A stretch of 64,000 nucleotides of DNA, taken from contig NZ_VIWU01000001.1 in the NCBI RefSeq assembly GCF_007994075.1, positions 2,418,001 to 2,482,000 of the forward strand, written 5' to 3'. A program made the translations under genes and the position numbers. Numbering within the stretch: the first letter of the stretch is position 1; each line of letters opens with the position of its first letter. The notes under the pieces were generated by a model, which was not told the DNA's origin, made no database searches, and saw nothing but the letters and a program-made list of their open reading frames with translations. Source of the stretch: Pseudonocardia hierapolitana. GTDB taxonomy: Bacteria; Actinomycetota; Actinomycetes; Mycobacteriales; Pseudonocardiaceae. Below are positions 1-64,000 of the stretch, in pieces.

Positions 1-1
1 G

Positions 2-670
2 GACTCGCCGTGGGTTGACGTGGTGTGGACGTGCACCAGCGACCACGTCAGCGAGATGACCTCGGTGGCGGCAACGCGTTGCGGGCTGGTCATCTGGGAG
101 CAGGACGGGCGGCCGCACGCGGCGGTGACCGGCCCCGAGACCGCGACCGGCACCGCGCCGGTACCGGAGGGGGCGAGCTTCGTGGGCATCGAGTTCGCGA
201 TCGGCACCAGCGTGCGGGGCGTACCGCTCTCCTCGCTCGTGAACGGTGGGGTGGAGCTCCCGGACACGACGCGCAGCTCGTTCCGGCTCGCCGGATCGCG
301 CTGGGAGCGACCGGGCCCGGACGACGCCGAAGCCCTCGTCGAGCGTCTCGTCGGGGACGGCGCGGTCGTGCGCGACCCGCTCGTCGGTGAGGTGCTGGCG
401 GGCGGGCGCCCTGAGGTGTCGGATCGCACTCTCGAGCGGAGGTTCCGGGCGGCGACCGGCCTCACCAGGGGCACCGTGCGTCAGATCGAAAGGGCACGCG
501 AGGCCGCCCACCTGCTGGCCGCCGGGAAAGCGGCCGCCGACGTCGTCACCTCGCTCGGCTACTTCGACCAGGCGCACCTGGCGCGAGCGCTCCGACGCTA
601 CGTCGGACGCACGGCCACGCAGCTGCGCGAAGGCAGCCGCGGCGCCATCGCGCTCGACCTCCCGCGGTGA
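2..670 (+). CDS. AraC-family transcriptional regulator, 5' end outside window
   Basis: The reading frame is open to the left edge, so the gene begins upstream of the window. A GTG lies at 20, but the in-frame residues before it (DSPWVDVVW...) resemble the normal N-terminus of this family, so I treat the gene as 5'-truncated by the window. The last ~90 residues form an AraC-type double helix-turn-helix (DRTLERRFRAATGLT...IERAREAAHLL...LGYFDQAHLARALRRYVG). The N-terminal part is the usual AraC_E_bind/XylS-like sensory half. It probably acts as a DNA-binding activator or repressor; target and ligand are unknown. It converges on the reductase gene at 677 with only 6 bp between them. Confidence 0.8.
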   Translation, partial: DSPWVDVVWTCTSDHVSEMTSVAATRCGLVIWEQDGRPHAAVTGPETATGTAPVPEGASFVGIEFAIGTSVRGVPLSSLVNGGVELPDTTRSSFRLAGSRWERPGPDDAEALVERLVGDGAVVRDPLVGEVLAGGRPEVSDRTLERRFRAATGLTRGTVRQIERAREAAHLLAAGKAAADVVTSLGYFDQAHLARALRRYVGRTATQLREGSRGAIALDLPR

Positions 671-676
671 CCGAGC

Positions 677-1255
677 TCAGCGGACCACGTCGTAGAGCAT
701 CTTCACGACGCCGTTCGGGTAGCCCTGCGACTCCCGCAGCCTCAGCTTCTGCCTGTCCCGGTCCGCCTTGCTGAACAGGCTCTTGCCCGCACCGAGCAGC
801 AGCGGGAAGACCAGCAGGTTGTAGCGGTCGATCAGGCCGGCGTCCGACAGCGTGCGAGCCAGCTCGGCGCTGCCGTGGATGAAGATCGCCCCGCCCTCGC
901 CCTCCTTGACCTTCGCGACGTCGTCGCTGGAGCGCAGGATCGTGGTCTCGCCCCAGCCGTCGACGAGGGCGTCCTCGGAGACCGTCGAGGAGACCACGTA
1001 CTTCGGCAGGTCCTTGTACGCCGCGTGGTCCTCCGAATCGCGCCACACCGGGGCGAAGGCCTCGTAGCTGCGCCTGCCGAACATCAACGCCGTGGTCTCG
1101 GCGAGCTCCTCGCCCTTGAGCGCGAACGCCTCGGGCAGGAACTCGACGTCCTTGAACACCCACCCACCGCTGCGGTGCTCCTCACCCGGCCCGCCGCCGG
1201 GGGAATCGACGACGCCGTCGAGCGACATGAACGCGGTGTAGACGATGTCGCGCAT
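677..1255 (-). CDS. Dihydrofolate reductase family (RibD C-terminal domain) protein
   Basis: This is a 192-residue single-domain protein of the RibD_C/DHFR-like fold, small cytoplasmic NAD(P)H-dependent reductases of mostly unassigned substrate. It starts with the family signature MRDIVYTAFMSLDGVVDSPGG, has the FGRRSYEAF nucleotide-contact segment, and ends with the typical LIDRYNLLVFPLLLGAGKSLF stretch. Start ATG at 1255 is preceded by an AAGGAG ribosome-binding site about 8 nt upstream. It is transcribed divergently from the gene at 1439 across a 183-bp promoter region. It is not a true FolA; the substrate cannot be inferred. Confidence 0.85.
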   Translation of the reverse strand: MRDIVYTAFMSLDGVVDSPGGGPGEEHRSGGWVFKDVEFLPEAFALKGEELAETTALMFGRRSYEAFAPVWRDSEDHAAYKDLPKYVVSSTVSEDALVDGWGETTILRSSDDVAKVKEGEGGAIFIHGSAELARTLSDAGLIDRYNLLVFPLLLGAGKSLFSKADRDRQKLRLRESQGYPNGVVKMLYDVVR

Positions 1256-1438
1256 GCTGCGATTCTCCTTCCGGTCCGACGGCGCGCGGCCGTCGACGTC
1301 CTCGATCCGCGTACGTTATGCGGCAGATGTCCCCGAGTCTTGGACAGAACCGACACGCGTCGCCGGACCACAGCTGGCGTGGCCGACATCCACCCGGCAG
1401 ACCGATGAGTCCGGGCCGCTCGCCTGGTCTGATCACGC

Positions 1439-2272
1439 ATGGCAACCGCGACCACCGCCCGCCGCATGTTCGAGCTCCTCGAGCCGATCTGCCTGGTCAC
1501 CTACTTCGCCGACGAGGCCAACGAGGAGCTGGCCGCGCTCGGCCACCGCACCTACTGGGACGGCTACTTCGCCGGCCGCGCCGCGCCGCTGGGACGGGTG
1601 CCGGCACAGGTCGTGCACGCGGCCTTCTACAGCTTTGCCGAGGGGGAGGCTGCCCGGCACATCCCGAGCGCGTGGGAGACGGTCCCGCCGGAGGCCTCCT
1701 TCGCCGCGTGGCGACGAGGTAGCGCGGCCTCCGTGCGACGGATCCTCGGTGACGAGCTGGCCGGCTCCCCCGGCCTGGTGCGCGCCGCCGATCTGACCAC
1801 CAAGGCCGCGACGAGCGCGCCCACGGAAGGCCGCGTGATGTACGCGGGGTGGCGCACCCTCCAGGTGCCGACCGACCCGGTCACGCGGCTGTGGCACTCC
1901 GCGACCATGCTGCGCGAGCACCGCGGCGACGGGCACGTCGCCGCCCTCGTCGCCGAGCGCATCGGCGGCACGGAGGCCCACGTGCTGTCCGCACTGGACA
2001 TGGGCATCCACCCGCCGGAGTCGTTCGGGCGCATCCACCACCTGCCGAAGCAGCGGCTGGCCGAGGTCATGGACGGGCTGCGCGAGCGCGGGCTCGTCGA
2101 CGCCGACGGCCGGTTCACCGACGCCGGCCGCCAGACCAAGCAACGCATCGAGGCCCTCACCGACGAGCTCGCCGCCCCGCCGTACGACGCACTCTCCCCC
2201 GCCGAGCTGGCCGAGCTGGTCGCGGAGCTCGAGCCCATCACCGCGCGAATGGTCGCCGCGGGATCGCGATGA
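1439..2272 (+). CDS. SCO6745/SalK-like helix-rich protein
   Basis: The 277-residue protein resembles the actinobacterial SCO6745 family (also named SalK-like in Streptomyces antibiotic clusters). The N-terminus (TTARRMFELLEPICLVTYFADEANEEL) and the YWDGYFAGRAAPLG segment are characteristic, and the C-terminal third resembles a winged-helix unit (VMDGLRERGLVDADGRFTDAGRQTKQRIE). Function is unknown in the family; a role as a MarR-like regulator or antibiotic-associated protein is inference. ATG at 1439 was chosen although no clear Shine-Dalgarno precedes it. It faces the ECF42 sigma gene at 2335 tail to tail. Confidence 0.7.
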   Translation: MATATTARRMFELLEPICLVTYFADEANEELAALGHRTYWDGYFAGRAAPLGRVPAQVVHAAFYSFAEGEAARHIPSAWETVPPEASFAAWRRGSAASVRRILGDELAGSPGLVRAADLTTKAATSAPTEGRVMYAGWRTLQVPTDPVTRLWHSATMLREHRGDGHVAALVAERIGGTEAHVLSALDMGIHPPESFGRIHHLPKQRLAEVMDGLRERGLVDADGRFTDAGRQTKQRIEALTDELAAPPYDALSPAELAELVAELEPITARMVAAGSR

Positions 2273-2334
2273 CGAACAGTGATCGGGCTGAAGAGTCGGG
2301 TGTCAGACCTGGCCACCGGCGCCGGACGTCGACA

Positions 2335-3540
2335 TCAGCGCCGGGTCGCGAGATCGGTCTGCCGCCGCACGAGGAACCGCCGTTCCACCGGGTTGACGGT
2401 GAGGGTCAGCGCCTCGTCGTAGACCGCGGCGGCCTCCTCCGATCGTCCGAGCCGGGCGAGGACGTCCGCCCGAGCGGCTGGGAGGTACGGATAGCCGGCG
2501 AGGGCCGGCGCCAGGTCGTCGATCTCGCGCAGCACCGCTGCCAGGTCGGCGCTCTGCAGCCGGCTCCGCGCGGCCGCCCGGTTGAGCGCGACGACGGGCG
2601 ACGGCCAGACCTGCATCAGGGCGTCGTACGTCGTGACGATCTGCGCCCAGTCGGTCTCGGCCCATGACGGGGCCATCGCATGCAGCCCGGCGACGCCGGC
2701 CTGCAAGGCGAACCGCCCACGGGGCCCGCGCTGCAGCGCGGCCGTCGTGAGGGCGAGCCCCCTTCTGATCAGCGCGCGGTCCCAGCGGGACCGGTCCTGG
2801 TCGGCGAGCAGTACCAGGTCACCGGCGGAGTCCGTCCGGGCCGGGCCGCGGGCCTCCGTCAGCAGGATGAGCCCGAGAAGCGCTTGCGGCTCGGGCTCGC
2901 CGGGCAGCAACCGGACCAGCATGCGAGCCAGCCCGGCGGCCCGCCCGGTCAGCTCGGTGTTCTGCAGCTCGGTTCGCGACCCGCGGTGTCCGGCCGTGTG
3001 GACGAGGTGCACAACGGTGAGGACGGCGTCCAGCCGAGCCGGCAGCTCGTCGTCGGGCGGGACGCGGAAGGGGATCCGAGCCGCCGCGATCTTCTGTTTG
3101 GCGCGGGTGATCCGCCGAGCGATGCCTGCCTCCCCCGCCAGGAGAACGGCGGCGACCGCGGCGACGTCCACCCCGCACACCAGGCGGAGGGTGAGCGCGA
3201 CCTGCGATTCCAGGGCCAGCGAAGGGTGGCAGCAGGTGAACACGAGCCTGAGCGGATCCGTTGGCCCGGGCTCGTCCTCACCACCCGCCGGCTCCACGAG
3301 CAGCGGGAGCTTGCGCCGCAGCGTCGCCTCTCGTCGCAGCCGGTCGAGGGCGATCCGGCGGGCGGTCGTCGTGAGCCAGCCCGCCGGGTTGTCCGGCACG
3401 CAGGCAGGCCACGTCCGCAACGCCCGCTCGACCGCCTCCTGCGTGCAGTCCTCGGCCAGGTCGAGGTCCCCGGTCAGGCGGGCGGTCGATGCGACCACGA
3501 CCGGCCACGCCTCACGAAAGACCTCGTCCATCGCCGCCAT
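2335..3540 (-). CDS. ECF42-type RNA polymerase sigma factor with C-terminal extension (copy 1)
   Basis: The 401-residue protein has sigma region 2 at about residues 8-75 (LTGDLDLAEDCTQEAVERALRTWP, then WLTTTARRIALDRLRR) and region 4 at about 110-165 (VALTLRLVCGVDVAAVAAVLLAGEAGIARRI). These are followed by a ~220-residue extension with the conserved DUF6596/TPR-like segment (TEARGPARTDSAGDLVLLADQDRSRWDR). This layout is diagnostic of ECF42 factors, which lack a classical anti-sigma and are paired with DGPF/YciI proteins. The ATG overlaps the TGA of the yciI-like gene at 3540 (ATGA), so the two are translationally coupled. The extension is thought in the family to control sigma activity. A paralogous module lies at 59723-61425. 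Confidence 0.93.
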   Translation of the reverse strand: MAAMDEVFREAWPVVVASTARLTGDLDLAEDCTQEAVERALRTWPACVPDNPAGWLTTTARRIALDRLRREATLRRKLPLLVEPAGGEDEPGPTDPLRLVFTCCHPSLALESQVALTLRLVCGVDVAAVAAVLLAGEAGIARRITRAKQKIAAARIPFRVPPDDELPARLDAVLTVVHLVHTAGHRGSRTELQNTELTGRAAGLARMLVRLLPGEPEPQALLGLILLTEARGPARTDSAGDLVLLADQDRSRWDRALIRRGLALTTAALQRGPRGRFALQAGVAGLHAMAPSWAETDWAQIVTTYDALMQVWPSPVVALNRAAARSRLQSADLAAVLREIDDLAPALAGYPYLPAARADVLARLGRSEEAAAVYDEALTLTVNPVERRFLVRRQTDLATRR

Positions 3541-3896
3541 CAGACGTCGTCGGGGATCTCCAGGACCGGGCGCACCTCGACGTTCCCCGCCGGGCAGATC
3601 TTCGCGAGGCGCAGCGCCACGTCGAGATCGGGGGCGTCGATGACGTAGAAGCCGCCGAGGCCCTCCTTGGTGTCGGCGAACGGGCCGTCGGTCACCAGCG
3701 CGCCGTCCGCCCCACGGCGGACGGTGCTGGCCGTCGAGGACCGCTCCAACGCCTCACCGCCCACGACGCTCGCGCCCGCATCGCGGACGGCGGCCGCGAA
3801 CTCCTCGTGCAGCCGCATCTCGTCGACGACTCCGTGGTCGTCGGCGGTGTCCCACCAGTCCTCGGCGTCGTAGAGGAGGAACACGTAGCGCGCCAT
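3540..3896 (-). CDS. YciI/DGPF-domain protein, partner of ECF42 sigma (copy 1)
   Basis: This is a 118-residue YCII-related protein carrying the hallmark DGPF motif in the segment LVTDGPFADTKEGLGGFYVID. ATG 3896 (MARYVFLLYD) is the family-typical start; an upstream in-frame ATG at 3932 would add an unrelated 12-residue leader. It is the first gene of a two-gene operon with the ECF42 sigma factor downstream (ATGA overlap). In described ECF42 systems the DGPF genes are the main targets of the sigma factor; their biochemical role is unresolved. The promoter at 3939-3965 fits ECF42 recognition. Confidence 0.9.
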   Translation of the reverse strand: MARYVFLLYDAEDWWDTADDHGVVDEMRLHEEFAAAVRDAGASVVGGEALERSSTASTVRRGADGALVTDGPFADTKEGLGGFYVIDAPDLDVALRLAKICPAGNVEVRPVLEIPDDV

Positions 3897-3938
3897 GGCG
3901 GCAACCCTTCCGGTGTCAGGCGGTGTTGTCATCCTCCT

Positions 3939-3965
3939 GACGAACGGGTCCAGCCGGATCGGACA
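3939..3965 (-). promoter_or_regulatory. Candidate ECF42 promoter upstream of yciI-sigma operon (copy 1)
   Basis: Read on the minus strand, TGTCCG (3965-3960) is separated by exactly 17 nt from CGTC (3942-3939), 43 nt before the yciI-like start. Published ECF42 promoters have TGTCGA at -35 and a CGA/TC-type -10. The same layout, 27 bp long, precedes the second module at 61476-61502, which supports autoregulation. Confidence 0.6.
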
Positions 3966-4007
3966 GTGCTGACGCGAAACTCGACCATGTGACGCCGCCG
4001 GGCAACG

Positions 4008-4310
4008 TCACGCAGACCGCATCGGCCGGATCCGCTCGAGCGCGCTGCCGAGGGCGTCCCGCTCGACCTCCAGGTCGTATCGGCTCTGCAAGTTCACCCA
4101 GAAGAGGTCAGTCGTGCCGAAGTAGCGCGCGAGACGCAGGGCCGTGTCCGCAGAGATGCGGCGCTTGCCGTGGACGATCTCGTTGATCCGCCGCGGTGGC
4201 ACGCCTATGGCCACCGCGACCCGATGCTGGGTGAGACCGAGCGGCTCGATGAACTCCTCGAAGAGCACCTCGCCCGGGTGGATCGGAGCGATCTTGTCCA
4301 TCTGCGCCAA
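4008..4310 (-). CDS. higA: HigA-family antitoxin
   Basis: The 100-residue protein begins MAQMDKIAPIHPGEVLFEEF and continues with an XRE-type helix-turn-helix (LGLTQHRVAVAIGVPPRRINEIVHGKRRISADTALRLARYFG, about residues 24-66), the standard HigA fold. It binds and neutralises the HigB mRNA interferase and represses the operon through its helix-turn-helix. It lies 3 bp downstream of higB, the toxin-first order typical of higBA. The likely operator is the 19-bp palindrome at 4604-4622. Confidence 0.93.
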   Translation of the reverse strand: MAQMDKIAPIHPGEVLFEEFIEPLGLTQHRVAVAIGVPPRRINEIVHGKRRISADTALRLARYFGTTDLFWVNLQSRYDLEVERDALGSALERIRPMRSA

Positions 4311-4313
4311 CTC

Positions 4314-4595
4314 CTAGTGGTAGTCCACGATCTCGACGTCCTCGGCGCCCGCCTTGGTCCACCTGAAGCAGATCCGCCATTGCTGGTTGATCCTGATGCT
4401 GTGCTGCCCGACGCGGTCGCCCTTGAGTGCCTCCAGCCGATTGCCCGGAGGCACTCTGAGGTCGTCGAGCACGACGGCAGCGTCGATCATCACGAGCTTC
4501 CTCAGCGCCACTCGTTGGATCCTCGGATCGATCGACCGGACACGCTCCCGCCGCCACAGCCGCTCGGTCTGGGCGTCCCCGAATGACCTGATCAC
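4314..4595 (-). CDS. higB: HigB-family mRNA interferase toxin
   Basis: This is a 93-residue RelE-superfamily toxin. It starts MIRSFGDAQTERLW and has the family core LEALKGDRVGQHSIRINQQWRICFRW near residues 55-80 and a terminal VEIVDYH with the conserved C-terminal His. Family members cleave ribosome-bound mRNA. No RBS precedes the ATG. A TATGCT hexamer at 4607-4602 would place the transcription start on the A of the ATG, which suggests a leaderless mRNA. All family core residues appear present, so the pair is probably functional. Confidence 0.93.
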   Translation of the reverse strand: MIRSFGDAQTERLWRRERVRSIDPRIQRVALRKLVMIDAAVVLDDLRVPPGNRLEALKGDRVGQHSIRINQQWRICFRWTKAGAEDVEIVDYH

Positions 4596-4603
4596 AACTG
4601 CAG

Positions 4604-4622
4604 CATAACGCGCCGCGTTATG
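4604..4622. promoter_or_regulatory. 19-bp perfect palindrome, likely HigA operator
   Basis: CATAACGCG-C-CGCGTTATG is a perfect 9-bp inverted repeat around one base, 8 bp upstream of the higB ATG. It overlaps a TATGCT -10-like hexamer (minus strand) and adjoins TTGACA at 4626-4621, so a bound HigA dimer would block RNA polymerase. Confidence 0.75.
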
Positions 4623-4665
4623 TCAATACCCAGGCCACTGGTAGCCGGGAGCGAAGCCGAACGGC

Positions 4666-5739
<1,074 letters not shown>

Positions 5740-5883
5740 GGGGCTCCAGGGTAGTCGCGGCGCGGCGACCGCCCCCGGCCCCGGGGTAAGGGTGCCCCCG
5801 ATGGCGATCGCGGGTTTGCCCGGATGCCGCCCGCGATCTTCGAACGGCAGCGTGACCAGCGTGATCCCTCGTCCTCCCCCGCC

Positions 5884-6480
5884 GTGCTGACGGCCATCCT
5901 CGATGCTGCCGCCGGTTGGCCGTTGCCCGCGGTGCTGACGGCCGCGAGTGCACTGCTGATCGTGGAGAGCGGATCGCTCGTCGGCATCCTCCTGCCCGGC
6001 ACGACACTGCTCGTCGCGCTCGGGCTGTGGACGCTGACCGTCCCGGGCGCGCTCGCCCTCGCCGTGGTGGCGTCGGCGGCCGCCACCGTCACCGGCGCCC
6101 ATCTGGGCTGGCTACGGGGGCGATCCGGTGCGCCGGTCGGCGGAACACACGGTCGACTCGGCCGCGTCACCGACGGCCCGGTCCGGCAGGCGAGCAGGTG
6201 GCTCGCCGAACGCGGCCCGGCGGCCACCGCGATGCTCCTGGCCTGCGGCCACTGGGCCGCGGCAGCCCGGCCGGTGCTGCCGCGGGTGGCGGGCGCGGCG
6301 GGGGTGCCGTACCGCACGGTGGGGCCGGTGCTGGTCCTCTCCGGCAGCGGGTGGGCGACGACGCTCGTGCTGCTGGGCAACCGGGTCGGCGCGTTCGTGG
6401 TGACGACCGCGGCCTGGGTCCCGCTCCTGCTGGTGGCGTTGCTGGTCGTGGCGATGGTGATCCGCTCGCGCACCCGATGA
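5884..6480 (+). CDS. DedA/VTT-domain membrane protein
   Basis: This is a 198-residue polytopic membrane protein. The N-terminal region has the DedA signature LLIVESGSLVGILLPGTTLLVALG, followed by a second hydrophobic block around residues 50-72, a soluble loop with RQASRWLAERGPAATAMLLACGH, and two C-terminal helices. DedA proteins are implicated in flipping undecaprenyl phosphate or phospholipids and in membrane homeostasis. GTG 5884 (VLTAILDAAAGWP) is chosen; an upstream ATG at 5824 gives a charged, non-homologous extension. The TGA at 6478-6480 overlaps an ATG of the next gene's frame. Confidence 0.85.
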   Translation: MLTAILDAAAGWPLPAVLTAASALLIVESGSLVGILLPGTTLLVALGLWTLTVPGALALAVVASAAATVTGAHLGWLRGRSGAPVGGTHGRLGRVTDGPVRQASRWLAERGPAATAMLLACGHWAAAARPVLPRVAGAAGVPYRTVGPVLVLSGSGWATTLVLLGNRVGAFVVTTAAWVPLLLVALLVVAMVIRSRTR

Positions 6481-6485
6481 GGAGC

Positions 6486-6505
6486 CTCTCATCCAGGCTT
6501 CATCC
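6486..6505 (+). promoter_or_regulatory. 11-bp-spaced direct repeat CTCTCATCC-N2-GCTTCATCC, putative OmpR-type operator
   Basis: Two TCATCC hexamers (6489-6494 and 6500-6505) are spaced by exactly 11 bp, as expected for tandem binding of an OmpR-family regulator on one DNA face. The second hexamer ends 31 nt before the GTG at 6537. The same element lies with the same 31-nt distance before the two-component operon start (11283-11302). Confidence 0.55.
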
Positions 6506-6536
6506 GCACGGAACGCGGCGCGACGAGCCTGGGCCG

Positions 6537-7709
6537 GTGACGACCGCACCGCTCCCGCTCCTGCTCGGTCCCGACGCCCGCGAGCTGCTCGCCGTCGCGC
6601 TCGAGGGCCATCGCAGCCGGCTCCGGACGCTCCGCGCGGTCACCGTGGGGGTGCAACCCGGCGGGGCCACCGTCGTCCAGTACGCCGCCGACGTCGAACG
6701 CGCCGACGGCAGTGTCACCCGGGAGACGCTCACCGCCACCACCGGCGACCGCATCCCGGAGGGCGCCGCGGTGCTCGCCGGCCACGGCGTCCAGGTCGGC
6801 GTGTGGCGCTGGCCGCAGGACCCGGCGCTGCCCGCGCTCGCCACCGCGACCGATCCCGTCCGGCTCTCCGCGGCGCTGCGGGACGCCGGCTCGGCCCGCG
6901 ACAGCGTCCCGCGGATCCGGACGCGCGCCTACCGGCCGGGGCGGCGGGCGGTGCTCGAGGTCGAGGGCGGTGGGCCGCGGCTCTACGTCAAGGTCGTCCG
7001 GCCGCGGGCCGTCGCGGCGCTGAAGGCCCGGCACGACCTGCTGGCCTCGCACGTGCCCGTGCCGCGCGTGCTGGCCGCCACCGCCGACGGGATGCTCGTC
7101 CTCGACGAGTGCCCCGGGATGTCGCTGCGGTCGCACCTGTCCCGTGACCTCCCGGTGCCGTCGCCCGCCGACCTCGACGATCTGCTCGGCACGCTTCCAC
7201 CCGCCCTGCTCGACCGGCCGCGCCGCAGCACGCACCTGGAGCGCGTCCCGCACTTCACCGCTGTGCTCGCTGCCACCGCGGTCACCGGGGAGGCCGAGCT
7301 GGCCCGGCTCGACGCCCTGGCCACGAGGCTCGCGCAGGCCGATCCGGGAACGCATCCCGACGTCGCCGTCCACGGCGACTTCTACGACGGGCAGCTGCTC
7401 TGCGACGAGCAGCGCATCACCGGACTGGTCGACGTCGACACCGCGGGGCCGGGGCACCGCATCGACGAGTGGGCCACGCTGCTGGCCCACCTGTCCGTGC
7501 TCGCGTTGCACGGCACCGCGGCCGCCCGCCACTACGGCGCCCGAGTGCTCGCCCACGCCGAGGAGCGCTTCTCGCGGTCCGAGCTGCGACCACGGGTGGC
7601 CGCGGCGGTGCTGGGCCTCGCCACCGGGCCCTTCCGGGTGCAGCAGGCCGGATGGACCCGGCACACACGGGCCCGCCTCGGCCTGGCCGAGCAGTGGGCG
7701 ACCGGATGA
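6537..7709 (+). CDS. Aminoglycoside phosphotransferase (APH)/kinase-fold protein
   Basis: The 390-residue protein has the protein-kinase-like APH fold in its C-terminal two thirds. It shows a nucleotide-lobe lysine segment (GPRLYVKVV), a catalytic loop VHGDFYDGQLL and a metal-binding DVD in GLVDVDTAGPG. The catalytic-loop Asn is replaced by Gln (HGDxxxxQ), a variant tolerated in some members. Substrate is unknown; these enzymes phosphorylate antibiotics or small metabolites, sugars and choline. GTG 6537 is favoured over ATG 6477 because it leaves the CTCATCC direct repeat in non-coding DNA at the same spacing as at the two-component operon. It follows the dedA gene. Confidence 0.8.
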   Translation: MTTAPLPLLLGPDARELLAVALEGHRSRLRTLRAVTVGVQPGGATVVQYAADVERADGSVTRETLTATTGDRIPEGAAVLAGHGVQVGVWRWPQDPALPALATATDPVRLSAALRDAGSARDSVPRIRTRAYRPGRRAVLEVEGGGPRLYVKVVRPRAVAALKARHDLLASHVPVPRVLAATADGMLVLDECPGMSLRSHLSRDLPVPSPADLDDLLGTLPPALLDRPRRSTHLERVPHFTAVLAATAVTGEAELARLDALATRLAQADPGTHPDVAVHGDFYDGQLLCDEQRITGLVDVDTAGPGHRIDEWATLLAHLSVLALHGTAAARHYGARVLAHAEERFSRSELRPRVAAAVLGLATGPFRVQQAGWTRHTRARLGLAEQWATG

Positions 7710-7723
7710 GAACGGCCTCATCC
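7704..7723. promoter_or_regulatory. GGATGAG-N6-CTCATCC inverted repeat at end of phosphotransferase gene
   Basis: A perfect 7-bp inverted repeat of the same CTCATCC half-site overlaps the TGA of the phosphotransferase gene and lies ~76 bp before the small exported protein gene at 7799. Orientation differs from the two direct-repeat sites, so membership of the same regulon is less certain. Confidence 0.35.
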
Positions 7724-7798
7724 CGCTCTCCCGCGGTCCTCACCGGCGGCCCCGATCGTGGATCACGTCAACCCGAGCACTCCTGAAGGAGCGTCCAC

Positions 7799-8101
7799 AT
7801 GACCACATGGAAGGTCCTCACCCTCGGCGCGGCCCTCACGGGCCTCGGCGTCGCAGGCGCCGGCATCGCGGCGGCCGAGGAGGGCGTCCCCCTCGCGGCT
7901 CCGCAGCCGGTCTCGGTCTCGGCCGCAGACGCCGCCGGAGCACCGCTGGTCGGCGACCCCTCCCCCGAGTCGGCCGACTCCCCGTTCGAGAGCCCGGTCG
8001 ACTCCGCCGAGTCGCCCTACGACAGCCCCGACGACCACACGCCCGACGACCACACGCCCGATGACCACACGCCGGACGACGACACCCCCGACGTCGACTG
8101 A
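7799..8101 (+). CDS. Small exported protein with acidic PDDHT repeats
   Basis: The 100-residue protein has a clear Sec-type signal peptide (MTTWKVLTLGAALTGLGVAGAGIAAAEE, cleavage probably after AAA). The mature part is rich in Asp, Ser and Pro, repeats DSPxES-type units, and ends with PDDHT, PDDHT, PDDHT, PDDDT. No known domain is visible. The His/Asp-rich tail could bind divalent metal or interact with cell wall, but this is inference. The start has a strong GAAGGAG RBS, and a 15-bp-stem hairpin follows at 8119. It is one of three small exported acidic proteins around the two-component system at 8813-11001. Confidence 0.8.
   Translation: MTTWKVLTLGAALTGLGVAGAGIAAAEEGVPLAAPQPVSVSAADAAGAPLVGDPSPESADSPFESPVDSAESPYDSPDDHTPDDHTPDDHTPDDDTPDVD
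8026..8085 (+). repeat. 4 x 15-bp coding tandem repeat
   Basis: Four consecutive 15-bp units starting CCCGACGACCACACG encode PDDHT three times and PDDDT once. Units 1 and 2 are identical and unit 3 differs by one base. Repeat number could vary between strains. Confidence 0.9.
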
Positions 8102-8118
8102 CGGCCTCTGCGGGCAGC

Positions 8119-8155
8119 GAAGGGGTGCGTGGGCAGCCGCCCCACGCACCCCTTC
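8119..8155 (+). terminator. Perfect 15-bp stem-loop after small exported protein gene
   Basis: GAAGGGGTGCGTGGG (8119-8133) pairs perfectly with CCCACGCACCCCTTC (8141-8155) across a 7-nt loop, 17 bp after the TGA at 8101. No U-tract follows, as is common for actinobacterial terminators. Confidence 0.7.
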
Positions 8156-8414
8156 CCGCCCGACGCACCCCTCGTAGGACCACGCATCCCGTCGAGACGG
8201 CGCGCGAACCGGCACGGGCGCGCCAACTCCCCCACCCGCTCGGCACGTCCCCTGGCGACGCAGCCCGTCGACCCGTTGCACGATCTGCGGGCTGCGCGGC
8301 CGATACGATCGCCGCTCGTCGCGCCACCTCGCCCGTTCGCGGAACCCCGCTAACGCGGCCGGAGCCGGCCCGATGGTCTGAGTGGAGCTGTCGCCGTGTG
8401 GAAAGGTGATCGTC
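8156..8414. other. Intergenic stretch with no recognisable gene
   Basis: The 259 bp between the terminator and the start at 8415 hold no convincing reading frame. A GGAAAGG ribosome-binding site at 8400-8406 closes the stretch. No promoter hexamers could be identified with confidence. Confidence 0.5.
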
Positions 8415-8816
8415 GTGCGGTTTCCGCCCCGACTCGTGCTCGCGGCCTCGGCGCTCGGCATGGTCGCCGCGAGCAGCGGTGCCGTGCTGCTCATGCCCGA
8501 ACCCGCGGAGACCGGCGCCGTGCCGGTCCCCGAGATCACCTCGCCCCGGCAAGAGCAGCAGCAGGCACCGGCACCTGCGGAGCCGGTGACAGCTCCCGCG
8601 CCCGCGATCACGGGCGCCCAGATCGCCGAGCTCGCCCTCGCACCGGCGCGTGACCGGGCCGCCGCGTTGATCGAGGAACAGGCCCGCGCCGAGGCGGAGG
8701 AGGAGCGCGCGGCGCGGCGCGGCGACGACGACGACCGGTGGGACGACCTGCGCGACGAGATCCGCGAGGCGTGCGACGACGGCCGGATCCGCGGCCAGAT
8801 CTGCCGGTCCGGTTAG
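8415..8816 (+). CDS. Exported or membrane-anchored protein with acidic, charged tail
   Basis: The 133-residue protein begins with GTG 8415 (VRFPPRLVLAASALGMVAASSGAVLLMPEP), an N-terminal signal or anchor segment with GGAAAGG upstream. A Pro/Ala/Gln linker (residues ~30-65) is followed by a predicted helical, highly charged segment (LIEEQARAEAEEERAARRGDDDDRWDDLRDEIREACDDGRIRGQICRSG) with two Cys that could form a disulfide outside the cell. No known domain. Its TAG (8814-8816) overlaps the TAA of the response regulator on the other strand (8815-8813), so the 3' ends of the two genes physically overlap. It belongs to the group of small exported proteins around this two-component system. Confidence 0.7.
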   Translation: MRFPPRLVLAASALGMVAASSGAVLLMPEPAETGAVPVPEITSPRQEQQQAPAPAEPVTAPAPAITGAQIAELALAPARDRAAALIEEQARAEAEEERAARRGDDDDRWDDLRDEIREACDDGRIRGQICRSG

Positions 8817-9478
8817 CGACCGTCGTCCAGGCGGTACCCCATCCCCCGCACCGTGACGATCCGCTCCGCACCGAGTTTGCGGCGCAGGTAGCGGACGTAG
8901 ACGTCCACCACGTTCGACCCGGGGTCGAAGTCGTATCCCCACACGTGGCTGAGCAGCTGCTCCCGGGTGAGCACCTGGCCGGGGTGGCGCAGGAACGTCT
9001 CGACGAGCGCGAACTCACGCGCGGACAGGTCCACGGTGCGCCCGTCGACGTGGGCGCGCCGGGTACGCAAGTCCAGCTGCAGGTCCCCGTGCGAGAGCAC
9101 CGTGAGCTCCGGCGTCCGGTGGGAGGCCAGCCGCAGCCGCACGCGCGCCAGGAGCTCCTCGAACCGGAACGGCTTGGGCATGTAGTCGTCGGCGCCGCCC
9201 TCGAGGCCGGCGACGGTGTCCTGCACGCTGTCGCGCGCGGTCAGGACGATCACGGGGATGGGACAGCCGTCCTCCCGCAGCGATCGCAGCACCGCGAACC
9301 CGTCGAGGCCCGGCAGCCCGATGTCCAGCACCATCAGGTCGAAGCCGCCGGTCATCGCGTAGTCGCGGGCCGACGGCCCGTCGCCCACCACCGTGACGGC
9401 GAACCCGTTCGCCGCCAGCCCCTTCTCGACGAACGCGGCGATGCGCGGCTCGTCCTCCGCGATCAGGATGCGGCTCAC
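8813..9478 (-). CDS. OmpR/PhoB-family response regulator
   Basis: The 221-residue protein has a receiver domain (ILIAEDEPRIAAF..., phospho-acceptor Asp near residue 52 in MVLDIGLPGLDG, conserved Lys in MPKPF near 101) and a C-terminal winged helix (VDLSAREFALVETFLRHPGQVLTREQLLSHVWG...VDVYVRYLRRKLG...VRGMGYRLDD). GTG 9478 overlaps the TGA of the histidine kinase gene (9475-9477), so the kinase and regulator are translationally coupled. OmpR-type regulators bind tandem 10-11-bp-spaced direct repeats. The TCATCC repeats at 6486 and 11283 are the obvious candidates nearby. Confidence 0.95.
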   Translation of the reverse strand: MSRILIAEDEPRIAAFVEKGLAANGFAVTVVGDGPSARDYAMTGGFDLMVLDIGLPGLDGFAVLRSLREDGCPIPVIVLTARDSVQDTVAGLEGGADDYMPKPFRFEELLARVRLRLASHRTPELTVLSHGDLQLDLRTRRAHVDGRTVDLSAREFALVETFLRHPGQVLTREQLLSHVWGYDFDPGSNVVDVYVRYLRRKLGAERIVTVRGMGYRLDDGR

Positions 9479-11001
9479 GAGACCTCCACGGCCGGGATCT
9501 CCACCGTGAACGTCGACCCGCGTCCCGGCACGCTGTCCAGGAGTACCTGCCCGCCGTGGGCCACGGCGATGGCCCGCACGATCGACAGCCCGAGCCCCGC
9601 GCCCTCCGATCTGCGGGCGGTCGAGCCACGGGAGAACCGCTCGAAGATCCGGTCCCGGTCGGCGGCAGCGACGCCTGCGCCGGAGTCGGACACCCAGAAC
9701 CGCAGCCGTCCGCCGGTGAGCTGCGAGCCGAGGGCGATGCGGTCGCCGGGACCGGTGTGGCGGCATGCGTTGTCGGCGAGCGCGACGACGGCCTGGGTGA
9801 TGCGCTGCGGATCGAGCCGGGCGTCGAAGCGGGCGGCGGTCTCGAGCACCCACTCCCGGTCGCCGAGCTGCTCGACCTTCTCGACGACGTCCGCGGTGAG
9901 CGCGGCGACATCCACGGCCTCGACGTGCAGGAACGACGGCTGCTCCGAGCGGGCGAGCAGCAGCAGGTCCGACACCATGCGGTTCATCCGGCCCAGCTCG
10001 TCGTCGACGAGCGCGACGGTGGCCCGCACGTCCTCGGGGTCGTTCGGGTCGAGGACCTCCAGGTGGCCGCGCACGATCGTGATCGGGGTGCGCAGCTCGT
10101 GGCCAGCGTCGTCGGCGAACCGGCGCTGGGCCGCCACGCCGGACTCGACGCGGTCGAGCATGGCGTTGACGGTGCGGACCAGCTCACCGAGCTCGTCCGA
10201 GTCCTCCGCGTCGGGGATCCGGCGGGACAGATCGGTGTCGGTGATCGTGCGCGCGGTCTCGGCGACGTCGCGCAACGGCCGCAGGATGCGCCCGGCCACG
10301 AGCCAGGCAGCCGCTCCCGCACCGAGCACGGTGACACCACCGACGCCGAGCATCAGCTGGGCGGCGGTGTTGGCGGCGGCGCGCTCGGCGTCGGCGAGGT
10401 AGGCCGCCACGATCACGCCGCGGGCCGGGTCGCCCACGAGCGTCACCGGGATCGCGAGGTAGTGCACCTCGCCTGCGGCCGGGCTCTCGTACGAGCCGGT
10501 GCGCGGGACGTCGACGCCTGCCACCAGCGCGGCGAACGCGGGGTCGTCGGCGAGCACCTCGGGTGTGCCCGGCTCCTGCCGGCTCTGGGTGCGGTAGACG
10601 CCGTCGACGTAGCCGAGGAACTTCTCGTTCGGCCGCGCCACGTTGTACGCGATCGCCTCGCCGATCACCTCGTCGACGGTGCGGAACGCCTGACCGGTGC
10701 GCGGGTTGATCCCGGTGGCCGTGTGGCCGGCGAACTCGTCGACCTCGAAGCGCAGCGCCTCCTCCATCCGGTGGTCGGTGGCCTGCACCAGCAGCCGCCA
10801 CGTCACGAGCGTGACGACGCCGAGCGCGAGGAAAACGAGCAGAAGGACCCACCCGATGATCCGGCTCCGGGCCCTGGCCAGCCGCCACCGATGCGGCGGT
10901 GGGTCGGGCGTCGGAGGCATCTGTGACGGGGTCCTAGCGGGCGAGGGGGCTCGGTGCTGGTCGAGGACATCCTCGCCGACAGGGAGATCAGTCGTCGTCA
11001 T
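9475..11001 (-). CDS. Two-component sensor histidine kinase
   Basis: The 508-residue kinase has TM1 at about residues 48-68, an extracytoplasmic sensor loop of ~145 residues, and TM2 at about 214-238. These are followed by a HAMP linker (RILRPLRDVAETARTITDTDLSRR), the HisKA H-box FADDAGHELRTP (His ~301), and HATPase motifs ALADNACRHT, SDSGAGV and GAGLGLSIV. The loop has no recognised ligand domain. ATG 11001 overlaps the end of the small protein gene at 10988 by 14 bp, which suggests coupled translation; an alternative ATG at 10920, with AGGA upstream, would remove a proline-rich leader. It is the middle gene of the operon small protein - kinase - regulator. Confidence 0.93.
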   Translation of the reverse strand: MTTTDLPVGEDVLDQHRAPSPARTPSQMPPTPDPPPHRWRLARARSRIIGWVLLLVFLALGVVTLVTWRLLVQATDHRMEEALRFEVDEFAGHTATGINPRTGQAFRTVDEVIGEAIAYNVARPNEKFLGYVDGVYRTQSRQEPGTPEVLADDPAFAALVAGVDVPRTGSYESPAAGEVHYLAIPVTLVGDPARGVIVAAYLADAERAAANTAAQLMLGVGGVTVLGAGAAAWLVAGRILRPLRDVAETARTITDTDLSRRIPDAEDSDELGELVRTVNAMLDRVESGVAAQRRFADDAGHELRTPITIVRGHLEVLDPNDPEDVRATVALVDDELGRMNRMVSDLLLLARSEQPSFLHVEAVDVAALTADVVEKVEQLGDREWVLETAARFDARLDPQRITQAVVALADNACRHTGPGDRIALGSQLTGGRLRFWVSDSGAGVAAADRDRIFERFSRGSTARRSEGAGLGLSIVRAIAVAHGGQVLLDSVPGRGSTFTVEIPAVEVS

Positions 11002-11251
11002 CCGGGCCGTCGTCGTCCGGGTCGTCGTCATCGTCGTCGATGGGCGGGGGCGGGGCGACGTAGCCCTCGTGGTCGCGCGGCGCGGGCTCCGCGGGGGCCG
11101 CCGGTGGCGCGGGCGGCGCGGCGGGCGCCTCGACGACGATGGGCTCGATCGGGGGCGGCTCGGCGTCCGCGCCCGAGCCCAGCGCGACGGCCCCGGCCAG
11201 TACGCCGACGACGAGCAGCACGACCGTGGCGATGACCAGCGGGAGGCGCAC
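10988..11251 (-). CDS. Small membrane-anchored protein with poly-Asp tail, first gene of two-component operon
   Basis: The 87-residue protein starts at GTG 11251 (VRLPLVIATVVLLVVGVLAGAVALG), a single membrane anchor or signal. A Pro/Ala/Glu-rich extracytoplasmic stretch follows, and the protein ends in an Asp-rich tail (DDDDDDPDDDGPDDDD). No known domain. It overlaps the kinase start by 14 bp. Upstream at exactly 31 nt lies a TCATCC direct repeat (11283-11302), so the operon probably controls itself. An accessory role for the kinase, for example metal or peptide sensing, is inference from position and composition. The reading frame extends to 11398 but the extra residues look non-coding. Confidence 0.65.
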   Translation of the reverse strand: MRLPLVIATVVLLVVGVLAGAVALGSGADAEPPPIEPIVVEAPAAPPAPPAAPAEPAPRDHEGYVAPPPPIDDDDDDPDDDGPDDDD

Positions 11252-11282
11252 GGGCCGATCCTGGGGTCCGCGGGTGGCCCCC

Positions 11283-11302
11283 GGATGAGAGCCGGATGAG
11301 AG
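11283..11302 (-). promoter_or_regulatory. 11-bp-spaced direct repeat CTCTCATCC-N2-CTCTCATCC, putative operator of the two-component operon
   Basis: On the plus strand this reads GGATGAGAG twice with 11-bp phase (GGATGA at 11283-11288 and 11294-11299). On the minus strand it matches the repeat at 6486-6505 in 9/9 and 7/9 bases of the two halves. It ends 31 nt before the GTG at 11251, the same distance as at the phosphotransferase gene. Confidence 0.6.
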
Positions 11303-11402
11303 GACTCTCATCGCCGCGGCCCCGCCGCAGCGAAGCGGAGGCAGTCCCACACTGTCCGATTTCCGCCAGTCGCCGCCCGTTGCAGGTGGCAGAGTCACTC
11401 TC

Positions 11403-12899
11403 GTGCTGCTCGACCAGGATCGTTGCTACCGCGCCGTCGCCTCGCGTGACGCCCGCTTCGACGGGCACTTCATCACGGCGGTGCGCACCACCGGCATCTA
11501 CTGCCGGCCGTCGTGCCCCGCGGTCACGCCGAAGCGGCACAACGTCGAGTTCCTGCCCACGGCGGGCGCGGCCCAGCAGCGCGGCTACCGCGCGTGCCGG
11601 CGCTGCCAGCCCGATGCGGTGCCGGGCTCGCCCGACTGGAACCTGCGCGCCGACCTCGCCGCGAGGGCGATGCGCCTGATCGCCGACGGCGTCGTCGAGC
11701 GGCAGGGTGTGCCCGGGCTCGCGGCCCGGCTCGGCTACTCGGAGCGGCACCTGAACCGGGTGCTCACCGCGGAGCTCGGGGCCGGCCCGCTGGCCCTCGC
11801 GCGGGCCCACCGGGCCCACACGGCCCGGCTGCTCGTCGAGACCACACCGCTCGGGATGGCCGACATCGCGTTCGCGGCCGGCTTCGCGAGCGTGCGGCAG
11901 TTCAACGACACGGTCCGCGAGGTCTACGGCGTACCGCCCACGACCCTGCGCGCGGAGGCGGGTCGCCGCGGCAGTGCGGTGCCCGCCGTCGCCGGCACGC
12001 TGGTGCTGCGCCTGCCCTACCGCCGTCCGTTCGACGCCGACGGGCTGCTCACGTTCTTCGCGGCCCGAGCGCTCGACGGGGTCGAGTCGATGGAGGACGG
12101 CACGTACCGCCGCACGCTGCGGTTGCCGCACGGTGCGGCGACGGTGGCGCTGGACCTCACGCCGGCGCCGCGCAACGGGCACGTCGTCGCCACGCTGCGC
12201 CTGGCGGATCCGCGCGACCTCGGCCCAGCGGTCGCGCGGATGCGCAGGCTGCTCGACCTCGACGCCGACCCGGTGGCCGTCGACGCCGTGCTCGGCGCCG
12301 ACCCGGACCTCGGGAGGTCCGTTGCGGCGGTGCCGGGGATCCGGCTCCCCGGCACGGTCGACGGCGTCGAGACGGCGCTGCGCGCGGTGCTGGGCCAGCA
12401 GGTCTCCGTGGCCGCCGCCCGTACGGCGGCGAGCAGGCTCGCCGCCGCGCTCGGCGAGCGCCTCCCGCCCGGCCTGGCCGGTGACGGTCCCGACCTGCTG
12501 TTCCCCACCCCGGAGGCGATCGCGGAGCGCGCCGCCGAGGTGCTCACCGGACCGCAGAAGCGGATCGCGACCGTGCTCGGGCTCGCCACCGCCGTCGCCG
12601 ACGGCTCGCTCGTGCTCGACCCCGGCTGCGACCCCACCGAGCTGCGGGCCACGCTCTGCGCGCTGCCCGGCGTCGGGCCGTGGACGGCCGGCTACCTCGC
12701 GATGCGACTGCTCGGCGACCCCGACGAGCTGCTCGCCACCGACCTCGGCGTGCGCCGCGGCGCCGCCGCGCTCGGCCTCCCGTCCGACCTCGCCGGTCTG
12801 ACGGCCAGGGCCACCGGCTGGGCGCCGTGGCGCTCCTACGCCGCCACCCACCTCTGGCGGGCGATGCCCGTCACCACCTCGAACGGAAGGACGTCATGA
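11403..12899 (+). CDS. alkA: Ada-AlkA fusion: DNA-3-methyladenine glycosylase II with Ada regulatory half
   Basis: The 498-residue protein joins an Ada N-terminal zinc domain, an AraC-type DNA-binding domain (about 80-185) and an AlkA-type glycosylase. The zinc ligands are Cys34, Cys38, Cys65 and Cys68 in YCRPSC...ACRRC; the family's methyl-acceptor Cys is among them. The glycosylase has an AlkA_N segment followed by HhH-GPD, with LPGVGPWTAGY and the catalytic Asp in LLATDLGV. The protein is expected to sense methyl phosphotriesters, activate the operon and excise alkylated bases. GTG 11403 has no obvious RBS. It overlaps ogt by ATGA, forming an adaptive-response operon. Confidence 0.95.
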   Translation: MLLDQDRCYRAVASRDARFDGHFITAVRTTGIYCRPSCPAVTPKRHNVEFLPTAGAAQQRGYRACRRCQPDAVPGSPDWNLRADLAARAMRLIADGVVERQGVPGLAARLGYSERHLNRVLTAELGAGPLALARAHRAHTARLLVETTPLGMADIAFAAGFASVRQFNDTVREVYGVPPTTLRAEAGRRGSAVPAVAGTLVLRLPYRRPFDADGLLTFFAARALDGVESMEDGTYRRTLRLPHGAATVALDLTPAPRNGHVVATLRLADPRDLGPAVARMRRLLDLDADPVAVDAVLGADPDLGRSVAAVPGIRLPGTVDGVETALRAVLGQQVSVAAARTAASRLAAALGERLPPGLAGDGPDLLFPTPEAIAERAAEVLTGPQKRIATVLGLATAVADGSLVLDPGCDPTELRATLCALPGVGPWTAGYLAMRLLGDPDELLATDLGVRRGAAALGLPSDLAGLTARATGWAPWRSYAATHLWRAMPVTTSNGRTS

Positions 12900-13399
12900 G
12901 CACCGCCACCTGGTCCACGATCGACACGAAGATCGGCCCCTTCACCGCCGTCGTCGACGCCGACGGGGCCGTGCTGGCCTCGGGCTGGACGGCATCGCTC
13001 GACGAGCTCCTGCCCCAGATCCACCCCACGCTGCGACCGGCCGAGCTCGTCGAGGGCGACCTCGGCCCCGTGGCCGACGCGATCGTGCGGTACCACGACG
13101 GCGACCTCTCCGCGATCGACGACGTGCCCGTCCGACAGCGGTCGGGCGAGTTCCTCGAGCACGCGTGGGAGGTGCTGCGCACGGTGCCGGCCGGCGCGCC
13201 GGTGACCTACACCGAGTATGCCGCCAAGTCCGGCCGTCCCCTGGCCGTGCGCGCGGCGGCGGCCGCGTGCGCCCGCAACTCGGCGGCCCTGTTCGTCCCG
13301 TGCCACCGCGTGCTCCGGACGGACGGCACGCTGGGCGGCTTCCGCTGGGGTGTGGACGTCAAGCGGGCGCTCCTGGCCCACGAGACCCCTTCCGCCTGA
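12896..13399 (+). CDS. ogt: Methylated-DNA-protein-cysteine S-methyltransferase
   Basis: The 167-residue Ogt/AGT has the active-site motif PCHRV with Cys ~136, preceded by the helix-turn-helix/Asn-hinge region (AAAACARNSAALFVPCHRV) and followed by GTLGGFRWGVDVKRALL. It transfers methyl groups from O6-methylguanine to its own cysteine in a suicide reaction. ATG 12896 overlaps the stop of the Ada-AlkA gene (ATGA), and GGAAGG at 12884 serves as RBS. Together the two genes cover direct reversal and base-excision repair of alkylation damage under one regulator. Confidence 0.96.
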   Translation: MSTATWSTIDTKIGPFTAVVDADGAVLASGWTASLDELLPQIHPTLRPAELVEGDLGPVADAIVRYHDGDLSAIDDVPVRQRSGEFLEHAWEVLRTVPAGAPVTYTEYAAKSGRPLAVRAAAAACARNSAALFVPCHRVLRTDGTLGGFRWGVDVKRALLAHETPSA

Positions 13400-13413
13400 G
13401 GCCCGCCCCGATA

Positions 13414-13468
13414 GTTCAGGAAAGCCACGTTCCGGGCCTCCACGGCCCTGAATGTGGCTTTCCTGAAC
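13414..13468. repeat. Palindromic element with 19-bp arms
   Basis: GTTCAGGAAAGCCACGTTC (13414-13432) and GAATGTGGCTTTCCTGAAC (13450-13468) are inverted repeats with one mismatch around a 17-bp centre. The element lies 14 bp after the ogt stop and before rmuC. It may act as a terminator or be one copy of a dispersed REP-like family; no second copy was seen in this window. Confidence 0.75.
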
Positions 13469-13576
13469 TTCCCGGCAGCCGCCCGCTCGACCGTTCGTTC
13501 GACCGTTCGGCGATCAACGGGCGCCGCCTCCGCGTGCCTTCCACGGATCGGCGGCCCCGTCCCTGACGCTGGTCGG

Positions 13577-15115
13577 ATGGACACCGCGACCGTATCCGTG
13601 CTGCTCATCGGCCTGATCCTGGGCGCAGTGCTGGGCGCGGGGGCCGTGTGGTTCCTCCTGACGGCCCGGTCCCGGCTCTCCGCGGCCGAAGCGGCGCGGG
13701 CCACCGCAGACGCCACGGCGATGCTCCGCGCCGACGCCGCCGGCCTCCGGGCCGAGCGGGCCGGCCTCGTACACCGGCTCGACGAGCTGACGGCCACGCA
13801 CGAACTCACGGTCGAGCGGCTCCGGCAGGCCGAGGCGGAGGCGGCGGCCGCCACGGCCGCGCTGCGCAGCGAGCGGGACGCGAGCGCCCAGCGGGAGGCC
13901 CTGCTCACCCGCCGCGACGCCGAGCTGAAGCAGGCTTTCCGGGCGCTGTCGGCCGACGCGTTGGCCCGCAACAACGAGCAGTTCGTCGCGTTGGCGGAGG
14001 GCCGGATCAAGGAGGCGACGGCCGCGCTCACCGCGAAGGCCGACGGCGACGCGACGGCCCGTGCGCAGGCGATCGGCAAGCTGCTGGACCCGGTGGCCGC
14101 AGCCCTGCAGCGGGTGGAGGGGCAGCTGCGCACCGTCGAGAAGGAGCGGGAGTCGGCCTACGCCGGTCTGCGCGAGCAGGTCAGCGCGATGCGCTCAAGC
14201 TCGGAGCGCCTGCAGGACGAGACGAAGCAGCTGGTCAACGCGTTGCGGGCGCCGCAGGTGCGCGGGCGGTGGGGCGAGCTGCAGCTGGAGCGGATCGTGC
14301 AGCTCGCCGGGATGGTCGAGCACTGCGACTTCTCCACCCAGGTCGTCGCGCAGGGCGAGGACGGCGGTGTGCGCCCCGACCTCGTGGTGCACCTCGCGGG
14401 CGGCAAGCAGATCGTGGTGGACGCGAAGGTGCCGTTCGCCGCGTACCTGGAGGCCGTGGAGTCGCGTGACCCGGCGGTCCACCGCGAACGCCTCAGCGCC
14501 CACGCCCGCCAGCTGCGCCAGCACGTCGACGCGTTGAGCGCGAAGAGCTACTGGGCGGCGTTCCAGCCGTCGCCGGAGTTCGTGGTGTTGTTCGTGCCGG
14601 GTGACCCGTTCCTCGAGGCCGCCCTGCAGTCCGACCCGGCACTGCTGGAGCACTCGTTCTCGAACAACGTCGTGATCGCCACCCCGACCACGCTCATCGC
14701 GCTGCTGCGCACCGTCGCGTACACGTGGCGGCAGGAGGCGCTCGCGCGCAACGCGGCGCAGGTGCACCAGCTGGGCAAGGAGCTGCACAGCAGGCTCGCC
14801 ACGATGGGCACGCACGTCGCCAAGCTCGGCCGCAGCCTCGACTCGGCGGTGGCGAGCTACAACCAGACGGTGTCGTCGCTGGAGGCTCGCGTGCTCGTGA
14901 CGGCGCGCAAGCTCACCGACCTGGGAGCGGCCGACGGTGACATCGACGAGCTCGCGCAGGTCGAGCGCGCCCCGCGGACGGTCGCCGCTCCCGAGCTGGT
15001 TGCGTCGGCCGCCGACTCACTGATCGCGTTGCACGAGCTGAACCGCGTGGACCGGCCGGGTGAACGCCCTGGCGGCGACGGACGCGGTGAGTCGCGAGCT
15101 ACCGTGACCGGATGA
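13577..15115 (+). CDS. rmuC: DNA recombination protein RmuC
   Basis: The 512-residue protein has an N-terminal membrane anchor (VSVLLIGLILGAVLGAGAVWFLL), a long coiled coil (about residues 28-180) and the RmuC core (RGRWGELQLERIVQLAGM..., GGKQIVVDAKVPFAAYLEAV, NNVVIATPTTLIALLRTVAYTWRQE). The core is related to PD-(D/E)XK nucleases and limits rearrangements at inverted repeats in E. coli. ATG 13577 is taken over earlier in-frame starts that would read through the palindromic element. Its stop overlaps the start of the DUF6542 gene (ATGA at 15112). Confidence 0.95.
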   Translation: MDTATVSVLLIGLILGAVLGAGAVWFLLTARSRLSAAEAARATADATAMLRADAAGLRAERAGLVHRLDELTATHELTVERLRQAEAEAAAATAALRSERDASAQREALLTRRDAELKQAFRALSADALARNNEQFVALAEGRIKEATAALTAKADGDATARAQAIGKLLDPVAAALQRVEGQLRTVEKERESAYAGLREQVSAMRSSSERLQDETKQLVNALRAPQVRGRWGELQLERIVQLAGMVEHCDFSTQVVAQGEDGGVRPDLVVHLAGGKQIVVDAKVPFAAYLEAVESRDPAVHRERLSAHARQLRQHVDALSAKSYWAAFQPSPEFVVLFVPGDPFLEAALQSDPALLEHSFSNNVVIATPTTLIALLRTVAYTWRQEALARNAAQVHQLGKELHSRLATMGTHVAKLGRSLDSAVASYNQTVSSLEARVLVTARKLTDLGAADGDIDELAQVERAPRTVAAPELVASAADSLIALHELNRVDRPGERPGGDGRGESRATVTG

Positions 15116-15792
15116 CCGACCCGGCCGGCGAGCGCACCCCTCGGCGCCGCCCGTCCACCGACCCCGCACGCGGCGGCACCCCTCGTCAGCGGTCCGGCGC
15201 GTCGGGCAAGAGCACCCGCACCGCGGCGGAACCGGGCCGGCCGCCGAGATCGGCGCGGGCCGGCGGGAAGGCCGGGGGCGCGCCCGCGACGGCGCGCAGC
15301 TCGGCGGCCAAGCCCGCGAAGCCGGCGAGCGAGCCGGTCCTCCCCGAGCGCCCGGAGCGGGGCGCGGGCGGACAGTGGCCGATGGCCGAGCGCTCGCTGC
15401 TGCCCAGCGTGCTGGGTCTGCCTCCCATCGCCGCGGTCGGCATCGCCGTCGCGCTCACCGCGATCGGCGTTCTCGTCGACCTGACGCGCAGCGGCAACCT
15501 CGGCACCGTGTTCACGATCTGCCACATCACCGGCTGCGTGCTCGCCGTGGTCTGGGTGCGCCGCAAGGGCCTGTTCGGGCCGATGGTGCAGCCGCCGTTG
15601 CTCGTGGCCGCCACGGTGCCGGTGGTGGTGCTGATGTCCGGTTCACCACGTCCCGGTCAGGGGGTGGCCGAGCAGCTCCTCGTGATCGGAGCGCCGCTGG
15701 TCAACGCGTTCCCGGTGATGGCGTGGGCCACCGGGACCGTACTGGTGCTCGGCCTCGTGCGGATCGTGCTGCAGCGGCCGATCACCGCCTGA
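15112..15792 (+). CDS. DUF6542 membrane protein
   Basis: The 226-residue protein has a basic, low-complexity cytoplasmic N-terminus (about 95 residues rich in Arg, Ala, Pro and Ser) followed by four hydrophobic helices. The helix region starts at LLPSVLGLPPIAAVGIAVALTAIGVLVDL, and FTICHITGCVLAVVWVRRKGLF is a typical DUF6542 segment. Function is unknown. Mycobacteria carry the equivalent gene (Rv1111c, from memory) between ispH and ychF, so this is the point where the ancestral order resumes after the 9.4-kb accessory block. It converges with ispH with 9 bp between stops. Confidence 0.85.
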   Translation: MTDPAGERTPRRRPSTDPARGGTPRQRSGASGKSTRTAAEPGRPPRSARAGGKAGGAPATARSSAAKPAKPASEPVLPERPERGAGGQWPMAERSLLPSVLGLPPIAAVGIAVALTAIGVLVDLTRSGNLGTVFTICHITGCVLAVVWVRRKGLFGPMVQPPLLVAATVPVVVLMSGSPRPGQGVAEQLLVIGAPLVNAFPVMAWATGTVLVLGLVRIVLQRPITA

Positions 15793-15801
15793 CTGCGCCG
15801 G

Positions 15802-16758
15802 CTAACGGGCCGAGCGAGCGGGCCGCAGCTCGCGGGGCAGCGAGAACCTGAGGGTCTCCTCGGCGGTGCTGACCTCCTCGACCGACTCCCAGCCACGCTC
15901 GGCGAGGTGGTCGAGGACACCGCGCACGAGCACCTCGGGCACCGACGCGCCGCTCGTGAGCCCGACCGTGTCGACGCCCTCGAGCCACGCGTCGTCGATC
16001 TCGCGGGCGTAGTCGATGAGGTGCGCCGCCCCGGCGCCCGCGGTGAGCGCCACCTCGACGAGCCGCACCGAGTTCGAGGAGTTCTTGGAGCCCACGACCA
16101 GGACGAGGTCGCACTGCGGCGCCATCGCCTTGACCGCCACCTGGCGGTTCTGGGTGGCGTAGCAGATGTCGTCGCTCGGCGGGTTCTGCAGCCCGGGGAA
16201 CCGCTCGCGCAGCGCCCGCACCGTCTCCATCGTCTCGTCGACCGACAGGGTGGTCTGCGAGAGCCACACGACCTTCTCCGGGTCGCGGACCTCGACGCTC
16301 GCGACGTCGGCCGCGGTCTCCACGAGCTGGATGTGCTCGGGAGCCTCACCGGACGTGCCCTCGACCTCCTCGTGCCCGTGGTGGCCGACCAGCAGGATGT
16401 CGTAGTCCTCGCGGGCGAACCGCTTCGCCTCGCCGTGCACCTTGGTGACGAGCGGGCAGGTGGCGTCGATGGTGCGCAGCCCCCGCTCCTTCGCCTGGTC
16501 CCGCACCGCGGGCGAGACACCGTGGGCGGAGAACACGACGAGCGCGCCCTCCGGCACCTCGTCGGTCTCGTCGACGAAGATCGCGCCGCGCTCGGTGAGG
16601 GTCTCGACGACGTGCACGTTGTGCACGATCTGCTTGCGCACGTAGACCGGCGGGCCGTGCTGCTCGAGCGCCTGCTCGACGGCCTCGACGGCCCGGTCGA
16701 CGCCCGCGCAGTACCCGCGCGGCGCGGCCAGCAGGACGCGCTTCGTAGCACCCGACAT
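15802..16758 (-). CDS. ispH: 4-hydroxy-3-methylbut-2-enyl diphosphate reductase
   Basis: The 318-residue IspH/LytB catalyses the last step of the MEP isoprenoid pathway (HMBPP to IPP and DMAPP) with a [4Fe-4S] cluster. The cluster cysteines are seen in [22 protein letters not shown] and [11 protein letters not shown]. The substrate-binding segments [12 protein letters not shown] and [12 protein letters not shown] and the late [10 protein letters not shown] are intact. Length is normal. ATG 16758 follows [17 protein letters not shown]. It is transcribed away from the lipid-droplet/xse block. The pathway also feeds the short-chain prenyl synthase at 37894. Confidence 0.98.
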
Positions 16759-16869
16759 GCCCCCAGCCTACGGACCGTTGTCGCGCGCACGCCGCCACTA
16801 GGGACGAACCGCACTTTCTTCGACGGGCCCCAGGGTTGTGAGGGCGGTACTGCGGGGGAGACTGTGGGT

Positions 16870-17457
16870 ATGAGCCCGCTGCCGCTGCCGGTCCGTGTCG
16901 CCGCCGGCCTCGTCGCGTCCGCCGTGGAACAGGCCAGGGAGCTGCCGCGCCTCGTGGTCGAGCTGCCCGTCACCGCCGTCAGCCAGGCCCTGCAGGCGTC
17001 CATGCGCGTGCAGCAGAAGGTCACGGAGCTGGCGATCAAGGGCGATCAGGCACTGGGCACGCTCCGGCCCGTCGAGGAACGGCCCAGCTGGGCCACGTTC
17101 GACGACGAGGAGGACACGTCCGCCTCCGGCAACGGGGCGAGCGCGGTCACCGAGCTGCGGCCGTACCGGCAGCCGAACCCGCCCGCCGACACGGCGGTCG
17201 AGACGGCCGCTGCGGCCACCGCGGCCGCAGCGGAAGGCGACACCCTGCAGCACACCGAGCCCGCCGAGCCCGCGGCGACCGGGCCGAACGCGCTCCCCGG
17301 CTACCAGGACCTCACGATCCCGCAGCTGCGCGGGCGGCTGCGCCACCTCACCGCCGACGACCTGCGTGCCCTGCTCGAGTGGGAGACCACGCACGACAAC
17401 CGCGCCCCGTTCGTCACGATGCTCTCCAACCGGCTCACGACGGTCACGGAAGGGTGA
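16870..17457 (+). CDS. Lipid droplet-associated protein
   Basis: The 195-residue protein starts [42 protein letters not shown], an amphipathic region typical of actinobacterial lipid-droplet-associated proteins. An acidic linker follows, and the C-terminal segment ([29 protein letters not shown]) resembles a SAP-like/helical motif found in the same family. It probably coats storage-lipid inclusions. It sits in the conserved position between ispH and xseA. ATG 16870 is chosen because upstream in-frame sequence is antisense to ispH. Its TGA overlaps GTG of xseA (GTGA at 17454). Confidence 0.85.
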
Positions 17458-18734
17458 CCGGACCGACCTCGCCGGAGCAGCCGTGGCCGGTACGCACGGT
17501 TGCCCGCAAGATCGCCGAGTGGGTCGACCGGCTCGGTGCGGTCTGGGTGGAGGGCCAGCTCGCCCAGGTCACGGCGCGAGCCGGGACCGGTACCGCGTTC
17601 CTGGTGCTGCGCGACCCGGCGGCCGACGTGTCGCTGCAGCTCACCGCCCCGATCGGGCTGGTGCGCGACGGTGGTCCCGCGGTGGCGGAGGGCAACCGGG
17701 TCGTCGTGCACGGCAAGCCCTCGTTCTTCCTCGGCCGCGGCACGCTCTCCCTGCGCGTCGACGACATCCGCGCCGTCGGCATCGGGGAGCTGCTCGCGCG
17801 CATCGAGCGGTTGCGCAGGCTGCTGGCCGCCGAGGGGCTGTTCGACCCCGCCCGCAAGCGCCGCCCGCCGTTCCTGCCGCGCTGCATCGGCCTGATCACG
17901 GGCCGCGCGTCGGCCGCGGAGCACGATGTCGTGACGAACGCGCAGGCCCGCTGGCCCGCGGTCCGGTTCCGGATCGAGTCGGTCGCCGTGCAGGGCGCCC
18001 TCGCGGTGCCGCAGATCGTCGACGCGCTCGGCGTGCTCGACCGCGACCCGGACGTGGACGTCATCGTGATGGCGCGCGGCGGCGGCAGCGTCGAGGACCT
18101 GCTGCCGTTCTCCGACGAGACGCTCTGCCGGGCCGTCGCCGGCTGCCGCACGCCGGTGGTCTCGGCGATCGGGCACGAGCCGGACACCCCGCTCGTCGAT
18201 CACGTGGCCGACGTGCGCTGCTCCACCCCCACCGAGGCCGGCCGGCGGCTCGTGCCGGACATCGGGGAGGAGACCGCGCGGATCGCCGGGCTGCGCGACC
18301 GGGCCCGCCGGGCACTGGCCGGCTGGGTGGACCGCGAGGAGCGCCTGCTCTCCGCGCTGCGCGGCCGCCCGGTGCTGGCCGAGCCGCTGCGCGCCGTCGA
18401 TGCCCGCGCGGTGGAGGTCGAGCGGCTGCGGGAGGCCGCACGCACGTGCGTCGAGCGCGGGCTGGAGCGGCGCGCCGACGACCTCGAGCACGTCCGCGCC
18501 CGGCTGGCCACCCTCGGTCCGGCCGCCACCCTCGCCCGGGGCTACGCGGTGGTGCAGCGGGTGACCGAGGACGGTGCCGGCCCGCCGCCGGTGCTGCGCT
18601 CGGTCGACGAGGTCGGGCCGGGTGACCGCCTGCGGATCCGGGTGGCCGACGGGGCCGTGGCCGCGACGGTCGGCGACACCGCCGCGAAGCGGAACGGCAC
18701 ACGAGCGAAGAAGACGAAGGCGAGCACGACATGA
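17454..18734 (+). CDS. xseA: Exodeoxyribonuclease VII large subunit
   Basis: The 426-residue subunit has an N-terminal OB fold ([27 protein letters not shown]) and the Exonuc_VII_L catalytic core ([75 protein letters not shown]). A long helical arm follows, and [11 protein letters not shown] lies near the end. With XseB it degrades single-stranded DNA. GTG 17454 overlaps the preceding stop. The gene ends ATGA-coupled to xseB. The C-terminus carries a short Lys/Arg-rich tail. Confidence 0.97.
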
Positions 18735-18949
18735 ACGAACGCCCCGGCGTCGACGGGCTGGGCTACGAGCAGGCCCGCGACGAGCTCGCCGAGGTGGTCC
18801 GCGCCCTCGAGGCAGGCGGCCTCGGTCTCGACGAGTCCGTGGCCCTGTGGGAGCGCGGTGAGGCGCTGGCCCGCCGCTGCGAGGAGCAGCTGGCCGGCGC
18901 CCGGGAACGGGTGCAGAAGGTGCTGGACGAGGCCGACGCTTCGGACTGA
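18731..18949 (+). CDS. xseB: Exodeoxyribonuclease VII small subunit
   Basis: The 72-residue protein has the XseB signature [44 protein letters not shown], a helical hairpin that binds the arm of XseA. ATG 18731 overlaps the xseA stop, so stoichiometric coupled translation is expected. It is followed by a palindromic terminator-like hairpin at 19000-19039. Confidence 0.97.
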
Positions 18950-18999
18950 AGCGTCCGACTGAGCCCCGCCCCTTTCCGACGAGCGGCGCTGTCGTGCCA

Positions 19000-19039
19000 C
19001 TGAGGGCTCCGCGCTCGCTTCGCCGCGCGCAGCCCTCAG
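19000..19039. terminator. Hairpin between convergent xseB and monooxygenase genes
   Basis: CTGAGGGCT (19000-19008) pairs with AGCCCTCAG (19031-19039), with additional GC-rich pairing in the loop. It lies between two convergent genes and could serve both strands. Confidence 0.6.
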
Positions 19040-19058
19040 ACATGCAGCGTGTCGGTAC

Positions 19059-20282
19059 CTATCCGACGAACGCGCCGCTCGTCGGAGGGGAAACCGCGTA
19101 GTCGGGGAGCTCGATCGCGTCCGACTTGCCGAACTGGGCCGCCATGAGGTTCCGCAGCGGCCAGCGGTTCATCCAGCGGACCGCCTGCGTCCGGAGCGCG
19201 ATCTCCAGGCGCGTCCTCGGCACGAAGCCGTTCACGCCGCCGGGCGGCAGCTCCTGCGCCTGGGCGATGTAGGGGCGCATCACGGCCTCGTAGGCGGCGA
19301 AGGCGGTGCGGTGGTCACCTGCGGCCCGCGCCAGCTCGCCGGCCAGCACGTACGCACCCACGAGCGCGGTGCTCGTGCCGAGGCCGGACAGCGGCGACGG
19401 GCACCATGCGGCGTCGCCGAGCAGGACGACCCGGCCCGACGACCACGACTCCATGCGCGTCTGACCGAGCTCCTCGACGACCAGGTCGCTGCTGTCCTGC
19501 AGGTCGGCGATCACCTGGTCGGCCACCCACCCGGTACCTGCGAACGTCCGGGTGAGCAGCGCGCGTTGCGCGGCGGCGTCGCGCCGGTGGACGCCCGTCG
19601 GCGGCGTGCGGAACCCCATCAGCGCCTTGACACGGCCGGACACCCGATCCGGGCGCAGCGCGAGCATGGTGGCGGGCGCGTTGTACATCCGCATCCACCC
19701 GTCGAGCCCGTACCGGTCCGGCACCGTGAAGAACGCCGTGACGCACCCCAGCGGGCGGACGAACCCCTCCTCCGGCCCGAACGCCAGCGCCCGCACCCCG
19801 GAGTGCAGCCCGTCGGCGCCGACCACGAGCCCGAACCGGCGCTCGGCCGAGCGCTGGAACCGCACGAGGACACCGTCCTCGTCCTGCTCGATCGCGGTGA
19901 CGGCGTCGTCGTAGACGTACTCGACACCGTCCCGGGCGGCATCGAGGAGGACCTGGGCGAGGTCGCCACGCATCACCTCGATCTCCGCGACGACGCCCTC
20001 ACCGCCGAAGGCCTCCGCGGACATCTGCCCGAGCGACCGACCGTTCGTGTCGACGTAGGCGATGCCTCGCTCCTCGACCGTGACCGCGCGGACGGCGGGC
20101 AGCAGGCCCATGCGCTCGACGACGGTGCGACCGGCGCCGCGCAGGTCGACCGTCTGGCCGCCGGGACGTGGAGCGGGCGACCGCTCCACGACCGTGGGCC
20201 GGTAGCCGGAGCGCGCCAGCCAGTGGGCGAGGGCCGGGCCTGCGATACCGCCACCGGAGATCAGGACACTCTTCTCGTGCAC
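19059..20282 (-). CDS. FAD-dependent aromatic-ring-type monooxygenase
   Basis: This is a 407-residue group A flavin monooxygenase (PHBH/TetX-like). The Rossmann motif is VLISGGGIAGPALAHWLARSGYRPTVVER, the FAD contact is GADGLHSGVR, and the second FAD motif is RVVLLGDAAWCPSPLSGLGTSTALVGAYVLAGEL. The substrate cannot be told; related enzymes hydroxylate aromatic compounds or inactivate tetracyclines or rifamycins. GTG 20282 is chosen (VHEKSVLISGGG), with AAGGGAG upstream. It is divergent from the GntR-TetR regulator at 20475, and palindromes lie in the shared promoter region, so ligand-dependent control by that regulator is likely. Confidence 0.9.
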   Translation of the reverse strand: MHEKSVLISGGGIAGPALAHWLARSGYRPTVVERSPAPRPGGQTVDLRGAGRTVVERMGLLPAVRAVTVEERGIAYVDTNGRSLGQMSAEAFGGEGVVAEIEVMRGDLAQVLLDAARDGVEYVYDDAVTAIEQDEDGVLVRFQRSAERRFGLVVGADGLHSGVRALAFGPEEGFVRPLGCVTAFFTVPDRYGLDGWMRMYNAPATMLALRPDRVSGRVKALMGFRTPPTGVHRRDAAAQRALLTRTFAGTGWVADQVIADLQDSSDLVVEELGQTRMESWSSGRVVLLGDAAWCPSPLSGLGTSTALVGAYVLAGELARAAGDHRTAFAAYEAVMRPYIAQAQELPPGGVNGFVPRTRLEIALRTQAVRWMNRWPLRNLMAAQFGKSDAIELPDYAVSPPTSGAFVG

Positions 20283-20316
20283 CGTACGACTCCCTTCGGT
20301 TCTTCTACGCGAAGGA

Positions 20317-20331
20317 CCGTACGTCGTACGG
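20317..20331. promoter_or_regulatory. 15-bp palindrome CCGTACG-T-CGTACGG upstream of the monooxygenase
   Basis: A perfect 7-bp inverted repeat lies 35 bp upstream of the monooxygenase GTG, with a related half-site CCGTACGAC at 20282-20290. It is a candidate operator for the TetR half of the divergent regulator. Confidence 0.55.
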
Positions 20332-20383
20332 ACACCGGGCAGCAACTACGTTAGCCCTGCTTACCTGCGGCTATCCGGCGAGA

Positions 20384-20393
20384 GCACTAGTGC
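20384..20393. promoter_or_regulatory. Palindrome GCACTAGTGC, operator candidate 1
   Basis: The 10-bp palindrome is extended by a second overlapping one (AGTGCACT, 20390-20397). The same core recurs at 20442, 58 bp away, in front of the GntR-TetR gene. AGTGCACT fits the general NyGT-Nx-ACNy form of GntR-family operators. Confidence 0.55.
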
Positions 20394-20441
20394 ACTAACA
20401 TCGGCGCATCCCGCGCGACAAGCGCCGCCCAGCGCCCAGCC

Positions 20442-20451
20442 GCACTAGTGC
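20442..20451. promoter_or_regulatory. Palindrome GCACTAGTGC, operator candidate 2
   Basis: This is an exact second copy of the 20384 palindrome, continuing as GCACTAGTGCAC to 20453, about 22 bp before the GTG at 20475. It is suited to autorepression of the regulator gene. Confidence 0.55.
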
Positions 20452-20474
20452 ACCCTTCTTCCGGGAGACGGAAC

Positions 20475-21377
20475 GTGACCGAGACCACCTCCGCGCGCAT
20501 CGCCGCCGACCTCCGCTCGCGCATCGCGGCGGGCGAGTTCGCCCCCGGTGACCGCGTCCCGTCCACCCGGGAGCTCACCCGCCGCTGGGGCGTTGCGATG
20601 GCCACCGCCACCAGGGCGCTGTCCCTCCTGCAGGACGAGGGCGTGCTGCGGTCGGTGCGCGGCGTCGGCACGGTCGTCGCCGTCCGTCCGTCCAGCGCGC
20701 GCCCCGCCCGGCGCCGCGGGGCGGGCCCGAGCCCGGCGCGTGACGACATCGTCCGTGCCGCGATCACCATCGCCGACGCGGAGGGCCCCGCGACGCTGTC
20801 GATGCGCCGGATCGCGGCCGATCTCGGCATCCCCACGATGACGCTCTACCAGCACGTCGCGAGCAAGGACGAGCTCGTCACGCTCATGATCGACCGGGCC
20901 TTCGGCGAGGAGCCGCTGCCTGCGCAGGCCTCGCCGCACTGGCGCGAGGCGCTGGAGATCGCCGCGCGGCTGGAGTGGGCCGTCTTCCGCCGCCATCCCT
21001 GGCTCGCCCCCGCGATGTCGCTCACCCGCCCTCAGCTCGTGCCGAGCGCGCTCCGCTACACCGAGTGGGTGCTCGCCGCCCTCGACGGGCTCGGCCTGGA
21101 CCCCGACCGGGCCTTCAACATCCACATCATGGTGTTCAGCTACGTGCGGGGCATGGCGGTGAACCTCGAGTCGGAGGCCCAGGCCGAGGCCGAGAGCGGC
21201 CTGACCGCCGACGAGTGGATGGACGCGCACGCCGGCACCCTCACGTCACTGGCCGCGGGAGGGGACTTCCCGCACGTCCGGCGGATCAGTGTGCTCGACT
21301 TCGACCTCGACCTGGACGCCCTGTTCGAGCTCGGCCTGCGCTGCCTGCTCGACGGCCTCCGGGGTGTGCTGCCCTGA
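20475..21377 (+). CDS. Chimeric GntR-TetR transcriptional regulator
   Basis: The ~300-residue protein carries two DNA-binding domains. The first is an N-terminal GntR winged helix (RIAADLRSRIAAGEFAPGDRVPSTRELTRRWGVAMATATRALSLLQDEGVLRSVRGVGTVV). After a basic linker comes a TetR helix-turn-helix (LSMRRIAADLGIPTMTLYQHVASKDEL) with a C-terminal TetR_C ligand domain. GTG 20475 (VTETTSARI) is preceded by GGGAGACGGA; an ATG at 20448 would start inside the palindrome. Such GntR/TetR fusions are known in actinomycetes, usually beside flavin monooxygenases or transporters. It is expected to repress itself and the monooxygenase at 19059. Confidence 0.9.
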   Translation: MTETTSARIAADLRSRIAAGEFAPGDRVPSTRELTRRWGVAMATATRALSLLQDEGVLRSVRGVGTVVAVRPSSARPARRRGAGPSPARDDIVRAAITIADAEGPATLSMRRIAADLGIPTMTLYQHVASKDELVTLMIDRAFGEEPLPAQASPHWREALEIAARLEWAVFRRHPWLAPAMSLTRPQLVPSALRYTEWVLAALDGLGLDPDRAFNIHIMVFSYVRGMAVNLESEAQAEAESGLTADEWMDAHAGTLTSLAAGGDFPHVRRISVLDFDLDLDALFELGLRCLLDGLRGVLP

Positions 21378-21447
21378 CCCGACAACCAGGGGTGGGATCG
21401 GGGTCGTTCCCGATCACATCTCCGGCCGGCCCGGGCACATTTCGGAC

Positions 21448-22149
21448 GTGCCCGGAAACGATCGAACGTGGCGGCAGCTGACGGTGTGGCTGCACGTCGT
21501 GACGTCCCTCGGCTGGATGGCGCTGGCTCTGACCCTGCTCGCGCTGCTCGCCCTCTCCGTCTCGGACCCGGCCCACGCGGCGAGCGCGACGGCGATGGCC
21601 CATTTCCTCGACACCGTCCTGCTGGCACCGCTGGCCAACGCGTCGGCGTCCACCGGCCTGGTGCTCTCCCTCGGCACGGCGTGGGGGCTGATCCACCAGC
21701 GGTGGGTGCTCACCAAGTTCGCCCTCACGCTCGGCCAGCTCTACGCCGGGATCTTCCTGCTCTCCGACGCGCTCGGCGAGACCGCCGCGACCGTCCACGC
21801 CGAACCCGCTCTCGTCGCCGGAACGGCCGCGATGGCGGGCGCGCTCGGCTTCCAGGCGTGGCTGTCGGTCACCAAGCCGTGGCCGCGGACGCGCTGGGCC
21901 CGCCACCGCGACACCGGCCGCCCGGTCCGGCTCCCGACAGCGCCGGCCGCGCTCTTCGCCGCGGCGGTGCTCGCCCCGCTCGTCGACATCGCCGTCGGAA
22001 CCGTGGTGGGGTTCCCGACACCCGTGCTGTCGCTGCTGTCGGTGGTGGCGGCGGCCGTCGTGCGACGGCGTGCCCTGCGGGCACCGAGGGCCGCCGGACG
22101 GATGCAGTACGGGGACACCGCGGCCGCAATCGGCGAGACTCGTCCGTGA
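21448..22149 (+). CDS. Multi-pass membrane protein of unknown function
   Basis: The 233-residue protein has about five hydrophobic helices. The first is LTVWLHVVTSLGWMALALTLLALLAL, followed by TVLLAPLANASASTGLVLSLGTAWGLI, a segment with KFALTLGQLYAGIFLLSDAL, and paired helices near the C-terminus. The pattern is reminiscent of DUF2269-like integral membrane proteins. GTG 21448 (VPGNDRTWRQL) is chosen; further upstream the frame overlaps the regulator antisense-like. It follows the GntR-TetR regulator by 70 bp in the same direction. Function is not known. Confidence 0.7.
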   Translation: MPGNDRTWRQLTVWLHVVTSLGWMALALTLLALLALSVSDPAHAASATAMAHFLDTVLLAPLANASASTGLVLSLGTAWGLIHQRWVLTKFALTLGQLYAGIFLLSDALGETAATVHAEPALVAGTAAMAGALGFQAWLSVTKPWPRTRWARHRDTGRPVRLPTAPAALFAAAVLAPLVDIAVGTVVGFPTPVLSLLSVVAAAVVRRRALRAPRAAGRMQYGDTAAAIGETRP

Positions 22150-22173
22150 CGTACCGGTCCGGAGCGAGCGGGA

Positions 22174-22602
22174 GTGAGCGCGGTGACCTTGACGAGCGTG
22201 TGGGTGCAGACCCACTCCGACGGGCTGGTGCGCGCCGACCAGGTCATCGGCATCGAGGCGCACTCGACCGCAGGCCTCCGGGACACGCCGTCGCACTGGC
22301 TGCTCGACGTCGTGCTCGCCACCTCGGTCGGCAGCGGCTACCGCGAGAGCTGGACCGTCACGGCGTTGCACCGCACGCTGGCCCAGACCGCGTTCCCGCC
22401 CGAAGGTTCGTCCATGGCGCTCGCCGGGCTGCTCGCCCGGCTCGACACGATCAGCGCCATGGGGATCATCACCGTCGAGAAGGAGGACCCCGCGGTGCCC
22501 GACACCGACGCCTTCACCGCGAGCGCGAGCGGCATCCGCTTCCGGTTCATGCCGTTCCCGCCGCCTGCGCCGCAGGACCGCACGGACGCGGAGTACCTCT
22601 GA
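22174..22602 (+). CDS. Conserved-looking hypothetical protein
   Basis: This is a soluble 142-residue protein starting at GTG 22174 with purine-rich GGAGCGAGCGGGAG upstream. It has no motif I recognise. Strong third-position G/C bias and a Shine-Dalgarno support real coding. Segments such as VWVQTHSDGLVRADQVIGIEAHSTAGL and LAGLLARLDTISAMGIITVEKED suggest an alpha/beta fold. It lies 24 bp after the membrane protein gene and ends one base before the flavoprotein ATG at 22604, so it is probably co-transcribed with both. Confidence 0.6.
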   Translation: MSAVTLTSVWVQTHSDGLVRADQVIGIEAHSTAGLRDTPSHWLLDVVLATSVGSGYRESWTVTALHRTLAQTAFPPEGSSMALAGLLARLDTISAMGIITVEKEDPAVPDTDAFTASASGIRFRFMPFPPPAPQDRTDAEYL

Positions 22603-22603
22603 G

Positions 22604-23608
22604 ATGGCGCGGATGCGGGTGGCGGTGGTCGGTGCCGGGGTGGTGGGCCTGTCCGCCACCGCCGCGCTGCTGGAGCGCGGAGCCCAGGTGGTCTGCTACG
22701 AGCGGGCGGACGAGCCGATGGCGGAGCGGTCCGTGGGGTCGTCCCGGATCTTCCGGTTCGCGCACCGCGAGCCGGAGCTGGTGGCGCGGGCCGCCGACGC
22801 CCGTGTCGGGTTCGACCGGTGGGCGGAGCGGGCCGGCCGCCCCATGATCGTCCCCTCCGGATGCGTGATCAGCGGTGCGGACGTCCCGGCGTGGGCGGCG
22901 GCCATGGAGGCGGCGGGCGCGCTGTTCGAGATGCAGCCGGACCCCGACGGGCTCCGGCTGCCCGCCCGCCTGGCTCCGACCGAGGCGTTGCTCGACCCGT
23001 CCGGCGGGGTCGTCGACGTCGACGCGGTCCGGGAGTACCTCACCGGCCTCACGGAGCGAGCTCTTCGACACGAACCGGTCGACGCCGTCGACGCCGACGG
23101 TCACGTGTGGACCCGGAGCGGGCCGGCCCGGTTCGACGCCGTCCTCCTGGCCGCGGGGGCCGGCACCCCGGCGCTCGCCGCGCGGGTCGGGATCGCGGTC
23201 CCGGACGAGATCGAGCACCACGCCCGGTTCACGTTCCCGGTCGATCCCGCAGTTCCGTGGCGGAGCTGGATCGACCTCCCCGCGACCGGGCTGGGCACCT
23301 ACCAGCACGCGAGCGGGCCCGGCCGGTGGGCCGTCGGCGGCCACCTCGACCCGGCCGTCACGAGGTGGGAGGTCGGGCGGGACGCGGCCACCGCGGCCTC
23401 GCGGGAAGCGGTGCTGGAGTACGCGCGCGAGCACCTCACCGTGGAACCGCGGATCATCGAGACGGTCTACTGCACGCCGATCCCGGGCCTCGGCGACGGG
23501 TTCCGGGTCCAGCGCGCCGACCGGGTGGTCGCGGTGCACGGGGAGAACCTGTTCAAATTCGCCCCGGTGCTCGGCGCGACCCTCGCGGCCGCGTGCGAGG
23601 CGGTCTGA
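22604..23608 (+). CDS. FAD-dependent oxidoreductase, sarcosine oxidase/DAO-like
   Basis: The 334-residue flavoprotein of the DAO superfamily has the dinucleotide fold at the N-terminus (VAVVGAGVVGLSATAALLERGAQVVCYER), the MSOX-like stretch SVGSSRIFRFAHREPELV, and the C-terminal KFAPVLGATLA. A Cys in ETVYCTPIPGLGDGF aligns with the position that carries covalent FAD in monomeric sarcosine oxidases, so covalent flavin is possible. The substrate is probably an N-methyl or secondary amino acid or a related amine, but this is not determined. It begins one base after the preceding stop codon. Confidence 0.82.
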   Translation: MARMRVAVVGAGVVGLSATAALLERGAQVVCYERADEPMAERSVGSSRIFRFAHREPELVARAADARVGFDRWAERAGRPMIVPSGCVISGADVPAWAAAMEAAGALFEMQPDPDGLRLPARLAPTEALLDPSGGVVDVDAVREYLTGLTERALRHEPVDAVDADGHVWTRSGPARFDAVLLAAGAGTPALAARVGIAVPDEIEHHARFTFPVDPAVPWRSWIDLPATGLGTYQHASGPGRWAVGGHLDPAVTRWEVGRDAATAASREAVLEYAREHLTVEPRIIETVYCTPIPGLGDGFRVQRADRVVAVHGENLFKFAPVLGATLAAACEAV

Positions 23609-23625
23609 TCAGCGGCGCGGTCTGA

Positions 23626-24222
23626 TCAGCGGCGCGGCGCGATGACCTCGCCGCGCACCGCCGCCGCGGCGAGCACCCGGAAGTCCGCCTCGCTCCCGCT
23701 GCCGGTCACCAGCACCCGCACCCCGTCGACATCGGTGATCCAGATCGGTTCGCCGCGCTGCCCGGCGTAGGCCACCCACTGCTGCCCGTCGACGTCGACG
23801 GGGCCCTGCGCCTGCGCGGCCGCGCCGCCCGCCTCGGCGCGCAGCATCGCCTCCTCGCTGGCATCACCTTGCTGCAGGCGCAGGTACCGCCCTTCCGGCG
23901 TGAGGAATCCGGCGCTCACGACGCGGCCGCCCTCGGGCAGGGACGTCCGGTCCACCGCGTTGGCCCGCCAGCCGTCCGGCACCGCCGGGACGCGCAGCGG
24001 GAACGTGGAGTCCACGGCGAGCCGCGTCAGCTCGGCGGGAACGTCGACGACCGGGAGCCGCGACGAGTCGACCGTCGGGCCGGTGGGCGCGAACGTGCAC
24101 GAGCGCGACAGCCCGCCCGCGACGAGCACGACCAGCGCGAGCACGGCGAGGGCGCCGAACATGTCGCGCAGCTTCAGTGCCGAACGCGGCGGCTTCGCCG
24201 GCGGGCCGGGTTGGGAGCTCAC
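23626..24222 (-). CDS. DUF4245 membrane-anchored protein
   Basis: The 198-residue protein has a short cytoplasmic N-terminus, one transmembrane helix ([20 protein letters not shown]) and an extracytoplasmic DUF4245 domain. The domain is recognisable by [34 protein letters not shown] and [15 protein letters not shown]. Function is unknown in the family. Its position next to glpX matches mycobacteria (Rv1100 beside Rv1099c, from memory). It is divergent from glpX across a 183-bp region that contains a four-unit tandem repeat. Confidence 0.85.
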
Positions 24223-24242
24223 GACCTCAATCGTGCATCACG

Positions 24243-24310
24243 TCGTGCCGATGGTCTCGTCGTGCTGGTGGTCTTGTCGTGCTGGTGGTCTTGTCGTGCT
24301 GATGGTCTCA
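24243..24310. repeat. 4 x 17-bp tandem repeat in the DUF4245-glpX intergenic region
   Basis: Four uninterrupted 17-bp units of the form TCGTGCTGGTGGTCTTG occupy 24243-24310. Units 2 and 3 are identical; units 1 and 4 differ from them at three positions each. The repeat lies between divergent promoters about 96 bp before glpX. It is not CRISPR-like because there are no spacers. Confidence 0.9.
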
Positions 24311-24405
24311 GTGCGGATCGACACGACCTCGGACCGTCGCGGCATCTGCGAGGATCGAACTCCACAAGGCCCGCGCCACCGTCGCCGCGGGAGAAGGAGG
24401 GCGAG

Positions 24406-25482
24406 ATGACCACATCCGAGGGCGTGGCGACCCCACGCGAGAGCCGACGCGAGGCACCGGACCGCAACCTCGCGATGGAGCTCGTCCGCGTCACCGAGGC
24501 GGCGGCGATGGCGGCGGGCCGCTGGGTGGGACGCGGCGACAAGAACGGTGGCGACGGCGCGGCCGTCGACGCGATGCGCCAGCTCATCGGCACCGTGTCC
24601 ATGCGGGGCGTCGTGGTGATCGGCGAGGGCGAGAAGGACGAGGCGCCCATGCTGTACAACGGCGAACACGTCGGCGACGGCACCGGCCCCGAATGCGACG
24701 TGGCCGTCGACCCGATCGACGGCACCACCCTGATGTCGAAGGGCATGCCCGGCGCGGTGGCCGTGCTCGCGGTGGCCGAGCGCGGCGCGATGTTCGACCC
24801 CTCGGCCGTGTTCTACATGGAGAAGCTCGCCGTCGGCCCCGAGGCGGCCGACGTCATCGACATCACCGCGCCCATCGGGGAGAACATCCGCCGCGTCGCC
24901 CGTGCCAAGCACCTCGAGGTCAGCGACGTCACGGTCTGCGTGCTGGACCGCCCGCGGCACGCGTCACTCGTGAAGGAGATCCGCAGCACCGGGGCGCGCA
25001 TCCAGTTCATCTCCGACGGCGACGTCGCGGGCTCGATCTCCGCGGCCCGCCCCAACACCGGCATCGACCTGCTCATCGGCATCGGCGGCACCCCGGAGGG
25101 GATCATCAGTGCGGCCGCCCTCAAGTGCATGGGCGGCGCCATCCAGGGGCGGCTCTGGCCGCGCGACGACGAGGAGCGGGCGAAGGCCGTCGCCGCGGGC
25201 CACGACCTCGACCAGGTCCTCACCACCGACGAGCTCGTCCGCAGCGACAACGTCTTCTTCTGCGCCACCGGCGTGACCGACGGCGACCTGCTGCAGGGCG
25301 TGCGCTACTGGGCGGGCGGCTGCACCACGCAGTCGATCGTCATGCGTTCGAAGTCCGGCACCGTGCGCATGATCGAGGGCTACCACCGGCTCACGAAGCT
25401 CCGTGAGTACTCCTCTGTGAACTTCGACCTGTCGGCCGAGCAGCTGGAGGCCGGGGAGCACACGCCGCCGCCCCTGCCGTGA
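24406..25482 (+). CDS. glpX: Class II fructose-1,6-bisphosphatase
   Basis: The 358-residue GlpX-type FBPase II converts fructose-1,6-bisphosphate to fructose-6-phosphate in gluconeogenesis. The Li-sensitive phosphatase-fold motifs are present: [18 protein letters not shown] and [17 protein letters not shown], then [15 protein letters not shown] and [23 protein letters not shown] 24406 is preceded by GAAGGAGG. It is the essential gluconeogenic FBPase type of actinobacteria. A 10-bp-stem hairpin follows immediately and overlaps the end of the convergent LuxR gene. Confidence 0.97.
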
Positions 25483-25483
25483 A

Positions 25484-25509
25484 CCCGGTCCGACCCCTAT
25501 CGGACCGGG
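25484..25509. terminator. Bidirectional hairpin between glpX and LuxR gene
   Basis: CCCGGTCCGA (25484-25493) pairs perfectly with TCGGACCGGG (25500-25509) across a 6-nt loop. It starts 2 bp after the glpX stop and covers the last codons of the opposing gene. Confidence 0.75.
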
Positions 25510-26267
25510 AGGAGGCCCAGGCGCTGTGCCTGCAGCACCGCAGCCAGCCGGTCACCGACGCCCAGCTTGGTGTAGAGCCGTTCGAGGTGCTTGTGCACCG
25601 TGCGTTCGGTGATCAGCAGCTTGCGGCCGATCGCGGCGGCGGTGAGGCCGTCGGCGAGCTCCCCGAGCACGGCGAGCTCGCGCGGCGTGAGGTGCATGCT
25701 GGTGGCCACGTCACGAGCGCCCCCGCCGAAGCCCGTCCGGGCGGCAACGACCTGGCGGTCGAGCCCGCGGAGCAGGTGCTGCACGGTCAGCGCCAGCTGC
25801 ACCTCGTCCGGGGTGAAGGGGTCGGCGCGCCCCAGGACGAACGCGCGGTGGCTGTGCTGGCCGACGTGCAGGGGCAGCGCCAGCTGCGACGGCACTCCCC
25901 ACGAGACGGCCACCTCCCGCCAGCTCGCCTGCGCCGCCTCGTCCGCGAACCGCGCCGGCACGTCGGCCACCTGGATCGCCCGCCAGTCGCCGGTCGCGAG
26001 GTAGTAGCGCAGGATCGGGTGGCACGCCGGGACGCAGCACGCGCCCCAGTGGTCGACCTCGGCGCGGTGCCCGCAGAACTGCTCGCCGCGCGGCCACACC
26101 CGCTGCACGGCGCCGCGCCCCGGCTCACGGTAGTTGTAGGCCGCGGCGAGGAGCCCGAAGCTCGCGTGCAACTGCGCGGCGATCCGTTCGTCGGGCAGCT
26201 CGGTGAGCGGAGCGGACAGCAGATCGCCCACCAGGCCCAGCCAGCTCCGCTCGCGGGTGCGGTCCAT
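25497..26267 (-). CDS. LuxR-family transcriptional regulator
   Basis: The 256-residue protein has a C-terminal LuxR/FixJ helix-turn-helix ([55 protein letters not shown], about residues 190-245). The upstream ~180-residue sensory region looks GAF-like, has paired Cys/His ([22 protein letters not shown]), and lacks a receiver Asp. The cluster of Cys residues could bind metal or respond to redox state, but this is inference. It is encoded convergent to glpX; the likely targets are not evident. Confidence 0.85.
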
Positions 26268-26619
26268 GGCGATGGCCTCGCCAGGGGGACGCGGCGGCGT
26301 TAGCGCGCCACGGCAACCCTCACCCGCGCGGAGGCCCGGTTCCCACGGTCAGCGGACACCAGCACCGCGGCGCCGTCTTCCCGCAGCACCGCGCGGCCGG
26401 GTGGGCCGCCGGCCCGGCACGCTCGTTCTTCCCGGGCTCGTGGAACCCGCTCCCGCCCCTCGGGCGCGGCCGCTCGTGGAGGCGGAAGCGGGAGAACGGC
26501 ACCCGCCGATGGTGGCGCCTGCGGCCCCGCAGCGGGATACGCACAACTGCGTATTCCGGCGGGGTGGGCGCCGCCACCCCTTGATGCACGCAGCCCGCCT
26601 GTGGGAGAAGACTGGCCGC
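26268..26619. other. 352-bp intergenic region between LuxR gene and fumC
   Basis: No convincing gene is seen. The stretch must hold the divergent promoters of the LuxR gene and of fumC. A less GC-rich patch near 26545-26560 (ACAACTGCGTATTCC) may be part of the fumC promoter, but hexamers cannot be assigned. No RBS-like purine run is obvious before fumC apart from GGGAGAAG. Confidence 0.4.
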
Positions 26620-28023
26620 ATGTCCACCGACGACCGGTTCCGGATCGAGCACGACACGATGGGCGAGGTCAAGGTGCCCGTCGACGCACTCTGGCGCGCG
26701 CAGACCCAACGCGCCGTCGAGAACTTCCCGATCTCCGGGCGCGGGCTGGAACGCGCCCAGATCCGCGCACTCGGGCTCGTCAAGGGCGCTGCCGCACGGG
26801 TCAACAAGCAGATCGGGGTCCTCCCCGCCGAGCTCGCGGACGCGATCGCCGCCGCCGCGGACGAGGTCGCCGCCGGCATGCACGACGAGCACTTCCCCGT
26901 CGACGTGTTCCAGACCGGCTCCGGCACCAGCTCCAACATGAACGCCAACGAGGTGATCGCCTCGATCGCCGCCCGTTCCGGCGTCGACGTGCACCCGAAC
27001 GACCACGTCAACGCCTCGCAGTCGTCCAACGACGTCTTCCCGACCACGATCCACGTGGCCGCCACGGAGGCGCTGCTGAACGACGTCGTCCCCGCGCTGG
27101 AACACCTCGCCGCCGCCCTGCGCCGCCGCGCGGAGGACTGGGCGGACGTCGTCAAGGCCGGGCGCACGCACCTCATGGACGCCGTGCCGATCACGCTCGG
27201 CCAGGAGGCGGGCGGCTGGGCCACGCAGATGGAGTACGGCGCGGCGCGGGTCCGCGACGTGCTGCCGCGGCTGGCCCAGCTCCCGATCGGCGGCACCGCG
27301 GTCGGCACCGGGCTGAACGCCCCCGAGGGGTTCGCCGCACGGGTGGTCGAGGAGCTGCGCACCGCCACCGGCCTGCAGGAGCTCACCGAGGCCGAGGACC
27401 ACATCGAGGCGCAGGGCGCGCGCGACGGCCTGGTCGAGGCGTCCGGCGCACTGCGGACCGTGGCCGTCTCCCTGTTCAAGGTGGCCAACGACATCCGCTG
27501 GTTGGGCTCGGGCCCGCGCACCGGCCTCGCCGAGCTGCGCCTGCCCGACCTGCAGCCGGGCAGCTCGATCATGCCGGGGAAGGTCAACCCCGTGATCTGC
27601 GAGGCCACGATGATGGTGGCCGCCCAGGTGATCGGCAACGACGCCACCGTCGCGTTCTCCGGGTCGCAGGGCAACCTCGAGCTCAACGTGATGATGCCGG
27701 TGATGGCCCGCAACCTGCTCGAGTCGGCCCGGCTCCTCGCCGCCGCCGCGCGGGTGCTCGCCGACAAGGTCGTCGACGGTGTGGAGCCCGACCTGGAGCG
27801 CACGCGTGAGCTCGCCGAGTCCTCACCGTCGATCGTCACGCCGCTCAACCGCTACCTCGGCTACGAGGAGGCGGCCTCGATCGCGAAGCAGTCGCTCAAG
27901 GAGCGCAAGACGATCCGCGAGGTCGTGATGGAGCGCGGGCACGTCGACGACGGCAAGCTCACGATCGAGCAGCTCGACGCCGCCCTCGACGTCCTGGCGA
28001 TGGCGCGCGGCGGCAAACGCTGA
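26620..28023 (+). CDS. fumC: Class II fumarate hydratase
   Basis: The 467-residue class II (iron-independent) fumarase interconverts fumarate and malate in the TCA cycle. Signature segments are [50 protein letters not shown] and the superfamily motif [19 protein letters not shown] 26620 ([20 protein letters not shown]) matches the family N-terminus. The glpX-fumC neighbourhood is the same as in mycobacteria. A homotetramer is expected. Confidence 0.97.
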
Positions 28024-28149
28024 TCAGGCGCCTCGGTTGCTCCGAACGGGGGTGAACCCGACTACGAGCCGTGAAGTTTCACTCATCGTTCATCACCTCT
28101 TGCACCCGTGCGTGATTGCATCGCCCGGCGCGAGTGGAAGGAGTGCACG

Positions 28150-29322
28150 ATGAGCGACCACGGCCGTTTCGCGTTCGAGCCGCTGCTGAACCTCGTCAAC
28201 GGCCGGCCCGTCGGGCTCGAGGTGCTGCGCTGCCAGGCGCGGGACCAGGTCGAGTACGTCGCGCGCAACTCCGTGTGGGGCACGCGCCAGCTCGCCGAAT
28301 TCGACTCGGGGATCGCCATCGCCTCCGTGCTGCACGGCACGGACTACGACGCCACCGTTCCGCTGCACGTCGACGTGCTCGCCGACACCGTGGTGGCCGC
28401 GCGCCGCCGGATCGGGCAGCTGCGCGGCTCGCTCCTGTCCCGGGACGGCAGCCACCCCGCGCCCCCGATCCTGCTGGAGATCAACCCGGCGCTGTCGGCC
28501 GCGCCCGCGGACGCGCTCGCCGAGGGCGTGGCCGAGCTGCGGGCGGCCGGCTTCGGGATCGGCCTGGACGGTCCCGCCCGCGGCTTCGGCCTCGAACTCG
28601 TCGCCGAACTGGCGCCCGACCTCGTCAAGCTCGAGCGCGACCTGGTCGCCCGGCTGCCGTACCAGCCGCTCGCGCGCACCGTGGCGCAGGCCGTCGTCGA
28701 GGTGTGCCGCGCGGTCGGCGTGCGGCTCGCCGCCACCGGCGTGGCCACTCCGGAGCAGCTCGCCGCGGTGCGTGACCTCGGGATCACCTGGGCCCAGGGT
28801 TCGCTGCTCGCGGAGCCGCGCAGGCGCCCGTCCACCGAGGGCATCCTCCTGCCGGCCGACCTCATGCCCCGCAGGCGCGCCGTCGTCCCCGCACAGCGGA
28901 CGGAGGCCCCGCCCACGCCGGTGGCGGGCCTCGGCCAGGCCGCGGTCACCCTGTGGGATGACGTGCCGGCCGAGAGCGTCCGGCAGGCGCTGGCCGACCA
29001 CCCCCAGGCCGGCAGCGTCGTCCTGCTCGACCCCTCCGGACGCCCGACCGGGTTCCTCGACCGCAACCGCTTCATGCTCGCGATCTCCGGGCCGTTCGGG
29101 CGTGCGCTCTACGCCAACCGCCCCGCGCGGGCGCTCGCCGAGCCGCCGCGCACCCTCCCGGCCCGCACCGACGTCCGCACCGCGCTGCAGTTCTGCCTGG
29201 CGGGCGAGCGCGAGCGCAGCTACGACGACATCGTCCTGCTCGACGACGCGGGGGTGTGCACCGGCATCGTCCGCGTCACCGACCTCCTGCAGGAGGCGAC
29301 GACCGCGACCCCCGCCGCCTGA
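28150..29322 (+). CDS. Degenerate EAL-domain protein with C-terminal CBS-like region
   Basis: The 390-residue protein is recognisably EAL-like. The EAL position reads GLEV, ILLEINPAL takes the place of the second metal motif, and GIGLDGPARGFG replaces the usual DDFGxG. LVKLERDLV replaces VKID, AATGVATPEQL replaces AEGVET, and WAQGSLLAEP corresponds to QGYxxxxP. Several catalytic acids are therefore missing, so c-di-GMP hydrolysis is unlikely; binding or a scaffold role is possible. Residues ~270-385 resemble a CBS pair (VVLLDPSGRPTGFLDRNRF...DIVLLDDAGVCTGIVRVTDLL). ATG 28150 has AAGGAG upstream. No GGDEF gene was seen in the window. Confidence 0.75.
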   Translation: MSDHGRFAFEPLLNLVNGRPVGLEVLRCQARDQVEYVARNSVWGTRQLAEFDSGIAIASVLHGTDYDATVPLHVDVLADTVVAARRRIGQLRGSLLSRDGSHPAPPILLEINPALSAAPADALAEGVAELRAAGFGIGLDGPARGFGLELVAELAPDLVKLERDLVARLPYQPLARTVAQAVVEVCRAVGVRLAATGVATPEQLAAVRDLGITWAQGSLLAEPRRRPSTEGILLPADLMPRRRAVVPAQRTEAPPTPVAGLGQAAVTLWDDVPAESVRQALADHPQAGSVVLLDPSGRPTGFLDRNRFMLAISGPFGRALYANRPARALAEPPRTLPARTDVRTALQFCLAGERERSYDDIVLLDDAGVCTGIVRVTDLLQEATTATPAA

Positions 29323-29340
29323 CGCGTCCCCCGGATCCGC

Positions 29341-29397
29341 GCGAGTCCGGCGTCGGACACGGCGAGTCCGGCGTCACGACGCGGCGAGTCCGACGTT
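29341..29397. repeat. Three spaced copies of GCGAGTCCGGCGTC
   Basis: GCGAGTCCGGCGTC occurs at 29341-29354 and 29362-29375, with a diverged copy GCGAGTCCGACGTT at 29384-29397, i.e. 21-22-bp phase. It lies between the EAL gene stop and the ligase start. Confidence 0.75.
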
Positions 29398-29458
29398 CCC
29401 GCACCTCGATCGCGGTCCGATCCCGTCGGCTGTCGGTGGCCGCTGTCAGGATGGGTGC

Positions 29459-31009
29459 GTGCTGCTCGCCGACGTCGTCGCCACCTCCGCCGCGGTCGGG
29501 GCCACCCGCGCCCGCACGGCGAAGACGGCCGCGCTGGCCGCCCTGCTCCGCTCCGCCGCGGACGAGGAGATCGAGCCCGCCACCGCGTGGCTGGCCGGCG
29601 AGCCCCGGCAGAACCGGCTGGGCACCGGCTGGCGCACGCTCGCGGGCATCGACGCCCGTCCCGCCGAGCGGCCCACGCTGGAGGTCCTCGCGGTCGAACA
29701 TGCCCTCGACGAGCTGGCGGCCACCACCGGCAGCGGCTCCACGGCCCGCCGCGCCGCGCTGCTCGGCGAGCTGTTCGGCGCCGCCACCGCTCAGGAGCAG
29801 GCCTTCCTGCGCCGGCTGCTCACCGGCGAGCTGCGCCAGGGTGCCCTCGAAGGCGTGATGCTGGAGGCCATCGCCGCGGCCGCAGAGGTCCCGGCCGCGG
29901 TCGCGCGGAGGGCGTTCATGCTCTCCGGGCTGCTACCGGCCACGGCCCGGCTCGCGTTGACGGAGGGCGTCGCGGGCCTCGAAGCCGTCGCGCTGCAGGT
30001 CGGCAGGCCGGTCCGGCCGATGCTGGCCTCCCCCGCCGACAGCCTCGACACCGCGCTGGCCGAGCTCGCGCCGGAGGTGAGCGTCGAGTTCAAGCTGGAC
30101 GGTGCCCGCATCCAGGTCCACCGCCAGGGCGACGAGGTGCGGGTCTGGACGCGCACGCTGCGGGAGATCACGTCGAGCGTCCCCGAGCTGGTCGAGCTGG
30201 TGCGTTCCCTGCCCTGCCACTCGGTCGTGCTCGACGGCGAGACGCTCGCGCTGCGCGACGACGGCAGGCCGCGCCCGTTCCAGGAGACGATGAGCCGCTT
30301 CGGGGCGGCAGCGGGCGAGCTGCTGCTGCAGCCGTTCTTCTTCGACTGCCTCCACCTCGACGGCGCCGACCTGCTCGACGAGCCGCTGCGCGTCCGGCTC
30401 GACGCGCTGGAGCGTGCCACGGCCGCCCACCGCATGCCCGGGGCGGTGCGGCCCTCCCCCGAGGAGGCCGCCGAGCTGCTCGAACGCGCGCTCGAAGCCG
30501 GCCACGAGGGCGTCATGGTCAAGTCCCTGGATGCTCCGTACGCGGCCGGCAGGCGCGGCCGGGCGTGGCAGAAGGTCAAGCCGGTCCACACCCTCGACCT
30601 CGTCGTGCTCGGCGCCGAGTGGGGCTACGGCCGCCGCACGGGCTCGCTGTCGAACATCCACCTCGGCGCCCGCGACCCCGACGGCGGCGAGCCGATCATG
30701 GTCGGCAAGACGTTCAAGGGCATGACCGACGAGCTTCTCGCGTGGCAGACCGCGACCTTCCCGGGGCTCGCGCGGGAGGAACCCCGTGGGACGGAAGCCG
30801 GCGGAGCCAGCGGGGCGGGTAAGCACAGCCACGAGGTGCTGCTGCGCCCCGAGCTGGTCGTCGAGATCGAGCTCGACGGCGTGCAGCGCAGCCCGCGCTA
30901 CCCGGGCGGCGTCGCGCTCCGGTTCGCCCGGGTGCTGCGGTACCGCCCCGACAAGACCCCGGCCGAGGCCGACACGATCGACGCGGTGCGGGCGCTGCTG
31001 CGCGAGTGA
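29459..31009 (+). CDS. ligB: ATP-dependent DNA ligase
   Basis: The 516-residue ligase has an N-terminal DNA-binding domain (about 1-195) and an adenylation domain with the nucleotidyl-lysine in EFKLDGARIQVHR (Lys ~212). Further motifs are VLDGETLALRD, FFFDCLHLDG, HEGVMVKSLDAPY and GRAWQKVKPVHTLDLVVLG. A C-terminal OB fold ends the protein. It is the actinobacterial LigB type, a non-essential ligase beside the NAD+ ligase LigA, presumably used in repair. GTG 29459 is chosen by homology of VLLADVVATSAAV; the open frame continues upstream antisense to nothing meaningful. The symbol is assigned by type, not by experiment. Confidence 0.92.
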   Translation: MLLADVVATSAAVGATRARTAKTAALAALLRSAADEEIEPATAWLAGEPRQNRLGTGWRTLAGIDARPAERPTLEVLAVEHALDELAATTGSGSTARRAALLGELFGAATAQEQAFLRRLLTGELRQGALEGVMLEAIAAAAEVPAAVARRAFMLSGLLPATARLALTEGVAGLEAVALQVGRPVRPMLASPADSLDTALAELAPEVSVEFKLDGARIQVHRQGDEVRVWTRTLREITSSVPELVELVRSLPCHSVVLDGETLALRDDGRPRPFQETMSRFGAAAGELLLQPFFFDCLHLDGADLLDEPLRVRLDALERATAAHRMPGAVRPSPEEAAELLERALEAGHEGVMVKSLDAPYAAGRRGRAWQKVKPVHTLDLVVLGAEWGYGRRTGSLSNIHLGARDPDGGEPIMVGKTFKGMTDELLAWQTATFPGLAREEPRGTEAGGASGAGKHSHEVLLRPELVVEIELDGVQRSPRYPGGVALRFARVLRYRPDKTPAEADTIDAVRALLRE

Positions 31010-31135
31010 CCGCGTTGCCGCCGGTCGCCGTGTCCTCCGAGAGTGTGGCCGTGGGTGAGGTGCGAGTGGGTGCGGGAGGTCCGGCCGCTCCCCCGGTCAC
31101 AGGACGAGGTCACGGACTGGGCGGCACGCGCGTAG

Positions 31136-32587
<1,452 letters not shown>

Positions 32588-32714
32588 GGAGCCTCCTCAT
32601 CGCCGCCGCGGCGATCGATGTCCGGATCCAGGCGATGAGTTCCGGCCGGGTCGCAGGTCTGTTGTCGTAGGCCGTCGTGCGACGCCGGCCGGCCCGAGAC
32701 ACCGCGGAGGACCC

Positions 32715-33494
32715 ATGACGACCACGCCCGACCCGACCACCGCCCTGCGCAGTCGGCCGCCCGTCGTCGACCTGGCCACCTGGCAGGCGGCCCGTGACGA
32801 GCTCCTGGTCCGCGAGAAGGCCCACACGCGCGCGGGCGACGCCATCGCAGCGGCCCGTCGTCGGCTGCCGATGGTGGAGCTCGACGGGACGGTCGAGGTC
32901 GTCGGCCCCGACGGGCCGGTCCCGTTCCTGGACCTGTTCCAGGGCCGCGACGAGCTCGTGGTCTACAAGCACATGTGGTACGACGGCGCGCCGCACCAGG
33001 GGCAGTGCGAGGGCTGCACCCTGACGGCCTGGCAGGTGAAGGACGCCGTCTACCTGAACGCCCGCGGCGTCTCGTTCGCCATCCTGACGACGGGCCGGTG
33101 GGACGAGGTGGCCGCCTTCGTCGAGTTCATGGGCTACAGCCAGCCCTGGTACTCGGTGCGCGACGTGGACGCGCCGGTCGGCGGAGAAATGGGGTACATC
33201 ACCTGCTTCCTGCGCGCCGGCGACCGCGTGTTCCTCACCTACTCCACGACCGGGCGGGGCATCGAGCCGGTCGAGGGGTCCATGGGTCTGCTCGACATGA
33301 CGCCCTACGGCCGCGGCGAGGCGTGGGAGGACAACCGTGAGGGCGGGCCCGAGGGCCGCGACGCCTGCTGGTACTGGCGCTCGGACGCCGACGGGAACGC
33401 CACCTTCGGCCCGACCGGCCGGCCCGTCCCGCAGTGGACCCGTCCCGGCGCGACCCCCGTGGAGACCCTCGGCCGGAACGACCACCACCACTGA
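32715..33494 (+). CDS. DUF899 thioredoxin-like protein
   Basis: The 259-residue DUF899 family protein has a thioredoxin-like fold. Typical features are ELLVREKAHTRAGDAIAAARRRLPMVEL, DLFQGRDELVVYKHMWYDG, CEGCTLTAWQVKD with a CxxC motif, and the ending MTPYGRGEAWED. Proteins of this family are cytoplasmic and of unknown reaction; a redox role is suggested by the CxxC. ATG 32715 has GCGGAGGA upstream. It stands alone between guaB1 and the TetR gene. Confidence 0.88.
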   Translation: MTTTPDPTTALRSRPPVVDLATWQAARDELLVREKAHTRAGDAIAAARRRLPMVELDGTVEVVGPDGPVPFLDLFQGRDELVVYKHMWYDGAPHQGQCEGCTLTAWQVKDAVYLNARGVSFAILTTGRWDEVAAFVEFMGYSQPWYSVRDVDAPVGGEMGYITCFLRAGDRVFLTYSTTGRGIEPVEGSMGLLDMTPYGRGEAWEDNREGGPEGRDACWYWRSDADGNATFGPTGRPVPQWTRPGATPVETLGRNDHHH

Positions 33495-33548
33495 CGGGTC
33501 TTCGTCGACGGCACCGGACCCTCGCTGCCCCACCACCGCCGACCCGGT

Positions 33549-34106
33549 TCACCGACGCTGTCCGCCGCGAAGGCCGTCGAAGACGATGTCGAGCATGCGC
33601 TCGGCGGACCCGGGTTCGCCCGCGGCCTCGGCCGCCCACGCGACGGCCGTGGCGAGCCGGGTGATGTCGGTGGCGGTGACGCCATCGCGCAACTGCTCTT
33701 TCTCGCGTACGTGCTCGACCAGCCTCTCGAACGCCCGCTCGGTGGCGGTGCACCGCCCGGCGAGCAGGTCGCCCGAGGCGGTGGCGAGGCTCGTGGCGAG
33801 GCCCCGGTAGCGGGCGACGTGCCCGAGCAGCGCCATCGCCCACGTGTGGAGGGCATCGGGCGGCGCGGCTGCGCGCAGCTCGTCGGCCAGCCCGGCCAGC
33901 TCGTCGAGGCTCCCGCCCACGACCTCCGCGACCAGCGCCTCCTTGTTCGGGAAGTGCCGCCACAGCGTGCCGGGCCCGACACCGGCGCGACGGGCGACGT
34001 CGTTCATCCCGGCCGCCTCGATCCCGGCCTCGGCAAACAGGTCACGGGCCGCATCGACCAACCGCGCCCGGTTCCGGCGGGCATCGGCCCGCACCGCTTG
34101 TCCCAC
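33549..34106 (-). CDS. TetR-family regulator
   Basis: The 185-residue repressor has an N-terminal helix-turn-helix (ARLVDAARDLFAEAGIEAAGMNDVARRAGVGPGTLWRHFPNKEALV) and a C-terminal ligand domain. The start at GTG 34106 (VGQAVRADARRNRARL) is the family-typical position; the frame stays open to 34247 across the promoter region. It is divergent from the luciferase-like oxidoreductase at 34188. Two CGGAG-N5-CTCC inverted repeats lie in the 81-bp spacer, a strong sign that it controls that gene and itself. Confidence 0.9.
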   Translation of the reverse strand: MGQAVRADARRNRARLVDAARDLFAEAGIEAAGMNDVARRAGVGPGTLWRHFPNKEALVAEVVGGSLDELAGLADELRAAAPPDALHTWAMALLGHVARYRGLATSLATASGDLLAGRCTATERAFERLVEHVREKEQLRDGVTATDITRLATAVAWAAEAAGEPGSAERMLDIVFDGLRGGQRR

Positions 34107-34124
34107 GCATCCTCCTCGACAAAG

Positions 34125-34161
34125 CGGAGTACCACTCCATATCATCCGGAGCGACACTCCG
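34125..34161. promoter_or_regulatory. Tandem CGGAG-N5-CTCC(G) operators
   Basis: Two inverted repeats, at 34125-34138 (CGGAG TACCA CTCC) and 34147-34161 (CGGAG CGACA CTCCG), are spaced 22 bp start to start, i.e. on the same DNA face. They fill the spacer between the divergent TetR and luciferase-like genes. Confidence 0.65.
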
Positions 34162-34187
34162 ATTCTAGGGGGAACTCCACCTTGGAC

Positions 34188-35111
34188 ATGCATCATCTGC
34201 CGGAGCTCGGCCGCGTCGGGATCTGGATCGGCGGCCTCGACCTGCAACCCGTCGCCGCTGTCGGCGAGGCGGCCGCGGAGATCGAGGCGCTCGGCTACGG
34301 GACCCTCTGGCTCAGCGACGCCCTCGTCCGCGACCCGTTCCTCGACGCGACCGTCCTCCTGGGCGCGACCCGCTCACTCGTGGTCGGCACCGGCATCGCG
34401 GTGATCTGGAGCCGACACTCGCGCAGCGTCCAGGGGATGACGAGGACGCTCCTCGAGAGCCATCCCGGCCGGTTCGTCCTCGGGCTCGGCACGTCGCACG
34501 CCAGGGGCGTCGAAGGCGTGCTGGGTCTGCGCTTCGAGCGGCCGCTCGCCCAGATGCGCCGCTACCTCGACCAGCTCGACGCACCCGACCCCGTCCTGGA
34601 GCTGGCCGGCGTGTCCGGCTTCACCGCGGCCCCCGTCCCCCGTGTGCTGGCGGCGCTCGGACCGAAAGCGCTGGAACTGGCCCGCGATCGTTCCGCGGGC
34701 GCGCTGACCTATCTCGTGACGCCCGAGCACACGGCCCGGGCACGGGCACTGCTCGGGCCCGACCGCACGCTGGCCGTCGAGCAGGCCGTGGTCGTCGGCC
34801 TGCCGGCCGCGGAGGCACGGGAACGCGCCCGCGCCCACGTGGCCGCCTACCTCCCCTCCGATCCCTACCGGATGAGCTGGCAGCGACTCGGCTTCACCGA
34901 CGCCGACTTCGCGAACGGCGGCAGTGACCGGCTCGTGGACGCACTCGTGGCCGTGGGCGAGGAAGCGGTGTCCGAGCGGGTGGCGGCCCACCTCGCCGCC
35001 GGCGCCGACCACGTGTGCCTGCAGGCTCTCCCGGCCACGGTCGGGACGGTCCCGCTCGACCAGTGGCGCCTCCTGGCCCCAGTTGCAGCACGGCCGCTGT
35101 TGCGCCACTAG
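34188..35111 (+). CDS. F420-dependent LLM-class oxidoreductase
   Basis: The 307-residue protein is of the luciferase-like monooxygenase superfamily, TIGR03620-type. Features are GRVGIWIGGLDLQPVAAVGEAAAEIEALGYGTLWLSDA, then VGTGIAVIWSRHSRSVQG and GRFVLGLGTSHARGVEG, and near the end GADHVCLQALP. Members use deazaflavin F420 as hydride carrier; the substrate is unknown. ATG 34188 is preferred; a TTG at 34182 has a better-spaced AGGGGGA and could be the actual start. It is probably repressed by the divergent TetR protein. A strong hairpin follows. Confidence 0.87.
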   Translation: MHHLPELGRVGIWIGGLDLQPVAAVGEAAAEIEALGYGTLWLSDALVRDPFLDATVLLGATRSLVVGTGIAVIWSRHSRSVQGMTRTLLESHPGRFVLGLGTSHARGVEGVLGLRFERPLAQMRRYLDQLDAPDPVLELAGVSGFTAAPVPRVLAALGPKALELARDRSAGALTYLVTPEHTARARALLGPDRTLAVEQAVVVGLPAAEARERARAHVAAYLPSDPYRMSWQRLGFTDADFANGGSDRLVDALVAVGEEAVSERVAAHLAAGADHVCLQALPATVGTVPLDQWRLLAPVAARPLLRH

Positions 35112-35151
35112 TGGCTGCCCGCCCGCTTCGCGAGGGCGGCCAGCCACTAGA
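35109..35151. terminator. Long hairpin between LLM oxidoreductase and phoH
   Basis: CTAGTGGCTG (35109-35118) pairs with CAGCCACTAG (35142-35151), and the stem continues inward with CCCGCCC against GGGCGG. It overlaps the TAG of the plus-strand gene and serves two convergent genes. Confidence 0.75.
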
Positions 35152-35208
35152 CACGCATGGCACACAACGTGGTGGCGTGAAGGTGGCCATGCTGCAATCC
35201 CCGCGCCG

Positions 35209-36546
35209 CTAGGCGGCCGGGCCTTCGAGCATCTCGGTCACCAGCGCCGCGATGGGGCTGCGCTCGCTGCGGGTGAGCGTGACGTGGGCGAAGAGCGGGT
35301 GGCCCTTCAGCGCCTCGATCACCGCGGCGATGCCGTCGTGGCGGCCGACGCGCAGGTTGTCGCGCTGCGCCACGTCGTGCGTGAGCACCACGCGGGACGC
35401 GGTGCCGAGCCGCGAGAGCACAGTCAGGAGCACGTTGCGCTCCAGCGACTGCGCCTCGTCGACGATCACGAAGGCGTCGTGCAGCGACCGGCCGCGGATG
35501 TGGGTGAGCGGGAGCACCTCGAGCATGCCGCGAGCGATGACCTCCTCGAGCACGTTCTGGCTGACCAGCGCCCCGAGGGTGTCGAAGACGGCCTGCGCCC
35601 AGGGGGCCATCTTCTCGCTCTCGCTGCCGGGCAGGTACCCGAGATCCTGCCCGCCGACGGCGTAGAGCGGCCGGAACACCACGACCTTGCGGTGCTGCTG
35701 GCGCTCCATCACCGCCTCCAGGCCGGCACACAGCGCGAGTGCCGACTTGCCGGTGCCCGCCCGGCCGCCCAACGAGATGATGCCGACCTCGGGGTCGAGG
35801 AGCAGGTCGAGCGCCACCCGCTGCTCCGCGGAGCGCCCGTGCAGCCCGAACGCCTCCCGATCACCGCGCACGAGCCGCACACGCTTGTCCGCCGTGATGC
35901 GGCCGAGGGCGGCCGACGCGCCGCCGATGAGCCGCAGCCCGGTGTTGGCGGGCAGATCGCGGGCGGCGTCGTGGTCGATCACCCCGTCACGGAAGAGCGC
36001 GTCCACGTCCTCGCTGGCGACCTCGAGGTCCGCCATGCCGGTCCACCCCGAGGGCACCACGTCGAGGGCGTGGTACTCGTCGGCCTGCAACCCGACGGCG
36101 GCGGCCTTGACCCGTAGCGGCATGTCCTTGCTGACCAGAACCACCTCGCCGCGCCCGTCGAGCTTGCGCTCGGCGGCGAGGTTCAGCGCGCAGGCCAGGA
36201 TGCGGCTGTCGTTGGCGTCGGTGCGAAAACCTGCCGGGAGCACCTCCGGGTCGCTGTGGTTGAGCTCGACGTGCAGGGTCCCGCCTGCGGTGCCGATCGG
36301 CACCGGCGCGTCCAGGCGGCCGTGTTCGATGCGCAGCTCGTCGAGCATGCGCAACGCCGTGCGGGCGAACCACCCCAGTTCCGGGTGGTGCCGCTTGCCC
36401 TCGAGTTCGGAGATCACCACGAGCGGCAGGACGACCTCGTGCTCGTCGAACCGGGTCAGTGACCACGGGTCGGACAGCAGCACCGAGGTGTCGAGCACGT
36501 AGCAGCGGGTGGTGGGCGAAGCGGGGGCAGTACGACGGTCGGTCAC
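35209..36546 (-). CDS. phoH: PhoH-family protein with N-terminal PIN domain
   Basis: The 445-residue PhoH2-type protein has a PIN-like ribonuclease domain at about residues 14-145 ([42 protein letters not shown]). A PhoH ATPase/helicase domain follows, with Walker [11 protein letters not shown] near 260-270 and Walker [13 protein letters not shown]. In mycobacteria PhoH2 (Rv1095) unwinds and cleaves RNA. GTG 36546 lies 5 nt after GAGGAG. The position downstream of glpX-fumC is conserved. Confidence 0.95.
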
Positions 36547-37386
36547 GGAGGCTCCTCGCTAGCTCTCGCCGTGACCGCCACCCGTGCCCGTGGTGCCGGG
36601 CCCGGACGAGCGGCCGACGAGTGCTCCCTGGTGGACGCGGCACCGCGTCCACGTCACCGGTGGGCCGGTCGGCCCTGGCTCGGACGCTTCCGACGACGTG
36701 GAGCTCGCCGCCGACCACGCCCATGAGGGCCGGGTGCCGGCCCCCTCTGGTGCAACAGCCACCACGACCAGGGCCTCCCCAACGATCCGCATCGGGTACG
36801 GACCGCCACCGTGAACGCTACCGGCGGTCACCCGGGTGCGGTCAACAGCAACTATGCGTTGTCCTTCGTCAGCGAACCGAGAATTAACAGAACGGACTAC
36901 CGCTCATCGCTCCACAGACACCGCCCGTCGTGGCGCGTGTGGGCGCCCTGACCCGTTCGGCCCCGCCCCGCGAGACCACGCCGCGCACCTCGCGCTCGCG
37001 CCCCGGGCCCGGCCGTCGCGTCGAACGGACGGTGGCCCCGCATCCGCACCGCGAGTAACACGCAAGGCCTCACGAATGGCACCGGAAGGGCGCCGAACAC
37101 GGACCGTTGCATTCGAAAAGGATACGCGCTCATCCGGGTGATTAACCACTACAGTGCGTGTCGATCAAGCACGAATCCGCGCCCGTGGCCGGCAACCAGC
37201 AGCCCTCGAAAGAGGGCGTAACCAAACGCAGAGTACTCGGCTCATCCGATAGTGGTAGGTGATTTGTTCTGACCCTCGGCGGCCCGCTAGCTTTTTCTGC
37301 AGTCAGCGAGGGCTCCCCGGTCATAAACGCTGGCTCTGAATGGGATCGGCTCCGGTCGACTCCGGACACTCAACAGGAGATGAACT
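36547..37386. other. 840-bp region without a confident gene, promoter DNA for phoH and the chaplin-like gene
   Basis: No reading frame here has convincing homology. A minus-strand frame from ATG 36792 to 36559 (MRIVGEALVVVAVAPEG..., 78 residues) has some third-position G/C bias but no family resemblance. From about 37080 to 37386 the DNA is noticeably less GC-rich. It holds a GNRA-loop hairpin GCCCTC-GAAA-GAGGGC (37202-37217), CTCATCCG at 37129 and 37241, and a possible promoter TTGTTC (37264-37269) - 18 bp - TAGCTT (37288-37293) for the gene at 37387. Confidence 0.45.
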
Positions 37387-37809
37387 GTGCTGAAGAAGGC
37401 TGGAATTGTCGTGGCTGCGGCCGCTGCCGGTCTGCTCGCGGTGAGCCCGCTCGCCTTCGCTGGCGACAAGGATGACCACGACGGTCACGGGAACGGGCAC
37501 GGTCACCACGGCAAGACCAAGGTCGAGGACGTCAACAGCATCGACGGCTCGAACGAGGGCCTGATCAACGTGGCCGGCAACAACATCGCCGTCCCGGTCA
37601 ACGTCTGCGACAACCAGGTCCCGGTGAACGTCCTGGGTGTCCAGGTGCCGCTGAACGACACCTCCGTGCTCGCCGACCTGACCGGTGCGCTCGGCCTCGG
37701 CCTGCTGGGCAACGCCGACACGGAAGCCGAGTCCGACGGCGACAACACGATCGACGACTCCTGCACCGCTGCCGCCGAGTCGGGCGACAGCGCCGAGATC
37801 GACGACTGA
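37387..37809 (+). CDS. Chaplin-like secreted protein
   Basis: The 140-residue protein has a signal peptide (MLKKAGIVVAAAAAGLLAVSPLAFAGDK) and a His/Asp/Gly-rich stretch (HDGHGNGHGHHGKTK). It then has a hydrophobic chaplin-like segment (GLINVAGNNIAVPVNVCDNQVPVNVLGVQVPL, with one Cys) and an acidic tail with a second Cys. Chaplins and relatives are secreted amyloid-forming surfactants of the cell surface and aerial hyphae; assignment here rests on the NxxxVPVNVC-xN-xVxVxG pattern. GTG 37387 has AGGAG at 37375. It is followed by a textbook terminator. The His-rich part might bind metal. Confidence 0.72.
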   Translation: MLKKAGIVVAAAAAGLLAVSPLAFAGDKDDHDGHGNGHGHHGKTKVEDVNSIDGSNEGLINVAGNNIAVPVNVCDNQVPVNVLGVQVPLNDTSVLADLTGALGLGLLGNADTEAESDGDNTIDDSCTAAAESGDSAEIDD

Positions 37810-37830
37810 TCTTCGGATCTCTCGCGACAG

Positions 37831-37872
37831 CGGCGCCGGACCTTCGGGTCCGGCGCCGTTTTCGTTTTCGCT
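37831..37872 (+). terminator. Rho-independent terminator of the chaplin-like gene
   Basis: A perfect 12-bp stem (CGGCGCCGGACC with GGTCCGGCGCCG, 37831-37842 and 37847-37858) with a TTCG tetraloop is followed by TTTTCGTTTTCG. Confidence 0.92.
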
Positions 37873-37893
37873 ACCGCTGACCAGTGCCCCGCA

Positions 37894-38664
37894 CTAGGAA
37901 CCGAACCGGCGATGCCGCGCCGCGTAGTCGCGAAGCGCGCGCAGGAAGTCGACCCGGCGGAACTCGGGCCAGTAGGCCTCGCAGAACCAGAACTCGGAGT
38001 GTGCCGACTGCCAGAGCAGGAATCCGGACAGCCGCTGCTCCCCCGATGTGCGGATGACCAGGTCCGGATCGGGCTGGCCCGACGTGTAGAGGTGCGCGGC
38101 GATGTGATCGACGTCCAGCACCTCCGCGAGCTCCTCGATCGAGGTGCCCGACTCCGCGTGCTGCAGCAGCAGCTTGCGCACCGCGTCGGCGATCTCCTGC
38201 CTGCCGCCGTACCCGACCGCGACGTTGAGCTCGAGCCCGGGCCGTCCCTGGGTGCGCGCCGCCGCGGTCGAGAGCTTGTCGGCCATGTCGCCCGGCAGCA
38301 GTTCGAGGGCACCCACCACGCGCAGCCGCCAGCGGGCCGCGGGACCGGAGAGCTCGTCGACGACGTCGGTGATGATCTCCAGGAGCGGTTCGAGCTCCTC
38401 GGACGGGCGCTTGAGGTTGTCGGTGGACAGCAGCCACAGCGTCACGACCTCGACGCCTGCCTCCTCGCACCACGCGAGCAGGTCGGCGATCTTCGCCGCA
38501 CCCACCCGGTGCCCGTCGTTGACGTCGACGAACCCCGCGTCACGCGCCCAGCGGCGATTGCCGTCGAGCATCACCGCCACGTGCCGGGGCCGGGCGGCCG
38601 AACCGGCCAGCTCTCGGCTCAGCTTGCGCTCGTACACCGAGTACAGCAGGTCGCGGACGCCCAC
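37894..38664 (-). CDS. uppS: Cis-prenyltransferase, short-chain Z-isoprenyl diphosphate synthase type
   Basis: The 256-residue undecaprenyl/Z-farnesyl diphosphate synthase family protein has the active-site segment HVAVMLDGNRRWARDAG with the catalytic Asp, then WLLSTDNLKRP, ELNVAVGYGGRQEI, PDLVIRTSGEQRLSGFLLWQ and SEFWFCEAYWPEF. GTG 38664 (VGVRDLLYSVYERKL) matches the mycobacterial Rv1086 N-terminus, an omega,E,Z-FPP synthase that supplies decaprenyl phosphate synthesis. The product chain length cannot be decided from sequence alone. It is divergent from the hemolysin III gene, as in mycobacteria. Confidence 0.93.
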   Translation of the reverse strand: MGVRDLLYSVYERKLSRELAGSAARPRHVAVMLDGNRRWARDAGFVDVNDGHRVGAAKIADLLAWCEEAGVEVVTLWLLSTDNLKRPSEELEPLLEIITDVVDELSGPAARWRLRVVGALELLPGDMADKLSTAAARTQGRPGLELNVAVGYGGRQEIADAVRKLLLQHAESGTSIEELAEVLDVDHIAAHLYTSGQPDPDLVIRTSGEQRLSGFLLWQSAHSEFWFCEAYWPEFRRVDFLRALRDYAARHRRFGS

Positions 38665-38767
38665 GGCCGAACAGCGTACGCCGGGGCGGTTCGCCACCTG
38701 CAGACGAGCGGGTGCGTTCACGCACAGGACACCTCCGGGCCGCCGACGCTGCCGTAACCTCGGCGGG

Positions 38768-39448
38768 GTGACCACCGGAAGCCTGGATTCGCCTCCGCCC
38801 GGCGGGCCGCTGGTCAAGCCGCGGATGCGTGGCTGGCTGCACTTCTGGTCGTTCACCGTCTCGATCGCGGCGGGGGCCACCATGATCGCCGTGTCGGCGG
38901 CACTGGTCGGACTCGGCGCCGCGCTCGCCACCACGGTGTACGCCATCACCACCCTCGGCCTGTTCGGGGTGAGCGCGCTCTACCACCGGCGCACCTGGCC
39001 CACGCCGCGCAGCCGCGCCGTGATGCGCAGGCTCGACCATTCGATGATCTTCCTGTTCATCGCAGGCACCTACACCCCGGTCGCCGTGCTCGCCATGGAT
39101 CCGCCCACGGCCCGCACCGTGCTCACCGTGGTGTGGGTGGGAGCGCTCGCCGGGGTCGTGCTGAAGACGGCATGGCCGCACGCACCTGCGTGGATCGGCG
39201 TTCCGATCTACATCGCCCTCGGCTGGGTGGCCGTGTTCGTCATCCCCGCGTTGCTCGTCGGCGGCGGCGTGGCGGCGTTGGTGTTGATACTGGTCGGCGG
39301 CCTGCTCTACACGGTCGGGGCGGTCTTCTACGCCACGCGCCGGCCCAACCCGTGGCCCGCCACGTTCGGGTACCACGAGTTCTTCCACGCCGCCACCGTG
39401 GTCGCCGCGATCTGCCACCACGTGGCCATCTGGCTCATCCTGTTCTGA
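38768..39448 (+). CDS. Hemolysin III/PAQR-family membrane protein
   Basis: The 226-residue, seven-helix protein of the HlyIII/PAQR family shows the family motifs. These are SALYHRRTW with the conserved S-x3-H, RRLDHSMIFLFIAGTYTPV with the Asp and helix end, and C-terminal GYHEFFHAATVVAAICHHVA with the metal-ligand HxxxH. These residues form a Zn2+-hydrolase-like site in receptors of the superfamily. Function in bacteria is unknown; haemolysis is not implied. GTG 38768 is used. It is divergent from uppS. Confidence 0.92.
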   Translation: MTTGSLDSPPPGGPLVKPRMRGWLHFWSFTVSIAAGATMIAVSAALVGLGAALATTVYAITTLGLFGVSALYHRRTWPTPRSRAVMRRLDHSMIFLFIAGTYTPVAVLAMDPPTARTVLTVVWVGALAGVVLKTAWPHAPAWIGVPIYIALGWVAVFVIPALLVGGGVAALVLILVGGLLYTVGAVFYATRRPNPWPATFGYHEFFHAATVVAAICHHVAIWLILF

Positions 39449-39489
39449 CCCGGCGGAATGTGCCTCGCTCGGCCGGAGTTGGCCGGGGT

Positions 39490-39924
39490 ATGACCACCGC
39501 CACCGATTTCGACCCGCACGCGCTGCTCGCCGAGAGCCGCATCGGCGTGCTCGCCACCCTCCGCGCAGACGGTCGTCCCCAGCTCTCCCCCGTCACCCCG
39601 TTCTACGACCGGGACAAGGGGATCATCTACGTGTCGATCGTCGAAGGCCGGGCCAAGACGACCAACCTCCGCCGCGACCCGCGCGCCGCGCTCGAGGTGA
39701 CCACGCCGGACGGTTGGGCGTGGGCCACGGCCGACGGCACCGCCGAGCTGATCGGCCCGGGCACCGACCCGCACGGCCCCGAGGTGGAGGCGCTCGTCGG
39801 CTACTACCGGTCCGCCGCGGGCGAGCACCCCGACTGGGACGAGTACCGCGCCGTGATGGTGGCCGACAAGCGGGTGCTCCTCGCCCTGCACGTGGAGCGC
39901 GTGTACGGGCAGAGGATCCGCTGA
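39490..39924 (+). CDS. PPOX-class F420-dependent oxidoreductase
   Basis: The 144-residue split-barrel flavin/F420-binding protein starts LLAESRIGVLATLRADGRPQLSPVTPFYD, continues with GRAKTTNLRRDPRAALEVTT and ends with the helix MVADKRVLLALHVERVYG. Members reduce substrates with F420H2 or bind flavin; the substrate is unknown. ATG 39490 lies 41 bp after the hemolysin III gene, so co-transcription is plausible. No RBS is evident beyond GGGG. Confidence 0.88.
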   Translation: MTTATDFDPHALLAESRIGVLATLRADGRPQLSPVTPFYDRDKGIIYVSIVEGRAKTTNLRRDPRAALEVTTPDGWAWATADGTAELIGPGTDPHGPEVEALVGYYRSAAGEHPDWDEYRAVMVADKRVLLALHVERVYGQRIR

Positions 39925-39957
39925 GCGGAGCTTGCGGAGCGAACAGACAGCGCTGAT

Positions 39958-40572
39958 TCAGGCGGTCTTGTCGCCGCCGGTGGGGCCCTTCGCACGCAGC
40001 TCATCCACGCGTGCCATCGCCTCCCTCAGCTCGGCGAGCCACTCGTCCGCGTGCTGGCCGACCAGCTTGACGGCCCAGGCCAGCGCGTCGGACCGGGAGC
40101 GTGCGACGCCGGAGTCGACGAGCGTGTCGAGCACGATCCGCTCAGGCTGGCGCAGCCGTGTCATCACCGGTACCGAAGCCACCGTGAACAGCTCGACGGT
40201 GTCGCCGATCCGCGCTCCCCACGCAACCTTCCGCTGGTAGCGGTGCTCCGCCTGGCGCGCGATCTCGATGCGCTCCTCCCGCGTGGTCTCGCGGAACCGG
40301 GAGATCCGCCCCGCCACGGCCGCCGCGCGGTCGGCCCGGCCGGCCTCGGTGTCCGGGAACTCGCCCTCAACCGGCGGGAGCTCCCCGACGATGAGGATCT
40401 CCTCCCGGTCGACCGTGACCTCCGGCGCGCCCGTGAACCATCCGTCGGGCAGCCTGCCCTGCAGCCACGCCGCCGCGTCCTCCGCGCCGGGCAGATCGGC
40501 CTGCTGCCAACCGCCCCGTCCCGGCCCGCGTCCCCGCCCGCCGGGCCACCCGCGATGCATCCGTCCGCTCAT
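39958..40572 (-). CDS. Hypothetical protein
   Basis: The 204-residue protein has a Gly/Arg-rich N-terminus (HRGWPGGRGRGPGRGGW) and a compact region with GWFTGAPEVTVDREEILIVGELP. A helical stretch rich in Arg/Glu follows, then a C-terminal half with VMTRLRQPERIVLDTLVDSGVARSRSDALAWAVKLVGQHADEWLAELREAMARV. That last part resembles a ribbon-helix-helix or helical dimerisation segment. ATG 40572 is spaced 8 nt from GGAGG; ATG 40575 and GTG 40578 are alternatives. I do not recognise the family. It is transcribed away from the MFS operon. Confidence 0.6.
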   Translation of the reverse strand: MSGRMHRGWPGGRGRGPGRGGWQQADLPGAEDAAAWLQGRLPDGWFTGAPEVTVDREEILIVGELPPVEGEFPDTEAGRADRAAAVAGRISRFRETTREERIEIARQAEHRYQRKVAWGARIGDTVELFTVASVPVMTRLRQPERIVLDTLVDSGVARSRSDALAWAVKLVGQHADEWLAELREAMARVDELRAKGPTGGDKTA

Positions 40573-40778
40573 CATCACAACCTCCAGCGACTGATGCTTA
40601 CGAGATTACACCGCAACGACGCTCACGCAGTGGCGTTCTCGGGCGGCGAACGGCGAGGCACACGGCCGACCCGGTGGCCTTTTGCCGTTTCGGCAAGGAG
40701 TGGATGCGATGCGGCAACGATCGGTTTGAGGCTCCACGAGCCCGGCAGACGTCCGGTGCCGCGAGGAGTGAGATCGAC

Positions 40779-42185
40779 ATGGTGCCCCCGCCCGCCCGCT
40801 CGACCGACCGATCTGCGCTCGACCCGCCACGACTGAGGTACGCACCGGTGCTGGTGCTCACCTTGATGCAGGTGACGCTGGTGATCGACAACAGCGTGGT
40901 GAACGTCGCCCTGCCCGTGATCCAGGACGAGCTCGGCTTCTCCTCGGCGGGCCTGTCGTGGGTCGTGACGTCCTACGCGCTGGCCTTCGGCGGGTTGGTC
41001 CTGCTGAGCGGCCGGGTGGGATCCATCATCGGCCCCCGACGGGCGCTGCTGATCGGGGTCTCCGTCTTCGTCGCTGCGTCCGCTCTCGGCGGACTGGCCG
41101 CCACACCGGGAACGCTGATCGCGGCACGTGTCCTGCAGGGCGTCGGCGCGGCGCTCGCGGCCCCCAGCACGCTGGTGCTGCTGATGGCGATCACGCAGCC
41201 GGGCGTGCAGAGGGCGCGGGCGATGTCGCTGTTCGTCCTGTCGATCGGGCTCGGTGCCGGTCTGGGGCTGACCCTGGGCGGTGCGCTCACATCCGGCCTC
41301 GGGTGGGAGTGGGTGATGTTCGTCAACGTCCCGATCGGAGCGTTGGTGTTCTTCGGCGTCCGGGCGCTGGTCCCGGAGGCGGACCGCCACCCGGGGCGTC
41401 TCGACGTCGGTGGCGCAGCGGCCTCCACGATCGGGATGCTGGCGTTGGTCCACGGTCTGACCGCCGCCGCCGACCAGGGCTGGGCGAGTACGTCGGTGAT
41501 CGCCTCGTTCGTGCTGGCCGGAGCGGGCCTGCTGGCCTTGGTGCTGGCCGAGCGGCGCCACGGGGCGCCGGTGGTCCCGCTGACGTTCTTCACGAGCATG
41601 TCCAGCGCCGCTCCACTGCTGGCGATGATGCTGATCCCGGCCGGGCAGTTCGGGTTCCTCTACTTCGCCGCCCTCTACACCCAGGGCGTCCTGGGATTCA
41701 GCCCGCTGCAGACCGGCCTGTCCGTGCTGCCGTTCACGGCCGGCATGCTGACCACCAACTTCACGGTCAGCCGGCTGGTGACCCGCTACGGGGAACGCGT
41801 GGTCGGGTCCGCCGGGATGATCGGCCTCCTGACCGGCCTGGTGTGGATGTCCCGCCTCACGCCCGCCAGTGGCTACCTCGACGGGCTGCTCGGCCCGTTC
41901 CTGCTGCTGGGTCTGGGCGCAGGCCTCACTGTCGCCCCGCTCACCGCGGTGATCATGCACAACGCCCCGCGCGAGCACGTCGGGGCCGCCTCCAGCCTGA
42001 ACCAGGCCATGCAACAGCTGGGCGGAGCCGCGGGGCTCGCGGTCCTGTCGACCGTGTTCGCGGGCACCGCAGGCGGATCCGGCACGGCGACGGACATCTC
42101 CACCGCGCTCACCGTCGCCACCGCCTTCCCCCTGCTGGCCCTGCTGCTGTTCGCGGTCTGGGCACGGCCGACCGCTGCCCGCTGA
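40779..42185 (+). CDS. MFS drug transporter, DHA2 (14-helix) type
   Basis: The 468-residue transporter of the EmrB/QacA group has motif A-like GRVGSIIGPRRALLIG, the membrane-embedded acidic residue in VTLVIDNSVVNVALPVIQDELG and the motif C region LSIGLGAGLGLTLGGAL. About 14 hydrophobic helices are visible. It is expected to export drugs or a metabolite with proton antiport. ATG 40779 has GCGAGGAG upstream. It is the first gene of an apparent operon with a DUF1684 gene (57 bp apart) and a thioredoxin reductase gene (11 bp further). Confidence 0.92.
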   Translation: MVPPPARSTDRSALDPPRLRYAPVLVLTLMQVTLVIDNSVVNVALPVIQDELGFSSAGLSWVVTSYALAFGGLVLLSGRVGSIIGPRRALLIGVSVFVAASALGGLAATPGTLIAARVLQGVGAALAAPSTLVLLMAITQPGVQRARAMSLFVLSIGLGAGLGLTLGGALTSGLGWEWVMFVNVPIGALVFFGVRALVPEADRHPGRLDVGGAAASTIGMLALVHGLTAAADQGWASTSVIASFVLAGAGLLALVLAERRHGAPVVPLTFFTSMSSAAPLLAMMLIPAGQFGFLYFAALYTQGVLGFSPLQTGLSVLPFTAGMLTTNFTVSRLVTRYGERVVGSAGMIGLLTGLVWMSRLTPASGYLDGLLGPFLLLGLGAGLTVAPLTAVIMHNAPREHVGAASSLNQAMQQLGGAAGLAVLSTVFAGTAGGSGTATDISTALTVATAFPLLALLLFAVWARPTAAR

Positions 42186-42242
42186 GCACCCCCTCGTCAG
42201 AACCTCGTCCGACCTCGCACGTCCGAGAAAAGGAGTACGCAA

Positions 42243-43031
42243 ATGACAACCCCCGTGACCGAGACCTATCGCGCCGACTGGGACGCGTGGCGGGCCGGCT
42301 GGGAGCAGTGGCTCGCACAGCCCCACAACTGGCTGTCCGCCGTGGCCGTGAACTGGCTCGACGACACCCCACGCCGATTCGGTGGGACGCCCGGCCTGTG
42401 GTGGCAGGACGGCGACCAGGTGATGATCGACCCCGACGGCACCACCATGGCGTTCGACGGGACCGAGTTCACCGAGGTCCGTACGTTCAACCTGGCCGAC
42501 GGGCCGGATGACCAGCGGGTCACCGCGGGCGATCTCCAGATCGGGATCAGCTACCGCGAGGGCTACCACATCATCACCTACGACCCGAGCGCTCCGGCGC
42601 GGAAGGCGTTCGACGGCGTGCCGACGTTCGAGCCGAACCCGGACTGGATCATCACCGGCCGGTTCGAGGCGTTCGACTCCGACCAGCCGCTCGCCCTGGC
42701 CACCGTGGGCTGGCGAGAACACGACCACCTCTCGCCCGGTGTGGTGCACTTCGAGCACGACGGCACCCCGTACGAGCTGCAGGTCATCGCCTCCGCCGGA
42801 CGGCACACCACCGTCTTCGCCGACGGCACCAGCGGCGACACCACGTACCCGGCCGGTCGGGCCCTCGACATCCCGGCCCCGGCCGCCGACGGCACCGTCA
42901 CGCTCGACTTCAACCGGGCCGTCAACCTCCCGTGCGCCTTCGGCGGCTTCTTCCCGATCTGCCCCACCCCGCCTGCGGGGAACCGCTACCCGTTCCGGAT
43001 CGAGGCGGGCGAGAAGACGCCCGCGAAGTAG
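42243..43031 (+). CDS. DUF1684 protein
   Basis: The 262-residue protein has the DUF1684 hallmark C-terminus, [39 protein letters not shown], with two Cys. Its N-terminal part has [25 protein letters not shown]. Family function is not known. It is translated from ATG 42243 with AAAAGGAG upstream. Position between an exporter and a disulfide reductase suggests a shared task, such as handling a thiol-containing or oxidising compound, but this is inference. Confidence 0.88.
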
Positions 43032-43042
43032 GGAGGCTCCCC

Positions 43043-43999
43043 ATGTCAGAACCACGTGACGTGATCATCATCGGCTCCGGACCGTCGGGGTACTCAGCCG
43101 CCATCTACGCCGCCCGCGCCGCCCTCCGGCCGCTGGTCTTCGAGGGCTCGGTCACCGCAGGCGGAGCGCTCGTCAACACCACCGAGGTCGAGAACTTCCC
43201 CGGATTTCCCGACGGCGTCATGGGACCAGCGCTCATGGCGGACATGCGCGACCAGGCCGCGCGGTTCGGCGCCGAACTCGTGACGGACGACGTCGTCGGC
43301 GTCGACCTCGACGGTGACGTGAAGACCGTCCGGACCGACACCCGGACCTACACCGCCCGCACCGTCATACTGGCCACGGGCTCGCGGTACAAGAAGCTCG
43401 GCCTCCCCCGCGAGGACGAGCTGTCCGGCCGTGGCGTCTCGTGGTGCGCGACCTGCGACGGCTTCTTCTTCCGGGAGAAGGCCATCGCCGTGGTCGGTGG
43501 CGGCGACTCCGCCATCGAAGAGGCCACGTTCCTGACCCGCTTCGGCAGGAAGGTCTACCTGCTGCACCGTCGCGACGAGCTCCGCGCGTCGAAGATCATG
43601 CAGGAGCGGGCCTTCGCCGACCCCAAGCTGGAGATCGTGTGGAACGCCGAGGTCGCCGAGATCCTCGGCCAGCACGCGGTCGACGGACTCACCCTGCGTG
43701 ACACCGCGACGGGCGAGACGCGACGGCTCGACGTGTCGGGCCTGTTCATCGCGATCGGCCACGAGCCGCGCTCGGAGCTCTTCCAGGGGCAGGTCGACAT
43801 CGACGAGAACGGCTACGTGCGCGTCTCGCACCCCACGACCGCCACCAGCCGCCCGGGCGTCTTCGCCGCGGGGGACCTGGTCGACCACCGCTACCGCCAG
43901 GCGATCACCGCCGCCGGTACCGGTGCGGCCGCTGCCCTGGACGCCGAACGCGGCACATCAGCGGGTTGCTCGTCGGCGCCCGCCCCACGGGCGCACTGA
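43043..43999 (+). CDS. trxB: Thioredoxin-disulfide reductase, apparent C-terminal frameshift
   Basis: The 318-residue flavoprotein has all TrxB elements: FAD motif [19 protein letters not shown], the redox CxxC in [14 protein letters not shown], the NADPH motif [35 protein letters not shown] and the second FAD motif [32 protein letters not shown]. After ALDAER the frame continues with codons unlike the rest (about 43953 to 43999). The frame offset by one base, starting CGG at 43951 and ending TGA at 44037, encodes 28 residues with typical codon bias. A frameshift near 43950 is therefore likely. The catalytic core is intact. No thioredoxin gene is adjacent. Confidence 0.9.
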
Positions 44000-44044
44000 C
44001 CGAGGAGATCGAGCGCCTCCTCGCCGCCGGTTCCTGATCCAGAA

Positions 44045-44080
44045 GGCTGCTGACCCGCACCCTCGTGCGGGTCAGCAGCC
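44045..44080. terminator. Perfect 16-bp hairpin after the trxB operon
   Basis: GGCTGCTGACCCGCAC (44045-44060) pairs perfectly with GTGCGGGTCAGCAGCC (44065-44080) across CCTC, between the trxB region and the convergent SDR gene. It lies just past the alternative trxB stop at 44037. Confidence 0.8.
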
Positions 44081-44125
44081 TGTCCGGGACGCAGGAGGCC
44101 CGCGGCCACCCCCACCGGTTCCCGC

Positions 44126-44953
44126 TCAGCGAGCCGCGGTGGTGGTCCCGAACGCCGAGAGGGCGACATCCTGCCAGCGCTCCCATTCGGCGATCCGCGC
44201 CATGTGCTCCTCGCGCACCGGCTCGAAGGACCTGCCGAAGAAGACCCGCAGCGGCGGCTCGTCGGCGTCGACGACGGCGAACAGCGCCGAGGCCGTCGCC
44301 GCGGGATCGCCGACCTCGAAGGCAGCCGCGTCGGGCCGGAGCCGGTCGTAGGCGGCGATGGGTGTGCTGTGCCGGGAACCGACCTCCAGCCAGCCCGTGC
44401 CGTACGGGCCGGGCTCGACGTTGGTCACCCGGATCCCGAGGTCGCGCACCTCCTTCACGAGGGACTCGCTCAGCCCCTCCAACGCCCACTTCGACGCGTG
44501 GTAGGCGCCGATGCCGGGGTAGGCCCGGACCCCGCCCTCGCTGGTGACGTTGACCAGGTGCCCGCGGCCCTGCTCGCGCATGATCGGGAGAGCGGCCTGC
44601 AGCACCCAGAGCGCGCCGAAGAAGTTCGTCTCCATCTGGGCGCGGATGTCGGCCTCGGTGAGCTCCTCGACCGCGCCGAAGTGCCCGTAGCCCGCGTTGT
44701 TCACCACCACGTCCAGCCGGCCGAACCCGTCGGCGGCCCGGCGGACCGCTTCGAACACCGCGTTGCGGTCCGTGACGTCGAGGCGGAGCGGCAGCAGTGC
44801 GTCGCCGTGGATCGCGGAGAGGTCGTCGAGGGAACGAGGATCGCGCGCGGAAGCGGCGACCAGATCCCCGCGCCGGAGTGCCGCTTCGGTCCAGATGCGG
44901 CCGAAGCCGCGGGATGCGCCGGTGATGAACCAGACCTTCTCGTTCGTTGCCAT
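44126..44953 (-). CDS. Short-chain dehydrogenase/reductase
   Basis: The 275-residue classical SDR has NAD(P)-binding FITGASRGFGRIW, DVVVNNAGYGHFG, a catalytic Ser in NVTSEGGVRAYPGIGAYHASK and the YxxxK pair (Tyr-His-Ala-Ser-Lys). PGPYGTGW follows. The substrate is unknown. ATG 44953 is the family-typical start (MATNEKVWFITGAS). It is divergent from the LysR gene at 45037 over 83 bp, the usual arrangement of a LysR regulator with its target. Confidence 0.9.
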   Translation of the reverse strand: MATNEKVWFITGASRGFGRIWTEAALRRGDLVAASARDPRSLDDLSAIHGDALLPLRLDVTDRNAVFEAVRRAADGFGRLDVVVNNAGYGHFGAVEELTEADIRAQMETNFFGALWVLQAALPIMREQGRGHLVNVTSEGGVRAYPGIGAYHASKWALEGLSESLVKEVRDLGIRVTNVEPGPYGTGWLEVGSRHSTPIAAYDRLRPDAAAFEVGDPAATASALFAVVDADEPPLRVFFGRSFEPVREEHMARIAEWERWQDVALSAFGTTTAAR

Positions 44954-44980
44954 GCACTCAGGCTCCCGCCGCGGGAGGTG

Positions 44981-45002
44981 TGCGACAAGCGACTGTTTCG
45001 CA
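44981..45002. promoter_or_regulatory. Inverted repeat TGCGA-N12-TCGCA in the SDR/LysR spacer
   Basis: A 5-bp inverted repeat with a LysR-box-like spacing lies midway between the divergent starts at 44953 and 45037. It is a candidate LysR binding site. Confidence 0.4.
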
Positions 45003-45036
45003 CGATTCCCATGAGTAGACCGCATATCATCGGGCC

Positions 45037-45945
45037 ATGGCCGAGATGACGCTCGTCGGGCTCCGCGTCGTTCACGAGGTCGCGCGGCAGGGCTCGTTCA
45101 GCGCCGCGGCGCTCTCACTGGGCTACACGCAGTCCGCGGTGTCCCGGCAGGTCGGGGCCATGGAGTCGGCAGCAGGCACCGCCCTGTTCGAGCGCCTCGC
45201 CCGGGGCGTGCGGCCCACGGCGGCGGGAGAGGTCATGGCCCGGCGCGCGGCACGGATCCTCGGCGAGGTCGACGGGACGCTGGAGGAGGTCTCCGGGGTG
45301 CGCGACCGGCTGGCCGGTCGCCTGGTGATCTCGGGCTTCCCCGCCGCCGCAGCGGTCCTGCTGCCCCGTGCGATCGCCCTGCTCGGGCAGCGCCATCCCG
45401 ATCTCCAGGTGGAGCTGCAGGAGGCAGCGAGCCCGGTCCAGCTGCGACGCCTGCGGGCCGGGCGGATCGAGGTCGCGGTGGTGGCGGCGGGCGAGGCGGT
45501 GCCGGAGCGGGATCTGGCCGGGCTCCGCCACGAGACGGTGGTGATCCCGCGTGGCCCCGGGATCGCCGTGGCGATCGGCCACCGGCTGACGGACCGGGAG
45601 GTGGTCACCGTCGCCGACCTGGCCGACGAGACCTGGATCGTGGGGACCGGCCCGGTGGGCGAGCCGCAGTTCGGGCCGTGGCCGGGGCTCGACCGGCCTC
45701 GGGTCGGCCACGCGGTGCGCAACTGGCCCGCGCGGTTCGGGCTGGTCGCCGCCGGTCTGGGAATCACCCGGGTTCCGGGGCTCGCCGCGGACTCCGTCCC
45801 GCGCGACCTGCGATGGCTGCCCGTCCACGACCCGGCGATGAGCTCGCGCGGGTCGCTCGAGATCGTGACCGCAGACTCACCATCAACGGCTGCACGAGCG
45901 ATGCTCCAGGCCGTTCGCACGGAGGCGGCGCGAATGGTGTCGTAG
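45037..45945 (+). CDS. LysR-family transcriptional regulator
   Basis: The 302-residue protein has the N-terminal LysR helix-turn-helix (LRVVHEVARQGSFSAAALSLGYTQSAVSRQVGAMESAAGTALFERLARGVRPTAAGEVM) and a two-lobe periplasmic-binding-protein-like effector domain (LVISGFPAAAAVLLPRAIALL...). It is probably an activator or repressor of the divergent SDR gene; the effector is unknown. ATG 45037 is used; no strong RBS precedes it. Confidence 0.92.
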   Translation: MAEMTLVGLRVVHEVARQGSFSAAALSLGYTQSAVSRQVGAMESAAGTALFERLARGVRPTAAGEVMARRAARILGEVDGTLEEVSGVRDRLAGRLVISGFPAAAAVLLPRAIALLGQRHPDLQVELQEAASPVQLRRLRAGRIEVAVVAAGEAVPERDLAGLRHETVVIPRGPGIAVAIGHRLTDREVVTVADLADETWIVGTGPVGEPQFGPWPGLDRPRVGHAVRNWPARFGLVAAGLGITRVPGLAADSVPRDLRWLPVHDPAMSSRGSLEIVTADSPSTAARAMLQAVRTEAARMVS

Positions 45946-45990
45946 TCGTGTGTCGTAGTCGTCCTGGCGCCCCGACCGGCGTTCCGCTTC

Positions 45991-46020
45991 TCTCGTGATC
46001 TCTCGTGTTCTCTCGTGGGC
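45991..46020. repeat. 3 x 10-bp tandem repeat TCTCGTGNNC
   Basis: TCTCGTGATC, TCTCGTGTTC and TCTCGTGGGC follow each other directly downstream of the LysR gene. Confidence 0.8.
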
Positions 46021-46346
46021 TGGCATGGTCGCCTCGGGCGGCCGCTGCGATCGACACCCGCCGTGTCTCGGGCGCAGTCACCCCGTTCCCGGCGACCTCG
46101 TGCGTGGCGCGGGCGGCCGGGGTGGGATCAACCACAGCCACGCCGACGCAGTTCGGCCCGAGCCGGGAACGGCGCGCTCACGCAATCCCGTCCCCGAGAC
46201 CGCGTCGAGCGTTCCGCGGAACGCTGGAGTTCGGACCGGCCGCCCCTGCTCGAACGACCCGGCGCGATCGCACCATACGCAATGCGGCCGGCTCGTCACC
46301 TTGACCGCCTACGACTGACCAATCCGGGCCTACTCATCCAGGTGAG
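46021..46346. other. Intergenic stretch with no recognisable gene
   Basis: About 330 bp between the LysR gene and the YyaL gene hold only short overlapping frames without bias or homology. No tRNA-like cloverleaf was found on either strand. Confidence 0.4.
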
Positions 46347-48365
46347 TCAGGGGCGCAGGAGGAGGCTCGCGGTGAGCTCCTCCACCGTGGCGGCGGGCCG
46401 GTCGCAGACGAACCCGCGGCAGACGTAGGCCGCGGCCGCGCCGTCGACGAGGGGACGGTCGGCGAGGAGGGGGACGCCCGGGGCGTCGGGCGGTCCGGGC
46501 ACGACGACCGTGCCACCCGCGGCCAGCCGGCGGGCGTGGGCGAGCAGCTGCTCCCGGCCCGGGTCGCCCTCCGCCCCGACGACCGCGACCTGGAGCGGGC
46601 CTCGCACCATCGCCTCGGCCGCCGTGAGCCAGTGGCCGGCGAAGCGCGGGTGCTTCTCCGCGAGGAAGCCCGCAGAACGCAGGGCGGCCTCGGCGGCGGA
46701 TCGGTACCGGTCCGGCTCCGCCACCAGCACCGATGCCGTGAGCAACGCCGACGCGAGGGACGACGCGCCGCACGGCGAGGCGTTGTCGGTGACGTCGCGC
46801 GGCCGGTGCAGCAGCGCCTCGGCGTCGTCGGCGGTGTCGAAGAACGAGCCCGGCTGATCCGGATCGGCGAAGTGCGCGAGCGCCGTGTCGAGCAGGTCCG
46901 TTGCGGCGGCGAGCCAGCGCGGCTCGCCGGTGGCCTGGTGCAGCGCGAGCAGCCCGTCGGCGAGGCAGCCGTGGTCCTCCAGCACCCCGGCCGCTGTGCC
47001 CACCTTCCCGCCCCGCGACGAGCGCCGCAGCCGCCCGTCCACCACGTGCAACCGCAGCAGCAGGTCGGCGGTCTCCGCCGCGGCGGCCACCCATTCGGGA
47101 CGACCGAGGGCCGCCCCCGCCTCGGCGAGCGCGAGGATCGCCATCCCGTTCCAGGACGTGACGACCTTGTCGTCACGGGCGGGCTGCGGCCGCTGCGCCC
47201 TGGCGGCCAGCAGTGCGCCGCGCACCCGCTCCCAACGGGCCGGGTCATCGGGGTCGGCGAGCAACTGCAGGGTGGACGAGCCGTGCTCGAAGGTCCCGGT
47301 CTCGGTGACGGTGAGCAGGTCGGCCGCCCACTTGCCGTCCTCGTCGCCGAGCACGTCCCGCAACTGCTGGGGAGTCCAGGCGTAGGTGAGTCCCTCGACG
47401 CCCTCGGTGTCGGCGTCGAGGGCGGAGGCGAGGCCACCCTCGGCGGTGCGCAGGTCACGCAGCAGGAAGGCCGCGGTCTCCTCGGTGATCCGCCGGGCGA
47501 GCGGGTCCGACGAGACCCGCGCCAGGTGCGCGTAGACCCGCAGCAGCAGGGCGTTGTCGTAGAGCATCTTCTCGAAGTGCGGCACCACCCAGCCTGCGTC
47601 CACGCTGTAGCGGGCGAACCCGCCGGCCAGCTGGTCGTACATCCCGCCGCGGGCCATCCGCTCGCACGTCACCGAGACGGCCCCCGGCACCTCGTCGCCG
47701 CCCACGCGCTCGTGGCGACGCAGCAGGAACTCCAGCGCCATCGACGGCGGGAACTTCGGCGCGCCACCGAACCCGCCTGCCCGCGGGTCGAACTGCGCCT
47801 CGAGGGCGGCCGCGGCACGTTCCAGCAGGTCGGTGTCGATCCCCGCGGAGGGCAGCACGGCGGCGGCGCTGTCGGAGAGCCGTGCCGCGATCTCGCCGGC
47901 CGCTCCGCGCACGCGGGCACCGTCCTCCCGCCATGCGGTGGTGACGGCGTCGAGGAGCTGGCGGAATCCCGGCATCCCGCCCCTCGGGGTGGGCGGGTAG
48001 TAGGTGCCGCAGTGGAACGGCTCCCCGGCCGGGGTGAGGAAGCACGTCATCGGCCAGCCGCCCTGACCGGTCATGGCCTGCGTGGCGGCCATGTAGACCG
48101 CGTCGATGTCGGGTCGTTCCTCGCGGTCCACCTTGATCGCCACGAAGTCGCTGTTGACCTGCTCGGCCGTGGCCGGGTCCTCGAACGACTCGTGCGCCAT
48201 CACGTGGCACCAGTGGCACGCGGCGTACCCCACCGAGAGCAGCACCGGCACATCCCGGCGCGCGGCCTCGGCGAAGGCCTCGTCGGACCACTCCCACCAG
48301 TCGATGGGGTTGCCGGCGTGCTGGAGCAGGTACGGGCTGGTGGCCGAGGCCAGGCGGTTCGGCAT
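46347..48365 (-). CDS. Thioredoxin-domain (DUF255/YyaL) protein
   Basis: The 672-residue YyaL/spermatogenesis-associated-protein-20 family member has an N-terminal thioredoxin-like domain ([52 protein letters not shown] with a CxxC). An (alpha/alpha)6 barrel-like region follows ([52 protein letters not shown]). The reaction is unknown. It is the last gene of an apparent operon mca - small membrane protein - yyaL, conserved in mycobacteria (Rv1082-Rv1084). The start ATG 48365 lies 20 bp after the preceding stop. Confidence 0.93.
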
Positions 48366-48385
48366 GGACCCAGTGTCCCGGACTC

Positions 48386-48667
48386 TCAGGTGGTGCTGCC
48401 GTTCGCCGGTTCGCCGTCAGCCTTCTGCTTGTCGCCCTTCGACTCCTCCTCGGCGGGCTCGAAGCTCGCCGGCAGGCGGCGGATGCGCTTGCTCATGCCC
48501 CGGATGAGCAGGATCGTGGCCAGCGCCAGCATGAGGATGACGACGAGCGCAACGGGTGACGCCTTGCCGAACTCCTCACCCTTCCCGGGCGGCGGGGCGG
48601 GGTTCTGCACCGGCACGGCGACCTCGGCCATCACGGCTGGAACGGCCTCGACCAGCAGCGGACTCAT
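48386..48667 (-). CDS. Small single-pass membrane protein between mca and yyaL
   Basis: The 93-residue protein has a short N-terminus ([28 protein letters not shown]), one transmembrane helix ([21 protein letters not shown]) and a charged cytoplasmic tail ([30 protein letters not shown]). It corresponds in place and layout to Rv1083 of mycobacteria. No enzymatic motif. The upstream 120 bp hold repeat copy A, so translation is separate from mca. Confidence 0.8.
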
Positions 48668-48690
48668 CCGGCAAACGGTACGCGCCCGAA

Positions 48691-48788
48691 GAATGTGTTC
48701 GAGAAGCGCCCATGTGGGCCGCCGAGCCAACGATCGAGCACGTCCCGGCAGCCCTGGGCGGCCCGCTCCGCGCTTCTCGAACTCATTC
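48691..48788. repeat. Dispersed ~98-bp inverted-repeat element, copy A
   Basis: GAATGTGTTCGAGAAGCGC (48691-48709) and GCGCTTCTCGAACTCATTC (48770-48788) are terminal inverted repeats with one mismatch. It shares most of its sequence with copy B at 60963-61061, especially the outer ~38 bp (next to the stop codon). It abuts the mca TGA (48789-48791). No transposase is encoded. Confidence 0.85.
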
Positions 48789-49703
48789 TCACACCGCCTG
48801 CCGCACCGCCACAGGCGAGCGGAGCCCCGCGAACAGGTCGTCCTCAGGGGTGGGCGTGTCGACCAGGCTGCGGACGAGCTCGTAGTCCTCGGTGGGCCAG
48901 ATCTCGCGCTGGATCTCCAGCGGCACGGAGAACCACCGGCTCGTGGGGTCGATCTGCGTCTCGTGGGCGAGCAGCGCCTTGTCGCGGGTCTCGAACCAGT
49001 CGGCACAGCGCACCCGGGTGGTGACCCGATCGGCGGGGTCGGCCCGGTCGGCGGGCCAGTTCGCGAGCCACTCCTCGTAGGGCGACTCCAGGCCACGGGA
49101 CAGCAGCGCCTCGTGGAATGCCACCATCCGCTTCTTGGAGAACCCGTGGGAGTAGTACAGCTTGAGCGGCTGCCACGGCGCGCCCGAGTCGGGGAAGCGG
49201 TCGGGGTCGCCCGCGGCCTCGAAGGCGGCCACGGAGATCTCGTGGCAGCGGATGTGGTCGGGGTGCGGGTAGCCCCCGTTCTCGTCGTAGGTGACGAGCA
49301 CGTGCGGCCGGAACTCGCGGACGACCCGCACCAGGCGCTCGGTGGCGACATCGAGTGGCTGCGTCGCGAAACATCCATCGGGCAGCGGTGGCTTGGGGTC
49401 GCCCTCGGGCAGCCCGGAGTCGACGAAGCCGAGCCACCGGTGCTCCACACCGAGGATCTCGGCGGCGCGGGACATCTCGGCCCGGCGGATCTCGGCCATG
49501 TTCTCCATGACCTCGGGGCGGTCCATGGCCGGGTTGAGGATGCTGCCTGCCTCGCCCCCGGTGCATGTGACCACCATGACCTCGTGGCCTTCGGCGACGT
49601 AGCGCGCCGTGGTGGCCGCGCCCTTGCTGGACTCGTCGTCGGGGTGCGCGTGCACCGTCATGAGCCGCAGCGGGCCGGCACTGCTCGGGTGGATCGAGGA
49701 CAT
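48789..49703 (-). CDS. mca: Mycothiol S-conjugate amidase
   Basis: The 304-residue zinc amidase of the PIG-L/LmbE family cleaves mycothiol S-conjugates to mercapturic acids, detoxifying electrophiles and antibiotics. Zn ligands are in [22 protein letters not shown] and in [20 protein letters not shown]; further conserved are [16 protein letters not shown] and SHGFSKKRM. Length and the [25 protein letters not shown] segment fit Mca rather than MshB. ATG 49703 ([25 protein letters not shown]) is chosen. It shows that the host makes mycothiol. Confidence 0.95.
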
Positions 49704-50229
49704 GGGAACGGCCGCGTTCCTTCCAACTCGGGCCCCGGGTGGGTGGGCCGATGGCACGGGAGATCGGGATGTCGATGGTTGCAGACACGCCCGACAGTTC
49801 GTGCAACGCAGCCCGACGCCCGCTCCTTCCCCTTGCCCGGTGGTCACCCTGCGTGTTCGAGCGCTCTCACCTGCGGAAGGGCGCGACCCGACCGTCGCAA
49901 CGCTCGCATCCACCCCGCCAGATCGCTACGATGAGCGGCCGCTCTGCCGCCGAATGGTGCAGCGCGCCGTATGCGCAGATGCACGAGTAGCGGCCTGACC
50001 AGCATCGATGTCGCCACCGGGAACTTCGGCGGACCCCCGACCGTTCGTCGAAAGGCTGCGACGAGCGGCAGGCTCCGTGTTACCGTGGACATCACACGGC
50101 CCGCAGGCGGGTCGTGTTTTTCCTTACTCGGGGCTTTGCCGCCCTCGAAACCGGGCCGCCCTCAGGGCGGTCGCGGCTGCGGGCGATGTGGTCCGTGGCT
50201 GCATGGACCCTGGACAGGCTGGAGGAGTG
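49704..50229. other. 526-bp divergent region between mca and greA
   Basis: No convincing gene is present. It includes the greA leader with a terminator-like hairpin at 50094-50121. TANNNT hexamers TACGAT (49927-49932) and TACCGT (50081-50086) are possible -10 elements for greA. Short frames on both strands show no homology. Confidence 0.4.
50094..50121 (+). terminator. Terminator-like hairpin with U-tract in the greA leader
   Basis: ACACGGCCCGC (50094-50104) pairs with GCGGGTCGTGT (50107-50117, one G-T pair) and is followed by TTTT, 108 bp before the greA ATG. No plus-strand gene lies upstream, so it could attenuate greA or end a small leader RNA. If transcription starts near 50093 it would instead be a 5'-terminal stem. 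Confidence 0.55.
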
Positions 50230-50724
50230 ATGACCGTGACGGACACCCAGGCGACCTGGCTGACCCAGGATGCCTACGACCGGCTCAAGCAGGAACTCGA
50301 CGAGCTGATCGCGAACCGCCCCGTCATCGCTGCCGAGATCAACGCCCGCCGCGAGGAAGGCGACCTCAAGGAGAACGGCGGCTACCACGCCGCGCGCGAG
50401 GAGCAGGGCCAGCAGGAGGCCCGCATCCGCCAGCTGCAGGAGCTGCTGCGCACCGCCAAGGTGGGCATCGCGCCCACCGACTCCGACACCGCGGCACCGG
50501 GCATGGTGCTGAAGATCCGCTACGACGGCGACGACGAGACCGAGACGGTGCTGCTCGGTTCCCGCGAGGAGGGCAGCCGGGCCGACCTGGAGGTCGTGTC
50601 CCCGAACAGCCCGCTCGGCGCCGCGCTCCTGGGCGCCCACCCCGGCGACACGCGCAGCTACCAGCTGCCCAACGGCGGCAGCATGGACGTCACGCTGGTC
50701 TCGGCCGAGCCGTTCCGCGCCTGA
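50230..50724 (+). CDS. greA: Transcription elongation factor GreA
   Basis: The 164-residue GreA has the N-terminal coiled coil ([62 protein letters not shown]) with the tip acids that stimulate RNA cleavage by RNA polymerase. A C-terminal FKBP-like domain follows ([23 protein letters not shown]). ATG 50230 lies within GGAGGAGTGATG, so GTG 50227 is an alternative. It converges on ilvA with a hairpin between them. Confidence 0.97.
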
Positions 50725-50733
50725 TCACACACA

Positions 50734-50770
50734 CCGGCCCGTGGGTGGATGCGTTCCGCCCGCGGGCCGG
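50734..50770. terminator. Hairpin between convergent greA and ilvA
   Basis: CCGGCCCG (50734-50741) pairs with CGGGCCGG (50763-50770) in the 52-bp spacer between the two stop codons. Confidence 0.5.
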
Positions 50771-50776
50771 CGGCGT

Positions 50777-52012
50777 TCAGAGGCCCACATCCGACACGGC
50801 GTGGCCGGCGGCGCGCAGGGCGTCCACCAGCGCGGCGCAGTGCTCGGGGCCGCGGGTCTCCATCGAGAGCGCCACCTCCACGTCGCCGAGCGGGAGGGTG
50901 CCGGAGATCCGCGAGTGCGACACGTCGAGGACGTTGGCCCCGAGCGACCCCACGAGCGCGAGCAGCTCGGCCAAGGCGCCGGGCCGGTCGCCCACGCGCA
51001 CCCGGAGCGACAGGTAGCGGGCCGCGGCCGCCATGCCGTGCTCGATCACGTGCAGGAGCACCAGCGGATCGACGTTCCCACCGGAGAGCACGGCCACTGC
51101 GGGCGTCGCGAACTCCTGCGGGTGTTCGAGCAGCGCCGCCACGGCCGCCGCTCCCGCCGGTTCCACCAGTAGCTTCGCCCGTTCGAGGCAGTGCAGCAGG
51201 GCCCGGGAGAGCGCGTCCTCCCCCACCGTCACGATCTCGTCGACGAGCGCGGCGACCTGCGGGAACGTCACATCGCCCGGCCGGCCGACGGCGATGCCGT
51301 CGGCCACGGTGCGCATCCCGGCGAGTGGGACCGGCTCGCCGGCGGCGAGCGAGGGCGGCCACGCGGCGGCGCCTTCGGCCTGCACGCCCACGACGGTGAT
51401 GTCGGGCCGCTGCCCCTTGACGGCCGCGGCGATCCCGCCGACCAGCCCGCCGCCCCCGGTGCAGACGAGCACCGTGCGCACGTCCGGCACCTGCTCCAGG
51501 ATCTCGAGCCCCACGGTGCCCTGTCCGGCGATCACGTCCCGGTGGTCGAAGGGGTGCACGAACACCGCACCCGTGCGCTCGGCGAACTCGGTGGCGGCCG
51601 CGATGCTGCCGTCGATCGTCTCGCCGACCAGGTGCACCTCCGCGCCGTAGCCACGGGTGGCGCCGACCTTCGGGATGGCGGCCCGCTCTGGCATGAAGAC
51701 GGTGGCCCGGATGCCGAGCATCTGCGCGGCGAGCGCCACGCCCTGCGCGTGGTTGCCGGCGCTGGCGGCCACCACCCCGCGGGCCCGCTCCGCCGGGTCC
51801 AGCCGGGCGATCCGGGTGTACGCACCGCGGATCTTGAACGAGCCGGTGCGCTGGAGGTTCTCGCACTTCAGCCACACCGGCCCGCCGCACAGCTCGGACA
51901 GCGCGCGCGATCCGGCCATCGGCGTGGCCGACACCACTCCTGCGAGCAGCTCACGCGCCGCCCGGACGTCGTCCACCCCGACCGGGGGCACGGGTGTGTC
52001 GACGGCGGCCAT
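50777..52012 (-). CDS. ilvA: Threonine ammonia-lyase (dehydratase)
   Basis: The 411-residue PLP-dependent enzyme has the Schiff-base lysine in RTGSFKIRGAY, the phosphate-binding glycine loop VCTGGGGLVGGIAAAV, AASAGNHAQGVAL, and a single C-terminal ACT-like domain (LSLRVRVGDRPGALAELLALVGSLGANVLDVSHSR). It deaminates threonine to 2-oxobutyrate; the one ACT domain suits either biosynthetic IlvA or catabolic TdcB-type control. ATG 52012 is chosen over the long upstream open frame. It is not part of the mycobacterial gene order at this locus. Confidence 0.94.
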   Translation of the reverse strand: MAAVDTPVPPVGVDDVRAARELLAGVVSATPMAGSRALSELCGGPVWLKCENLQRTGSFKIRGAYTRIARLDPAERARGVVAASAGNHAQGVALAAQMLGIRATVFMPERAAIPKVGATRGYGAEVHLVGETIDGSIAAATEFAERTGAVFVHPFDHRDVIAGQGTVGLEILEQVPDVRTVLVCTGGGGLVGGIAAAVKGQRPDITVVGVQAEGAAAWPPSLAAGEPVPLAGMRTVADGIAVGRPGDVTFPQVAALVDEIVTVGEDALSRALLHCLERAKLLVEPAGAAAVAALLEHPQEFATPAVAVLSGGNVDPLVLLHVIEHGMAAAARYLSLRVRVGDRPGALAELLALVGSLGANVLDVSHSRISGTLPLGDVEVALSMETRGPEHCAALVDALRAAGHAVSDVGL

Positions 52013-52133
52013 GCGGGCATCCTCGCACCGGCCGCCGCGACCACCGTCGCGGCACCGCGACGAACCTCCCGGTAACCTCGGGAGGTGAGATGGCGGTGAG
52101 CCGCGCGGGCCACCGCTATCGGGGGAGGTCGGG

Positions 52134-52364
52134 ATGACACGGCTGCGGGCGATCGCTCCGCTGCTCGTGGCCGCGGTGCTCACCGCGATCGCGGTGGTCA
52201 CGGTCAAGAGCGCGGGATGCGACGACCCCGGGCGCTACGAGCTGGTGGCCGGCGGCTACCAGCTGGTGGGCGGCTGCATCGCGCCCGGCGACATCGTGGT
52301 GCCCGAGCCGGCCCCGGTGCCCGCACCGCTGCCCGCCGCAGGCGAGGCCCCCGAGAAGGGCTAG
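52134..52364 (+). CDS. Small exported protein
   Basis: The 76-residue protein has an N-terminal signal or anchor (MTRLRAIAPLLVAAVLTAIAVVTVKSAG), two Cys in the short mature part (CDDPGRYELVAGGYQLVGGCIAPGDIVVPEP) likely to form a disulfide, and a Pro/Ala-rich tail. ATG 52134 is preceded by GGGGGAGG. No family recognised. It is divergent from ilvA and followed by a palindrome-rich spacer before metB. Confidence 0.7.
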   Translation: MTRLRAIAPLLVAAVLTAIAVVTVKSAGCDDPGRYELVAGGYQLVGGCIAPGDIVVPEPAPVPAPLPAAGEAPEKG

Positions 52365-52387
52365 CACCACCGCCGGATACCGGGCGC

Positions 52388-52401
52388 GTTCCGCGCGGAA
52401 C
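52388..52401. terminator. 14-bp palindrome GTTCCGCGCGGAAC in a folded convergent spacer
   Basis: A perfect palindrome lies 24 bp after the small gene stop. Further pairings nearby (CGTGATC at 52405 with GATCACG at 52464) suggest a larger structure between convergent genes. Confidence 0.4.
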
Positions 52402-52491
52402 GGCCGTGATCAGCGGTTCGGCGCGAACGCGGCGGAATCCGGCCGTTCTCGCACCGACCTGCCGATCACGAGGCCACCGGAGGGGCTGGTC

Positions 52492-53637
52492 TCAGCCCGC
52501 GGCCGTCAACGCCTGCCTGAGGTCCTCGGCCAGGTCCTCGACGTCCTCGATGCCCACGGAGAGGCGCACGAGGTCGTCCGGCACCTCGAGCGCCGAGCCG
52601 GCCACGGAGGCGTGCGTCATGGCCCCCGGGTGCTCGATGAGCGACTCGACGCCGCCGAGCGACTCGGCGAGCGTGAAGATCTCGGTGGCCGCGCACACCC
52701 GCAGCGCCGCCTCCCGGCCGCCCGCCACGGTGAACGACACCATCCCGCCGAAGCGACGCATCTGCTTGGCGGCCACCTCGTGGCCGGGGTGCTCGGCGAA
52801 GCCGGGGTAGAACACCCGGGTGACGGCCGGGTGGGCGGCCAGCAGCTCGACGATCCGCTCGGCGTTGTCGCTGTGCCGCTCCATCCGCACCGCGAGGGTC
52901 TTGGCGCCCCGGAGCGTGAGCCACGCGTCGAACGGCCCCGGCACCGAGCCCACGGCGTTCTGGGTGAAGCGGACTGCCTCGGCGAGCTCGTCGTCGCTGG
53001 TGACGAGGGCCCCGCCGACCACGTCGGAGTGCCCGCCGATGTACTTGGTGGTGGAGTGCAGCACCACGTCGGCGCCGAGGGCGAGCGGCTGCTGCAGGTA
53101 CGGCGAGGCGAACGTGTTGTCGACGACGAGCCGCGCGCCCGCGGTCCGCGCCACGTCGGCGACCGCTGCGATGTCGGCGATCCCGAGCAGCGGGTTCGTG
53201 GGCGTCTCGCACCACACGGCACGGGTCGTGGGCCGCAGGGCAGCACGCAGCGCGGCGATGTCGCCGAGGTCGACCGGCGTGTACTCCACGCCCCAGAGCG
53301 TCAGCACCTTGTCGACCAGCCGGAACGTACCGCCGTACGCGTCGTGCGGGATGACGACGTGGTCACCCGGCTTGAGCAGCACCCGCAGCAGCACGTCGGA
53401 GGCACCCATCCCGGAGCCGAACGCGACGGCGTGCCGGCCGCCCTCCAGCGCCGCGAGGCACTCCTGCAGGGCGGTGCGGGTGGGGTTGGCGCTGCGCGAG
53501 TACTCGTAGCCGGACCGCAGGCCGCCGACGCCGTCCTGGGCGAACGTCGACGACACGTGGATCGGGGTGATCACGTCGCCCGTGGTGGGGTCCGGGTCCT
53601 GGCCGGCGTGGATCGCGTTGGTCGAGAAGCCGCGCAT
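52492..53637 (-). CDS. metB: Cystathionine gamma-synthase
   Basis: The 381-residue Cys/Met-metabolism PLP enzyme has the PLP lysine in VLHSTTKYIGGHSDVVGGALV, TNPLLGIADI, ESLGGVESLIEHPGAMTHASV and the N-terminal TNAIHAGQDPDPTTGDVITPI. It condenses an O-acylhomoserine with cysteine to cystathionine. ATG 53637 (MRGFSTNAIHAG) matches the family start. With cbs at 57288 it forms the local transsulfuration genes, as in mycobacteria (Rv1079, Rv1077); a gamma-lyase activity cannot be excluded from sequence. Confidence 0.93.
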   Translation of the reverse strand: MRGFSTNAIHAGQDPDPTTGDVITPIHVSSTFAQDGVGGLRSGYEYSRSANPTRTALQECLAALEGGRHAVAFGSGMGASDVLLRVLLKPGDHVVIPHDAYGGTFRLVDKVLTLWGVEYTPVDLGDIAALRAALRPTTRAVWCETPTNPLLGIADIAAVADVARTAGARLVVDNTFASPYLQQPLALGADVVLHSTTKYIGGHSDVVGGALVTSDDELAEAVRFTQNAVGSVPGPFDAWLTLRGAKTLAVRMERHSDNAERIVELLAAHPAVTRVFYPGFAEHPGHEVAAKQMRRFGGMVSFTVAGGREAALRVCAATEIFTLAESLGGVESLIEHPGAMTHASVAGSALEVPDDLVRLSVGIEDVEDLAEDLRQALTAAG

Positions 53638-53817
53638 GACGCAACGCTACGCGCGCGCCGACGGCGGGAGCTCCCGGGCCGGCGTCGACGCGTGTGACCC
53701 GCCCCGCCGAACCGCCCGGGTGAACGGGACCCCGCTCCCTGGTCCCCGGGACACCGGGCGCACGAGGTTCCTCCTCGACCGCCGGGCGACGGGCCCGGCA
53801 GCGAGGCAGGAGTCGAC

Positions 53818-54522
53818 ATGCAGACCGAACCGATCGAGGCGGTCCGGGCCGACCGCGGACGCGCCCGGCGCCCCGGGCGCGGGTGGGCGGCAGCGGGCGT
53901 GCTGGCCGGGGTGGCGGGATTCGCCGCGATGGAGGTGGAGAGCCGCTTCGCGCCGGACGACCCCGCGGCGAACGTCGACGCGGCGGTGCTCGTGAACGGC
54001 TACGTGCAGCACGGGCCGGGGAGGCTCGCCCTGGTGCTGGGGCTGTTCGTGGTGGCGGCGTTCGCCGTGGTGGTGTTCGGGGCCGGGCTGCGCCGGGCGC
54101 TGGCCGCCCAGTGCCCGGCGGGCAGCCTGGTGCCCGACGTCGCCGGCGCGGGCACGCTGCTGGTCGCGGCACTGTGCTTCGTGGGCTCCGGCCCGACCAC
54201 GGAGGTGTTCTTCGCACTGCTGCACGCCGAGGAGAGCGATCCCGACATCACGGCGTCCCTGGTGCGCACGATGGACACGCTGCCCTGGGTGTGGGGTGGG
54301 CTCGCGCTGACGGTCGCGGCGGTGGCCTTCGGATCGCTGCGCCACGGTGCCGCCCCGCGCTGGCTCGGCGTGGTGAGCATCGTATTCACCGTCCTGGTGG
54401 GCGGTCTCGCGATGGCGCCGCTGCAGTACCTCGCCGGCATGGTCGGGGCGATCTGGCTGGTGCTCGCCGGCGTGGCCTACCTCACGGCCCGTGGTGCCCG
54501 GGCTGCGACGATGGGGGCATGA
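53818..54522 (+). CDS. Multi-pass membrane protein coupled to a histidine kinase gene
   Basis: The 234-residue protein has about six hydrophobic helices (GWAAAGVLAGVAGFAAMEV, LALVLGLFVVAAFAVVVFGAGL, GAGTLLVAALCFVGS, WVWGGLALTVAAVAFGSL, WLGVVSIVFTVLVGGLAMAPLQYL, MVGAIWLVLAGVAYL). The overall pattern resembles DUF4386-like or other small polytopic proteins, but the family is uncertain. Its TGA overlaps the ATG of the kinase gene (54519-54522), suggesting a functional link to the sensor. Confidence 0.75.
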   Translation: MQTEPIEAVRADRGRARRPGRGWAAAGVLAGVAGFAAMEVESRFAPDDPAANVDAAVLVNGYVQHGPGRLALVLGLFVVAAFAVVVFGAGLRRALAAQCPAGSLVPDVAGAGTLLVAALCFVGSGPTTEVFFALLHAEESDPDITASLVRTMDTLPWVWGGLALTVAAVAFGSLRHGAAPRWLGVVSIVFTVLVGGLAMAPLQYLAGMVGAIWLVLAGVAYLTARGARAATMGA

Positions 54523-56639
54523 CGGCAGAGCGAGCGGGCCGGCGCCGTCGTGCGGGGGAGGCACGCAGGGAGCGGGGGACGAGCGACCGAGCACCGGAGG
54601 AGCACGACGGAGCCTCGGACGGCCCGCGAGCGCATGCTGTCAGACACAGCCCTGTCGCCGCCGTGGTCGTGGCCGCCACCTCGTGGCTGCTCGCCGCGCT
54701 CGCCGTCCTCTCGCTCCCGTGGGCGGAGCTCTACGAGGGCGGCGAGGCGCTGTTCTTCGTGGTGGACGTCGTGGTGGCGGTGGTGTACGGCCTGCTGGCG
54801 TGGGTCCTGCTCGCCCGTCGCGCGGTGGCCGTGGCGTGGTGGGTGGCGCTCGCCGCGGTCGGCGACGGGATCGCCGCATTCGCCGCCGGGTACTCCCGGG
54901 CCACGGTGCAGGGCCTCCCGCTGCCCGGGGCGGACGCGGTGGCGTCACTGACGTCCGTGGCGTGGGTGCCGGGCACGGCCGGGCTGATCGTCGTGGTGCC
55001 GTGGCTGGTGCGCGACGGGGCGTTGTCCCGCCCGGCGCGGGCGGGGGTGTGGACGGGCACCGCCGCGTGCGTCGCGATCACGGCGGCGCGGGTGCTCGTG
55101 CCGGACGCCGAGGCGGCGACGGGGATCGCCGCGGTGGCGGGCTCGCTGCCCGTGCAGATGGGCACGATCGTGGTGCTCGGCGCGCTGGCGACCGCCGACG
55201 CAGCCCGTCGCTGGCTGCGCGGCACCCCCGCCACCCGCCGGGGCCTGGGCTGGCTCACGCTGGGCTCGGGGCTGATGGCCCTGTCGTTCGTGCCGCTGGC
55301 GCTGCCGCTCCCGCTGGCGATGGCGCTGGTCGACCCCGGGATCGTGCCTGCGGTCCAGCTCGCGGCGCAGGCGTTCTTCCCCGCCGCGATCCTCGTCGTG
55401 GTGCTGCGCCAGCAGCTGTGGGGCATCGACCTCGTGGTGAGCCGCACCCTGGTGTGGGGGCTGCTGACCGCGGGCTCGGTGGTCGCCTACCTGCTGATCG
55501 TGTTCGTCGCCACCGCCGTGCTGCCGGTCGGCACCGGAGCGGGCGGGGTGCTGGCCGCGGCCGTGCTGGCGGGGCTCGCCGTGCCGGCGCGGGCGTGGCT
55601 GCAGCGCCGGGTCGACCTGCTCGTGCGCGGCCCGTCCGCGGCGCCCGGCGCCGGCGCCGAGCGGATCGGGCTGCGGCTGGGCAGCGCCGCGGCGCCCGCG
55701 GAGCTGGTGCACAGCGTGCTGGAGCCGGTGGTCGAGGCGCTGCGCGGGGAGGGCGCCGAGGTGCGGCTCGACGACGGCAGGCAGCTGGCGGCGGTGGGCG
55801 CGGTGGGGGGCCCACCGCTCACCGTCGGGCTGGCGGCGGCCGGGGAGCACGTCGGCGAGCTGGCGGTCTGGGGCGCGCCCGGCGAGCGCCTCGACGCGCG
55901 CACCGAGCGGGACCTGCAGCCGCTGGCCGGCGTCGTCGCCGCCGTCGTGCGGCTGGCGCTGCTCACCGCGGAGCTGGAGGCCGCCCGCGCGCGTACGCTC
56001 GCCGCCCGCGCCGAGGAGCGCCGGCTCCTGCGCCGCGAGGTGCACGACCACCTCGGCCCGGTGCTGACCGGGGTGACGCTGGGCCTGCAGGGCGCCCGGA
56101 ACCTGCTCGCGGCGGGCGACGCGGACACCGCGGGCCGGCTGCTCGACGGACTGGCCGGCGAGGTGGAGCGCGGGGTGCAGAACGTGCGCAGCCTGGCGCG
56201 GGCCTTCCTGCCGCCGCTGCTGGAGGAGCGCGGTCTCGCCAGCGCGCTGGAGGACATGGCGGCGCGGTTCGACTCGGCCGACCTCGCGGTACGCGCGGAG
56301 GTGGACCCGGCCGCCGCGGCGGCGCTGCCCGCGCCGGCGGCGGTGGGCCTCTACAGCGTGGCCGCCGAGGCGGTCACGAACGCCCACCGCCACGCCCGGG
56401 CCGCGCGCTGCGTGGTCCGGCTCGAGCAGGCGGGCGACGGCGTGCGCCTGCAGGTGACCGATGACGGCGTGGGCATCGACCCGGATGGCCGTCCGGGCGT
56501 CGGGCTGCGCGCCGTCCGCGAGCGGGCCGCCGACCTGGGCGGCGTGGCGCGGATCGGACCCGGACCCGAGGGCGGAACGGTGGTGGAGGTGACGGTGCCT
56601 GCTCACCGGGAGGCCGCGGTGCTCGGGGGTGCCGGGTGA
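54519..56639 (+). CDS. NarL-type (HisKA_3) sensor histidine kinase with multi-helix sensor
   Basis: The 706-residue kinase has a charged N-terminus (about 40 residues) and roughly eight transmembrane helices up to residue ~365. A GAF-like linker region follows, with VVEALRGEGAEVRLDDGRQLAAVG, then the HisKA_3 dimerisation domain with phospho-acceptor His in LLRREVHDHLGPVLTGVTLGLQGARN. The HATPase has AAEAVTNAHRHARA and DDGVGIDPDGRPGVGLRAVRERAADLGG. It is coupled by overlapping stop/start codons to both neighbours (ATGA at 54519, GTGA at 56636). The membrane domain may sense membrane state or a lipophilic ligand. Confidence 0.9.
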   Translation: MTAERAGRRRRAGEARRERGTSDRAPEEHDGASDGPRAHAVRHSPVAAVVVAATSWLLAALAVLSLPWAELYEGGEALFFVVDVVVAVVYGLLAWVLLARRAVAVAWWVALAAVGDGIAAFAAGYSRATVQGLPLPGADAVASLTSVAWVPGTAGLIVVVPWLVRDGALSRPARAGVWTGTAACVAITAARVLVPDAEAATGIAAVAGSLPVQMGTIVVLGALATADAARRWLRGTPATRRGLGWLTLGSGLMALSFVPLALPLPLAMALVDPGIVPAVQLAAQAFFPAAILVVVLRQQLWGIDLVVSRTLVWGLLTAGSVVAYLLIVFVATAVLPVGTGAGGVLAAAVLAGLAVPARAWLQRRVDLLVRGPSAAPGAGAERIGLRLGSAAAPAELVHSVLEPVVEALRGEGAEVRLDDGRQLAAVGAVGGPPLTVGLAAAGEHVGELAVWGAPGERLDARTERDLQPLAGVVAAVVRLALLTAELEAARARTLAARAEERRLLRREVHDHLGPVLTGVTLGLQGARNLLAAGDADTAGRLLDGLAGEVERGVQNVRSLARAFLPPLLEERGLASALEDMAARFDSADLAVRAEVDPAAAAALPAPAAVGLYSVAAEAVTNAHRHARAARCVVRLEQAGDGVRLQVTDDGVGIDPDGRPGVGLRAVRERAADLGGVARIGPGPEGGTVVEVTVPAHREAAVLGGAG

Positions 56640-57286
56640 CAGAGCCCGTGCGCATCCTCGTGGTGGACGACCACCCGACGTTCCGGCTCGGCATGCGCGC
56701 GCTGCTGGCGTCGATCCCCGGTTTCGTTGTGGCGGGCGAGGCCGCCGACGCGCCGGAGGCCGTGGAGCTCGCCCGCCGGACGCCCGCCGACGTCGTGATC
56801 ATGGATCTGGACCTGGCCGGCACGTCCGGCATCGACGCCACCCGCGCGGTGCTGCGCGAGCGCCCGCAGCTGCGCGTCCTCGTGGTCACGATGCTCGAGG
56901 ACGACGACTCGGTGTTCGCCGCGATGCGCGCGGGCGCCCGCGGCTACCTGCTCAAGAGCGCGTCGCCCACCGAGGTGGAGCGCGCGGTGCGCGCGGTCGC
57001 GCACGGCGAGCTGCACGTGGCAGCCGGCGTCGCGGAGCGCATGCTCGGTTTCGTCACCGGTGCGCGCAGTGCCGCCACCCCGTTCCCCGAGCTCACCGAG
57101 CGGGAGCGCGAGGTGCTCGACCTCGTGGCGCGCGGCCTCGACAACCTCGCCGTGGCCCGGCGGCTCTCGCTCTCGGACAAGACCGTGCGCAACCACCTGT
57201 CGGCCATCCTCGCCAAGCTGCGGGTGGCCGACCGCTCCCAGGCGATCGTGCGTGCGCGGGAGGCAGGCCTCGGTGGCGGTCGCTGA
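56636..57286 (+). CDS. NarL/LuxR-family response regulator
   Basis: The 216-residue regulator has an N-terminal receiver (VRILVVDDHPTFRLGMRALLASIPGFVVAGEA, phospho-Asp in VIMDLDLAGTSGID, conserved Lys in GARGYLLKSAS) and a C-terminal LuxR helix-turn-helix (LTEREREVLDLVARGLDNLAVARRLSLSDKTVRNHLSAILAKLRVADRSQAIV). GTG 56636 overlaps the kinase stop. It is the cognate partner of the kinase at 54519. It converges on cbs with one base between stop codons. Confidence 0.95.
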   Translation: MTEPVRILVVDDHPTFRLGMRALLASIPGFVVAGEAADAPEAVELARRTPADVVIMDLDLAGTSGIDATRAVLRERPQLRVLVVTMLEDDDSVFAAMRAGARGYLLKSASPTEVERAVRAVAHGELHVAAGVAERMLGFVTGARSAATPFPELTEREREVLDLVARGLDNLAVARRLSLSDKTVRNHLSAILAKLRVADRSQAIVRAREAGLGGGR

Positions 57287-57287
57287 C

Positions 57288-58652
57288 TCAGCTCCCGAGG
57301 AACGCCAGCACGTCCGACCGGGTGACGACACCCGCCGGCTTGCCGTCCACCAGTACGAGTGCCGCATCCGCGTCGGCGAACGCGCTCATCGCCGTGTCGA
57401 GGGCCTCACCGGCCCCGATCGTCGGCAACGGCGCCGACATGTGCTTCTCCAGCCGGTCCGACAGCTGCGCCCGGCCGGTGAAGAGCGCATCGAGCAGGTC
57501 CCGCTCCACCACGGCCCCGGCCACCTCGGCGGCCATCACCGGCGGCTCGGCCCGCACCACCGGCATCTGCGAGACGTGGAACTCCCGCAGGTACTGCACG
57601 GCGTCGGCCACGGTCTCGTTCGGGTGGACGTGCACGAGGTCGGGGATCGTGCCGTCCTTGCGCCGCAGCACGTCGCCGACGGTCGCGCCCTCGGTGGGCG
57701 GGAGGAAGCCGTAGCTCGCCATCCACTTGTCGTTGAAGACCTTGCCCAGGTAGCCACGGCCGCCGTCGGGCAGCAGGACGACGACCACCGCGTCGGCGGG
57801 CAACTCGCGCGCCACCCGCAACGCCGCGACCGTCGCCATCCCGCACGATCCGCCCACCAGCAGGGCCTCCTCGCGCGCGAGGCGGCGCGTCATCTCGAAC
57901 GAGTCGGCGTCGGAGACGGCCACGATCCGGTCGCAGATGCCCTTGTCATAGGTGCTGGGCCAGAAGTCCTCGCCCACGCCCTCCACCAGGTACGGCCGCC
58001 CGGTGCCGCCGCTGTACACCGATCCCTCCGGGTCGGCACCGATCACCTGGACGCGCCCGCCGGACACCTCCTTGAGGTAGCGGCCGGTGCCGCTGATGGT
58101 GCCGCCGGTACCGATGCCCGCCACGAAGTGCGTGATGCGGCCGTCGGTCTGCTCCCACAGCTCCGGGCCGGTGCCGAGGTAGTGCGACTCCGGGTTGTGC
58201 TCGTTGGCGTACTGGTTGGGCTTCCACGCGCCGTCGATCTCGCCGACGAGCCGGTCGGAGACCTTGTAGTAGGAGTCGGGGTGGTCCGGGTCCACGGCCG
58301 TCGGGCAGACGACGACGTCGGCGCCGTAGGCGCGCAGCACGTTTCGCTTGTCCTCGCTCACCTTGTCCGGGCAGACGAAGACGCACTTGTAGCCCTTGCG
58401 CTGCGCGATCATGGCCAGCCCCACCCCGGTGTTGCCCGAGGTCGGTTCGACGATCGTGCCGCCGGGCCGCAGCTCCCCGGACGCCTCGGCCGCCTCGACC
58501 ATCCGCAGCGCGATGCGGTCCTTCACGCTGCCGCCCGGGTTGAAGTACTCGACCTTGGCCAGCACGGGTGCCGCGATGCCCTCGGCCACCGCGCCGAGCC
58601 GGACGAGAGGGGTGTTCCCGACCAGATCGGCGACGTGCTCGACGTAACGCAT
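57288..58652 (-). CDS. cbs: Cystathionine beta-synthase
   Basis: The 454-residue PLP enzyme has a catalytic domain (PLP lysine in YFNPGGSVKDRIALRM, TSGNTGVGLAMIAQRKGYK, GIGTGGTISGTGRYLKE) and a C-terminal CBS pair (about residues 330-454, VADAVQYLREFHVSQMPVV...AVLVDGKPAGVVTRSDVLAFL). It makes cystathionine from serine (or O-acetylserine) and homocysteine. The CBS pair probably binds S-adenosylmethionine or adenylates. ATG 58652 is used. It is conserved in position with mycobacterial Rv1077. Confidence 0.95.
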   Translation of the reverse strand: MRYVEHVADLVGNTPLVRLGAVAEGIAAPVLAKVEYFNPGGSVKDRIALRMVEAAEASGELRPGGTIVEPTSGNTGVGLAMIAQRKGYKCVFVCPDKVSEDKRNVLRAYGADVVVCPTAVDPDHPDSYYKVSDRLVGEIDGAWKPNQYANEHNPESHYLGTGPELWEQTDGRITHFVAGIGTGGTISGTGRYLKEVSGGRVQVIGADPEGSVYSGGTGRPYLVEGVGEDFWPSTYDKGICDRIVAVSDADSFEMTRRLAREEALLVGGSCGMATVAALRVARELPADAVVVVLLPDGGRGYLGKVFNDKWMASYGFLPPTEGATVGDVLRRKDGTIPDLVHVHPNETVADAVQYLREFHVSQMPVVRAEPPVMAAEVAGAVVERDLLDALFTGRAQLSDRLEKHMSAPLPTIGAGEALDTAMSAFADADAALVLVDGKPAGVVTRSDVLAFLGS

Positions 58653-58916
58653 GGGCCAATCGTCGCACCCCGCGCCGAATCGGTGAGCGGCCCACCGACG
58701 CCCCGCGACGCGGGCTGATGCGCTCGATCCCCTCCGGACGCCGTGTCCGGCCGCCGAACGGCAGCGCGAACGGCCGCGTACGGACTACTGTTCGCCGTCG
58801 GAGCCTAACCCGGTCGAGGGCGTGTCGACCGGACAAAGGAGACATCCGCAGATCCGGCGCGGCCCGCCCGTCGCGCACCCGATCCAACCGTTCCGCGAGC
58901 TGCAGGAGGGGCGCCG

Positions 58917-59546
58917 GTGTCAGCCACCGGGGACGAGGTGATCGGTGCCGAGGAAGCCGACCGGGCCGACCTTGCCCGGTCGGCCCGTCGCGACGCCGAG
59001 CTGAACAACCTCGCCGGGCTCGCCTCCGGCGGCGACCAGCGGGCGCTCGAGCACCTGCTCACCCGGATCCGCCCGATGGTCGTGCAGTACTGCCGCGCCC
59101 GCATCGGCATCGGGATGCTCGGTTCGCAGTCGGCGGAGGACATCGCCCAGGACACGCTGGTCGCCGTGGTCGGGGCCCTGGGTCGGTGGCGTCCCGAGAA
59201 GCGCGTGATGGCGTTCGTCTACGGGATCGCCAGCAACAAGGTGGTGGACGCCTACCGGGCGGCGGGGCGGGACCGGTCGGTGGCCACCGAGTTCGTCCCG
59301 GAGGAGCCGGACCTCGATCACGGCCCCGAGCAGGCCGCCCTGCACGGCGGCGTCGTGGCCGAGCTGCGCGCGCTGCTCGACCAGCTCCCCGAGCACCACC
59401 GGGAGATCCTGGTGCTGCGCGTGGCGCTCGGGATGACCGCGGTGGAGACCGCCACGGCGGTCGGTTCGACGTCCGGCGCCGTGCGGGTCACCCAGCACCG
59501 GGCCCTGGCGAAGCTGCGGGAACTGGTGGAGCGGCGCACCGCCTGA
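58917..59546 (+). CDS. shbA: ECF sigma factor ShbA (SigD-like)
   Basis: The 209-residue sigma factor has region 2 (LEHLLTRIRPMVVQYCRARIGIGMLGSQSAEDIAQDTLVAVVGALGRWRPEKRVMAFVYGIASNKVVDAYRAAGRD) and region 4 (LLDQLPEHHREILVLRVALGMTAVETATAVGSTSGAVRVTQHRALAKLREL). This pattern marks the ShbA group, which in Streptomyces transcribes the principal sigma gene hrdB and in mycobacteria is called SigD. GTG 58917 follows GGAGGGGCGCC. The 264-bp upstream region has no other gene. No anti-sigma gene is adjacent. Confidence 0.88.
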   Translation: MSATGDEVIGAEEADRADLARSARRDAELNNLAGLASGGDQRALEHLLTRIRPMVVQYCRARIGIGMLGSQSAEDIAQDTLVAVVGALGRWRPEKRVMAFVYGIASNKVVDAYRAAGRDRSVATEFVPEEPDLDHGPEQAALHGGVVAELRALLDQLPEHHREILVLRVALGMTAVETATAVGSTSGAVRVTQHRALAKLRELVERRTA

Positions 59547-59722
59547 CGGCCTGGTGTCCCGAGCCGGAAGTCCGGTGCGAAAATCGGCGGATCCAGGTTT
59601 CCGCTGAATGCGCCGGCGGGCCGGCCTCGTACCGGGGTACCGGGCGTACTCGGGCGGTTCGCCGGTGTGCTCAGCGGGGAGCTGCGCCGTCGAGTTGTGT
59701 GGTGGACTTTCGGTTCGGGACG

Positions 59723-60943
59723 CTAGCCCGTCACCTCCTCGAGGCGGCGCGCCAGGTACGCCCGTTCCGGGGCGTTGCCCACGAGTGCCAGTGCCTGCTG
59801 GTACGCCGCGGCAGCCTCATCACGGCAGCCGAGCCGCCGCAGCAGGTCGGCCTGGGCGGCGGGCAGCAGGTGGTAGCCGCGCAACCGCTCGTCGGCGGAG
59901 AGCGCGTCCAGGAGCACCAACCCCGCCGCAGGCCCGTCCCGCATCGCCACGGCGACGGCCCGGTTCAGCGCCACCACCGGGGACGGCGCGACGTCCGCGA
60001 GCACGTCGTAGAGCGCCACGACCTGCGGCCAGTCGGTTGTGGTGACGTCGGCCGCCTCGTCGTGCACCGCGGCGATCGCCGCCTGCAGCGCGTACGGGCC
60101 CGGCGGACCGCCCTGCAGCGCCGTCACCACGAGGCCCCGTCCCTCCTCGATGAACGCGCGGTTCCATCGCGAGCGGTCCTGCTCGTCGAGCAGCACCAGC
60201 TGCCCGTCCGGGCCGGTGCGCGCCTGCCGCCGGGCGTCGACGAGCAGCATCAGCGCCAGCAGCCCGGCCACCTCCCGCTCTCGCGGGAGCAGCCGGTGCA
60301 GGATCCGCGCCAGCCGGATCGCCTCATCGGCGAGGTCCCCTCGCACCAGCTCGGGCCCCGCGCTGGCGGCATAGCCCTCGGTGAAGATCGCATAGATGAC
60401 GCGGAGCACACCCGGCATCCGCACGGGCAGCTCGTCGGCCTCCGGCACCCGGAACGGGATCCGCGCGCCCTTGATCTTGCGCTTGGCCCGCACGATCCGC
60501 TGCGCCATCGTGGCCGCCGGCACCAGGAACGCGCGCGCGACCTCCGGGGTCGAGAGCCCGGCGAGGCAGCGCAACGTGAGCGCCACCTGCGCGTCCAGCG
60601 GGAGCGCCGGGTGGCAGCAGGTGAAGAACAAGCGCAGCCGCTCGTCGGGCACGTCCTCGTCCTCGGCCGGCGCCGCGGCCGAGCCACTGCGGTCCGCCTC
60701 GGCCTGCAGCACCGCGATCCGCGCCGCGTAGGCCTTGTCGCGACGCAGCCGGTCCACCGCCTTGCGCCGCGCCGTGGTGAGCAGCCAGGCGCCCGGCCTG
60801 CCGGGAACGCCGTCCACCGGCCAGCGCTCGAGCGCGGCCGCGACCGCGTCCGACGCGACCTCCTCGGCGAGGTCGAGGTCGCCGAACTGGCCGACGAGCG
60901 TGGCGAGCAGCCGGCCCCGTTCCTCCCGGAACACGGCCTCCAC
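59723..60943 (-). CDS. ECF42-type RNA polymerase sigma factor with C-terminal extension (copy 2)
   Basis: The 406-residue ECF42 factor is paralogous to the one at 2335. Region 2 contains FREERGRLLATLVGQFGDLDLAEEVASDAVAAALERWP and WLLTTARRKAVDRLRRDKAYA. Region 4 contains VALTLRCLAGLSTPEVARAFLVPAATMAQRIVRAKRKI. The long C-terminal extension has VDARRQARTGPDGQLVLLDEQDRSRWNRAFI. GTG 60943 (VEAVFREERG) is preferred: GAGGGAG lies upstream, and it matches copy 1. An ATG at 60985 would lie inside repeat copy B and add 14 residues. The partner yciI gene is 122 bp upstream in transcription, not overlapping as in copy 1, because the repeat sits between them. Confidence 0.92.
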   Translation of the reverse strand: MEAVFREERGRLLATLVGQFGDLDLAEEVASDAVAAALERWPVDGVPGRPGAWLLTTARRKAVDRLRRDKAYAARIAVLQAEADRSGSAAAPAEDEDVPDERLRLFFTCCHPALPLDAQVALTLRCLAGLSTPEVARAFLVPAATMAQRIVRAKRKIKGARIPFRVPEADELPVRMPGVLRVIYAIFTEGYAASAGPELVRGDLADEAIRLARILHRLLPREREVAGLLALMLLVDARRQARTGPDGQLVLLDEQDRSRWNRAFIEEGRGLVVTALQGGPPGPYALQAAIAAVHDEAADVTTTDWPQVVALYDVLADVAPSPVVALNRAVAVAMRDGPAAGLVLLDALSADERLRGYHLLPAAQADLLRRLGCRDEAAAAYQQALALVGNAPERAYLARRLEEVTG

Positions 60944-60962
60944 GGAGCCGGCCGCTCCCTCG

Positions 60963-61061
60963 GAATGTGTTTGAGAAGCACGCATGTTGGCCGCAAACGC
61001 CGGTGACCCAGCAGGGCCCGGCTGACCTGGGCGGCCCGCTCCGCGCTTCTCGAACACATTC
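60963..61061. repeat. Dispersed ~98-bp inverted-repeat element, copy B
   Basis: The left arm GAATGTGTTTGAGAAGC (60963-60979) and right arm GCGCTTCTCGAACACATTC (61043-61061) form terminal inverted repeats. The right part matches copy A (48691-48788) almost base for base over ~38 bp. It begins 4 bp after the TGA of the yciI-like gene at 61066 and separates it from its sigma partner. Confidence 0.85.
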
Positions 61062-61065
61062 TCAC

Positions 61066-61425
61066 TCACGGCTGCTCGAACTCCATCACCGGCCGCACCT
61101 CGATCCGGCTCCCGTGCTGCGCGCCCGGGCAGCGGGCTGCCCAGTCGAGCGCGGCGTCGAGATCCGGGACGTCGAGCAGGTAGTAGCCGCCCAGGATCTC
61201 GCGCGTCTCGGCGAACGGGCCGTCGGTCACCACCCGCTCGCCGTCGTCGCGCACCTCGACCGTGGTGGCGGTCTCGACGCCCTGCAGCGCGTCGCTCGCG
61301 ATCCGCACACCCGCGTCGGCCACGGCCTTCTCGTAGGCCCAGTACTCGTCCATCACCTTCTGGACGGCCTCCGGCGTCTGCGGCGCCACGTCCTGCGAAC
61401 CGTAGATCAGCAACATGTACTTCAC
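61066..61425 (-). CDS. YciI/DGPF-domain protein, partner of ECF42 sigma (copy 2)
   Basis: The 119-residue YCII-related protein has the DGPF motif in RVVTDGPFAETREILGGYYLLD and the N-terminus MKYMLLIYGSQDVAPQTPEAVQKVMDEYWAYEKAV. It is the first gene of the second ECF42 module; the sigma gene follows after repeat copy B. The promoter at 61476-61502 has the ECF42 layout. The biochemical role is unknown, as for all DGPF proteins. Confidence 0.92.
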   Translation of the reverse strand: MKYMLLIYGSQDVAPQTPEAVQKVMDEYWAYEKAVADAGVRIASDALQGVETATTVEVRDDGERVVTDGPFAETREILGGYYLLDVPDLDAALDWAARCPGAQHGSRIEVRPVMEFEQP

Positions 61426-61475
61426 TTCTCGGCTCCTCGTCCCTCGCGTGATGGCTGGACTGCCACCAGCATGAC

Positions 61476-61502
61476 GACGATCGGGCGGGCCCGGAATCGA
61501 CA
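61476..61502 (-). promoter_or_regulatory. Candidate ECF42 promoter upstream of yciI-sigma operon (copy 2)
   Basis: On the minus strand TGTCGA (61502-61497), then exactly 17 nt, then CGTC (61479-61476), 51 nt before the yciI-like ATG. TGTCGA is the published ECF42 -35 sequence. It has the same 27-bp layout as 3939-3965. Confidence 0.65.
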
Positions 61503-61506
61503 GCCC

Positions 61507-61962
61507 CTACTTCCGCTCGACGCGCCACAGCCCCTTGCCCGGTGTCCAGGTCTCGATCACCAGCATCGTCGCCTCCGCGTTCAGCCCGGTGAGGACGACC
61601 TCCTCGATGTCGGCGCGGAACAGCTCGCCCTCGGCGTCGCCCTCCACGGCACCGGCGGGTACGGCGCGCCCGGCGATCTTCGCGTCACCCGCCCAGCCGG
61701 CCGGGTTGCCCTCCGGCGGGTCCACCGACGGGCTGTGCAACGCGAACCGCGGATCGCGGTGCAGGTCGGCGCCCTTGCGGGCGCCGGTCATCGAGCCGAA
61801 GGTCAGCTCCCCGTCGGCGAACTCCGCCTCGATCCCCGATATGCGGGGCGCGCCGTTGGCCCGGAGCGTGGCGATCGTCTTGTGCTTGTGCGCGTCGAAG
61901 ATCTTCCGCACCCGCTCGGCGAACTCGGGCACGGCTTCCTCGACGTCCTTCCAGGCGGTCAT
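61507..61962 (-). CDS. Pyridoxamine 5'-phosphate oxidase-like split-barrel protein
   Basis: The 151-residue flavin-binding split-barrel protein of the PPOX class has FDAHKHKTIATLRANGAPRISGIEAEFADGELTFGSMTGARKGADLHRDPRFALHSPSVD. The C-terminus has LNAEATMLVIETWTPGKGLWRVERK. The cofactor (FMN or F420) and substrate are not evident. ATG 61962 (MTAWKDVEEAVPEFAERV) is preferred over ATG 61983. It lies upstream of the ECF42 module on the same strand; the second module's promoter directly abuts its stop. Confidence 0.85.
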   Translation of the reverse strand: MTAWKDVEEAVPEFAERVRKIFDAHKHKTIATLRANGAPRISGIEAEFADGELTFGSMTGARKGADLHRDPRFALHSPSVDPPEGNPAGWAGDAKIAGRAVPAGAVEGDAEGELFRADIEEVVLTGLNAEATMLVIETWTPGKGLWRVERK

Positions 61963-62072
61963 GCCGACGAGGATGCCGCACAAAGCTGCCAGCGACTGTC
62001 AGGTTCGACCCGTCCCGCAGCCGGTTACCGGCGCGTACGCTCCGCGTAGTCACCGTGCGAGGAGGAACGACG

Positions 62073-63293
62073 ATGCCCGAAGCCGTGATCGTCGCGGCGG
62101 CCCGGTCCCCGATCGGCCGTGCACACAAGGGATCGCTCACCACGATCCGCCCCGACGACCTGACCGCGCAGATGGTGCGCGCCGCGCTGGCCCAGGTCCC
62201 CCAGCTCGACCCGGCCGACATCGACGACCTCATGCTCGGCTGCGGCCTGCCCGGTGGCGAGCAGGGCTTCAACATGGCGCGCGTGGTGGCCGTGCTGCTC
62301 GGCCACGACACGCTGCCCGGCACCACGATCACCCGCTACTGCTCCTCCTCGCTGCAGACCACGCGCATGGCCATGCACGCCATCAGGGCAGGCGAGGGCG
62401 ACGTGTTCATCTCCGCGGGTGTGGAGACGGTGTCGCGCTTCGTGAAGGGCTCCTCCGACTCGCATCCCGACACCCACAACCCCGTCTTCGCCGACGCCGA
62501 GGACCGCACCCGGCACATCGCCGAGAACGGCGCCGACTCGTGGAACGACCCGCGCGAGGACGAGCACCTGCCCGACATCTACATCGCCATGGGCCAGACC
62601 GCGGAGAACCTCGCCCGGCTCAAGGGCGTCACCCGCGAGGACATGGACCACTTCGGCGTCAGGTCGCAGAACCTCGCCGAGAAGTCCATCGCGAACGGGT
62701 TCTTCGCCCGCGAGATCAGCCCGGTCACGCTGCCCGACGGCACCGTGGTCGAGAAGGACGACGGGCCGCGCGCCGGCGTCACCTTCGAGGCCGTCGCCCA
62801 GCTCAAGCCGGTGTTCCGGCCCGACGGCCGCGTCACCGCGGGTAACTGCTGCCCGCTCAACGACGGCGCAGCCGCCCTGGTGATCATGTCCGACACCAAG
62901 GCCGCCGAGCTGGGCATCACCCCGCTCGCCCGCGTGGTGTCCACCGGGGTCTCCGCACTCTCCCCCGAGATCATGGGCCTCGGGCCGGTCGAGGCCTCGA
63001 AGCAAGCGCTCGCGCGCGCCGGCATGACGATCGACGACATCGACCTCGTCGAGATCAACGAGGCGTTCGCGGCCCAGGTCCTGCCCTCGGCCCGCGACCT
63101 CGGAATCGACCAGGAGAAGCTGAACGTCAACGGGGGCGCCATCGCGCTCGGCCACCCGTTCGGGATGACCGGTGCCCGCATCACCACCACCCTGCTCAAC
63201 GGCCTGCGCACCCACGACAAGACCATCGGCCTGGAGACGATGTGCGTCGGCGGCGGCCAGGGGATGGCGATGGTCCTCGAACGGCTGAGCTGA
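62073..63293 (+). CDS. Acetyl-CoA C-acyltransferase (thiolase)
   Basis: The 406-residue type II thiolase has the nucleophilic Cys in TRYCSSSLQTTRMAMHAIRAGEGDV, a histidine motif NGGAIALGHPFGMTGAR and the second catalytic Cys in ETMCVGGGQGMAM. The AAARSPIGRAHKG N-terminus is typical. It acts in beta-oxidation or acetoacetyl-CoA formation. In position it corresponds to fadA3 (Rv1074c) of mycobacteria. ATG 62073 follows GAGGAGGAA. Substrate chain length cannot be read from sequence. Confidence 0.93.
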   Translation: MPEAVIVAAARSPIGRAHKGSLTTIRPDDLTAQMVRAALAQVPQLDPADIDDLMLGCGLPGGEQGFNMARVVAVLLGHDTLPGTTITRYCSSSLQTTRMAMHAIRAGEGDVFISAGVETVSRFVKGSSDSHPDTHNPVFADAEDRTRHIAENGADSWNDPREDEHLPDIYIAMGQTAENLARLKGVTREDMDHFGVRSQNLAEKSIANGFFAREISPVTLPDGTVVEKDDGPRAGVTFEAVAQLKPVFRPDGRVTAGNCCPLNDGAAALVIMSDTKAAELGITPLARVVSTGVSALSPEIMGLGPVEASKQALARAGMTIDDIDLVEINEAFAAQVLPSARDLGIDQEKLNVNGGAIALGHPFGMTGARITTTLLNGLRTHDKTIGLETMCVGGGQGMAMVLERLS

Positions 63294-63391
63294 CACCTGC
63301 GGTCTTGCCCGGCCCCTGCGGCGGGAGGATGGTGTGGGGCGCCGGCGGCGCCGCCGGGGCGCTGCCCCGACCCCGAAGGGGGTGGTGGGTC

Positions 63392-64000
63392 GTGTACGCA
63401 CGCTCCACCACGGTCCGCGCACATCCGGAGTCGCTCGAGTCGGGCATCGCGCTCATCCGCGACGAGATCATGCCGGTGGTGCTGGACATGGACGGCTGCG
63501 TCGGGATGTCCATGCTCGTCGATCGCCTGACGGGGCGCTGCATCGTCACCACGGCGTGGCAGTCGAAGGAGGCGATGGACGCCACGGCCGAGGAGGTGCG
63601 CCCGATGCGCGAACGCGCGTCCGAGGTGCTCGGCGGCCGGCCCCAGGTCGACGAGTGGGAGATCGCGGTCATGCACCGCGACCACACCTCCGCCCCGGGC
63701 GCCTGCGTCCGCGCCACCTGGGTGCGGATGGCGCCCGACCAGGTCGACCGCGGCATCGACGTCTACAAGATGGGCGTCCTGCCCGCCACGCAGGAGTTCG
63801 AGGGTTTCTGCAGCGCGAGCCTCATGGTGGACCGCCGTGAGGGCTACGCCGTGTCGTCGGTGACCTTCGACAGCCGTGAGGCGATGGACCGTGGCCGCGC
63901 CAAGGCCGACGAGCTGCGGGAGCGCGGCGCCCGGGAAGCCGGGGTCGAGATCGTGGAGGTCGGCGAGTTCGAGCTCGCGCTCGCCCACCTGCGCGTGCCC
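63392..64000 (+). CDS. Two-domain antibiotic biosynthesis monooxygenase (ABM)-like protein, 3' end outside window
   Basis: The frame runs from GTG 63392 (VYARSTTVRAHPESLESGIALIRDEIMP) to the right edge without a stop, 203 codons so far. Two similar ~95-residue ferredoxin-like ABM repeats are visible. The first is VGMSMLVDRLTGRCIVTTAWQSKEAMDA; the second is SASLMVDRREGYAVSSVTFDSREAMDR. Such small dimeric-barrel proteins include haem-degrading and quinol monooxygenases, but this didomain type is uncharacterised. A GAAGGGGGTGG ribosome-binding site precedes the GTG. It is downstream of the thiolase by 98 bp. Confidence 0.8.
   Translation, partial: MYARSTTVRAHPESLESGIALIRDEIMPVVLDMDGCVGMSMLVDRLTGRCIVTTAWQSKEAMDATAEEVRPMRERASEVLGGRPQVDEWEIAVMHRDHTSAPGACVRATWVRMAPDQVDRGIDVYKMGVLPATQEFEGFCSASLMVDRREGYAVSSVTFDSREAMDRGRAKADELRERGAREAGVEIVEVGEFELALAHLRVP

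Follow-up and report, generated by a model that had tools for sequence, protein, structure and literature searches.

The operator of AgrR from Cupriavidus metallidurans is presented (PMC7380067) as a box ATKACA-N4-TGTMAT, that is a 6-4-6 inverted repeat combined with in-phase direct half-sites. According to the same paper, activation needs both kinds of half-site, the box has a type II position and autoregulation is positive. PMC11195947 assigns AAAATGACAAnnTTGTCATTTT, with the core ATGACA-N4-TGTCAT, to CusR of Escherichia coli. In Mycobacterium tuberculosis, MprAB was reported to induce sigE (PMC5855569), and leaderless TANNNT promoters of this species display the -10 A and T ~10 bp before the start codon and no conserved -35 (PMC3898074).

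The locus presented here was found in a 64,000-nucleotide stretch of Pseudonocardia hierapolitana DNA (the window; Table 1). It displays the AgrR/CusR-type layout, in which a 6-4-6 inverted repeat is joined by a direct half-site in phase with it, both ahead of the -10 element. With AgrR it also shares the type II position and positive autoregulation, both predicted here; it differs in its half-sites ATGAGA/TCTCAT, its actinobacterial host and its predicted leaderless starts. Its core is one base per half away from that listed for CusR, and like CusR it seems to have a very small local regulon, whereas the present regulator falls below the heavy-metal subfamily cut-off and its target genes are different. 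It resembles the M. tuberculosis leaderless promoters in its -10 A and T and missing -35, but here the starts are predicted and a putative regulator site fills the upstream region. MprAB resembles it in TCTCA half-sites in 11-bp phase, and an MprA-like regulator is the nearest paralogue of the window regulator in the genome (49 %); MprAB differs in gene order (regulator-kinase-HtrA-type protease, against small protein-kinase-regulator here), in TCTCAG direct repeats without inverted arm and in its sigE-type site. A literature search for the motif or the system, in which subscription journals were thinly covered, yielded no description that we recognised.

Table 1. Sites and genes of the locus, with positions in the window
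Feature	Position	Strand	Remarks
Inverted repeat GATGAGGAGCCTCTCATC	6476..6493	+	Predicted operator of APH-fold gene; overlaps TGA stop of preceding gene (6478-6480); conserved before relatives' APH genes
Direct repeat CTCTCATCC-N2-GCTTCATCC	6486..6505	+	First half doubles as right arm of inverted repeat
-10-like GAGCCT, APH-fold gene	6525..6530	+	A and T at offsets 50 and 54 from palindrome start; read by eye
APH-fold kinase-like gene	6537..7709	+	GTG at offset 61, predicted leaderless; Pfam APH 44.3 bits; model pLDDT 92.3
Inverted repeat GATGAGAACGGCCTCATC	7705..7722	+	Predicted operator of exported-protein gene; overlaps APH stop codon (7707-7709); next half degenerate (TCTCCC)
-10-like GATCGT, exported-protein gene	7754..7759	+	Read by eye; predicted transcription start ~7766, leader ~33 nt
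Exported acidic protein, 100 aa	7799..8101	+	Signal-like N-terminus, Asp/Glu-rich; ATG at offset 94
OmpR-family response regulator	8813..9478	-	Pfam Response_reg 91.2 bits, Trans_reg_C 95.4 bits, both over cut-off
Sensor histidine kinase	9475..11031	-	HAMP, HisKA, HATPase_c; candidate start ATG 11031
Small protein, 87 aa	10988..11251	-	Hydrophobic N-terminus, Pro/Ala-rich linker, poly-Asp tail; GTG at offset 61, predicted leaderless
-10-like CAGGAT, kinase operon	11258..11263	-	Sequence reading and alignment
Direct repeat CTCTCATCC-N2-CTCTCATCC	11283..11302	-	Operon promoter
Inverted repeat GATGAGAGTCCTCTCATC	11295..11312	-	Predicted autoregulatory operator of kinase operon; sequence comparison

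Our main reading, to which we give a probability of roughly 0.8 from sequence comparison, is that the three sites would serve as operators for the response regulator whose gene lies between them, with a symmetric pair on the inverted repeat, direct half-sites and class II activation. The two direct repeats described in the first-pass annotation were confirmed: each contains TCATCC hexamers 11 bp apart, and exactly 31 nt separate each block from a GTG (6537 on the plus strand, 11251 on the minus strand). Their interpretation as a plain tandem operator of OmpR type is not supported, the 6-4-6 inverted repeat being the best conserved part, to which direct half-sites are added. An inverted half, GATGAG, had been missed upstream of both direct repeats (6476-6481 on the plus strand and 11312-11307 on the minus strand), so that all three sites are palindromes GATGAG-N6-CTCATC. 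The inverted arrangement pointed out at 7704-7723 is real and is this same palindrome. The core reads ATGAGA-N4-TCTCAT (6-4-6), followed by in-phase direct half-sites at 11 bp.

With up to one mismatch, the direct pair was encountered twice in the window against 0.20 expected matches, and one of 100 shuffles reached two. Exact TCATCC-N5-TCATCC occupies two places in the whole genome (8,856,958 bases), both in this locus (reversed control, none), and the exact direct pair was found in few relatives. One-mismatch copies of this pair mean little alone, because 21 places in the genome faced four for the reversed control. The exact palindrome GATGAG-N6-CTCATC has four genomic copies, three of which lie in the window. 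Likewise, the composite pattern (palindrome, next half and -10, up to three mismatches) yielded four sites in the 8.86 Mb genome, three of them here, and none for the reversed control. Two outlying candidates were dropped from the regulon. The fourth exact palindrome (8744215) is without composite match at up to three mismatches, no match turning up within the 9 kb of L162, where it lies. The fourth composite site (G000 2351265-2351318) is located upstream of a sigE-like gene, has its mismatches mainly in the inverted arm and fits MprA-type TCTCAG repeats; a near-identical sequence occurs in G211, a genome without kinase match at E≤1e-80. Judging by these features, this look-alike is probably a site of the MprA-like paralogue.

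The two-component system was gathered from 80 loci, distributed over Pseudonocardia, Mycolicibacterium, Rhodococcus, Geodermatophilus and relatives, Herbidospora and Nocardioides; the kinase query comprised 9475-10962 and lacked the 23 initial codons of the frame that begins at ATG 11031. Among the eight window proteins compared over these loci, only the kinase (80/80) and the regulator (79/80) were near-universal. In 69 of 75 relatives, the 600 bp before the kinase match contained ATGAGA-N4-TCTCAT (64 exact, five with one mismatch), compared with six exact and no one-mismatch occurrences among 1460 control segments, and the reversed pattern always displayed at least four mismatches. Loci L013, L026 and L042 were left aside for their too short upstream sequence; no operon site was found in L037, L058, L073 and L080. 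Per-column conservation of the operon site was ~1.8-2.0 bits at offsets 1-6 and 12-15 and 0.8-1.65 bits at offsets 22-27, the direct half being conserved too. The alignment had 74 rows (the window and 73 loci), in which the poor three-mismatch matches L034 and L039 were counted for the columns and excluded from the 71 sites considered below.

Sites preceded APH genes in 23 of 31 loci, a count that includes three-mismatch matches in L028 and L061 with unrecognisable inverted arm; the other eight had none by the criterion used. Exported-protein genes were preceded by a site in all 20 relatives, with the palindrome kept, yet the next half was TCTCCC in 12 of them. Among 200 genomes of the order, 20 contained the palindrome with the third half (reversed control, none), and 17 of these 20 possessed a kinase at E≤1e-80 with the site less than 500 bp away (Fisher p=7e-12, each genome counted as independent). 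Because species overlap, these data on the order and those on the genus are not fully independent of the 80 loci. 'Clade B' comprises 12 loci in 10 genomes; L034 and L199, like L058 and L206, are situated on contigs of equal length and are probably duplicate records. Chance-level occurrence of the motif, both in this genome and in those of relatives, had been put forward as evidence against a function; the outcome of this comparison favours function. The proposals of true regulon sites and of autoregulation of the kinase operon have comparative support. At the level of sequence, comparison shows the element, its fixed spacing and its linkage to the two-component system and the target genes.

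In the genus scan, all 18 kinases with at least 69 % identity were accompanied by a composite site with up to two mismatches in the genome (in G250, at the end of another contig, before the small-protein gene). Ten of 28 kinase orthologues (61-64 % identity) had none at up to three mismatches, although the recognition helix of the regulator is unchanged in Pseudonocardia genomes without operator. The operator is therefore not tied to the regulator everywhere. No Asp-rich gene was found in the examined stretches of the ten Pseudonocardia genomes that keep the system without the operator. The exact pattern was lacking in 20 of the 37 genomes of the order scan with a kinase at E≤1e-80, mostly at 40-47 % identity, and the motif-bearing genome G170 displayed no relative of the window proteins within the 13 kb taken. 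Before the APH genes of L023, L028, L050 and L061, the direct repeat is kept and a clear inverted half is missing, which indicates that some targets can do without the palindrome.

The three -10-like hexamers of the window agree with TANNNT at A and T only, and no conserved -35 was visible in the 74-row alignment of operon sites. All 71 operon sites had the start codon at offset 60-63, and for 69 of them the product displayed an Asp-rich tail. Among the 23 relatives' sites before APH genes, the A was kept in 21 and the T in 22; for exported-protein genes, A50 and T54 were each found in 19 of 20 relatives. With this A/T pair and the start codon at fixed offsets, the kinase operon and the APH-fold gene look leaderless and are predicted to be so, leaderless meaning a transcript that begins no more than 5 nt from its start codon. 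The GTG formerly proposed as start of the phosphotransferase-like gene is corroborated by 21 of the 23 relatives with a site, which have an in-frame start at a distance of 61 or 62 nt from where the palindrome begins.

The regulator belongs to the OmpR family, with a receiver domain and a Trans_reg_C winged helix. Its best NCBIfam match, heavy-metal response regulator TIGR01387, reached 206.7 bits, below the cut-off of 279.2, and the kinase reached 212 bits for heavy-metal sensor kinase TIGR01386 (cut-off 292.55). Pfam comparison of eight window proteins revealed no silver, copper or other metal-resistance gene. The kinase model (mean pLDDT 81.4, pTM 0.45) gave structure-search rows mainly over residues 268-494 and is thus uninformative on the sensor. 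The APH-fold protein scored 33 bits against aminoglycoside 3'-phosphotransferase NF033068, under the curated cut-off of 205; the first Foldseek rows of its model were mycobacterial maltokinase 4u94 (TMq 0.48, 15 % identity) and APH(3')-Ia. The exported acidic protein matched no Pfam family. Asp-rich exported proteins and the APH-fold kinase are the predicted targets.

It appears quite unlikely that the operator is a plain tandem direct repeat in 11-bp phase, of OmpR type, with the inverted arm secondary. Such an operator would suit the four loci whose APH genes lack a clear inverted arm, the conserved half at offsets 22-27 and the TCTCAG direct repeats of the MprA-like paralogue, but the inverted arms are the best conserved operon-site columns, the exported-protein gene keeps the palindrome beside a degenerate half, and few relatives have the exact direct pair. 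The paralogue might itself own the sites, or both regulators might use them through the common TCTCA half-site. Its MprAB-like operon (L193, whose protease was identified by eye from its translation and not through Pfam) has TCTCAG-N5-TCTCAG in its own promoter, and these related half-sites make cross-binding possible; the composite site before the sigE-like gene also recalls the reported induction of sigE by MprAB in M. tuberculosis. Ownership by the paralogue, alone or shared, is nevertheless very unlikely: the palindrome co-occurs with the window-type kinase, whereas the sigE-type sequence also occurs in G211, without kinase match at E≤1e-80, and departs from the pattern mainly in the inverted arm.

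Palindromes of 16-18 bp are typical of other dimeric regulators too, and another transcription factor, not a response regulator, might bind here. This is highly improbable, as no other regulator gene recurs among the eight window proteins compared over 80 loci, and the divergent Ada/AlkA gene, with its AraC-type domain, was present in 13 of them. Repression of these promoters instead of activation is unlikely. The sites do come close to the -10, and some regulators both activate and repress (PMC7380067), but the sites are located ahead of the -10 at one fixed spacing and overlap neither it nor the start, and the lack of a conserved -35 fits a type II activator.

Under the preferred reading of three operators of the window regulator, a regulator pair would most likely bind symmetrically to ATGAGA-N4-TCTCAT, and more regulator molecules would occupy the in-phase direct half-sites (TCTCAY at +11 bp and a weak TCA 11 bp further), which extend to ~11 bp before the -10 element. 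Taking the place of a -35 element, the regulator would bring RNA polymerase (class II activation) to its own operon and to the genes for the exported acidic protein and the APH-fold kinase; transcripts of the operon and of the APH gene would begin at the GTG or within a base or two of it. We infer binding by the window regulator, activation rather than repression, leaderless starts and control by phosphorylation. From the Asp-rich products, our guess is that the signal may be a cation or polycation.

A broader interpretation is tentative and rather doubtful: this may be an actinobacterial two-component system, widespread and so far undescribed, whose operator is AgrR-like and whose regulon centres on surface polyanions (poly-Asp proteins that are membrane-anchored or exported, joined in distant relatives by a DUF4956 and VTC-domain pair). 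It would sense cations or cationic attack and build a negatively charged surface buffer, and the leaderless poly-Asp protein would feed back on the adjoining kinase. The analysis provides one precise candidate operator, together with a small predicted regulon, in a two-component system of several actinobacterial families. The combination of inverted and direct half-sites published for AgrR and CusR would extend beyond Gram-negative metal regulators, joined here to leaderless-looking promoters. Small exported poly-Asp-tailed proteins, a recurrent and unnamed gene kind, are now tied to a regulator, so that its deletion or induction could reveal their role.

Both TCATCC pairs proposed in the first-pass annotation as tandem direct-repeat operators of the regulator were confirmed in position (6486-6505, plus strand; 11283-11302, minus strand), in their 11-bp spacing and in their distance of 31 nt to a GTG. 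TCATCC-N5-TCATCC occurred exactly nowhere else in the 8,856,958-base genome, and its reversed control had no exact copy there; with up to one mismatch, 21 places were found versus four for the control, so that it is the exact copies that carry the signal. Reading of the sequence added an inverted copy of the half-site, missing from the annotation, upstream of both direct-repeat sites. The operator type was thus corrected to an inverted 6-4-6 core, while the in-phase direct half-sites were retained. GATGAG-N6-CTCATC was present in four exact copies in the genome, three of them inside the window. In two of the three operators the TGA of GATGAG is the stop codon of the preceding gene (6478-6480 and 7707-7709), so operator and coding sequence overlap by a few bases.

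Inverted repeats and neighbouring genes in the window
Feature	Position	Strand	Sequence	Basis
Inverted repeat before APH-fold kinase-like (APH) gene	6476-6493	+	GATGAGGAGCCTCTCATC	by reading
Inverted repeat before operon	11312-11295	-	GATGAGAGTCCTCTCATC	by reading
Third, "inverted" site, before exported-protein gene	7705-7722	+	GATGAGAACGGCCTCATC	
APH gene	6537-7709	+		
Acidic exported protein	7799-8101	+		
Second small exported acidic protein	8382-8816	+		
OmpR-family regulator (operon)	8813-9478	-		
Kinase (operon)	9475-11031	-		
Small Asp-tailed protein (operon)	10988-11251	-		
Ada/AraC/AlkA-type DNA repair gene	11403-12899	+		

Relatives' loci were fetched with the kinase, and the best 80 of 246 stretches encoding a relative were retained. 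Enough upstream sequence was available for 75 of these. Within the 600 bp ahead of the kinase match, the palindrome ATGAGA-N4-TCTCAT was exact in 64 of them and had one mismatch in five; the remaining six displayed four or more mismatches. Control segments from the same loci (n = 1460) contained it exactly in six cases and with one mismatch in none, and the reversed palindrome was never better than four mismatches. Column counts over 74 rows (two of them poor), numbered from the palindrome start, revealed nearly invariant offsets 1-6 and 11-16, followed in 11-bp steps by the next half TCTCAY at 22-27 and a weak third TCA at 35-37. Offset 50 was A in 62 of 74 rows, and offset 54 was T in as many. 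All 71 operon sites had the start codon at offset 60-63 (62 in 34, 61 in 29, 63 in seven and 60 in one). In the window, offset 61 is the GTG of the operon (11251) and also that of the APH gene, and the exported-protein ATG stands at offset 94. In 54 of 74 loci, versus 3 of 73 upstream control segments, the opposite strand carried a second palindrome (at most two mismatches), located 1.9-3.4 kb downstream from the start of the kinase.

The first gene product of the operon is hydrophobic at its N-terminus, continues with a linker rich in Pro and Ala, and ends in a poly-Asp tail. Of 71 relatives' genes at this position, 69 (all but those of loci L005 and L027) encode 10 or more Asp among their 45 C-terminal residues. 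Searched by tblastn in the best 80 of 246 relatives' loci, the window proteins gave matches in 31 (APH), 20 (exported protein), 13 (Ada/AlkA) and six (small protein). A site with up to three mismatches preceded all 20 exported-protein genes, whose starts were mostly at offset 90-99, and 23 of the 31 APH genes, 21 of which start at offset 61 or 62; this supports the start codon previously assigned to the APH gene (GTG 6537). Roughly 90 bp separate the operon operator from the start of the divergent DNA repair gene. The second small exported acidic protein has two cysteines; its gene and the regulator gene overlap at their 3' ends, and no operator was found upstream of the former.

The conserved A and T, spaced four bases apart, lie about 10 bp ahead of the start codon, and no -35 was conserved at the operon sites. 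This resembles the TANNNT -10 of M. tuberculosis and its leaderless transcripts; in that species, 26% of the genes that have a primary start are described as leaderless (PMC3898074). Leaderless transcription is predicted for the operon and the APH gene as well, a reading kept at the level of prediction since the window hexamers CAGGAT, GAGCCT and GATCGT all lack the first T of TANNNT.

Across 200 genomes of the order, ATGAGA-N4-TCTCAT-N7-TCA was found exactly in 20 (reversed control: none) and the kinase, at E<=1e-80, in 37. Both were present in 17 genomes (Fisher p = 7e-12, related genomes being treated as independent), by coordinates with the site less than 500 bp upstream in all 17. Kinases of at least 59% identity were accompanied by the exact pattern in 12 of 14 genomes, the other two displaying one-mismatch sites (G120) and only two-mismatch sites (G172). 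Among the three genomes with the motif and no kinase match, G055 held an Asp-rich frame together with a regulator that is truncated, G131 carried its site 61 nt ahead of an APH relative, and in G170 none of the window's proteins had a relative within 13 kb. The proposed regulon was supported by this co-occurrence and by the sites before the operon, APH and exported-protein genes of relatives. Sequence comparison shows the sites to be real and under selection, and places them, as putative operators, with the window's two-component system.

Within the genus (62 genomes), a kinase of at least 61% identity was present in 28. The composite site (palindrome, next half-site and -10; at most two mismatches) occurred in all 18 genomes with kinases of at least 69% identity, in one of them (G250) at the end of another contig before the small Asp-rich gene. 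It was also found in two of the other 34: G245, where it is unexplained, and G202, whose decayed locus (L207) retains pieces of the kinase, regulator and APH genes and operators that can still be recognised. Genomes with 61-64% kinases displayed it in none of 10 cases at up to three mismatches, and speak against strict operator-regulator pairing; their regulators have an unchanged recognition helix and a different loop before it. No Asp-rich exported frame was found in 12 stretches (7-13 kb each) of these ten genomes, whereas 69 of the 78 remaining loci had one or more. This Pseudonocardia clade (L197-L206, L034 and L058) has kept kinase and regulator, and seems, as far as these stretches show for the Asp-rich genes, to have lost those genes along with the operator. 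In G217, a second, almost perfect site (L211:3556) precedes another Asp-rich protein starting at offset 61; it lies near a 40% identical kinase and is possibly part of a paralogous copy of the system.

Among distant relatives, the site directly followed the regulator gene and preceded a DUF4956 gene in L157 (8274) and L158 (7051), with a VTC-domain gene next in L158. Sortase genes adjoined Asp-rich exported frames in L066 and L070; a protein kinase (L075) and a phytase-like gene (L161) were further genes after sites or beside Asp-rich genes. In three genomes (L154, L155 and L156) the site was far from the kinase, before a lipoprotein-like Asp-rich gene starting near offset 62; the product examined by domain search, that of L154, is a DUF7282 lipoprotein. 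No common function emerged among the 10 distant-relative proteins tested.

A core of this kind is described for AgrR, whose 6-4-6 inverted repeat and in-phase direct half-sites both contribute to binding and activation, in a type II activator position with positive autoregulation (PMC7380067). The preferred sequence reported for E. coli CusR is AAAATGACAAnnTTGTCATTTT (PMC11195947), and its core ATGACA-N4-TGTCAT is one base per half off ATGAGA-N4-TCTCAT. By analogy, the window system would work like AgrR and CusR, yet it is not filed as a member because the best NCBIfam matches of regulator and kinase, both to heavy-metal subfamilies, score below the curated cut-offs (206.7 versus 279.2 bits and 212 versus 292.55 bits, respectively).

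The composite pattern with up to three mismatches marked four sites in the window's own genome. The fourth (L149, genome position 2351265) lies upstream of a sigE-type sigma factor gene, identified by reading its translation. The regulator's nearest paralogue there (49%) is encoded by the first gene of an MprAB-like operon whose promoter region contains TCTCAG-N5-TCTCAG (L193:7071); this operon and the sigE-like gene share TCTCAG-type repeats, the half-sites of the paralogous regulators being very close. Given these repeats, the reported induction of sigE by MprAB in M. tuberculosis (PMC5855569) and a near-identical sigE-type sequence in G211, a genome without a kinase match, the fourth site was removed from the regulon and would rather belong to the MprA-like regulator. 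The kind of operator is known; the half-site and the set of targets are new.
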